Positions 1-37,388 of a stretch of 37,388 nucleotides of DNA are shown piece after piece (within the stretch, counting starts at the first letter, position 1; each line of letters opens with the position of its first letter). The stretch is from contig NZ_JADGIA010000022.1 of assembly GCF_019683635.1 (NCBI RefSeq), forward strand, positions 1-37,388, written 5' to 3'. A model generated the notes under the pieces. The model did not search any database and was not told where the DNA came from. It was given only the letters and a program-made list of their open reading frames with translations. Source of the stretch: Thermogemmatispora sp. GTDB lineage: Bacteria; Chloroflexota; Ktedonobacteria; Ktedonobacterales; Ktedonobacteraceae. The translations under genes and the position numbers were made by a program.

Positions 1-2684
1 ACCCGTTTAATTCGTGGGCCGCGTCCTATGTGTATATGAGCAAGGGCTACAGGCGTTGGGGTGGCGGTAGGGGTCGGTGTTGGGGTAGGAGTAACTGCCG
101 CAGTAGGGGTTGGGGTCACCGTCGGTCGCGGCGTTGGTGTTGGGGTTGGCGTTGGGCTGACAGCTGCTGTTGGAGTAGGAGTAGCTGTCACCGTCGCTGT
201 TGGGGTGGGCGTCGTCGCGGCTCCGGCGATATCGCCATAGACGATTCCGAAGCCGTTCGTGCCCACGTAGACGCGACCGTAGATACGCGGATCGCCGGTA
301 ATCGTCGTAATGTTGCCGTATTGATGCTGACTATCGTTAATCAGCACCCAGGTATTGCCCCCATCGTCGGAGCGGAAGATACCGCGTACGTTGCCGACGA
401 TTCCACTGATATAGATTGCCGGGTAGCTCTGACCGGGGGCGGGCATGCCAAAGCCGATCTTATCGGCACCGGCCAGGCTGGTCAGCTTTGTAAAGGTCTG
501 GCCACCGTCGGTTGAATGCCAGAGGCCATAGTCACTGGTCCAGGCATTGCCGCCGGCTACCCAGACATCTCCCTCGTGACCTGGCACTGCTTTCACCACC
601 ACCGAGTCGCCAGCCTGGGGCAGGCCCGTCGCCGATGAGGCGGTGAAGGTGGCACCGCCATCCGTGCTGTACCAAAACTTCCCCTGACCGTAGGCGTAGA
701 ACTTTTTCGCATTGACGCGATCCGAGGCCACAACGGCATTCTGGGGCACGTTGGCCGAGGCCACCCAGCTATTGCCATTGTCGGTCGAATAGGAGACCGG
801 CGCATTGACCGGGGCCCAAAGTACACGGCTGGCATCAGCGGCGGCGGCTACCGTGCCACCGTTCTGCGAGACGCCCGGGATATCCTTATTGCCGGCGAAC
901 CAGGTAGCGCCACCATCGTAGCTGAAAGCCGTGCTCGTCACCGGTGGGCTGGCACTTGGATTCCCGTAGCCAACGCGCACCATAAAGTTCGGGTTCTGCT
1001 CGGCGTAGTCAATGGCAGCATAGGAGCCGGCATAAGGGATGTAGTACATCTCCGAAGGTGACTTTGTGAGATCATCATGGCGGAAGCCGCTCACGTCGGC
1101 CATTGTACTGTAGAGATGAGCATTGGCCGGTGGACTCACTAAATCGGAAACGTATTCCTCCTCGATGCCAAGAGCAGTGCTCTTGAAGTTGACGATGCCG
1201 CCGTTCTGGTAGTTATCCCAGGCCGTTAGATTGTTAGTGGCGTAGAGCGTGGCGCCAGTGCCATACATCAGGCGATCCGAATTGAAGGGATCGATGTTCA
1301 TCCCCTCGATCATCCAGCCCAGCTTCACCGCTGGCACTGGTGGCACCGGGTTCTTATTGCCGAAATCGAGCCAGGGGGCGTTAGAGACATCGATCGTATA
1401 GTAAAGGTTGCGGTTTGGATAGCTGGCCCAGGTCCAGATAGGTTCCCAGGTTGTGCCACCATTCGTTGTGCGGAAGAGCTGGGCGTCGGGCCACCACGAA
1501 TTGACGCTGGCGACCACAATGGTGCCAGGATGCTGCCAGTCAACAGCCAGGCCGCCGTAGCCAAAGTAATCGTTGGCGCTATCGGAGCCAGGCACGGGGC
1601 TGATCTTTGTCCAGGTACCAGTGCTGGGTGTGAACTTCCAGACGTCGCCGCGACTCCCGTTATAGGGGCCTTCCCAGTCGCTGTAGGTTACATACAGCGT
1701 CCCCTGCGAATCGACCTTGCCCTGGTGGGGGAGATAGCCAGTAGAAGCGTCACTGGTTGTGCTCCAGGTCGCGCCGCCGGTGCAGGTCACCGTAGTACCG
1801 CTGACACTGCAGGTAGGCTCTCCCGGGATCGGGGCCCAGGTAGCTCCGGCGTCGGTGCTGCGGTAGATGTTGTAGGCCCCGCTGCGGTTATCGGCAACGC
1901 CGACATAGATGGTCTTGGTGGGGTTGCCAGGCGTGCCAGTCGAGGGATCGAAAGTCACCCAAACCACGCCCACTGGATCGCTGAGATAGCCGCTCGAATC
2001 GTTGGGATTCTCAGCAAAGGGGCCGGTGTCAGGGAAGTTGGTCACCTTGCTCCAGGTCACGCCATAGTCGGTACTGCGCCAGAGACCGTTGCCGCTGCGG
2101 GCACCGAAGTAGAGAATGGCGTCATCGTTGGGATCGACTGCCAGGCGCTCTCCCATGCCGCGCCCGGGCATGTTCCCGCCCATCTTAAAGGGCATTTGCG
2201 TGATCTGGAAGGTGTTGCCATAGTCGGTCGAGCGGAGGATGACCCCGTTCTGGTTGGTCCAGTTATTGGTATACATGCCGGCGGCAATGTAGAGGCGATT
2301 GGGCTGCACTGGGTCAGTAGCGATACTCTCAACGCCGGCCATATTCCAGTTGTCAGGAGTCACCCAGGCCATCAGTTGGGTCCAGGTGCCGGTTGAAGGG
2401 TTCCAGCGATAGGCTCCGCCAATGTCTGTGCGCGCGTAGATCAGGTCCTTCTGTTTAGGATTAAAGACGACGTCGACGACAAAGCCGCCACCACCGCCAG
2501 TCACTACATTCTGCCAGGTGTAGGGCTGGGTAGCTGCCGGCGCGGCGCTGGCAGCGCGTGAGTGTACACTGGCGAGGGTGATGGTGGGCAGAAGGATGGC
2601 GAAGAGGGCCAGCAAGGGCATGGCCCGCCGGGTCCATTTGGCCCATCTCGTCCACCTGCGGGGGGATGAAACGTGTTCTACCAT
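1..2684 (-). CDS. GH74 xyloglucanase, secreted (3' end outside window)
   Basis: Secreted endo-acting xyloglucanase or related GH74 beta-1,4-glucanase that cuts the glucan backbone of xyloglucan outside the cell. At least 894 codons are present and the frame is open to the left edge. The ATG at 2684 has an AAAGGAG box 8 bases upstream. A basic N-terminus and hydrophobic stretch (about residues 22-40) form a signal peptide. The hallmark GGGGGFVVD...[12 protein letters not shown] lies at residues 63-94, with D87 matching the family's first catalytic Asp; a second candidate is D530 in [11 protein letters not shown]. Repeated STDxGxTW-type motifs (BNR/Asp-box style) fit the twin seven-bladed propeller. 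A Pro/Thr linker runs from about residue 822 to 878. The 15 or so residues after it do not resemble the CBM2 found in the neighbouring GH9 and GH48 genes. Family assignment is strong; exact substrate is inferred. Confidence 0.9.
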
Positions 2685-2783
2685 AGCAAGCACTCCTTTG
2701 CAGCGGTAGTCATGAAAAACAGGCTGAGCGCTCAGGCGACACACAGGCATGGGGAACCTTGCTGCTCCGGCTGCTATTGGTGA

Positions 2784-2809
2784 TGGTATCGCTCCCGGGA
2801 GCGATACCA
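2784..2809. promoter_or_regulatory. Perfect 26-bp palindrome upstream of GH74
   Basis: Each arm is TGGTATCGCTCCC or its reverse complement, with no spacer. It lies 100 bp upstream of the GH74 start, in the region divergent to the XRE regulator gene. A spacer-free palindrome with TGG...CCA ends looks like a repressor operator of the LacI kind. No T tract follows on either strand, so a terminator is less likely. The regulator is unknown. Confidence 0.5.
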
Positions 2810-2978
2810 CAAGAGCAAGGGCTGAGCAGGTAGTAGGCAGGTGGGCAGCAGAGCGCCTCCTGCTCGGGAAGCAACAGTGGGGGGAATCGGAGTGATTGAA
2901 ATGCATGAATATACAATTGAGGTTCATTGGCGCGACTAGAGGTTGCTACTGGCGGGCGGTAATGCTACAATAGCAATC

Positions 2979-3002
2979 GTAAACGGTTCCGTAATCGGTT
3001 AC
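2979..3002. promoter_or_regulatory. Tandem 12-bp operator-like units (GH74/XRE intergenic)
   Basis: Two adjoining 12-mers, GTAAACGGTTCC (2979-2990) and GTAATCGGTTAC (2991-3002), each approximate the palindrome GTAACCGGTTAC. The same tandem arrangement occurs upstream of GH48 at 12309-12344. They lie 295 bp upstream of the GH74 start and 219 bp upstream of the XRE start, so either gene could be the target. Shared control of cellulase genes is inferred. Apart from this array and the palindrome at 2784-2809, I see nothing else in 2685-3220. Confidence 0.5.
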
Positions 3003-3220
3003 ATAACGAATGAAACTGTTGTGATCTGCATTGTTAGGAAGCATCTCTCATTGTACAGCGGCAGGGCGCGGTGAGAGTGTACAATCGAAAGAGTGAGCAA
3101 TGCAGAGAGCAACGGGATGCTGTGAGGTTGCGATCAGCAAGCAAAGGCCGTCACAGAACTGCAGAGCAGGATGCTCTCAGCAGAGAAGCCAATGCTGCGA
3201 GGTCTTTGGAGGAGACACGC

Positions 3221-4513
3221 ATGCCGACCCCAAATCGTCGCCTTAGGCAGGCACGTGAACTACGAGGTTGGTCCCAGGCCAAAGTTGCGGAGCAGATTGG
3301 TACCGATGCCACCACGGTCAGCCGTTGGGAGAGAGGGTTGTTTTCTCCAACCCCCTACTTTCGTGAGAAGCTCTGTCAGCTCTTTGGCAAGAACGCCGAG
3401 GAGCTAGGGCTGCTAGACAGTGGCAAGGAGCAGCCTGGGGGGAGCGATGTCACGGCAATGGCGCCGGCGCTGGTAGGGAAGGAAGTAGGAGAGAACGGCC
3501 ATGCGCTGCCCTGGGGAATGATGCCGCCCCAAGCGCCGTCATGGCAGCAACGCACGGACACCTTTGCCTATATTTTGCAGAGTGCGGTTCATGACGTACA
3601 GGCGCATCTCCTCTGGGAAGAGGCTTATGTACGAGTGCTCCAGGGTCAGCGAGCGCAGGCCCAGCGCTCAGGGGAAGCCAGTTTGACCGCCTTCGAGCAA
3701 GTTGGGCACATGAACGCTGCCGTTCTGCGCGAGTGGTTGCAACAGCATGGGCTGCTCACCTCGTCATCGCCCCCCTCCACTCCTTCTTCGGCTGGGGTGG
3801 TCGATCCGCCTGCGTCTCAGCAGCACCAGCACTCACCAACTGCCGCGTCAGCCCCAGGGTCTGGGTCTGGGGCCTCTGAGAGACCGGTCGGAGCCATTCG
3901 TCGCTTTGGCTATGGCCGGAGCCTGGGTTTCCTCCTGGTGCTCATGATAGTGGCCGCGGTGGTTCTTTGTGGACTTTCGCTTGGCCAGCTGCAGCCTACC
4001 GTTCTTTCCTCGCCTCGCCTTGCTGGCTCAGGGCAGGATGCCCGCACTCTTGACGCAGTCCCCGCTTCTTCAACAACTACGCCGACGCTCACCACTCCGT
4101 CGGCGACGGTGGTTCCACCTGCAAAGACATCTCAGCCCACGCAGCCCCCTTCCTCCTCTACGCCTCTGGTCCAGGCCTCGCCGACCGTCGCTGCGGCCTC
4201 CGCTGCTCTGATGATTACAGTCACTCCGGGTAAACTCACACCACGTGACTGCGTCCTTGAAGCTCTTGGCTATCGTTGCACGATAACGCTGTGGCCTTTC
4301 ACTGGCCAGGCCGACAAGCTCTCCTGGCAAGCGAGTAGTCGTGATCTCCCTGTCCGTTTCAATCCGCCAGGAGGCATCTGTACCCCGGGGCAGCCGTTTG
4401 AGGTCATCACCTACATTGTGAGCAACCCTGGTCAGCAGGGTCGCCTCTTCTTTACCTTCATGATACCGTCTTCGGGCGCCACCTACACACAGATTGTGCT
4501 CTGGCAGGACTAG
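3221..4513 (+). CDS. Membrane-anchored XRE-family regulator with extracellular domain
   Basis: A 430-residue protein that probably binds DNA at its N-terminus while its C-terminus lies outside the membrane. The ATG at 3221 is preferred over upstream in-frame starts because GGAGGA sits 8 bases before it and the HTH begins at once. Residues about 7-62 are an XRE/Cro helix-turn-helix (LRQARELRGWSQAKVAEQIG...TTVSRWERG). A middle region holds an Ala/Gln-rich helical stretch. A single membrane segment lies at about 235-256, followed by a Ser/Thr/Pro linker (about 270-330) and a beta-rich domain with two or three Cys (about 331-430). It is flanked by GH74 and GH9 genes, so a role in sensing surface carbohydrate and controlling cellulases is plausible but inferred. 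The external domain was not assigned to a named family. Confidence 0.75.
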   Translation: MPTPNRRLRQARELRGWSQAKVAEQIGTDATTVSRWERGLFSPTPYFREKLCQLFGKNAEELGLLDSGKEQPGGSDVTAMAPALVGKEVGENGHALPWGMMPPQAPSWQQRTDTFAYILQSAVHDVQAHLLWEEAYVRVLQGQRAQAQRSGEASLTAFEQVGHMNAAVLREWLQQHGLLTSSSPPSTPSSAGVVDPPASQQHQHSPTAASAPGSGSGASERPVGAIRRFGYGRSLGFLLVLMIVAAVVLCGLSLGQLQPTVLSSPRLAGSGQDARTLDAVPASSTTTPTLTTPSATVVPPAKTSQPTQPPSSSTPLVQASPTVAAASAALMITVTPGKLTPRDCVLEALGYRCTITLWPFTGQADKLSWQASSRDLPVRFNPPGGICTPGQPFEVITYIVSNPGQQGRLFFTFMIPSSGATYTQIVLWQD

Positions 4514-4532
4514 CCAGCTGGGCCTAGTCGTT

Positions 4533-4568
4533 AGCACGCTTGGTTTATGTCCCTGAACCTCGCGTGCT
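4533..4568 (+). terminator. Hairpin after XRE gene, possible terminator
   Basis: AGCACGC (4533-4539) pairs with GCGTGCT (4562-4568), with a further GGTT/AACC pairing inside. It lies 20 bases after the XRE stop codon. There is no clear T tract, so intrinsic termination is uncertain. Confidence 0.35.
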
Positions 4569-4725
4569 GCTTGGTGCCCGGCGCCAGCTCAGCCGCTGCC
4601 CTTTCACTTGGCTGAAGGGTACAGGCACCTTGGTGAGCGCAGCGGAGTGCGAGGGGGGTGTAGTAGCTCTCGCTCTCTGCTGCCCGTCAGGTGCCTAGTG
4701 ACTGTCTAGCGGATGTTCTTGTGGG

Positions 4726-4767
4726 CATAGAGCTGGTGAGATACAGTATCTTTCCACCAGCTCTATG
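4726..4767. repeat. Long inverted repeat upstream of GH9
   Basis: CATAGAGCTGGTG (4726-4738) is the exact reverse complement of 4755-4767. Inside it, AGATAC (4739-4744) pairs with GTATCT (4746-4751), leaving one central A and a 3-nt asymmetry. It lies about 400 bp upstream of the GH9 start. It could be a transcript hairpin or an operator; no T tract follows. In the rest of 4514-5164 I recognise no convincing sigma-70 promoter and no gene. Confidence 0.5.
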
Positions 4768-5164
4768 AGGGAAGCCGCGATCCGCTTCCGCGGTGGCTTG
4801 AGCCTAGAGCAGGGAGGGCTGCAGTTCATGTCATAAAGGGGGTGGTCAGCATCGCAGCGCAGCCGGTGGCTCATTCGCTGCTTACTCACTGCTCACTTGC
4901 CGCAAGCTTCGCCCGGCTTGCCGGTGATAGGGAGTGTGGTGACTGGTCCAGTGAACGGGTCTGGTCAAGTGTGCTGGGGCAAGGCGAGTACGGAGATAAA
5001 GGACATCTGCTATCGCTGCCTGCATCCTGTCTCAAGGCGCGCCTGCTCATGTGTTTGTCTGTCTTTGGCTCTGTGGGCCACCTCAGAGTCTCTTCGTTCG
5101 GAGGGAGGCATTGCTCTCGCTCTGTGACAGCAGGAAGGAAGATTGCGAAAGGAATTGCAGACCT

Positions 5165-7660
5165 ATGAAAACCTTCCACCTGGGGGTACTGGTCAGGAGC
5201 AAGCTCACGCTCTCAGCGGTGGCGCTGATCGTTTTGGGGGCTTTGCTTCTGTTGACGACCTGGCTGGTCGGACCTTTTCCTCGCCCGACCTCGGTGCGCG
5301 CGGCGCCAGCCTTTAACTATGGCGAGGCGTTGCAGAAAGCCATTTACTTTTATGAGGAGCAATCGTCTGGTCCAAAGCCTTCTTGGAACCGTGTGCCCTG
5401 GATCGGCGATTCGGCGACCAAAGATGGTTCCGATGTCGGCCTCGATCTGACCGGTGGCTGGTATGATGCCGGTGACCACGTCAAGTTCGGTCTGCCGATG
5501 GCCTACACAGTGACGATGCTCTCCTGGGGGGTCATTCAATACCGCAATGCCTTCGTCCAGGATGGGCAGCTCCCCTACATCCTCAACAATATTCGCTGGG
5601 CCACGGACTACTTTATCAAGGCTCATCCTTCGCCGAATGTGCTCTATGGGCAGGTAGGCGATCCCAGTACCGACCATGCCTTCTGGGGGCCAGCTGAGGT
5701 CATGCAGATGGCCCGTCCCTCCTACAAGATTGATCCGAGCTGCCCTGGTTCCGATCTGGCCGGAGAAACCGCTGCTGCGATGGCTGCCGCTTCAATCGTC
5801 TTCCAACCAACCGATCCCTCCTATGCGAGCACGCTGCTCACCCATGCCAAGCAGCTCTACACCTTTGCCGATACTTACCGGGGCAAGTATGATGCCTGCA
5901 TTACTGCCGCCAGCGGCTACTATACTTCCTTCAGTGGCTACAACGATGAGCTGGTCTGGGGGGCGATCTGGCTCTATCTGGCCACCAACGATAGCAGCTA
6001 TCTCACAAAGGCCGAGAATTACTACAATAACCTCAGCTACCAGTCACAGACAAATGTCCACTCGTATCAGTGGACGATCAGCTGGGACGATGTCTCCTAC
6101 GGCTGCTATATCCTGATGGCCGAGATCACAGGTCAGCAGCAGTACAAAGATGACGCACAGCGCTTTCTGGATTGGTGGACAGTCGGCGTGAACGGCTCGC
6201 GGGTGACCTATTCCCCGGGCGGCGAGGCGTTCCTGAATAGCTGGGGCTCGCTGCGCTATGCTGCTAATACGGCCTTCCTGGCCCTCGTCTATGCCGACTA
6301 TCTTGGTGCGAGCAATTCGCTCTATGCCCGCTATCACGATTTTGCCGTTCAGCAGATTAATTACATTCTGGGGGCCAATCCGCGCAACTGCAGCTACATG
6401 GTAGGCTTCGGTTCCTGCTATCCCCAGACGCCACATCATCGCGAGGCGCACGATTCCTGGACAAACGATATTAACAACCCAACCTACGAGCGCCATATCC
6501 TTTACGGGGCGATGGTCGGCGGCCCCAGCTCGGCGGATGACCAGTTCAGTGATAATCGCCAGGACTATCAGACCAACGAGCCAGCTGACGATTACAATGC
6601 CGCGCTGGTAGGCGCCCTGGCCCGTCTCTACCAGGAGTACGGTGGCAGCCCGGTCTCTTCCTTGCCCGATAAGCCCAAGGATGATGATGAGATCTACGTG
6701 ACAGCGGCGGTCAACGCTTCTGGCAGCAACTTTACCGAGATCAAGGCCATCTTCATTAACAAGACTGGCTGGCCGGCCCGCGTGACCAGTAATCTCTCGC
6801 TGCGCTACTACTTTACGCTAGAGCCGGGCGTGACGCCGAGCATGCTCACGCTGAACATGAACTACACTGAGTGCGGCAACCAGCTCTCTGGGCCAACTCA
6901 GTACTCGGGCAACATTTACTATGTGACGGTAAGCTGCGCCGGCGTGCTGATCTATCCAGGCGGGCAGAGCAATTATCAGAAGCAGGTCCAGTTTCGCATT
7001 ACCAGCTCTGGGGCCTGGGACCCAACCAACGACTGGTCATATCAGGGTGTGGCGACGCCCGCCGGGGCGACGCCGGTGAAGGTGACCAACATTGTGGTCT
7101 TTGATGGGAATACCCAGGTCTGGGGGACGCAGCCCAATGGCACCGCGCCGACGCCGACGCCCGCGCCAACGGCCACAGCGACAGCGACTCCTACTGCCAC
7201 ACCGACCGCGATAGCGACCAGCACCCCGAATCCTACGCCAACACCAACACCCAGCCCGACCTCGCAGCCTACGCCGACGCCGAGTCCGACGCCGAGTCCG
7301 ACGCCAAGCCCGACGCCCACGGCGGTGGCCGGTGCTAGCTGTCGGGTGCAGTATGTGATCACGGGCCAGTGGCCGGGCGGCTTTGGCGCGGTAATCAATA
7401 TCACGAATACGGGGACGACGACGATCAACGGCTGGACGTTGCAGTTTAGTTTTGCGAATGGGCAGACGGTGACGCAGGGCTGGAACGGGAGCTTTAGCCA
7501 GTCGGGGAGCAAGGTGACGGTGACGAACCTGTCCTACAATGGGACGATTCCGCCGGGGACGACGCTGAGCAATGCGCCGGGCTTCAACGGGACGTGGACA
7601 GGGACGAATTCGCCGCCGACCTCCTTTACGCTCAACGGCGTAACCTGCAGCACCTCCTGA
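5165..7660 (+). CDS. GH9 endoglucanase with CBM3 and CBM2 (secreted)
   Basis: Secreted inverting beta-1,4-glucanase that cuts cellulose, probably processively because a CBM3c-like module follows the catalytic domain as in theme-B GH9 enzymes. The 831-residue start at 5165 begins a clear signal peptide (MKTFHLG... with a hydrophobic core at about 14-36). The catalytic domain (about 50-495) shows [16 protein letters not shown] with D101 and D104, the H424-H425-R426 substrate motif in [11 protein letters not shown], and catalytic acid E472 in [16 protein letters not shown]3 (about 508-656), a long Pro/Thr linker (about 659-721) and a C-terminal CBM2 (about 723-831) with conserved Trp and terminal Cys follow. 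The linker end and CBM2 are nearly identical in DNA to those of the GH48 gene. A modest AAAGGA lies 11 bases before the ATG; in-frame upstream ATGs lack signal-peptide logic. Confidence 0.95.
7268..7646 (+). repeat. Linker-CBM2 inverted repeat, copy 1 (GH9)
   Basis: This stretch is the reverse complement of 9498-9876 in the GH48 gene with about six base differences over about 379 bp, found by aligning the two by eye. It covers the end of the Pro/Thr linker and nearly all of CBM2. Identity extends to third codon positions and drops in the last codons and in the upstream linker, which suggests recent duplication or gene conversion. Confidence 0.9.
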
Positions 7661-7841
7661 CTGGGTAGCCTGGTCGCTCTGCGGGTTTGGCCTGTTGAGA
7701 CGAGAAGAGAGGCTCTGCTTGCCAGGTGGGCATCAAGCCAGTCAGAAGGTTAGGGGACTGAGCGGGTGAGCGCACCCAGTGAGTGGGGATGATAAGAGCA
7801 GATAAACCTCCTCTCTTCTATCCCGTCGCCTCTAGCTGCAA

Positions 7842-7890
7842 GGAAGGGGAAGAGTAGCCATCAGGCTCTCTTCCCCTTCCCTTTGTTTTG
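7842..7890 (+). terminator. Rho-independent terminator after GH9
   Basis: GGAAGGGGAAGAG (7842-7854) pairs with CTCTTCCCCTTCC (7868-7880), a perfect 13-bp stem with a 13-nt loop, followed by CTTTGTTTTG. It lies about 180 bp after the GH9 stop and before the convergent propeller gene. The rest of 7661-8097 shows no gene. Confidence 0.75.
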
Positions 7891-8097
7891 CTCGTTTGCA
7901 ACGTCCTTTCACTCAGGCTGATACGGACTGGAGCCTGCTTCTCTCGGCTTGAGAGAGAGCAGAGTCGGAGCCGGGTGAGAATTGGAAGAAAGGCATGGGC
8001 TGTGGGAAGCAGCTCCTATAGCCGTTGAGCCTTGTGGTCCTGACGCCTTTTGCCAGGGCCTCGCCCTTTCCTGGCCCGCCCCTGACCTGATGGTGCA

Positions 8098-9363
8098 TCA
8101 GGGACAGAGCACGTGGATAAAGGCGTGACCGCCGTTGCTGCGTGGAATACCAACGATCCAATACTGGCCATCGATCTGGGCGATCTGATCAAGTTCACCG
8201 GCGTTGTCCGCCGTATCCTGGAGCATCTGCCACTGATGCCCATCCCAGTGAGCAATGAAGGGCTGGAAGGCGTTGCTGTCCTCACGGACGCGCCCGACGA
8301 CCCAGACGCTGCCAGAGCTGCTGACGGCCACGCTGGCCAGCCAGTTGCTGTTGTCAGGGGGTACAGCTGGGGTATCGACGATCTTCCAGCTCTGGCCATC
8401 CCAATGTTCGCTCAGAAGGCGCTGGCTGGCGCTGCCCACTGCCCACAGGTTGCTGCTGTTGCTCCCATCGATCGCGTAAAGCATGCCACCACCGGAGGGA
8501 GTCAGATCGGGGCTAGCCACTGGATTCCAGGTCTGGCCGTTCCAATGCTCGATCACAGGCTGATTCACGCTCTTGCCGCCGCGGATCAGGCTGCCATACC
8601 CTACTGCCCAGACATCGTTGCTCGCCAGTGCCTTGACGCTGGTGAACTGGAGACCGCTCACTGGCTCGGGATGCTTGACAATGGTCCAGCGCTTGCCGTC
8701 CCAGTGCTCAATCAGTGAACTGAGTGGCCCTCGGGCAGGCACCTGGAAACCCACGGCCCAAACGTTATCGCCGGCGGTTCCCGAGACAGCTACCAGGGTA
8801 TTCTTGCCGCCGGGTGCACCGTCAGGAGCGGTTACGACGCTCCAGTTCTTGCCATCGTAATGGATGGTTATGGCATGGGAGGCGAGGCCGTTCGTCAGTT
8901 GCTCGCCCACGGCCCAAATATTATCTGGGGCGATCTCGTCGATGCTGCGCAGGTCAAGCTGGGTCGAGAGCGGACGGAAAGAGACGCTCCACTTTTTGCC
9001 GTCCCAGTGCATGATGCCAGCGCCGATGCTCCAGACATCATGCGTAGAGAGGCCCGTAATGCCAAAGCCGGTGAAGTTGGTGGACAATTCTTGAGGAGCA
9101 GCACACCATGGCCTGGCTGGTGCCTGAGCGGTGTTCTGCCCACCAGATACGGAACTGGAGCCGTGCAAGCCCTGTAGCAGGAAGAAGGCACCGCCAGCGA
9201 GGAGACAGACCACCAGAAACAAGACGGTGAGGAGCTTGATGCGGCCTCGCGAGTCGCGTCGTGGTGCTTGCTTTTCCTCTGTGGGCAGCCTGTTATCTGG
9301 CGAAGGGGGAGGGGTATGAGGTGCATAAGACGGGTAAGGTGGTGTGTGTTGTTCTTCCATCAT
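8098..9363 (-). CDS. Membrane-anchored beta-propeller-like protein (DVWAVG repeats)
   Basis: A 421-residue protein of unknown function. The start at 9363 (MMEEQ) has AGGAG 8 bases upstream. The N-terminus is Pro-rich and probably cytoplasmic (about 1-40). One membrane segment follows at about 43-64. The rest is made of six or seven repeats of about 45-50 residues, each with a DxWAVG-like strand and a HWDGxxW-like strand (for example DNIWAVG, DNVWAVG, NDVWAVG, SNLWAVG and GSVWVVG). This pattern suggests a beta-propeller displayed outside the cell. It is downstream of GH48 on the same strand but behind a strong terminator, so it may be transcribed mainly on its own. A carbohydrate or scaffold role is only suggested by the neighbours. 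Confidence 0.8.
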   Translation of the reverse strand: MMEEQHTPPYPSYAPHTPPPSPDNRLPTEEKQAPRRDSRGRIKLLTVLFLVVCLLAGGAFFLLQGLHGSSSVSGGQNTAQAPARPWCAAPQELSTNFTGFGITGLSTHDVWSIGAGIMHWDGKKWSVSFRPLSTQLDLRSIDEIAPDNIWAVGEQLTNGLASHAITIHYDGKNWSVVTAPDGAPGGKNTLVAVSGTAGDNVWAVGFQVPARGPLSSLIEHWDGKRWTIVKHPEPVSGLQFTSVKALASNDVWAVGYGSLIRGGKSVNQPVIEHWNGQTWNPVASPDLTPSGGGMLYAIDGSNSSNLWAVGSASQRLLSEHWDGQSWKIVDTPAVPPDNSNWLASVAVSSSGSVWVVGRVREDSNAFQPFIAHWDGHQWQMLQDTADNAGELDQIAQIDGQYWIVGIPRSNGGHAFIHVLCP

Positions 9364-9400
9364 GCGTTGAACTCCTGCGTTTCCAATGAATTGTTGACCT

Positions 9401-9442
9401 TAAAAATGGGTGAAGGCGGCGGAGCGCTCCGCCGCCTTCACC
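9401..9442 (-). terminator. Terminator of GH48: 34-bp perfect palindrome plus T tract
   Basis: Arms 9409-9425 (GGTGAAGGCGGCGGAGC) and 9426-9442 are exact reverse complements. Read on the minus strand, the hairpin is followed by CATTTTTAAGG, the layout of an intrinsic terminator, 42 bases after the GH48 stop. Its centre reads GGAGCGCTCC, the same core as the actinobacterial CelR operator TGGGAGCGCTCCCA. The T tract favours a terminator. Confidence 0.8.
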
Positions 9443-9483
9443 TCACCGATCTTTGGCCTCAAGCAGGCTTATACAGCTGTAGC

Positions 9484-12051
9484 TCAACTGGTACTACAGG
9501 TTACGCCGTTGAGTGTAAAGGAGGTCGGCGGCGAATTCGTCCCTGTCCACGTCCCGTTGAAGCCCGGCGCATTGCTCAGCGTCGTCCCCGGCGGAATCGT
9601 CCCATTGTAGGACAGGTTCGTCACCGTCACCTTGCTCCCCGACTGGCTAAAGCTCCCGTTCCAGCCCTGCGTCACCGTCTGCCCATTCGCAAAACTAAAC
9701 TGCAACGTCCAGCCGTTGATCGTCGTCGTCCCCGTATTCGTGATATTGATCATCGCGCCAAAGCCGCCCGGCCACTGGCCCGTGATCACATACTGCACCC
9801 GACAGCTAGTACCGGCCACCGCCGTGGGCGTCGGGCTTGGCGTCGGACTCGGCGTCGGACTTGGGGTCGGCGTAGGTGTTGGCGTGCTGGTGGCCGTCGC
9901 CGTTGGGGTCACAGTAGGACGCGGCGTCGGAGTGGCCGTTGGCGTGCTGGTAGCCGTCGGCGTCGCTCCTGGTGTGCTGGTGGCCGTCGCGGTCGGCGTG
10001 GGAGTACCCGAAGAAGAGGGTGGGAAGAGGATGTCCACGTCGGCCATTGCCATGGCGATATCGGCCTGCGCCCAGAAGCGATGGTAGTTGAACGTGGGAG
10101 CGGGGCCACCGTTCAGGTAAGCCTGCACCTTTGGCCAGTTCGGGTCCTGCGTATACTTCGGGCGCTCGGTCAGGAACGTCGTCGACGAGTTCAGCGTTGC
10201 GCCCTGGGCGTTCTTGCCAGTCCAGCCCGAGGGGATAGAGACAGAGTCGTTGAACTGGTTATAGTCGGTGCGGGTCTCGGGGTTAGAGATCCCGATGCTA
10301 TCCGAATAGTTGTTCCACATATCATCGAGCAGCGTCTGTGCCAGCGTGCGCGAAGACGTATCGCCCGACTTCGCGGCGTAGAAGAGCAGGGTCTTGGCCA
10401 GCGCTGCCGTCACGCCCACGTCTGTGGTCGTATCGACCACCGTCACGTGGAGGTTCGTGTTGGCCACAGGCGTTGAGTTTGCGGTCCAGTTCTGTGAGGG
10501 CTGGCCGCTCCAGTTGAGGGTCGAGGGGATCGAGTAGGTACCGTTCGAGTTGACCGTTGTCACCGACTTGGCCCAGGCGACCCACTTGTCGAGGATCGAC
10601 TTGGCCGTTGCATTACCGGTCACATAGTAGTACTCAGCCAGGCGCTCCATTGACCAGGCCTGGAAGCCGAACCAGTTATTGCTGGGAGGATCATGATAGA
10701 CCGGCTCCCAGTCGTAGGCCATGCCGTAGAATGTCGGATCACCGGCAGGTGGAGCGCTGTAATTGCCGTTCCAGCTGTTCGTCGCACCGCCCGCAATAGC
10801 GCCCTCGGCGGACTGGAGCCACTGGTAGAATTGCAGCTGACGCTGCAGGCTAGTCGCCCAGTCGCTCGGGGCTGTCGGCGACTTTGGCTCAAGCGCAGGG
10901 ACGTTGCTCAGTGCCCAGGCGGCCAGCGGGTTTTGATAGCCCTGGTGAGCAGAGCTGGAGCCGATACGCCAGGCCCAATTACCTACCGAGGGCAGGGCAC
11001 CGCCCCAGGCGTAGTACCAGCCAAGCAGATAAGTAGCGCTGTTCTTGCCAGTGCCTGCTGGGCAGCTTGGACTCTGGCAGCCCATCGTCTTAAAGTACTT
11101 GTCGAAGAGGCTGTAGCGCAGATAGTCGCCCATCTTAGCTGCCTCGGCGATCTGGGCGGAGATCGCACTGGCCTGACCTTGAGCGCTGGCCCAGGTGTAG
11201 GCCCAGTAAGCGGCCTGCACGGTGCGTGCATCGGCATCGGGGGCGTCAGTGTAGCGCCACTGTTGCTGATAGCTGCCGCCAGGGGCTGGCTTATTGAAAA
11301 GGCTCAGGAAGCCGGTACCGTCGTTGCTGCCCCAGGTAAAGGTCTCACACTCGGGATGAACGACTGTCTTCCAAACCGACTCCGATGAGCCGCGCTGGTA
11401 GGAGTTGATAAAGGAAGGCTTGGTTGTGCCATCGCCGCAGTGGCCGTAGCCGTACCAGTTATCGGTATCGAGCAACCAGGGCATGCCATAGATGTCAGGC
11501 GTGCCATAGGTTTGCTGCAACTCGTTGAAGAGTGGATCCTGCCCAACTGGCACACTCGAATCGAGTTGGGTCGGGTAATCAGTGATGTTGGGCGACTCCG
11601 GCGCATACTGAGCAGGGCTACTGGGATTGTAGCCACTGTTGGTTGGCTGGTCAGAATGCGCAGGAATCATATACTTATCCATTGTCTGCCAGGCGTTGAT
11701 GAAAGGCTGCCAGTTGCCCGTCACCTCGCCGTAGGTCGCCTCCAGCCAGATCCAGAAGCTGAAGGTCTCAGAGGTCGTCTCGTGCCCATAGTCAGGGGCC
11801 TCAACGATCAGAGTCTCCACAGAGTGGTAGGGAATTCCCAGCGAGCTGAAGTAACCGTTCGCCGGGTTCTTGATCTCGTTATAGAGCGTCAGAAAGCGTT
11901 GCGTGTAGACCGATGTGGCTTGGGCAGCACTGGCGCTCTGGTTGGCCGCTCGCGTGACTGATAACTGCTGCAAGCCCAGTACTCCTCCTGCTAGGAGGGC
12001 GAGCATCACCAGCGCCAGCGACGCGGTGCGCAAAATCCTTTTACGATTCAC
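9484..12051 (-). CDS. GH48 reducing-end exocellulase with CBM2 (secreted)
   Basis: Processive cellobiohydrolase of family 48, which pairs with GH9 enzymes in many cellulolytic bacteria. I place the start at the GTG at 12051, not the ATG at 12084, because AAGGAGG lies 5 bases before the GTG and the next residues ([19 protein letters not shown]) start a signal peptide at once. This gives 855 residues. The GH48 domain runs from about 45 to 690 and starts with [21 protein letters not shown], followed by [12 protein letters not shown], where E95 matches the catalytic acid of the family. A Pro/Thr linker (about 695-745) leads to a C-terminal CBM2 (about 748-855) almost identical to the GH9 copy. 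A terminator follows the gene, and a promoter with an operator array lies upstream at 12309-12372. Confidence 0.95.
9498..9876 (-). repeat. Linker-CBM2 inverted repeat, copy 2 (GH48)
   Basis: Partner of 7268-7646 in opposite orientation, with about six differences in about 379 bp. The two copies flank about 1.85 kb that contains the GH9 terminator, the propeller gene and the GH48 terminator. Recombination between them would invert that interval. Confidence 0.9.
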
Positions 12052-12308
12052 ACTAACCTCCTTGCTATCAGACTGCGTCGGCAATCTTCAATGGCAGGTC
12101 TCCTTGCTGCCCTCTTGCTCGCAAGATACGGTGTGCAGCGCTGCCTTCTGCTCGTTCTCCGGGACGGAAGCAGGGCCGTTCCCGTCGGAACAGCTCCGAG
12201 CAGCATACCTGCTCGCTCTCACCTCCTTTCGTCCTCCGGCGAGGCCGACGGGCCTCTCTTTACCTCTCTGTTCCTTTGCCCCGTTTGCCTGTTCTTGCTC
12301 GTCTTCCC

Positions 12309-12344
12309 GCAACCGCTTACGTGACCGGTTACGGAAACGTTGCT
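12309..12344. promoter_or_regulatory. Tandem 12-bp operator array at the GH48 promoter
   Basis: Three adjoining 12-mers, GCAACCGCTTAC, GTGACCGGTTAC and the weaker GGAAACGTTGCT, follow the pattern GTAACCGGTTAC also seen in tandem at 2979-3002. On the minus strand they begin at the -10 element and cover the expected transcription start of GH48, a position suited to repression. The regulator is not identified; a LacI-type protein is a reasonable guess from the site shape. Confidence 0.55.
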
Positions 12345-12372
12345 TAAAAAAGGCAAACAGCTCAGATGTCAA
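12344..12372 (-). promoter_or_regulatory. Sigma-70-like promoter of GH48
   Basis: On the minus strand, -35 TTGACA (12367-12372) is 17 bases from -10 TTTTAA (12344-12349). The predicted start near 12337 leaves a leader of about 285 nt before the GTG at 12051. The operator array lies right over this start. No gene is seen elsewhere in 12052-12650. Confidence 0.55.
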
Positions 12373-12573
12373 CCGGTAGTACCCCTATTGTAGGGGGCAA
12401 GCCGGGCTGGGACAACGGCAGCTACTAGGCAGCCTGTGAACAGATAGTAAGCGCGCCGTCCGTATGGGAGGCCAGTGGTTGCCTGTGGGGGAAGAAAGAG
12501 ACATCGTCTGCGCTGCTCTGGTCTGTTTAGTAGCTGTCTAGTAACTGCTCTGGCAGGGGGTCCACCTCTCAGG

Positions 12574-12579
12574 TATAGT
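12574..12579 (+). promoter_or_regulatory. Weak -10 element before lipoprotein gene
   Basis: TATAGT at 12574-12579 lies about 70 bp upstream of the lipoprotein reading frame. The matching -35 region is poor (TGGCAG at 17 bp). A small GTTCA-TCGG-TGAAC hairpin follows shortly downstream in the leader. Confidence 0.3.
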
Positions 12580-12650
12580 ACTCTCTGTTCCGGGGCCTGT
12601 TCATCGGTGAACGGAACGGCTCTCTTCTGCCGGAGCTATTTTCTCTCGCA

Positions 12651-13667
12651 GTGCGGATAGTGAATATAGCCAGTAAAATGCTTCAAAAAGTAGATGAGCA
12701 ACAGATGACCTTTTGCCGGATATCTTGCTGGCGAACACTCAGGCTTGTGGTTGCCGTGCTAGCTCTGGGCCTCCTGCTCGTGACTGCAGCGTGTGGTGAT
12801 TCTGCTGGCCAGCAGAGTACGACCGCTTCGCCGGGGGTTATAGCCACCGCAACCGTCGGGGACGTCACCAGCACGGCGACCGCCGGTAGTGAGGCTACGG
12901 CCCCGCCAGCGCCGGCCTGGGATGGGGCTGACCTGCATGTGCCTGGCAACTTTGTACTGGTTCTTCCCTTACAGTTTACCCTTGCCCGGGGGGTCGTCAT
13001 CAGCGACAGCGATGTCACTCCCCTTGATGAAGGGACCATTCGCGCTGAAATCACCGAGGAGTTGCGCCATCTGCTCTTCGTAATCGACAGTAACAGCAAC
13101 ATGAAGGTCTACAGCCCTGGTGTCTCGCCTGTCAGTGCCCACCTTGGGCGAGCAGCCAATGGGGGAGTGCAGATCACCTATAGCCAGAATGTTGATTCGC
13201 AGGCCGGTACTGTCTCCATTGCCTTTGAGGGTACCTTGCTCAACGAGCAATTCACTGTCCACTACGAGCAGTATTACAACCCTTCGGCTTTTATCAACGC
13301 CAATGCCAGCGATGTCGTTGTAACTTTCAATGCGCGCATCCGATGGATTGCCGCCTCAGAGATTCCTGCAGCCCCTAGAAACGGCAGCTATCATTTTGAG
13401 GCGAATGGGGCCGTCGTTTTGTCCTGGCAGGCCGGTCAACATGCGGTGGCCTATGAAGTCTATCGGCAGATCTCCGATGTCGATCAGCAATTTCAGTTGC
13501 TGGCCACGGTGAAAGGAACCTCCTACACTGACAGCTCCTCGCTCGCGCGCCAGAATCTCCATTCAATGAAGGGCATCACCTATGCGATTTTCTCTGTCGG
13601 ACCAACGGGTGTCGAGAACCCGGGGGCCATTGTAGTGGCCATTGCTGGTCAGGCTAGCCAGGGATAG
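12651..13667 (+). CDS. Lipoprotein with C-terminal FnIII-like domain
   Basis: A predicted membrane-tethered lipoprotein of unknown function. The reading frame can start at GTG 12651 (338 residues), ATG 12678 or ATG 12705; none has a strong ribosome site, and 12705 gives the most compact signal peptide (MTFCRISCWRTLRLVVAVLALG). The lipobox VTAAC precedes GDSAGQQ. A Thr/Ala/Pro-rich spacer follows, then a beta-rich region (VPGNFVLVLPLQF...), and a C-terminal domain that looks like fibronectin type III (IPAAPRNGSYH...VLSWQAGQHAVAYEVYRQ...YAIFSVGPTGVENP). The gene ends convergently with the comF-like gene, overlapping by 14 bp. A surface role next to the cellulases is possible but not shown. Confidence 0.75.
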   Translation: MRIVNIASKMLQKVDEQQMTFCRISCWRTLRLVVAVLALGLLLVTAACGDSAGQQSTTASPGVIATATVGDVTSTATAGSEATAPPAPAWDGADLHVPGNFVLVLPLQFTLARGVVISDSDVTPLDEGTIRAEITEELRHLLFVIDSNSNMKVYSPGVSPVSAHLGRAANGGVQITYSQNVDSQAGTVSIAFEGTLLNEQFTVHYEQYYNPSAFINANASDVVVTFNARIRWIAASEIPAAPRNGSYHFEANGAVVLSWQAGQHAVAYEVYRQISDVDQQFQLLATVKGTSYTDSSSLARQNLHSMKGITYAIFSVGPTGVENPGAIVVAIAGQASQG

Positions 13668-14367
13668 CCAGGACGAGGGCCTGCACCCTGCTCGCCCCTC
13701 CCTGAAGAAGCGCTGTCGTACAGGCTTCCAGCGTTGCCCCTGTCGTGCAGACGTCATCAATCAGCAGGATGGTACTGCCTGAAAGTGGGAGGGCACTCCT
13801 CTGGGGTTGGCACTGGAAGGCGCCAACCAGGTTCTGCCGACGCTCGCTGCTAGGGAGGCCGACCTGAGCGGCGGTGGCACGCACTCGTTGGAGCAGCGGA
13901 TGGGCACAAGGAAGCCCCAGCTCGTGTGCGCAGACGTCCGCCAGAAGACGGGCATGGTTATAGCCGCGCAGGCGCTCGCGCTCGGCGTGCAGTGGCACAG
14001 CGATTACGAGATCGGCGCGCAAATGGTAGCGGCGATAGCAAGCGGCAAGCATGCCCCCCAGAGGCTGGGCCAGGCGGGTGGTCCCTCGATATTTCAGATG
14101 CTGGATACAGGTCCGCAACGGCTCCTCGTAAAGGGCGACGGCCTGCAGGGCGAACAGGCTGGAACTGGAGAAACGGCACCGTCGGCAGTCTGCGCCGCGA
14201 CATGGCAGGGTACAACGCGCGCAGCGCTGCTCCTGTAAGCGAGCGATCGCGCGCAGGCAGGCGGGACAGAGCAGGCTGCCACTACTGGCACAGCCGGCGC
14301 AGCATGGAGGAAAGAGCAGATCGAGCAGGTGCTCTGCCCAATGCGTAAAGGGCAGTCTTCTCTTCAC
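13654..14367 (-). CDS. ComF-family phosphoribosyltransferase-like protein
   Basis: A 237-residue ComF/GntX-type protein, linked in other bacteria to DNA uptake or to nucleotide salvage. The GTG start at 14367 has AAGGAGG about 8 bases before it. The N-terminal part has four or more CxxC-type pairs (CCAGC, LLCPAC, CARC, CRRC), a zinc-ribbon arrangement. The C-terminal part has the PRPP-binding loop ILLIDDVCTTGAT at about residues 199-211. Length is normal for the family. No other competence genes are nearby, so the job in this organism is uncertain. Its 3' end overlaps the convergent lipoprotein gene by 14 bp. Confidence 0.85.
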   Translation of the reverse strand: MKRRLPFTHWAEHLLDLLFPPCCAGCASSGSLLCPACLRAIARLQEQRCARCTLPCRGADCRRCRFSSSSLFALQAVALYEEPLRTCIQHLKYRGTTRLAQPLGGMLAACYRRYHLRADLVIAVPLHAERERLRGYNHARLLADVCAHELGLPCAHPLLQRVRATAAQVGLPSSERRQNLVGAFQCQPQRSALPLSGSTILLIDDVCTTGATLEACTTALLQGGASRVQALVLAIPG

Positions 14368-14591
14368 AGGGACCCCTCCTTTCTGGACGAGATGAGGCTG
14401 GTCTGGCTCGTGGTTATCAAGGGCAGCGCCAGGCCCAGGCTCTGAGTCTAAAGCCAGCGGCTGGACCTGTTGACAATGGGCTATTCCGTTGCGTGCTGGC
14501 TAGGTGGCCCACGAGAGGGAGAATAACCTCTTGGGCTGGATTGCGCAAGAAACGGGCGGTGTAATGCGATGGTACTGGCGCGGTGATATGG

Positions 14592-14597
14592 TATACT
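14592..14597 (+). promoter_or_regulatory. Extended -10 promoter of small membrane protein
   Basis: TATACT preceded by TGG forms an extended -10 element; the expected start near 14604 is about 37 bp before the ATG at 14641. No good -35 is seen, which is normal for this promoter class. Confidence 0.45.
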
Positions 14598-14640
14598 GAA
14601 ACCAGCCATCATCACGCCTTATGGAAAGAGGGGTTTCTCG

Positions 14641-15018
14641 ATGAGCGCACAGGAACAGCAGGCTGCCACCACAGGCGCTGGCTCCCAGCCCACGGGAACG
14701 ACGGGGCAGCCAACGGAAGAGCGCCATGCCTTTGGCACGGCAAAGACGGAGAGCCTGCAAGATTCTGGCTGGTGGCGCATTGCCATTCCGGCCTTCGTTA
14801 TTCTGGCTTCGGTGGCCCTTTTCTTGGTGCCTCTAGTACTCTTAATCACTCTACTGGTGACAACTTCATTTAATACGGAATCCGCGGCGGCTCACCAGGG
14901 GATTCCTCTGGCCTGGCTGTGGATCACGATGATTGTGATCGAGGTGGTGATCGCAGCCTTGATCGCCCGCGGGCTGCTAAAAATCTTTCTGACGGATAGC
15001 TGGAACTATCGCACCTGA
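14641..15018 (+). CDS. Small two-TM membrane protein
   Basis: A 125-residue protein that I do not recognise. The first 40 or so residues are polar and rich in Gln, Thr and Gly. Two membrane segments follow (about 46-74, AIPAFVILASVALFLVPLVLL, and about 90-112, LAWLWITMIVIEVVIAALIA). A short tail LLKIFLTDSWNYRT ends it. The ATG at 14641 lies 37 bp after a likely extended -10 promoter, with a purine-rich AAAGAGGGG before the start. It stands alone, with the comF-like gene divergent upstream and a long gene-poor stretch after it. No function can be given. Confidence 0.7.
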   Translation: MSAQEQQAATTGAGSQPTGTTGQPTEERHAFGTAKTESLQDSGWWRIAIPAFVILASVALFLVPLVLLITLLVTTSFNTESAAAHQGIPLAWLWITMIVIEVVIAALIARGLLKIFLTDSWNYRT

Positions 15019-15724
15019 GCCGCACTGAGGCAGAAGGGCGGGAGCACGCTCCCTTTCGCGCTGATCGCGGAGGTCAGCGGTGCCTGGCGTGTTTCCCGCC
15101 TGGATGGTACTCGACTGGACGCCTTTCTCTCCCCACCCGCTGTAGTGGCCAATGGCTGAGGTAGACAGAGAGCGGCGGGCTGAACTGGCAGGATGGAAAG
15201 GAAAGAACGGCGAAGAGGCTCTTGACTTTTAGAGGTCCTGTAGGTACACTCATTCTCAGACTTTTATGCTTATTTCTCAGTCCAGTGCAGGAACCATGCG
15301 CAGGAATGACGCCTACGAGGAGGTCTACTCTACGGAAGACAACCCTCGTGAGGGTGCGACAATGATGAAGGTTCCCTCCTATCGACGACAGAGCCTGGCT
15401 GACCGGGAAAGTAGATGCCGGCTGCTGGCTTCCCCTGTGTCTCCTCCCGTTGTGTCTTCAGTTCTCCTCCAGGAAGGGAAAGGTTCGCTGCTCTGATGAT
15501 GTGAGGACGGTATGGGCCTGGCATTTACCATGCTGCACGATTCCTCTACTCCTATCCTTACCAGATTGGCTCTTTGTTCTGATCTGAGATGCACTCTGTA
15601 CACAAGATGAAGCGGCCTGCGCTGACGGAGAGGTTTGCGCGTTGCAGGGATGTCACGCTAAGGCCTCTGTCCGGTGGTGTCTGGTTCAATTCGTGCCAAT
15701 CCCGTGTAGAGAGGAGGTGAGAGC
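15019..15724. other. Gene-poor stretch with one promoter
   Basis: About 700 bp without a convincing gene. It holds a good promoter at 15222-15250. A 76-codon frame at 15266-15496 starts a few bases after the predicted transcription start, but has no ribosome site and an amino-acid make-up that looks random; I do not call it. The stretch may be a long leader for the small gene at 15725 or a non-coding transcript. I could not match it to RNase P, tmRNA, 6S or SRP RNA by eye. Confidence 0.4.
15222..15250 (+). promoter_or_regulatory. Sigma-70-like promoter
   Basis: TTGACT (15222-15227), a 17-bp spacer and TACACT (15245-15250). The nearest supported gene downstream begins at 15725, so the leader would be about 465 nt. 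Confidence 0.55.
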
Positions 15725-15925
15725 GTGCGAGGAAAGCTGCGTGACAAGCGCATTGACATGAAGCGCTCCCGCTTCAAATTCAAGCGGGAACGCGAGCGCG
15801 AACTTGAGGGGCGGCGTCGCCTCGTCAAGCGCGACTATCGCGACCTGGACGAGTGGCTTGACGAAGAAATGCTTGACCCGTCGGACGAAGAAGAGCAGTT
15901 CGACGAGGAAGGAGCCACGCGCTAA
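15725..15925 (+). CDS. Small, highly charged hypothetical protein
   Basis: A 66-residue protein with a basic first half (MRGKLRDKRIDMKRSRFKFK...) and an acidic second half (LDEWLDEEMLDPSDEEEQFDEE). The GTG start at 15725 is backed by a strong GAGGAGGTGA box at the right distance, the main reason for calling it. It is probably helical and soluble. The charge split suggests nucleic-acid or protein contacts, but no family was recognised. A hairpin with nine T residues at 16161-16180 would end its transcript. Confidence 0.65.
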   Translation: MRGKLRDKRIDMKRSRFKFKRERERELEGRRRLVKRDYRDLDEWLDEEMLDPSDEEEQFDEEGATR

Positions 15926-16160
15926 GGTCAAAAAGGCGGCACATGTCGGAGGGCCTCGGCCCGGCCAGTTCGGGGAAACTGAGCGCTGGCCAACTGATCT
16001 TGGACGGCGCGGCAGAGAAAGAAAGTGCCCATGAGCACGAGGGAGGCGGTAGGCAGTGTACTGGCGGAGAGCGCAAGAAGCTGCTTTCGCTGGTTCCTGC
16101 CTTTCCCGACCGACCGCGGGCCAGGACGGGAAGGCCGGATCGCACAGGATCGGAGGCTTT

Positions 16161-16180
16161 CGGCAGTGCCGTTTTTTTTT
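16161..16180 (+). terminator. Short hairpin followed by T9
   Basis: CGGC-AGT-GCCG (16161-16171) is followed directly by nine T residues (16172-16180). The stem is short but the T run is the longest in this part of the window. It fits as the terminator for the gene at 15725. Confidence 0.55.
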
Positions 16181-16215
16181 GCCTACGGTGGGCTGCTGGG
16201 GCCGGACGACAGCGA

Positions 16216-16276
16216 GAGGAAGACGGGCCAGACAGCTGGCTGATCAGCTATTCAACAGCTCAAGCCCGTCTTCCTC
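16216..16276 (-). terminator. Inverted repeat after acyl-CoA dehydrogenase gene
   Basis: GAGGAAGACGGGC (16216-16228) is the exact reverse complement of 16264-16276, with smaller AGCTG/CAGCT pairings inside the 35-nt loop. It lies 17 bases after the stop of the minus-strand operon, between convergent genes. No good T tract is seen, so termination strength is uncertain. The rest of 15926-16292 holds no gene I accept. Confidence 0.45.
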
Positions 16277-16292
16277 CCTCTCTCCTGTTTAC

Positions 16293-17474
16293 TTAAGGAA
16301 TATCAATGTTGGGGAAGAGGCGCCGGGCAATGACCAGGCGCTGAATCTGGGCAGTGCCCTCGAAGATATCGAAGACCTTAGCGTCGCGGAACCACTTCTG
16401 GATGAGCAATTTTCGCTCGCTCTCTTCGCCGGGAGCAGTGATGCGCACTGCTGTGGCAGTGGCTTTCATGACCAAAGCGCCGGCGTAAGCCTTGCTCATG
16501 GAAGCCTCTTTTGAGTTAGGAATGCGGCGGTCGGCCATCCAGGCGGCACGCCAGACCAGGAAACGGGCCATCTCGATCTCCTGGCCTAGCTCCTTTAGCT
16601 CCTCCTCCCAGGCGCGCCGTTTGTGGGGAGGATAGCCGGCGGGCAGCTCCTCGCGTAGCCACTCGCAAGCTGCCTCGTAGGCTGCGCGGGCGATGCCTAC
16701 TGCCAGTGCGCCCACCATCGGCCTGGTGGCGTCGAGTGTGCCCATTGCGGCTTTGAAGCCCTCTTTCTTCTCTCCGCGCCCGGCGAGCAAGTTCTCCTTG
16801 GGAATGCGGCAATTCTCAAAGATGAGTTCTGCCGTCTGGGAGGCGCGCAGACCCATCTTCTTCTCAATGCGGCCCACGATCAGCCCCGGGGTGCCTTTAG
16901 GAACCACGAAAGGACGGATGCCTTCGCGTCCCAGCCGCTTATCGATCGTAGCGAAGGTCACGATCAGGTCGGCGCGGGCGCCATTGGTGATATAGTGCTT
17001 GTGGCCATTAATGACCCACTCATCGCCATCGAGCACGGCGGTGGTCGACATGCCAGCCACATCGGAGCCGATGCCTGGCTCAGTCAGAGCCAGGGCACCC
17101 CAGTGGAGCTGGCCGTCCATATAAATGCTCAGGAAGCGGGCCTGTTGCTCGGGTGTTCCCTGCGACAGAATCGGTGGGGCCGCCAGACCCGGCCCAGGGA
17201 TGGCCGTTGCCAGAGCCGCATCCCCCCAGGCCATTTCTTCCTGGGAGATCACGGATAGCAGGTTCTCCTGTTTGACACCCTCATCCTGGCCGTAGGCCCG
17301 TGCCTGAGCTGCGGCGCCGCCCCAGTAGCGACGCTGCATATTCCAGAAAAACGACTCAGGAATCTCTTCGGTGCGGTCGCATTCCAGTGAGAGCGGACGC
17401 ATCTCCTCCAGGGCCACCTGGTGGGCGTAGTCGCGGGCCGCCTGTTGCGCTTTACTCAGAGTAAAATCGATCAT
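16293..17474 (-). CDS. Acyl-CoA dehydrogenase, complete
   Basis: FAD flavoenzyme that introduces the trans-2 double bond into an acyl-CoA in beta-oxidation; cytoplasmic. At 393 residues it has normal length. Family landmarks include ALTEPGIGSDVAGMSTTA (FAD/substrate loop), NGHKHYITNGARAD, KMGLRASQTAELIFENCRIP, and near the C-terminus FDIFEGTAQIQRLVIARRLF, where the Glu matches the usual catalytic base. The start at 17474 has GGAG about 9 bases upstream. It is the last gene of a three-gene operon, 6 bp after the stop of a second acyl-CoA dehydrogenase that lacks this C-terminal segment, so the two may form a mixed enzyme. Chain-length preference cannot be read from the sequence. Confidence 0.92.
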   Translation of the reverse strand: MIDFTLSKAQQAARDYAHQVALEEMRPLSLECDRTEEIPESFFWNMQRRYWGGAAAQARAYGQDEGVKQENLLSVISQEEMAWGDAALATAIPGPGLAAPPILSQGTPEQQARFLSIYMDGQLHWGALALTEPGIGSDVAGMSTTAVLDGDEWVINGHKHYITNGARADLIVTFATIDKRLGREGIRPFVVPKGTPGLIVGRIEKKMGLRASQTAELIFENCRIPKENLLAGRGEKKEGFKAAMGTLDATRPMVGALAVGIARAAYEAACEWLREELPAGYPPHKRRAWEEELKELGQEIEMARFLVWRAAWMADRRIPNSKEASMSKAYAGALVMKATATAVRITAPGEESERKLLIQKWFRDAKVFDIFEGTAQIQRLVIARRLFPNIDIP

Positions 17475-17480
17475 GGGGCA

Positions 17481-18587
17481 TCACTCCATCGCGGCTGCAT
17501 CACGCATCCACATTTCGGCGGGGTGGTCCTGCATAAAGCCAGCGCCACCCATGACCTGAATCGCATCCGTTGTGGCCGCCTGAGCCATTTTGACAGCCTG
17601 CCGTTGGGCGCTCTCTGCCTCGTGGATCAGCGTCTCATCGGCCTCGCCGCGATCCCACGAGCAAGCGGCACGCCAGGTAAGGAGGCGAGCAGCGTCGAGC
17701 TTCATAGCCATCTCGGCGATGATGAAGGCGATGCCCTGGTAAGAGACAATCGGGCGTCCGAAGGCGATGCGTTCGCGAGCGTAGGCCGAGCAATATTCGA
17801 AGGCGGCGCGCGCGGTGCCGCAGGCGATAGCGGCGCGCAGGATCTGATAGAGTGTCGCAGCGCGCACAACGCCGCTACTGCCTGCCTCACCAAGCAGAGC
17901 CTCGGCTGGCAGCTGAGCCTGGTTGAAGAGATAGGTGGCGCTGGGAGCAGCTTGCAACCCCAGCTTCTCCTCCTCGGCCTGAATGCTCAGTCCCTCCTGG
18001 GCGCCGGAAAGCACGAAGGCGCAGAGTTTGCCCTCGGGGCTCTCGCTCTCATGCTCGGATAGGCGTGCCAGGACCACGCGCAGATCAGCGCGCTGACCAT
18101 GCACAACGTCGCGCTTGGTGCCGTTAAGGAGATAGCCATCGCTGGTGCGACGTGCTTGCAAGTGGATATCTGCCAGAGTATAGCCACCGGTGCGCTCGGC
18201 GAACGCCAGGCTGCCGCGCTGCAAGTAGCCGCTGGTAGAATCGCCAAAGGTGGGCAGGTAGCGCTCCTGTTGCTCGCGGCTGCCTGCCAGCCAGACTGTG
18301 AGTGGCCCCATCAGGGAACCGACGATATTGAGCGCCAGCCCCGGGTCACCGTAGGCCAGCTCCTCGGCGATCAGGGTATAGGTTACCGCTTCCAGGGGGC
18401 CAGAGCCGCCATATTCCTCGGGAAAAGGAGTTGTCAGGCCAGTTTGGGCCAGAGTCAGCCGCAGCTCATTGGGGCTGTCATGTTCTGCCTCGGCCTTGCG
18501 GGCGTGGGGCCGCAGATGATCAAGGGCGATGCTCTGAGCGAGCTTGCGAATCTCCTCCTGCTCTTCGGTGGGGGCAAAATCGAGCAT
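17481..18587 (-). CDS. Acyl-CoA dehydrogenase paralogue, C-terminally short
   Basis: A 368-residue acyl-CoA dehydrogenase-fold protein, 3 bp after thiolase and 6 bp before the complete paralogue. It keeps the N-terminal helical domain (PFPEEYGGSG...EELAYGDPGLAL), a beta domain, and the C-terminal helical part (AYARERIAFGRPI...QVMGGAGFMQDHPAEMWMRDAAAME). It stops there, where relatives continue with about 20-25 residues including the YEGTxxIQ motif and its catalytic Glu. The loop equal to LTEPxxGSD is also altered (LAFAERTGGYTLADIH). Either it is a non-catalytic partner, as in alpha2beta2 acyl-CoA dehydrogenases known from steroid degradation, or it uses a Glu elsewhere. The heteromer idea is inference. 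Confidence 0.85.
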   Translation of the reverse strand: MLDFAPTEEQEEIRKLAQSIALDHLRPHARKAEAEHDSPNELRLTLAQTGLTTPFPEEYGGSGPLEAVTYTLIAEELAYGDPGLALNIVGSLMGPLTVWLAGSREQQERYLPTFGDSTSGYLQRGSLAFAERTGGYTLADIHLQARRTSDGYLLNGTKRDVVHGQRADLRVVLARLSEHESESPEGKLCAFVLSGAQEGLSIQAEEEKLGLQAAPSATYLFNQAQLPAEALLGEAGSSGVVRAATLYQILRAAIACGTARAAFEYCSAYARERIAFGRPIVSYQGIAFIIAEMAMKLDAARLLTWRAACSWDRGEADETLIHEAESAQRQAVKMAQAATTDAIQVMGGAGFMQDHPAEMWMRDAAAME

Positions 18588-18590
18588 AGG

Positions 18591-19754
18591 CTAGATCCTT
18601 TCAATGATCGTGGCTGTCGCCATGCCGTGACCGATGCACATGGTCTGTAGACCGTAGCGTCCGCCGCGGCGCTGCAGCTCGTGGACGAGCGTTGTCATCA
18701 GGCGAGCGCCGCTGGCGCCCAGGGGATGGCCCAGGGCGATGGCTCCGCCATTGACGTTGACACGGCTCATATCGGGGTCAAGCTCGCGGGCCCAGGCCAG
18801 CGGCACAGAAGCGAAGGCCTCGTTGATTTCTACGAGATCGATATCGGCCAGACGGAGCCCGGCCTTCTTGAGGACCTTCCGGGTAGCGGGAATGGGGCCA
18901 CTGAGCATCAGCACAGGATCGACGCCAGCTGTGGCCATCGCCACAATGCGCGCCAGGGGTTTGAGTCCCAACTCCTGGGCCTTGCTGTCGGACATCAAGA
19001 GGACAGCGGCAGCACCATCGCTGATCTGGCTGGAGTTACCCGCAGTAATGATCCCATCGGGCTTGAAGACGGTCTTAAGGGCGGCGAGCTGCTCTAGCGA
19101 AGTATTGGGGCGAATACCCTGGTCGCTGGTCATGACTTCGCGGCTGCCATCGGGCAGGGTCACCTCGATCGGCATAATCTCCGGCTTGAAGCGTCCTTCT
19201 GCCGTGGCGGCGGCTGCACGCCGATGGCTCTCTAACGAGAAGGCGTCGGCCTCTTCGCGGGTGATGTGCCACTTCTCTGCTACCAGCTCGGCAGAAATGC
19301 CCTGGGGTACCAACGGGTAGCGCGCGATGAGCTTCTCGCTGAAGCTGGCGCCAGCCTTGTCCGAACCCATTGGAACGCGGCTCATGCTCTCAACGCCAGC
19401 GGCGATGGCGACGTCGATAGTGCCGGAGATAATGGCCTGGGCGGCAAAATGAATAGCCTGTTCGCTGGAACCGCACATGCGATTCACACTGACACCGCAG
19501 GTCTCGACGGGAAAGTCGGCGATGAGGGGGGCGACCCGCCCTATGTTGAGGCCTTGCTCGCCGATCTGGGTCACGCAGCCCATGATCACATCCTCGACAA
19601 GCCCTTTCTCAACGCCGGCCCGGCGTACAACTTCGGCCAGAGTCATAGCGGCCAGCTCGTCGGGGCGGATGCCGGTGAGCTTCCCTCTGTCAGGCTTGCC
19701 GATGCCAATGGGGGTGCGAACCGCTGCAACAATGACAGCTTCCTGGTGCTTCAT
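18591..19754 (-). CDS. Acetyl-CoA C-acyltransferase (thiolase)
   Basis: Thiolase that cleaves 3-ketoacyl-CoA with CoA, the last step of beta-oxidation. The ATG at 19754 (MKHQEAVIVAAVRTPIG) is preferred to an upstream in-frame start because AAGGAG lies 8 bases before it; this gives 387 residues, normal for the family. The acyl-accepting Cys is C94 in NRMCGSS. The C-terminal region has GGAIALGHPLGASGAR with the catalytic His and TMCIGHGMATA with the second Cys; most relatives read CIGGGMG there. It is the first gene of an operon with two acyl-CoA dehydrogenases. No hydratase or 3-hydroxyacyl-CoA dehydrogenase is in the window, so the middle steps must be encoded elsewhere. Confidence 0.92.
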   Translation of the reverse strand: MKHQEAVIVAAVRTPIGIGKPDRGKLTGIRPDELAAMTLAEVVRRAGVEKGLVEDVIMGCVTQIGEQGLNIGRVAPLIADFPVETCGVSVNRMCGSSEQAIHFAAQAIISGTIDVAIAAGVESMSRVPMGSDKAGASFSEKLIARYPLVPQGISAELVAEKWHITREEADAFSLESHRRAAAATAEGRFKPEIMPIEVTLPDGSREVMTSDQGIRPNTSLEQLAALKTVFKPDGIITAGNSSQISDGAAAVLLMSDSKAQELGLKPLARIVAMATAGVDPVLMLSGPIPATRKVLKKAGLRLADIDLVEINEAFASVPLAWARELDPDMSRVNVNGGAIALGHPLGASGARLMTTLVHELQRRGGRYGLQTMCIGHGMATATIIERI

Positions 19755-20211
19755 GGTCCTTGCTCCTTTGCTTGCTGCCTCGTCTCTCGCCCGCTGCCCG
19801 CTCGCGGGGCAGTCGTCTCTGACGGCGGCAGTCGGGACAGACAATCACGCCTCCACTGGAGTTATTGTACGTGATCGGTGCGAATTTTTACTAGTAGCCA
19901 GCTAACAACAGACTGAACCCTGTTCGGGGTAGTTAGCCACCCAACAGAGCGGGGCAGGCGAGGAGCCGTGCGCGAGTGCTGGGTCTCTCTTGCTGGAAAG
20001 AAAGAGGATGGATAATAGACATGAAAGAAGCAGGGCACGTGTTCAGTATGGCATGGCTCTGCATCCTCCTCGGGTTCGGGACGGGAGAAGGATACAGAGC
20101 CGGTTTTGTCCTCCAGGTGAACCTCTGCCAGCAGGCAAGTCAGTGCTGACTTGTCTGCTCCGTTGAGAGCAGGTGCTCCTGCTGGGTCAGGAAGCCGCGA
20201 GTAAAGGCGGA
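19755..20211. other. Intergenic stretch with two inverted repeats
   Basis: No gene seen. GCTAAC (19901-19906) pairs with GTTAGC (19932-19937) about 150 bp upstream of the thiolase operon and could be part of its leader or an operator. GCAGGCAAGTCAG (20131-20143) pairs with 20146-20158 with one mismatch and lies just past the alcohol dehydrogenase stop, so it may help end that transcript, although no T tract follows. A minus-strand TACAAT near 19864-19869 is a possible -10 without a clear -35. Confidence 0.35.
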
Positions 20212-21318
20212 CTAGCTGAACTCGATCACGCCCCGAATGTTCCGCCCGGCGAGCAGATCGTCGTAGGCTTCATTGATCTGGTCCAGCTTGTAGGTTCGCG
20301 TCACCAGCTCATCGAGCTTGATCTTACCGCTCTCGTACATGCGCAGCAGCATAGGAATATCGTTGCGCGGCTGCGAATCGCCGAAGATGGTACCCATGAG
20401 GGTCTTCTGGTAGAGGACCATATTGAGCGGAGAGATGGGAATGGCCTGGGCCAGGAAAGGCGAGAGACCAGCCACTACCACGGTCCCATTCTTGGCGGTG
20501 GCGTTGAAGGCCTGGGCAATGGTCTCCGGTGTGGCGATCGCCTCGAAGGCATAGTCGACGCCGACGCCCCAGGTCAATTCCAGAGCCTTATTGACAGGGT
20601 CTTCCTGGCTGGAGTTGATAGTGTGGGTGGCGCCGAATTCTTTGGCCTTCTCCAGCTTGAAATCATGGATGTCAACGGCGATGATCATACGCGCCCCGGC
20701 GATAGCCGCTCCCTGCACAATGTTCATGCCGATGCCGCCGCAGCCAATGACCATCACGGTGCTGCCGGGGGTGACATGGGCCCGATGGATGACGGAGCCG
20801 ACTCCGGTGGGGACGCCACAGCTCACGAGCACGGCCCGGCTCAGGGGATAGTAATCGGCAATCTTGACCACCGACATGGCGGGCACAACGGTGTATTCGC
20901 TGAAGCTGCCGATGTAGCAGAACTGGCCAATATCGCCCTTTTCGCCGTGCATGCGAAAGGTGCCGTCCAGCAAAGGACCGCTCAGCGTGCCCGCCCCCTT
21001 GTCGCAGAGGTTGCTGTGCCCGGAGACGCAGGAGGGACAGCTGCCGCAGGCGGGAATGAAGCTCATGAGAACATGGTCGCCCGGCTTCAGGTCGCTGATG
21101 CCAGGACCGACCTGCTCGACGATGCCGGCCCCTTCATGTCCGAGAGCCATTGGTAAGTAGGCTGGCAGGTCTCCTTTGACCACGTGATAATCGGAATGGC
21201 AGACGCCAGCGGCTACCATGCGTACGAGCACTTCCTGCTCTTTGGGCGGGTCAAGTTCGATCTCTTCAACGCGGATGGGGGTACCAGGTTCGTAGATGAC
21301 GGCGGTTCTGGTTTTCAT
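20212..21318 (-). CDS. Zinc alcohol dehydrogenase, NDMA-dependent/mycofactocin type
   Basis: Medium-chain zinc dehydrogenase of 368 residues that oxidises an alcohol to an aldehyde. The ATG at 21318 (MKTRTAVIYEPG) has an AGAGAGGA box before it and removes a non-conserved 48-residue extension. Catalytic zinc ligands are C40 and H61 (with E62 in GHEGAG); structural zinc Cys are C91, C94, C97 and C105 in CGSCPSC...NLC. The nucleotide-binding loop reads GCGGIGMNIVQGAA. The phrases SFIPACGSCPSC, GHSNLCDKGAG and LLDGTFRMHG resemble the NDMA-dependent alcohol dehydrogenases that co-occur with mycofactocin genes and hold NAD tightly, and mft genes follow within 3 kb. I infer that it regenerates through mycofactocin; ordinary NAD use cannot be excluded. 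Confidence 0.85.
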   Translation of the reverse strand: MKTRTAVIYEPGTPIRVEEIELDPPKEQEVLVRMVAAGVCHSDYHVVKGDLPAYLPMALGHEGAGIVEQVGPGISDLKPGDHVLMSFIPACGSCPSCVSGHSNLCDKGAGTLSGPLLDGTFRMHGEKGDIGQFCYIGSFSEYTVVPAMSVVKIADYYPLSRAVLVSCGVPTGVGSVIHRAHVTPGSTVMVIGCGGIGMNIVQGAAIAGARMIIAVDIHDFKLEKAKEFGATHTINSSQEDPVNKALELTWGVGVDYAFEAIATPETIAQAFNATAKNGTVVVAGLSPFLAQAIPISPLNMVLYQKTLMGTIFGDSQPRNDIPMLLRMYESGKIKLDELVTRTYKLDQINEAYDDLLAGRNIRGVIEFS

Positions 21319-21416
21319 CGTTGAAGTCCTCTCTTCTCTTGCGAACGCTGAGAGCCCCGGGCCGACGCGGCGCCCGGACTGGCTGCCCAAGTCAGCGACA
21401 AATACAATCATCCATA

Positions 21417-21446
21417 AGTATACTGGAAAGGATGCTTGTTCTACAA
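21417..21446 (-). promoter_or_regulatory. Candidate promoter of alcohol dehydrogenase
   Basis: On the minus strand, TTGTAG (21441-21446), an 18-bp spacer and TATACT (21417-21422). The predicted start is about 90 bp before the ATG. In the rest of 21319-21749 I see a small CTTAC-TTTTT-GTAAG hairpin near 21580 and no gene. Confidence 0.4.
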
Positions 21447-21749
21447 TGTCACTCTGGGGCAATCAAATGGCCGCTCTTTGTCTACCCACAACAAAACCCG
21501 GCGATAAACCCCATGACAGGCTCGGTCTGCTAGCCTTGTGCCCTCCCTTTCCATGTTGTATACTATTGTGTTTCTCCCTTACTTTTTGTAAGCAAGGGAG
21601 AAGAGAAGGGCAGCCACGAGGGAGAGCATAGGGAAGGACCCTTTCTACGCACTGGTGATGGCCCCTGTTTAGACAGCTGGTTGTAGTAGTAGAGTCGGTC
21701 AGCAAGTAAAGGAGGGCACGGCGCAGCAGCTCAGGGCCGTGCAGCAGCG

Positions 21750-22718
21750 ATGAAAGAGCAGCAAGAGAACACCACTATCAATGCAGCAGATATGCTGCCC
21801 GCCACCACGCACATCGGCCTGGTTGCCCTGACGGTAGCCGATCTGGAGCGGGAACGGCGTTTCTACGAAGAGGTCCTTGGTTTTCAGCTGATTGGCCGAA
21901 GTGAGCGACAGATCTGGCTAGGAGCGGCTGATATGGAGGGCCAGGCAGAAGAGCCGACTATCAAGAAGCAGCCGCTGCTGCTCTTGATTGAGCAAGCTGA
22001 AGCGCCGCGACCACCGTCCTGGAGCACTGGCCTCTACCACTTCGCTATTCTGGTCCCCTCGCGACCAGCCTTGGCGCGCTCGCTGGCTCAACTAGCGGCC
22101 AGCCGCTACCCTCTCGGGGGCTATGCAGACCACCTTGTCAGTGAGGCTCTCTATCTCTCCGATCCTGAAGGCAACGGCATCGAAATCTATCGCGATCGTC
22201 CTCGCGAAACCTGGCACTGGCAAAACGGGCAGGTGGCGATGGCCACCGACCCCATTGATCTGCGGGCCATGCTCACTGAAGGGCAAGCAGAGCTAGAGAA
22301 GCAGCCCTGGCGGGGGTTGCCAGCGGGCACCACCATTGGTCATGTCCACCTGCGGGTGGCTGACCTGCGCCAGGCGGAGCACTTCTATCATCAACTACTC
22401 GGTCTGGCGGTTACTGCTCGCATGCCAGGAGCGCTCTTCGTCTCGGCGGGCGGCTATCATCATCATCTTGGCCTGAACACATGGGAGAGCCGTGGTGCGC
22501 CTGCACCACCTGAAGGTAGCCTTGGCTTGCGCCTCTTCTCTATCGAGTTGCCCACGCGGGCGGAGATCGAGAGGGTGGCTGAGCGCCTGGAAAGGGAACG
22601 TTGGCCGATCGAGCGCCACGGCGAGATCATTGCTGTGCGTGATCCCTGGCGTCATCTCGTGCTGCTCACACCCGAAGGGAAACGCCAGCCCGACAACCTG
22701 GAGGCCTGGCTGGCATAG
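21750..22718 (+). CDS. VOC-family protein, CatE-like (tandem glyoxalase/dioxygenase fold)
   Basis: A 322-residue protein with two pairs of vicinal-oxygen-chelate modules, similar in layout to extradiol dioxygenase-like CatE proteins. The N-terminal half has HIGLVALTVADLERERRFYEEVLGF, LYHFAILV and SDPEGNGIEIYRDRP, matching the usual His/His/Glu metal set. The C-terminal half has IGHVHLRVADLRQAEHFYHQLLGL, YHHHLGLNTW and RDPWRHLVLLTPEG; the last departs from the GNxxE pattern, so its third ligand is unclear. The ATG at 21750 has no strong ribosome site; a GGAGGG lies too far upstream. It is transcribed divergently from the alcohol dehydrogenase. Substrate is unknown. Confidence 0.8.
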   Translation: MKEQQENTTINAADMLPATTHIGLVALTVADLERERRFYEEVLGFQLIGRSERQIWLGAADMEGQAEEPTIKKQPLLLLIEQAEAPRPPSWSTGLYHFAILVPSRPALARSLAQLAASRYPLGGYADHLVSEALYLSDPEGNGIEIYRDRPRETWHWQNGQVAMATDPIDLRAMLTEGQAELEKQPWRGLPAGTTIGHVHLRVADLRQAEHFYHQLLGLAVTARMPGALFVSAGGYHHHLGLNTWESRGAPAPPEGSLGLRLFSIELPTRAEIERVAERLERERWPIERHGEIIAVRDPWRHLVLLTPEGKRQPDNLEAWLA

Positions 22719-23095
22719 CGGCGCTCTGCCTTGCCAGGTTTAGAAAGCCAGCGCGGTCTGCAGGGTCCCCTTACCCGCCCTCGCCGACGAACCTCGACCC
22801 AACACATGGTAGTGCACGCTGTACTGTACGAAGTACCCTTGTGCGCGGTCCAGGCGTGATAGTGCACAAGAGCCTGCCTTGGGGCTTGCAAGACTGCATG
22901 CAACGCTTCAGGCCGTTGCCCACCTTTGTGTTCGCTGCCGAAATTCGCTTGCTACCAGCTAAAAAGCTTTTACCCTGCAACCGCGCTGGTGGGTGCTTCG
23001 TCCCTAGCGCCTTTCTATCGCTGCGGGAGAAGCCTTGAAGCCAAAACAGATCGCTAAAGAAAAAGAAGGAGAAACAAAAGAAAGAGAGGATTGCT
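22719..23095. other. Intergenic stretch with a polypurine tract
   Basis: No gene seen between the convergent VOC and SDR genes. From about 23034 to 23092 the plus strand is strongly purine-rich (repeats of AAAG, GAAGG and GAGAGG), so the SDR transcript would run into a pyrimidine-rich tail after its stop. A CTTGTGC/GCACAAG repeat lies near 22838-22867. I assign no function. Confidence 0.3.
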
Positions 23096-23962
23096 CTAAC
23101 GAGTCAAATAACCGGCGTCAACGGGCAGAGCGCAGCCCGTTAAGTGTCGCGCCTCATCGGAAGCCAGCCAGAGCACGGCGGCGCTCACGTCCTCGGGCGG
23201 CAGCAGATTGCGATCGCTGAAGAGATTCATCTGATTCATCTGGCTGACCATATGTTCGTAAGTGGCTTGAGGGCCGGGGCCGCCGGCGAAGAGGTCGTAG
23301 AGGGCCTGGTTGAGGCACATCGTGGTGGCCACGCTGGTGGGGCAGACGGCATTGACATTAATATTGTAGGGGGCCAGCTCGCGAGCCAGCGTCTTCACCA
23401 GACCGATCACCCCGTGCTTGGCGGCCACGTAGTGGGCCAGGTGATCCATGCCTCTGAAGCTGGCCGTAGAGCCGATGCAGATGATTTTCCCCTGGCGCCG
23501 CTCCAGCATCTGAGGAATAGCCACCTTGCAGGTGATCCAGACGCCCTTGAGGTCGACGTTCATGGTCTCATCCCACTGCTCCTCTGTCATCTGCCAGCTC
23601 AGAGCGAAGGAATAGAGGCCGGCGTTGGCCACCACCACATCGATCGGTCCCAACTCCCGGCGAGCGCGTTCAGCCAGGGCCTCCATTGCTGGGAGATCAG
23701 TCACATCCACCTGAGCGGCAATCACCGGGCGTCCCAGGGCCTCAATCTCCCTGGCCACAGCAGCCAGCTCCTCGGGACTGGCCAGCGGATAAGGGACGCT
23801 GCGGTATTGGCGGCAGGCATCGCAGATCACCAGGCGTGCCCCTTCGCGGGCAAAAGCCAGAGCATGCGCGCGACCCTGGCCGCGCGCTGCACCGGTGATC
23901 AGAACGACGCGATCGGCAAAGCGCCCTCCAGCCGCCGGGCTAGTAGACTCCGCAGATGCCAT
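23096..23962 (-). CDS. Mycofactocin-coupled SDR oxidoreductase
   Basis: Short-chain dehydrogenase of 288 residues, likely oxidising a carbinol with tightly bound NAD that is recycled by mycofactocin. It shows the cofactor motif TGAARGQG (23-30), NAG, a Ser near 165, and Y178/K182 in HYVAAKHG. The insertion CDACRQYRSVPYPLASPEEL (about 47-66) after the second strand is the mark of mycofactocin-coupled SDRs. The ATG at 23962 is the only available start and sits inside the last codons of mftA, overlapping by 23 bp. This ties its translation to that of the precursor. GAGGA lies 11 bases before the ATG. The substrate is unknown. Confidence 0.9.
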   Translation of the reverse strand: MASAESTSPAAGGRFADRVVLITGAARGQGRAHALAFAREGARLVICDACRQYRSVPYPLASPEELAAVAREIEALGRPVIAAQVDVTDLPAMEALAERARRELGPIDVVVANAGLYSFALSWQMTEEQWDETMNVDLKGVWITCKVAIPQMLERRQGKIICIGSTASFRGMDHLAHYVAAKHGVIGLVKTLARELAPYNINVNAVCPTSVATTMCLNQALYDLFAGGPGPQATYEHMVSQMNQMNLFSDRNLLPPEDVSAAVLWLASDEARHLTGCALPVDAGYLTR

Positions 23963-24131
23963 CGATCGTGAAGTCCTCGATAATCAGCTCCTCTTCAAAC
24001 TCCTCCTCGGCCTCGGCTCCTGTGGTCTGCTCATCCACCAGCGAGGAGGGCAGCACTGGCTCTGTCTGACTGTAGGCAGACTGTTCTTCTGCTTCTGGGA
24101 AGTATCGGTCGTGCTCAAAGAGGAACTCCAT
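23940..24131 (-). CDS. mftA: Mycofactocin precursor peptide MftA
   Basis: Ribosomally made precursor of the redox cofactor mycofactocin. The last residues, FTIDGICGVY, match the invariant MftA tail, whose C-terminal Val-Tyr is modified by the radical SAM enzyme MftC and then released by MftE. At 63 residues it is about twice the length I know for actinobacterial MftA. The extra N-terminal part is very acidic (AEEEFEEELIIEDF). The ATG at 24131 has AAGGAG 11 bases upstream. The stop codon lies inside the SDR gene. mftB and mftC are found about 2.3 kb away on the other strand, with a penicillin-binding protein gene between. Confidence 0.93.
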   Translation of the reverse strand: MEFLFEHDRYFPEAEEQSAYSQTEPVLPSSLVDEQTTGAEAEEEFEEELIIEDFTIDGICGVY

Positions 24132-24257
24132 GCTTGCTATTGCTCCTTCTAGGGCTAGCCTGCTGAGGCGTCGCAGCCAGGGAAAGAGAAACGAAAGCTT
24201 GCAGGCACCTGGTAGCGGCCTCTCTTTCTCTTCTCGACTGGCTCATGCCGGTCTTAT

Positions 24258-24289
24258 TCAAGGATACCATCCTTGAGGGCGGCAGGCAA
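24258..24289 (-). promoter_or_regulatory. mftA promoter with palindromic operator over the -10
   Basis: On the minus strand, TTGCCT (24284-24289), a 17-bp spacer and TATCCT (24261-24266). The -10 lies within the inverted repeat TCAAGGAT-acc-ATCCTTGA (24258-24276), a natural place for a repressor. A TetR protein, MftR, controls mycofactocin genes elsewhere but no such gene is in this window. The leader would be about 125 nt. Confidence 0.5.
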
Positions 24290-24350
24290 GGCCAGGCAGG
24301 CTAGCGCAGACGGGGCCTGTCCGAGGAAGGCTCTCGGTCAGTGAAGAAAG

Positions 24351-24400
24351 AGGCTCCACACCAGGCCAGGAGCAACAGCATCCTGCCAGGCGCGGAGCCT
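24351..24400 (-). terminator. Hairpin after penicillin-binding protein gene
   Basis: AGGCTCC (24351-24357) pairs with GGAGCCT (24394-24400), with CAGGA/TCCTG nested inside. It lies about 40 bases past the stop of the minus-strand gene. No T tract, so a possible terminator only. Confidence 0.35.
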
Positions 24401-24440
24401 GACGCCATCAGCTACAAAGCCGGCAAGATCTAAGCCATGA

Positions 24441-26075
24441 CTAGGTCCACAGGCCGTGCTGTGTGCAGTACGGCACCGAGGGGTCGGCGGGGGCCGGCTG
24501 CTGCAGTTTCAACACGCTGGTATAAATGTCGTTATACATCGCTGCCACTGCTGGACCATTGACGTTGGCGCCCTCGCCAGCATTCTCGCGCATACTCACA
24601 ATAGTCAAGCGCGGGTCCTGGTACGGCGCCTGGGTCATCAACCAGCCGTGGGCGGCCTTGCCGCCACCGACCTGGCCAGTGCCAGTCTTCGCGATAATAT
24701 TCCAGGGGGAGCTGTAGAGTTCGGGAATCACCGATCCTGAGCCGCAGCGCACCACGCCGTACATTGCTTCGCGGGCGGAGGTGGCCGTCTGCTCTGAAAT
24801 CGGCGTACTCAGCGTCTGAGGCGACATCGACTTGATGATGGTGCCATCTGGTGCCTGAATACGTGAGACCAGCATCGGGCGCATCAGTTGACCGTTGTTG
24901 GCGATCGCGTCATCGATCAATGAAATGAGCATCGGCGTCACAAGATCCACGCCCTGACCAAAGGAGTCCTCGGCTAGCAAGTTTGGGGGCAGTTGCCCGT
25001 TGGGTGGAAGGACCGAACTCCGAGCAACTGGTAAGTCGAAGGGGATATCCTGGCCTACGTAGAAGCGTTTATTATATTCCAACCAGGTGTCTGCCCCCAG
25101 CTTTGAGCCGATAACGGCGAACATCACGTTATCCGAGTGAGAGAAGCCCATATTCATGCTCACAGGGAACGTGCGTGCATAGCTTACGCGGTAGATATTG
25201 CTCAGCTGGGGAGAGAAGACCTCGCCACCGATCGTCACCGGCCCGACTGCGTGCTGGTAGTCGAAGGAAGGCGTATTCAGCTGGTAGGTGCCGGTGTCCA
25301 GCGCGGCCAGCAAGGTCATCGCCTTATAGACCGAACCAGGCACGTACTGGCCCTGGATCGGGCGCTCCAGCAGCGGAGCATCTGGATTGCGCAGGAGCTG
25401 GTTATAGTAGGCCAGGTCGCCAGCGGCCACGCGATTGCTATCGTATGTCGGGCGCGTCACCATGGCCAGAATCTCCCCCGTATGAGGATCGGTGACGATC
25501 ACCGCGCCGCGGTTGGTGGCAAAAACGTTCTCGTTATCGATCTTAAGTTCTGACACAGGCGGGTTGTAGCTAGGTGCATACTTATCGAAATCGCGCTCGA
25601 CAATCTTTTGAATGCGCGTATCGATCGTCAGGTAGATATTATCACCCACCGGAGGACGGTGGAGGATCAGGTTAAGATTGTTGGTCAGTTCCGTTAAGCC
25701 GGCCCGCCCGCTCAGATAGTCGTCAAAGGCGTGCTCGATTCCTGTCGAATTAAAGAGTGGGCTGATATAGAAGCCAATCAAATTGGCGAGCGAGGGCATG
25801 CCATCCAGATAGTAATGGCGCTGGTAGCCGCAAAGCACCCCCTTAAAAGGGTTGTTGGGGTCAATCGGCTTGGACTCGGCCAGCAGTACCCCGTTGCGGT
25901 CATAGATCTTGCCACGTACCGGGGCATGGTCTTTCATGCACTGGCGAATATTATGAATATTCGAAGTGACCTGTTGCGCAACTGCCACTTGCCAGTAGAC
26001 AAGCCCAAGGCTCAGCCCGAGGAAGAGCACGATGAAGATCTGGTTGAGACGGCGTATGGCCGAATTGATATTCAT
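24441..26075 (-). CDS. Penicillin-binding protein (monofunctional transpeptidase)
   Basis: Membrane-anchored peptidoglycan transpeptidase of the FtsI/PbpA kind, 544 residues. One membrane segment lies at about 12-33. A dimerisation region follows with the family motif RGKIYDRNGVLLA (about 54-66). The transpeptidase domain starts near residue 190. Active-site motifs are S248-V-Y-K251, S314-D-N316 and K463-T-G. The start at 26075 has AAGGA before it, and a good promoter is found about 100 bp upstream. It separates mftA from mftB and mftC. No part in mycofactocin synthesis is known or suggested by its domains; it is probably a cell-wall gene that became enclosed by the locus. Confidence 0.9.
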   Translation of the reverse strand: MNINSAIRRLNQIFIVLFLGLSLGLVYWQVAVAQQVTSNIHNIRQCMKDHAPVRGKIYDRNGVLLAESKPIDPNNPFKGVLCGYQRHYYLDGMPSLANLIGFYISPLFNSTGIEHAFDDYLSGRAGLTELTNNLNLILHRPPVGDNIYLTIDTRIQKIVERDFDKYAPSYNPPVSELKIDNENVFATNRGAVIVTDPHTGEILAMVTRPTYDSNRVAAGDLAYYNQLLRNPDAPLLERPIQGQYVPGSVYKAMTLLAALDTGTYQLNTPSFDYQHAVGPVTIGGEVFSPQLSNIYRVSYARTFPVSMNMGFSHSDNVMFAVIGSKLGADTWLEYNKRFYVGQDIPFDLPVARSSVLPPNGQLPPNLLAEDSFGQGVDLVTPMLISLIDDAIANNGQLMRPMLVSRIQAPDGTIIKSMSPQTLSTPISEQTATSAREAMYGVVRCGSGSVIPELYSSPWNIIAKTGTGQVGGGKAAHGWLMTQAPYQDPRLTIVSMRENAGEGANVNGPAVAAMYNDIYTSVLKLQQPAPADPSVPYCTQHGLWT

Positions 26076-26175
26076 GACGTTCGATCCTTGCGTCTGTCTC
26101 GGAACAGTTTTTGTGCTCTCTTGCCTGTTGTGTCTCTTCTATTGATCTTGCTTGCTGTTAGGTAAGATCCAGGCA

Positions 26176-26204
26176 AGTGTAGCACGCGGTGTCTTGTCTG
26201 CCAA
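26176..26204 (-). promoter_or_regulatory. Sigma-70-like promoter of the PBP gene
   Basis: On the minus strand, TTGGCA (26199-26204), a 17-bp spacer and TACACT (26176-26181), about 100 bp upstream of the ATG at 26075. Confidence 0.55.
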
Positions 26205-26286
26205 GTGTTCTAGCTAACAAAGGGGAGCTGTGGACGGGGTCTTGCCCTTTCTCCCCTACAGTATCTAACGCTTCGGGCCGGCGGCC

Positions 26287-26316
26287 TTGACGCTGGGATA
26301 GATCTCTGAGTATGCT
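26287..26316 (+). promoter_or_regulatory. Candidate promoter of mftB-mftC
   Basis: TTGACG (26287-26292), an 18-bp spacer and TATGCT (26311-26316). Transcription would start near 26323, about 140 nt before the mftB ATG. The region is divergent with the PBP promoter. Confidence 0.45.
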
Positions 26317-26461
26317 TCCTCTATATACCGTTCTCGCTGCGTCCGCTCGCGCAGTAAGCGAGCTGGCTTGGGAGTTGGGGAGCCAGGGGTCACCAGGCCC
26401 CTGCCTTCGCTGTAGACAGGCTGCCTATCTGCCTGACCAGCAGGTAGAAAGAAGGACTGCT

Positions 26462-26794
26462 ATGACCATGACAGCACATTCGGCGGGCTACCGCTATCGT
26501 CTGCTACCGGAGGTCAAGATTCGGCGCGAGGCCTTTGGCGGCATCCTCTATAAGTATGGCTGTGCTGATCGAGGAACGCTCTCATTCGTCAATTCTCCAC
26601 ATCTGATTGATCTGCTCCTCTTAGCGCGAGAGCAGTTTGCTGGCGATCTCAGTGCGGCCATCGAACAGCGAGTCTCCTCCGCAAGGTCCAGGGCTCGCCT
26701 CTTGGCGGCACTCGATGAGTTGCGGAAACGCGGCTATCTAGAGGCCGAGGTAGTCGCCAACAAGGCAGCACCTGAGGCGACGGCGGCTGAGTAG
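26462..26794 (+). CDS. mftB: Mycofactocin chaperone MftB (PqqD-like RRE)
   Basis: A 110-residue RiPP recognition element protein that binds the MftA leader and presents it to MftC. The sequence has the MftB pattern YRLLPEVKIRREAFGGILYKYG (about 11-32), then NSPHLIDLLLLA and a C-terminal helix-turn region ending in LRKRGYLEAE. The start at 26462 has AAGGA 5 bases before it; longer frames upstream would precede the likely transcription start. The acidic extension of this MftA and the basic stretches of MftB (KIRREAF) could be partners, which is inference. mftC follows after a 105-bp gap on the same strand. Confidence 0.92.
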   Translation: MTMTAHSAGYRYRLLPEVKIRREAFGGILYKYGCADRGTLSFVNSPHLIDLLLLAREQFAGDLSAAIEQRVSSARSRARLLAALDELRKRGYLEAEVVANKAAPEATAAE

Positions 26795-26899
26795 AGCGAG
26801 CAATGCGCGATGATTGTCTGGGCGCCGGCCTCTCTACGGGGGGCCGGGACAGCCACGAGCTGCCAAGCGGAGCACTCGTAGAAGAAGGAGCAGAAAGGC

Positions 26900-28072
26900 A
26901 TGATCCAATTCGTACAGTTTCATGGACGTCGCCACGAGGGGATGGGAAGCCAGAGGCGGGCGGAGCCTGGCGCTCTTCATCCCCTGGCCAGAGCTGCCTT
27001 TGCCGAGACTGGTGATTCGCCCTCGCCCGCGCAGGCCAGCGGCTCGCAGCGTTTCCTGCAAGGGGGACTCTCGGCGCCAATCACGGTCACCTGGGAGATC
27101 ACGGCTGCCTGCAATCTGACTTGCGTGCATTGTCTCTCCTCCTCGGGGAAGCGTCGTCCGCGTGAGCTGACGACAGAGCAGGCGCTGGCTGTGGTCGATG
27201 AGCTGGCCGAGATGCAGGTCTTCCAGATTCACTTTGGGGGGGGCGAGCCGTTCATGTATCCAGGCATCTGGCGCGTGCTGGAGCGCTGCCGCGAGCGTGA
27301 CCTGGTGATGTGCGTCAGCACGAATGGCACGCTGATCACACCTGAGCGTGCTCGACGCCTGGCTGCTCTGGAGCCGATTTATTTTCAGGTCAGCCTGGAT
27401 GGTGCCACCCCTGAGACCAATGATCGCATTCGTGGGCAAGACGCATTTCGGCGAGCCATGCGTGGCCTGGAGCGTCTGGCTGCCGAGGGCCTGAGTTTAA
27501 CCGTCAATAGTGTCCTGACGCGTTATAGCTTCCCCGAATTGGATCGTCTCTATGCGATTGCCGGCAACTTTGGCGCCAAACTGCGCGTGACGCGCCTGCG
27601 TCCTTCTGGTCGGGGGCGCGCGGTATGGGAAGAGCTACATCCCACGCGCGAGCAGTATCGCAGCTTCGTGGCCTGGCTGCGGGAGCATCCCGATGTGCTG
27701 ACCGCCGATTCATTTTTCCACCTGAATGCTTTCGGCGAGCGTCTGGCGGGGCTGGATATGTGTGGTGCGGCGACGGCCACCTGCTGTATTTGCCCCGAAG
27801 GCGAGGTCTATCCCTGCGCCTTCTTCCAGACACCCGAGTTCGAGGCTGGTAACCTGCATGAACAGAGTTTTCGTGAGATCTGGCGGCACTCGCCGGTCTT
27901 TGCCTTCTACCGCCAAATGGGAGCTGGCTCCTGTGGCGGCTGCGTGCGCTACGACCTCTGTCATGGCGGTTGCCCGGCCACCAAATGGTTCGTCCAGCGC
28001 AGCCTCCAAGTGCGCGACCCCGAGTGCGTGCTCGCTGCGCCTGAGGCCCCGTGCTCGTCGGCGGCCATCTAG
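26900..28072 (+). CDS. mftC: Mycofactocin radical SAM maturase MftC
   Basis: Radical SAM enzyme that decarboxylates the C-terminal Tyr of MftA and forms the Val-Tyr crosslink. It is 390 residues long. The SAM-cluster motif is C71-x3-C75-x2-C78 in ITAACNLTCVHCLSSSGK, the sequence typical of MftC. Further marks are FGGGEPFMYP, the SAM-binding STNGTLI, and a C-terminal SPASM-type Cys set (LDMCGAATATCCICPEGEVYPCAFF and CGGCVRYDLCHGGCPA) for auxiliary clusters. An N-terminal tail of about 55 residues precedes the barrel. The ATG at 26900 has AAGGAG about 9 bases upstream. With mftB it forms a two-gene unit; mftD and mftE, which usually follow, are absent here. Confidence 0.95.
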   Translation: MIQFVQFHGRRHEGMGSQRRAEPGALHPLARAAFAETGDSPSPAQASGSQRFLQGGLSAPITVTWEITAACNLTCVHCLSSSGKRRPRELTTEQALAVVDELAEMQVFQIHFGGGEPFMYPGIWRVLERCRERDLVMCVSTNGTLITPERARRLAALEPIYFQVSLDGATPETNDRIRGQDAFRRAMRGLERLAAEGLSLTVNSVLTRYSFPELDRLYAIAGNFGAKLRVTRLRPSGRGRAVWEELHPTREQYRSFVAWLREHPDVLTADSFFHLNAFGERLAGLDMCGAATATCCICPEGEVYPCAFFQTPEFEAGNLHEQSFREIWRHSPVFAFYRQMGAGSCGGCVRYDLCHGGCPATKWFVQRSLQVRDPECVLAAPEAPCSSAAI

Positions 28073-28214
28073 GGGAGCGCTCTCCCGCGACAAGAATAGG
28101 CAAAAGGTAATAACAGCCCTGCAGTCGCAGCAGATCATGAGGAAACGAGCGCAAGGAACGAGACATTCAAGAAACGTTGCCAGGAGGCAGCGGCGGTCAG
28201 GTCAGGTCAGGTTG

Positions 28215-28239
28215 AGCACTGCTCTGAGGGAGCGGTGCT
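28215..28239. terminator. Hairpin between convergent mftC and hydrolase
   Basis: AGCACTGCTC (28215-28224) and GAGCGGTGCT (28230-28239) form a 10-bp stem with one G-T pair and a 5-nt loop. It sits in the convergent gap and may end both transcripts, but T tracts are weak. Confidence 0.4.
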
Positions 28240-28328
28240 TGACAGACGTACAGCATGCAGTGCGGGATGCAGGACGTCTCTCTCTCCTGTTGTGTTGTCG
28301 TGTCGCTGCTGGCCCTGCCGCTGCCTGC

Positions 28329-29150
28329 CTAGCGACGCTCCAGGCTGCGTAGAAATGTCAACACGGCCCGGTTGAAGGTCTCGGGGCGTTCGAGGTTCAG
28401 CATGTGGCGCGCGCCGCGGATAACCACCTTCTTGGCATCGATGATGCCGGCTTCAAGTAGGTCAGCCTGGGCCTGCATCTCCAGCGAGTCTTCGTCTCCG
28501 ATCAGAATCAAGGTCGGCTGGCGGATCTCAGCCAGACGCTGCAGGGCAGGTGGCCTGATCTGCTCGCTGGGCGCTGGATTCAGGTAGTGCACAAAGCTGT
28601 AGTCACGCAATAGCTCGCGGTAGCGCTGTGCTGCTTCTGGATATTCGTCCTCGTGCGGCATCATCGGATCAGTGGCCCACAGCTCATAGAGCTGCTCCTT
28701 ATCCTGCGCCCGGGCTGCGGCGGCGATGCGCTCCCCGCGCTCCAGCGTTTCTGGCATATAGTTATCGTAGCCGCTGATGTTGGCGGCGGCCAGAATCAGG
28801 GCATCGACCATCTCGGGATAGGTCAGGGCGAAATCGATGGCCACCCTGCCGCCCCTTGACAGGCCCAGCAAGTAGGCCCGGTCGATGGCCAGATCGTTGA
28901 GTACATCGTAAAGATCGCGGACATCCGAGTACTCGACGTTGCCCATCGCCGAGCGACCGAAGCCGCGTAGATCGTAGCGTACGACCTCGTAGTAGCGAGC
29001 GAACTCCATGAACTGCGGGTCCCAGGAGCGATGATCGAGCAAGCCGCTGTGGAGCAAGACCAGCGGATGGCCGCGTCCGGCGACTTCGTAGTAAAGTCGC
29101 GTACCGCGCGCTTCAATAAAACCCCATTCAGGTTCCAGTCTTCCTGCCAT
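28329..29150 (-). CDS. Alpha/beta-fold hydrolase in the mftF operon
   Basis: A 273-residue soluble alpha/beta hydrolase with probable esterase, lactonase or peptidase-like chemistry. The oxyanion region is LVLLHSGLLDHRSWD. The nucleophile is S98 in GLSRGG, the acid is D219 or D221 in IGDEDS, and the base is H249 in RGARHML. No signal peptide is seen, so it acts in the cytoplasm. It begins 28 bp after the mftF stop on the same strand and has an AAAGGAGGTGA box 12 bases before the ATG. Location after mftF suggests a part in mycofactocin maturation or in metabolism of the alcohols that it helps oxidise; both are inference. The family is too broad to give a substrate. Confidence 0.85.
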   Translation of the reverse strand: MAGRLEPEWGFIEARGTRLYYEVAGRGHPLVLLHSGLLDHRSWDPQFMEFARYYEVVRYDLRGFGRSAMGNVEYSDVRDLYDVLNDLAIDRAYLLGLSRGGRVAIDFALTYPEMVDALILAAANISGYDNYMPETLERGERIAAAARAQDKEQLYELWATDPMMPHEDEYPEAAQRYRELLRDYSFVHYLNPAPSEQIRPPALQRLAEIRQPTLILIGDEDSLEMQAQADLLEAGIIDAKKVVIRGARHMLNLERPETFNRAVLTFLRSLERR

Positions 29151-29178
29151 CGTCTGCCTGCGTCACCTCCTTTCAAGG

Positions 29179-30846
29179 CTATCGTTGCTCAGGTGAAGAT
29201 AGAGAGGGTGGGCCTGGCTCAGCTGGTTGAGCAAGTTGGGTAACTGTGGCATCCTTCCATTTTATCACAGCTAGCAATGGCCGCCAGGTGCGCTGCCTCC
29301 AGCAGCCGAGCAGCAGGCCGAGAGCGTAAGCGCAATCCTCTAGCAGAGAGTAGAGGGCGAATGCGGACAGGCTCAGGCGCGGGCGCAGGCGCGTGTAATC
29401 AACGCCTACCACCACGGCTTGCAGTAGGCCGACCAGCACCAAAAGCGGTGGAAAGAGCAGGCCCGCGGCTAGTAGTGCGAGGGTATAGTAGCGGGTCAGA
29501 TGGCGACAAAGGTGGTAGGTGTAGGCCAGGTAACTGCGCAGCGTGGCCTGCCAGATTTGCCAGGCTGTCAGCGGCAGACGAGCAAGCCGGGCAGCCTGAC
29601 GGCGACGCCAGGTGCTGGCTCCGGGCAGCAGCAGAGCCAAAAGCGCCAGTAAGAGCGAGAGGAGCGCCTGCCCTGTCCTGCTCGGGCGATGCCGACCCTG
29701 TGACCTGGTCCGCAAAAGGCTACCCAGGGGAAGTGCGGTAAAGAGCTGCCAGAGGCTGCCAAGTGTCAGGGCGGCAAAACTTGCCTCCCGGGGTGGGAGC
29801 AACAGTATCCGGCGCTGTTGTGGGTGAAGTTGTTGGAGCACAGCCTCGGCAGAGGCATAGCGCACGCGCGTCCCCAGGAACGTTCCAAGGCGGGTGCGAT
29901 AGTCATGGTAGACCACGCTCTCGGGAGCGGGCCAATAGCGGATGTGCCAGCCCTGAGCGAGCAGCCGATAGCAGAAATCAACGTCCTCGCCGCAGCTCAG
30001 GGGAGCAAAACCGCCCAGAGCCTGCCAGGCCTCGCGACGCACGAGCAAGCAGGCTGTGGGAAGATAGGTGAGTGGCCCACTCAAGCGTACCTCCTGCGGC
30101 TGCAAGCCCATGAAGAGCGAGGAACGGACGTCCTCATAACGTCCCAGGGCGCTGTCGGTTTCGTAAGCGCGGATTTGACCGCCGACGGCGGCCACCCTGG
30201 CCTCGGCGAAAAGGGGTACCAGAGTGGTGAGCCAGTCTGGCGTTACCACGCAGTCATCATCGACGAAGGCCAGAAGGTCGTAGCGAGCTGCGGCTGCGCC
30301 ACTGTTGCGGGCGCCAGCGGCTCCCTGGCGCCGGGTGTGGTGTAGACTGCGCAGTCTTACTCCACGACTGGCGAAAGCTGGGGCGAGGCGGGCGAGCAGA
30401 GCCGGCGTCTGATCGTGCGAAGCGTCATCGGCCACGATGACTTCCAGCGCCTGCGATGGATAGCGCAGCTCAAGGATGGCCTGCAGGCAGTGCTCAAGCT
30501 GGTGGACGCGGTTGCAGGTGGGTACGATCACGGAAACACCTGGCCACGACCTCGGCGGTAGGGGTGGGCCGGCCTCCAGTAGTCCTTTGGCGCTGAGCTG
30601 CTGGCAGAGCATGGTCACCCGCTTGGAAGTAAGTCCACTCAGGCGAACCAACTCCTCGCTGCTGCGCTCTTGACGGCACAGGTTGAGCAACCGCCAGGCT
30701 TGCTGGCCAAGGCGCAAGACGCGCAGCGGGTAGGAAGCGATAACCAGTCCCCCTGGCCGGCCATCTGTCCCTTCTAGCAGACATAGACCAGGCGCCTGGC
30801 GGTAGCAGCCAGGCGATGGATAATGGTAGCGCTGAGAACTCATCAC
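29179..30846 (-). CDS. mftF: Mycofactocin glycosyltransferase MftF
   Basis: Family-2 glycosyltransferase that attaches a beta-1,4-linked glucose chain to the mycofactocin precursor in mycobacteria. This protein has 555 residues. A PqqD-like leader/cofactor-binding domain comes first (about 10-92, LGQQAWRLLNLCRQERSSEELVRLSG). The GT2 domain starts at VSVIVPTCNR (about 104) with VADDAS and the DDD metal motif at 196-198 (LLAFVDDDC). The C-terminal third carries several hydrophobic segments, so it is likely membrane-associated. The start is GTG 30846 (or ATG 30843); the GTG overlaps the stop codon of the upstream gene by 4 bp (GTGA), which couples their translation. Its partner upstream is a GxGYxYP protein, an unusual neighbour for mftF. 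Confidence 0.92.
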   Translation of the reverse strand: MMSSQRYHYPSPGCYRQAPGLCLLEGTDGRPGGLVIASYPLRVLRLGQQAWRLLNLCRQERSSEELVRLSGLTSKRVTMLCQQLSAKGLLEAGPPLPPRSWPGVSVIVPTCNRVHQLEHCLQAILELRYPSQALEVIVADDASHDQTPALLARLAPAFASRGVRLRSLHHTRRQGAAGARNSGAAAARYDLLAFVDDDCVVTPDWLTTLVPLFAEARVAAVGGQIRAYETDSALGRYEDVRSSLFMGLQPQEVRLSGPLTYLPTACLLVRREAWQALGGFAPLSCGEDVDFCYRLLAQGWHIRYWPAPESVVYHDYRTRLGTFLGTRVRYASAEAVLQQLHPQQRRILLLPPREASFAALTLGSLWQLFTALPLGSLLRTRSQGRHRPSRTGQALLSLLLALLALLLPGASTWRRRQAARLARLPLTAWQIWQATLRSYLAYTYHLCRHLTRYYTLALLAAGLLFPPLLVLVGLLQAVVVGVDYTRLRPRLSLSAFALYSLLEDCAYALGLLLGCWRQRTWRPLLAVIKWKDATVTQLAQPAEPGPPSLSSPEQR

Positions 30847-32540
30847 GATTCTGCTCCTCTTGCTCCTTGCTGAGCAATGAGCTGCAGAAGCTGGCCTGGG
30901 GTCACGGGGGAAACGATCTCACGCAGTTCCTGCAAAGCCTCCCAGAGGGCGCTGGGCGTCAGGCGCCAGGCCAGCACATAGAGCTGGAGGAAGAGCGGGC
31001 GCCGGCGATGCGTGGCCTGCATTCCTCTGACGAGATGCACCAGCTGAGACCTGCTGCTGACAAGGCCCAGGTTATGATAGACGGGCACGCCCATGATTTT
31101 CTTATAGCTTAGGGTGAGGCCACCAGCACCTGTGAGCAGGCCACGCAGCCCGGCGGGCCGGAGGGCCTCGATAAAGGCACGCTGCTCCTCAACATTAGCC
31201 ATGCGCATACTAGCCGGGAGCGGTAGGCCCAGCCGCTGACGCCAGTCGCCATCGAGCACCTGCAGGAGAGAGAGGCCCATCCCAGAGAGCAGGCGCTGGC
31301 TATGCTCCAGGAAGGCTGGTCGCTGAGCGACTGGCCAGCTCGATGGGAACATGTAGGCGGCACCGCTGGGGCCGGCGATCAGCTCGTCCTGGGGACTGGC
31401 TGTCTCCAGATAATAGAGCGCCAGAGCGGGAGCGGCCTCCAGGAGTGCTGGTGCGATCGTCCAGCCGAGCGGGAATCTGCCGCGGGCCGGATCGCGCCAC
31501 AGATGCAGCATACGATGCTGCGCGTATTGCAGATTATCGCCGTCACTGATTGTCAAAGACAGATAGACGCGTGGCTCCAGGGCCGGCAGCGGGCGCTCAT
31601 CCTGCTGACGGCGATAGCGCTGAGCCAGGGCCTGGAGGCGTTCGATCAGCGCTGGCGGCTGCAGAGCAGTCCAGATCTCTAGATTGCTGCAATGATCGCT
31701 TGCCAGGACCGCCACGGCCCGCTCTGAAGCCAGCGTTACCCCGCTTCCCTCGTCCGGGAACCAGCCCAGATGGATGCTGCCGGGGAGAAGCTCTGCGAGC
31801 AGCTCCTCCAGGAGCTGGCGCTGCTGGCCTGCGGAGGGCCGCCAGGGACGCGAATCGAGCCAGTGGACGAAAGTACGCGTAGCTACCAGGAAGGAGCGCA
31901 AGCCGCTGGCAATCTCTGGATTCATACCGGCCAGGGATCGTCGCGATCGCTGGGTCTGGCTGATCTCTCTTGCCCAGCGATAGGCCAGGCTCTCACTCTC
32001 CCAGCGTGAAAGGCGCAGATCCCTCAACACTGGCTTCTCTCCAGCTGCTTGTAGCAGTGGCAGCAGCTCGGGGGCTGCCACCACTCCCGCCTGGATACCG
32101 GCCAGCGTAGTCGCCACATTGATGCTGGCCGGGTGCTGTGGATCATAGACAATGAAGCCCGCGATGCGCGCCTGAAAGCGAGCGATCAGCTCCCTGAGCA
32201 AGGTCTCCCCTTGTGCTTCCAGTCTTTCCAGCTGCACGGACCAGGGGGTAATGGCGCTTTGCAGCCAGAAGAGATCATCGTCGTAGGTTACCAGGTAGAG
32301 CTGTGGCTGTGGCCCGTTCACCAGGCCAGCCAGCGTGCTGGCCGCCAGCTTAACAGCGAAGGAAGCATCGCGTAGATCTGCCACTGCCAAGCTGTGAGGC
32401 GCTCGCAGCTGTGGGAAAAAGCCGTTCACTGGCCAGTCGAGAGAGAACGAGGCCGCGCCCCGCTCGGCATCCATAGGGGGGAGCAGGTCCTTTCTGGACG
32501 GAAGCCAGTGCCTGGTGCTGCCTGTGGCCTCACCGAGCAC
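30843..32540 (-). CDS. GxGYxYP-family putative glycoside hydrolase, coupled to mftF
   Basis: A protein of up to 565 residues that resembles the GxGYxYP putative glycoside hydrolase family. N-terminal part: FSLDWPVNGFFPQL...LYLVTYDDDLFWLQ. C-terminal part: YLSLTISDGDNLQY with DGDN at 333-336, RGRFPLGWTIAPAL, and the signature region GPSGAAYMFPSSWP, where G-A-A-Y-M-F-P (393-399) is a variant of GxGYxYP with Ala for the second Gly and Phe for the second Tyr. No signal peptide or membrane segment is seen, so it is probably cytoplasmic. The GTG at 32540 has no ribosome site; ATG 32474 is an alternative that keeps all domains. Its stop overlaps the mftF start by 4 bp. A role in trimming or building the mycofactocin glycan is my inference; no activity is established for this family member. 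Confidence 0.8.
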   Translation of the reverse strand: MLGEATGSTRHWLPSRKDLLPPMDAERGAASFSLDWPVNGFFPQLRAPHSLAVADLRDASFAVKLAASTLAGLVNGPQPQLYLVTYDDDLFWLQSAITPWSVQLERLEAQGETLLRELIARFQARIAGFIVYDPQHPASINVATTLAGIQAGVVAAPELLPLLQAAGEKPVLRDLRLSRWESESLAYRWAREISQTQRSRRSLAGMNPEIASGLRSFLVATRTFVHWLDSRPWRPSAGQQRQLLEELLAELLPGSIHLGWFPDEGSGVTLASERAVAVLASDHCSNLEIWTALQPPALIERLQALAQRYRRQQDERPLPALEPRVYLSLTISDGDNLQYAQHRMLHLWRDPARGRFPLGWTIAPALLEAAPALALYYLETASPQDELIAGPSGAAYMFPSSWPVAQRPAFLEHSQRLLSGMGLSLLQVLDGDWRQRLGLPLPASMRMANVEEQRAFIEALRPAGLRGLLTGAGGLTLSYKKIMGVPVYHNLGLVSSRSQLVHLVRGMQATHRRRPLFLQLYVLAWRLTPSALWEALQELREIVSPVTPGQLLQLIAQQGARGAES

Positions 32541-32659
32541 TGGCTAACATCGCTTTCTTTGAGAGGATTATAGGGTGTCAAGCTGCCCCCGTCAAGGGAA
32601 GGAAGCTTATCCTCACCTGCTGATGATTCGAAATGTATGAAACCAGAACGAATGCTGTA

Positions 32660-32688
32660 TTGACCAGCTCGCATGTCTGGAGTATGCT
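32660..32688 (+). promoter_or_regulatory. Sigma-70-like promoter ahead of CoA ligase
   Basis: TTGACC (32660-32665), a 17-bp spacer and TATGCT (32683-32688). Transcription would start near 32695 and meet a strong terminator at 32731-32765 before reaching the ligase gene at 32848. Confidence 0.5.
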
Positions 32689-32694
32689 ACTATA

Positions 32695-32765
32695 CAAGCC
32701 TGCGAAAGCAGCGAAGCTGAGCAGAACCTGGCTACCGCGTCGCTTCAACACCCGGTAGCTTTTTT
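32695..32765 (+). ncRNA. Candidate short RNA or attenuated leader
   Basis: Between the promoter at 32660-32688 and the terminator at 32731-32765 there would be a transcript of about 70 nt. It begins with a CTGC-GAAA-GCAG hairpin (GNRA-type loop, about 32699-32710) and ends in the terminator. It could be a free small RNA or a leader that controls the CoA ligase by early termination. It does not match a riboswitch class that I can name. Confidence 0.4.
32731..32765 (+). terminator. Rho-independent terminator inside the CoA ligase leader
   Basis: GCTACCG (32731-32737) pairs with CGGTAGC (32753-32759), followed at once by six T residues (32760-32765). It lies 83 bp upstream of the ligase ATG and faces it, which suggests attenuation. 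Confidence 0.65.
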
Positions 32766-32847
32766 CTCCTGCTGTTACTGCTTGCAAGAGAATCTGCATT
32801 CTGCATTGCAGTTGAGACCCAGGGCCGGGTCAAGAAAGGATTGAAGC

Positions 32848-34467
32848 ATGCCAGAGAAAATGTTTGCTCCCGAGTTGTTCAGACCCCCCGTCGAGTTCCC
32901 GGAAGTTCCCTATGATCACCTGCTGCGCAGGGCGGCGGAGCGTAACCCCGATGGGCGGGCTATCATTTACCATGACCTCAGCCTGACCTATCGAGAGGTT
33001 GTCTCGATGGTGAACTGCATTGCCAATGGACTGTACAATCTGGGACTACGCAAAGGCGAGCGGCTCTGCATATTTACCCTCAATCGGCCAGAATATACCA
33101 TCACCTTCATCGCCGCGGCCTCCATCGGTCTGGTTGTGTCCCCGATGAATCCCTCCTATAAAGAGCGCGAGATTGCCTATCAACTGGAGAACTCGGAGGC
33201 CAGTGCCATCCTGGTGCAGCGCGAGTTACTGCCACTGCTGCAGGCTGTTCTGGCGCAGAAGTCGCTACCCAATCTGAAGCATGTTATCGTTACCGGGAGC
33301 CACGTACCCGAGGGCATGCCCCAGGCGATCCCCTTCGGGCGCCTGCTGCGCGAGTCCTCGCCGAAGGCGCCGCCGACGGTCCCGATCGATCCTGATGACC
33401 TGCTGGCGCTTCCCTATTCCTCGGGCACGACCGGCCTGCCCAAGGGAACGATGCTTACACACCGCAATCTGGTCTCCAATAACCTGCAATTCACCACGGC
33501 GCTCCAGACAACCTTCACAGATGTGGCTCTGCTCTTCCTGCCTTTCTACCACATCTACGGCGTCATGCTGACTGGGGGGTTCCTGGCCTGTGGAGCCACG
33601 CAGATCATTATGGAGCGCTTTGATATGCTCCAGTCTCTGGAGCTATGCGAGAAATATAATGTAACTTACTACTTTGCAGTCCCCCCGATTATCCTGGCGC
33701 TGGCCAATGCTCCCATTGATCTGAGCAAGCTCAAGAGCGTCAAATACATCTTCTCCGGAGCGGCCCCGCTGGCACCGGAGCCAGCGCGCAAAGTGCAGGA
33801 AAAGACTGGCATTCAGGTCGTCCAGGGCTATGGCCTGACCGAAGCCTCGCCGCTCACCCATGCTCAGCCAAAGGACCCGGCTCTGGTACGGCTGGAGAGC
33901 GTCGGCCTGCCCGTGCACAATACCGAGCAGAAAATTGTCGACATCGAGACCGGCACGCGCGAGCTGCCGGTCGGCGAGGATGGGGAGATCATCATTCGTG
34001 GTCCCCAGGTCATGAAAGGCTACTGGAAGGCGCCCGAGGAGACGGCTCAGACGCTGCGCGACGGCTGGCTCTATACAGGTGACATCGGCCATGTCGACGA
34101 AGACGGCTACACCTACATTGTTGATCGCAAGAAAGAGATGATCAAGTACAAGGGCTTTGGCATCGCCCCCGCTGAGATCGAGGCCCTGCTCCTGGAGCAT
34201 CCTGCGGTCATGGATGCGGCGGTAATCCCCGTACCTGATCCCGAGGCCGGCGAGGTGCCCAAAGGCTTTGTCGTCCTGCGTCCAGGTCAGAGTGTGACGC
34301 CCGATGAGCTGATCGCCTTTGTCAATGGACGCCTGGCCGGTTACAAGCGCCTGGGCTTGGTGGAATTCATCGATTCCATTCCCAAGGTAGCTTCTGGGAA
34401 GATTCTCCGTCGCGAGCTGAAGGAGCGCGAGCGTGCACGTCGCGCCGCTGAACAGCAAGCCCTCTAG
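32848..34467 (+). CDS. Fatty-acyl/4-coumarate-type CoA ligase (ANL family)
   Basis: Adenylate-forming ligase of 539 residues that activates a carboxylic acid as acyl-AMP and then acyl-CoA, feeding beta-oxidation. The phosphate loop YSSGTTGLPKG is at 190-200. Next come FYHIYG, the adenine motif GYGLTEASP, DGWLYTGDIGHVDEDGY with the ribose-binding Asp, DRKKEMIKYKG (hinge), and the catalytic lysine K518 in PKVASGKILRREL. Length and all core motifs are normal. AAAGGA lies about 8 bases before the ATG. A promoter and terminator stand in its leader. It may supply the thiolase and dehydrogenase operon at 16.3-19.8 kb with acids derived from alcohols oxidised by the mycofactocin-linked enzymes; this is inference. 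Chain length cannot be judged. Confidence 0.92.
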   Translation: MPEKMFAPELFRPPVEFPEVPYDHLLRRAAERNPDGRAIIYHDLSLTYREVVSMVNCIANGLYNLGLRKGERLCIFTLNRPEYTITFIAAASIGLVVSPMNPSYKEREIAYQLENSEASAILVQRELLPLLQAVLAQKSLPNLKHVIVTGSHVPEGMPQAIPFGRLLRESSPKAPPTVPIDPDDLLALPYSSGTTGLPKGTMLTHRNLVSNNLQFTTALQTTFTDVALLFLPFYHIYGVMLTGGFLACGATQIIMERFDMLQSLELCEKYNVTYYFAVPPIILALANAPIDLSKLKSVKYIFSGAAPLAPEPARKVQEKTGIQVVQGYGLTEASPLTHAQPKDPALVRLESVGLPVHNTEQKIVDIETGTRELPVGEDGEIIIRGPQVMKGYWKAPEETAQTLRDGWLYTGDIGHVDEDGYTYIVDRKKEMIKYKGFGIAPAEIEALLLEHPAVMDAAVIPVPDPEAGEVPKGFVVLRPGQSVTPDELIAFVNGRLAGYKRLGLVEFIDSIPKVASGKILRRELKERERARRAAEQQAL

Positions 34468-34636
34468 CCAGAGCACCAGGCCGAAAATATAGGCTGCGAG
34501 GCGAAACCAGCCTGTCTGTCTGCTTGTCTGTCCTAGACCCTGGGCCAGCGGCCCGGTTCGGCTGAGCAGCGGACAGGGTTCGTCTCAGCTAAAGCAGGAT
34601 CAACGCCGGGTCTGCAAGGGACCTTGAGTGCAGAAA

Positions 34637-34685
34637 CAGGGTGAGAGCTTGGCATCCGTCCTGCCAGGATGCCGCTCTCACCCTG
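34637..34685. terminator. Nested inverted repeat after CoA ligase
   Basis: CAGGGTGAGAGC (34637-34648) is the exact reverse complement of 34674-34685, and inside it GGCATCC (34651-34657) pairs with GGATGCC (34667-34673); only TT is unpaired on one side. It makes a 19-bp stem between convergent genes. No strong T tract, so it may be a terminator by stem strength or a protein site. Nothing else is seen in 34468-34776. Confidence 0.45.
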
Positions 34686-34776
34686 CCTTGTGAGGCACCC
34701 GCGATCTGGTGACTTCCTTGTTGGCTTGTGCTCGATCTGGGCGATTTGTGGCGCGACAGATCCCGCCGGCCACACC

Positions 34777-35766
34777 TCAGAGTGTGCTCAGGAACATGCC
34801 GCGGGCCAAAACCTCGCCTGCCAGCGTCATGACGACGATCAAGTAGAGCATGCCCGTGGCCGATTGGAAAGAGCGTTCACGCGCCAGCTTCCAGGTGAGG
34901 GCGCCCAGGACGAGCGGGAAGGCGAAGCCGAGCAGGATGCGCAGCCAGCCGAGAACGTCCATGCTCAAAGGACTGGCCGTCGGAACGCTGGCCGGCTTGA
35001 CGGTTGCAGAAGCGCCTGAGACGGTTGGTGCAGGCGTCGGACTGGCTATGGTTGTCGCCGTGGCCTGAGCTGCATGAGTGGCGGCGGTTGAAGTGGCAGG
35101 GCCGGCTACAGTAGAGCTGACCAGCGTCAGGAGAATCTGAAGCACAATGGCAATCAGCACCACGGCTGTGCTGAACAGGAGCGGGCGCTCGCTCAGGGCT
35201 GGCGTGACAAGATACCAGTGGCCGAGCCACATCGAGGTCATCACGCCGCCGACAGCCAGGGCCGCTATAAAGAAGCTCACAACGGTCAGGGCTTCCCCGA
35301 GCGGCGAGGGCGCGAGTGGGCGGTAAATCATGCCCAGTACAAAGAGCATGAGCAAACCAGCCACTGAAGCCAGACCGCCGCTTACCAGTCGCAGGACCCG
35401 TACCACAGAAAATTGCCCTTCCCCGGCTTGAGCTGCTTTCTCTTTGCCATCTACTCCGGCTCGCCGGTCCAGGATCAGGAAGAGCAAATAGGGCAGCAGT
35501 AGCAGTAGAAAGGCCAGCAGCGCCGGGCTGGCATAGCCAGTCCACTGCTTGTCGAGTCGCTCAAAGCTATCCAGCAATGGTTGGGAGGAGAAGCTCTGCT
35601 GGAAAAGATAGGTGAGAGCGGTGAAGAGGAGATAGATGATGGTGAAAAAGAGTAGAAAGCTGCGCCGCACCTCACTACGCCAGTCCAGCACGTAGAGCAG
35701 CAGGAACGAGCCGATGGCCAGCTCGTTCATGACAATTGAAAGCACCAGTGGGAGTGTCTGTATCAT
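34777..35766 (-). CDS. Multi-pass membrane protein with periplasmic Thr/Ala/Pro loop
   Basis: A 329-residue integral membrane protein from the ATG at 35766 (MIQTLPLVLSIVMNELAIGSFLLLYVL); a weak AAGGA lies 12 bases upstream. I count seven or eight hydrophobic segments. A low-complexity Thr/Ala/Pro loop (AGPATSTAATHAAQATATT and following) lies between the sixth and the last two. The motif SMWLGHWYLVTPAL follows the fifth segment; its His and Trp could bind heme or a quinone, but this is a guess. I do not recognise the family. A promoter with a consensus -10 lies about 85 bp upstream. The gene stands alone on its strand. Confidence 0.7.
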   Translation of the reverse strand: MIQTLPLVLSIVMNELAIGSFLLLYVLDWRSEVRRSFLLFFTIIYLLFTALTYLFQQSFSSQPLLDSFERLDKQWTGYASPALLAFLLLLLPYLLFLILDRRAGVDGKEKAAQAGEGQFSVVRVLRLVSGGLASVAGLLMLFVLGMIYRPLAPSPLGEALTVVSFFIAALAVGGVMTSMWLGHWYLVTPALSERPLLFSTAVVLIAIVLQILLTLVSSTVAGPATSTAATHAAQATATTIASPTPAPTVSGASATVKPASVPTASPLSMDVLGWLRILLGFAFPLVLGALTWKLARERSFQSATGMLYLIVVMTLAGEVLARGMFLSTL

Positions 35767-35858
35767 GCCGGAAACATATCCTTTTAGCTCGCGTCTTCCT
35801 TTGGGGTGATGCCGACAGCACAGCCAACAGGGAGCAGCAGCGGCCCTCACCCTGACAG

Positions 35859-35888
35859 ATTATACTCCTCCACCGCCAGCCGGGACAA
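35859..35888 (-). promoter_or_regulatory. Sigma-70-like promoter of the membrane protein gene
   Basis: On the minus strand, TTGTCC (35883-35888), an 18-bp spacer and TATAAT (35859-35864). The rest of 35767-36162 holds a GGGTCAGAG/CTCTGACCC inverted repeat (35903-35911 with 35956-35964) and no gene; no clear promoter for the gene at 36163 was found. Confidence 0.55.
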
Positions 35889-36162
35889 TCTGGCTGTGGA
35901 CCGGGTCAGAGGCGCTCTCATCGACCTCTGCTTCGCTCGATTGCCTATCCATCTGCTCTGACCCGCCACTGCTCTGAGAAGATAGTCTACTGCTCTGCTG
36001 GCTTTGCAACTTTTCTCCCAGCCTCGCGTATTCGCTACGGCAGTGGCAGGGGCGAGGAACTCTGCAAGAGGGTCAGCGACTTCAGATCGCTCTCCCTTGT
36101 GGGTTCTGTGAAAAGACGAAGTAAAAAGAGAAGAAGACGGAAGCTAGGGGGAGAAACCGGCT

Positions 36163-37221
36163 ATGAGCCAGCAGCAGATGATGTTTCCGCCGGTTGAAGG
36201 GCCAAAGCCGGAGAGTGAAGAACAAGGGCAAGCCCAAGCCGAGGGGGAGCCCCGCTATCCTGCGCCCTCTTTTTTTGATGCGGGCTATGAAGGCCACGAG
36301 GCCTTTGGAAAAGTGCAACCAGGCTCCTCTTCTCTGCCGGCCTGGCAGCTTACTCTGATCATTGTTGTTATAGTGATTATCGGCAGTCTCTTTGTCAGCT
36401 ATCTCAACAATCTACTCGGCCTGGCATTGGCCCTGGTCGCTCTCATCGTACTGGGATTTGTCGTGGTCCTCTGGGGCTTTAGGCGGGCGGTTACTCTACC
36501 CATCAGCCGCTTCGAGGTCACAGGGCGTCCAACGCTCATTATTCGCAATCCCGCTGGCCCCATTTCCATTCATTGTGGAGGAAGCCACACCAATACGATC
36601 GAAATCCTGGCGACGAAGTACCTGAGCGGTCTCTGGGGCGGGCGCGACGAGCTGACTGTCGACTGCCAGCAGCAGGAGAACACAGTCAGTGTTGCGGTTT
36701 CGAGCTTCTACCAGCACCCCTTTTCGCCGGCGAACCTGGGCTACGTTCGGCTGGATATCAGCGTGCCTGCTATCTGCGACCTGCAGATCGAGGGCAACGC
36801 TGGCTCTGTCCAGATCCTGGGCGGACAGGGACGGTTGACGGTCAAAACGAATGCGGGTACGATTACCGTGTTGCAGGCGACGCTTGAAGATCGGTCGAGC
36901 CTGGAGACTGATGCTGGGACCATCACTGTGCAGCAGAGTCGGCTCTGTGGACAGGTTTACTGTCACACGAATGCAGGAGCCATCTCTTTTGGCGGCGCCT
37001 TGGAACCCGGAGGTCACTATCAGATGACGACCAACGCGGGTACGATTGATGTCAGCTTGCCGTCCGACACACCGCTGCTTCTGGCAGCCTCCTCCAACCT
37101 GGGCAGCGTTACCAATGAGTTCGGGCAAACGCTTGTCGGTGAGCCGCCTCGGGCCAATCTCCAGCTCCATACCAATCTTGGTACCGTGACAGTCCGCCGC
37201 ACAGGTCCCTCTCTACGCTGA
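36163..37221 (+). CDS. Two-TM protein with DUF4097-like beta-repeat domain
   Basis: A 352-residue membrane protein. A polar Gln/Glu/Pro-rich N-terminus (1-58) precedes two membrane segments (about 62-80 and 84-104). The rest is a beta-strand repeat domain in which short units recur: GNAGSVQILGG, TNAGTITVLQ, TDAGTITVQQ, TNAGAISFGG, TNAGTIDVSL, SNLGSVTNEF and TNLGTVTVRR. This pattern is that of the DUF4097/putative adhesin beta-helix type. The start at 36163 has GGGGGAG before it. The function is not known; a cell-envelope role is inferred from the topology. The RidA-family gene starts about 90 bp downstream on the same strand. Confidence 0.8.
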   Translation: MSQQQMMFPPVEGPKPESEEQGQAQAEGEPRYPAPSFFDAGYEGHEAFGKVQPGSSSLPAWQLTLIIVVIVIIGSLFVSYLNNLLGLALALVALIVLGFVVVLWGFRRAVTLPISRFEVTGRPTLIIRNPAGPISIHCGGSHTNTIEILATKYLSGLWGGRDELTVDCQQQENTVSVAVSSFYQHPFSPANLGYVRLDISVPAICDLQIEGNAGSVQILGGQGRLTVKTNAGTITVLQATLEDRSSLETDAGTITVQQSRLCGQVYCHTNAGAISFGGALEPGGHYQMTTNAGTIDVSLPSDTPLLLAASSNLGSVTNEFGQTLVGEPPRANLQLHTNLGTVTVRRTGPSLR

Positions 37222-37312
37222 AAGGCCTCAAGGCCCTTATCTTGGCTGGTTTTTTTCTTAATCAAGAGAAGAATTATCTTTCTTGAATAAATTAAGGAGA
37301 ATAAGAAAGTAT

Positions 37313-37388
37313 ATGGAACGCCTGGAGCGTCAGATCGTTTCCTCCGGTTCACCCTATGAGCCTGTGATCGGCTTTGCACGGGCAGTTC
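37313..37388 (+). CDS. RidA-family protein, 5' part only
   Basis: The first 25 codons of a gene cut by the right edge. MERLERQIVSSGSPYEPVIG followed by FARAV matches the N-terminus of RidA/YjgF proteins, which hydrolyse reactive enamines and imines or have related roles; many read ISSGSPxEPxxGYSRAV. The ATG at 37313 has AAGGAG about 13 bases upstream, a rather long spacing. The region just before it (37256-37312) is much richer in A and T than its surroundings and holds a TCAAGA/TCTTGA inverted repeat, possibly a terminator or promoter region. Confidence 0.75.
   Translation, partial: MERLERQIVSSGSPYEPVIGFARAV

Follow-up and report, generated by a model that had tools for sequence, protein, structure and literature searches.

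A GxGYxYP-family gene overlapping mftF in Thermogemmatispora: probably a neighbour rather than a general component of the mycofactocin pathway

Genes and features of the locus

The window, a stretch of 37,388 nucleotides from Thermogemmatispora sp. (contig NZ_JADGIA010000022.1), carries a GxGYxYP-family gene next to mycofactocin (mft) genes. The features are as follows.

20212-21462, minus strand: NDMA-dependent alcohol dehydrogenase (TIGR03989, 500 bits; cut-off 440)
23096-23962, minus strand: mycofactocin-coupled SDR (TIGR03971, 340.6 bits; cut-off 300)
23940-24131, minus strand: mftA, precursor peptide, with the C-terminal end ...IIEDFTIDGICGVY, the invariant peptide tail
26459-26794, plus strand: mftB, above cut-off, with the start placed by its TIGR03967 alignment
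26900-28072, plus strand: mftC, radical SAM maturase (TIGR03962, 428 bits)
28329-29150, minus strand: alpha/beta hydrolase, gene number three in the putative operon of the genus (Pfam and genus synteny)
29179-30846, minus strand: mftF, mycofactocin glycosyltransferase (TIGR03965, 359.7 bits; cut-off 280)
30843-30846, minus strand: 4-bp overlap (GTGA) between the stop of the GxGYxYP gene and the start of mftF
30843-32540, minus strand: GxGYxYP-family protein of an export-free clade, 565 aa, four Pfam domains above cut-off
32567-32595, minus strand: sigma-70-type promoter TTGACG-N17-TATAAT upstream of the GxGYxYP gene (11/12 match)
32848-34467, plus strand: divergent FadD-type acyl-CoA ligase, conserved beside the GxGYxYP gene whether or not mft genes are present
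34777-35850, minus strand: membrane protein of about 330 aa that belongs to this same conserved gene order

Read in the direction of transcription, the minus strand carries the GxGYxYP gene, then mftF, then the alpha/beta hydrolase gene; mftB and mftC (26459-28072) are convergent to these genes. The mftA gene overlaps the gene of the mycofactocin-coupled SDR, and a penicillin-binding-protein gene separates mftA from mftB and mftC. The profile score of mftF bears out its identification in the original prediction, made from the sequence of the window. Because mftA, mftB, mftC, and mftF are accompanied by the mycofactocin-coupled SDR and the NDMA-dependent alcohol dehydrogenase, the mycofactocin setting of the window is real. 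Whole-genome profile searches of four mft-bearing genomes (G000, G042, G020, and G019) give no MftD or MftE above cut-off, so, as a caution for every reading of the locus, the chemistry of the finished cofactor in this lineage, glycan included, is inferred. Speculatively, the alpha/beta hydrolase that follows mftF in the genus might stand in for the MftE peptidase. The literature searched contains no report joining mycofactocin with Thermogemmatispora.

In a Pfam profile search, the four GxGYxYP domains score 158.5 (PF14323), 50.1, 47.3, and 36 bits against gathering scores of 27, 24.4, 24.5, and 23.9, respectively. The AlphaFold model (mean pLDDT 90.8) consists of N-terminal repeats and a 7-stranded barrel, as in BT2193, the solved structure of which (PDB 3sgg) is its top PDB match (E 6.3e-31); the two sequences also match directly (phmmer E-value 2.6e-29). 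The predicted family assignment is thus correct. The model shows disorder over residues 1-31 (pLDDT < 50), and residues 1-22 vary between species. Therefore, the true start is probably Met23 (window 32474).

A catalytic triad of Glu272, Asp331, and Asp333 is predicted for BT2193, and glycoside hydrolase activity is predicted for the whole family (PMC4071793). These residues align with E264, D333, and D335 of the window protein, which also has N336 and Y396. Among 45 diverse sequences, E264, D335, N336, and Y396 never vary. The DGDN motif is intact, as predicted. The signature motif reads GAAYMFP, again as predicted, but it is not a meaningful alteration: the motif is GSSYIFP in BT2193 itself (PMC4071793) and GAGYMFP or GAGYIFP in most of the export-free clade, and we reject it as a sign of altered function.

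A search for an export signal in the window protein finds none, consistent with the predicted cytosolic location. From a simple reading of hydrophobicity and sequence, a Sec- or Tat-like N-terminus is present in most non-Ktedonobacterial GxGYxYP proteins of the best 80 loci and in none of the short Ktedonobacteraceae proteins.

Coupling of the GxGYxYP gene to mftF

The stop codon TGA of the GxGYxYP gene sits in the sequence GTGA, the GTG of which is the first start of mftF. This 4-bp overlap, the starting point of the original prediction, recurs throughout the six Thermogemmatispora genomes, as GTGA in five and as ATGA in one (G041). From the sequence, mftF may alternatively start at an ATG 3 nt downstream (GTGATG); in one genome (G040), the GTG is the only start, with no ATG 3 nt on. 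In a sister genus (G020), the GxGYxYP stop TAA abuts the TTG start of mftF. All six Thermogemmatispora genomes likewise preserve the TTGACG-N17-TATAAT promoter. Comparisons inside the genus give a dN/dS of 0.11-0.14 for the GxGYxYP gene and 0.16-0.19 for mftF; both genes are under purifying selection, and a pseudogene reading of the GxGYxYP gene of the window is rejected. The conserved overlap and promoter, together with the low dN/dS, indicate that the coupling is not due to chance at the level of this single genus.

In one Thermogemmatispora MAG (HOG45, G041; L049, about 4050-4200), a frameshift of one base divides the GxGYxYP gene in two, and mftF is still open. The frameshift may be an assembly error or decay.

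Distribution, neighbourhood, and phylogeny

The original prediction proposed the GxGYxYP protein as a new component of the mycofactocin pathway and suggested a survey of mftF neighbourhoods. Eight of 47 Ktedonobacteria genomes have mftC, and the identical eight carry mftF above cut-off. In seven of these, the six Thermogemmatispora genomes and the sister genus G020, the GxGYxYP gene lies directly upstream of mftF. In the eighth (G019), mftF directly adjoins fadD and the GxGYxYP gene is on another contig. Beyond Ktedonobacteria, the 36 mftF-bearing genomes searched (11 Chloroflexota and 25 Actinomycetota) contain no GxGYxYP gene; two positive controls matched in the search of the 25 actinobacterial genomes, and no positive control matched in that of the 11 Chloroflexota, although the same model did match in the search of the class Ktedonobacteria. 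Scanning about 85,000 species genomes yields 306 GxGYxYP relatives, and among the best 80 loci inspected only four have mftF near the GxGYxYP gene, all of them in Thermogemmatispora.

The pairing is thus confined to Thermogemmatispora and a single sister genus. Conversely, at least 15 genomes that have neither mftC nor mftF carry GxGYxYP orthologs. The GxGYxYP gene is therefore neither consistently paired with mftF or mftC across carriers nor absent from genomes without the pathway, and the proposal of a new pathway component is not sustained. As to the survey, the pairing does recur in the sister genus, but its absence from all 36 outside carriers is largely the result that the original prediction itself named as speaking against it.

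The usual neighbour of the GxGYxYP gene is fadD. Of 18 Ktedonobacteraceae loci from genera other than Thermogemmatispora, 12 have a divergent fadD adjoining the gene, and beyond fadD the same membrane protein of about 330 aa is usually present at these 12 loci. The downstream gene varies. It encodes a cytochrome P450 in three loci (L057, L062, and L061, the last also with a 4-bp overlap) and a DAO oxidoreductase in L058, and mobile RRXRR-HNH genes follow in L063 and L064; a constant glycosyltransferase partner downstream is accordingly rejected. In the UBA10473 genome G044, an NDMA-dependent alcohol dehydrogenase gene above the TIGR03989 cut-off directly follows the GxGYxYP gene (L083, 2976-4082), and mftC is not found in this genome, which is 84% complete.

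Several further observations concern these loci. The Ktedonobacteraceae GxGYxYP proteins in L077-L098 have no export signal, and their genes are mostly divergent from fadD. Another genome (G001) also has an NDMA-dependent alcohol dehydrogenase gene without mftC. The GxGYxYP gene of Thermosporothrix hazakensis (L059, 8315-17014) has LacI, SIS, PfkB, GntR, and xylose-isomerase-like genes in its vicinity, a setting of sugar metabolism.

In the GxGYxYP tree, the export-free proteins form one clade of 23 sequences (support 100/100) in which mft-bearing and mft-less genomes are mixed; 15 genomes of the tree are without mftC or mftF. The clade is seen only in Ktedonobacteraceae, the family of the window, and the Thermogemmatispora proteins are about 38-46% identical to the rest of it. 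Eighteen positions are conserved in the mft-less orthologs and changed in Thermogemmatispora. Because the protein of the sister genus G020 matches the mft-less consensus (the ancestral residue) at 17 of them and has a gap at the remaining one, no residue change tracks linkage to mft genes; an mft-specific residue shift, of which none is common to both mft-linked lineages, is rejected. The AU test marginally rejects a clade made up solely of the two mft-linked GxGYxYP lineages (p-AU 0.038) and does not reject one with G044 added (p-AU 0.19). In the FadD tree, G044 falls into one group with the mft-bearing genera, at modest support (84/88). This grouping fits a single arrival of the mft genes at the locus with later breakage in both directions, and it also fits an older mft locus that was lost elsewhere.

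Possible roles and comparison with known systems

The GxGYxYP protein probably neighbours the mycofactocin pathway without being a general part of it, because the coupling is found only in Thermogemmatispora and one cousin and close relatives occur in mycofactocin-less bacteria. We consider it likely that the protein is a cytosolic enzyme common to the Ktedonobacteraceae family, with a substrate independent of mycofactocin and a usual site beside divergent fadD, and that its position upstream of mftF is a local matter. By analogy with the BT2193 structure, it would be a glycan-acting hydrolase in which E264 of the N-terminal domain serves as the proton donor and D333 and D335 of the barrel as the base, facing each other across the inter-domain cleft. 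On the branch to Thermogemmatispora, the mft genes lie directly downstream of the GxGYxYP gene, so that the GxGYxYP promoter would drive transcription of mftF, and translation of mftF would start at the overlapping stop codon. As a counterpoint, the overlap and promoter in all six species and the nearly abutting pair in the sister genus would be expected of a functional pair too.

It is conceivable, though unlikely, that the proteins of Thermogemmatispora and G020 have been recruited locally and trim or remodel the β-1,4-glucan built by MftF on mycofactocin, setting its length. In mycobacteria, MftF builds β-1,4-glucose chains that cellulase can shorten (PMC7491314), and the predicted acids fit, in BT2193, the site template of a GH9 cellulase (PMC4071793); the conserved overlap and promoter and the purifying selection on both genes also point this way. 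The mftF-coupled protein is the sole GxGYxYP protein found in Thermogemmatispora, and recruitment is possible there because this single copy could serve both roles. However, the pairing is absent outside two genera, orthologs persist without mft genes, mftF of G019 has no GxGYxYP gene nearby, the two mft-linked lineages share no residue changes, and their exclusive clade is marginally rejected.

The FadD grouping with G044 and the NDMA-dependent alcohol dehydrogenase gene directly after the G044 GxGYxYP gene suggest that the locus was possibly an mft locus at an early stage. On that basis, the GxGYxYP gene might be a relic of an ancestral mycofactocin cluster of the family, retained for another role after the mft genes were lost in most genera. 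We regard this as rather improbable, since many losses of mft genes would be needed, the other mft genes are missing at the locus in most mft-less relatives, and the G044 genome is incomplete. A non-catalytic sensor or carrier, with the cleft holding a glycan, possibly that of mycofactocin, would suit a family for which no member with proven activity is found in the literature searched, but it is very improbable, as the invariance of the predicted catalytic E264 and D335 in 45 diverse sequences suits catalysis better.

The survey keeps a plausible yet lineage-limited gene pairing out of the mycofactocin pathway. If local recruitment were true, glycan length would be an adjustable property of the cofactor, and an orphan family would gain an intracellular substrate. 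The compact export-free clade, with a single copy in Thermogemmatispora, offers a convenient GxGYxYP member to assay, and the coupled pair allows a cheap test on a defined glycan.

Three known systems can be compared. First, the mycofactocin cluster is matched by mftB, mftC, and mftF above cut-off, the mftA tail, the mycofactocin-coupled SDR, and the NDMA-dependent alcohol dehydrogenase; the locus differs in that no MftD or MftE scores above cut-off in the four genomes and that a GxGYxYP gene is added upstream of mftF. Second, the three-acid geometry of the GH9 cellulase E4 site (PDB 1js4) is alike in the homologue BT2193, as published (PMC4071793), whereas the fold is unrelated, and the literature searched shows no activity for any GxGYxYP member. 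Third, the window protein has the four domains of the GxGYxYP family (PF16216, PF20957, PF20958, and PF14323) in the same order, and it shares with BT2193 the fold (TM 0.75/0.82), the three acids (E272, D331, and D333, corresponding to E264, D333, and D335), and the Asn and Tyr of the site. Unlike BT2193, it carries no export signal, belongs to a clade restricted to Ktedonobacteraceae, and is encoded outside a polysaccharide utilisation locus.
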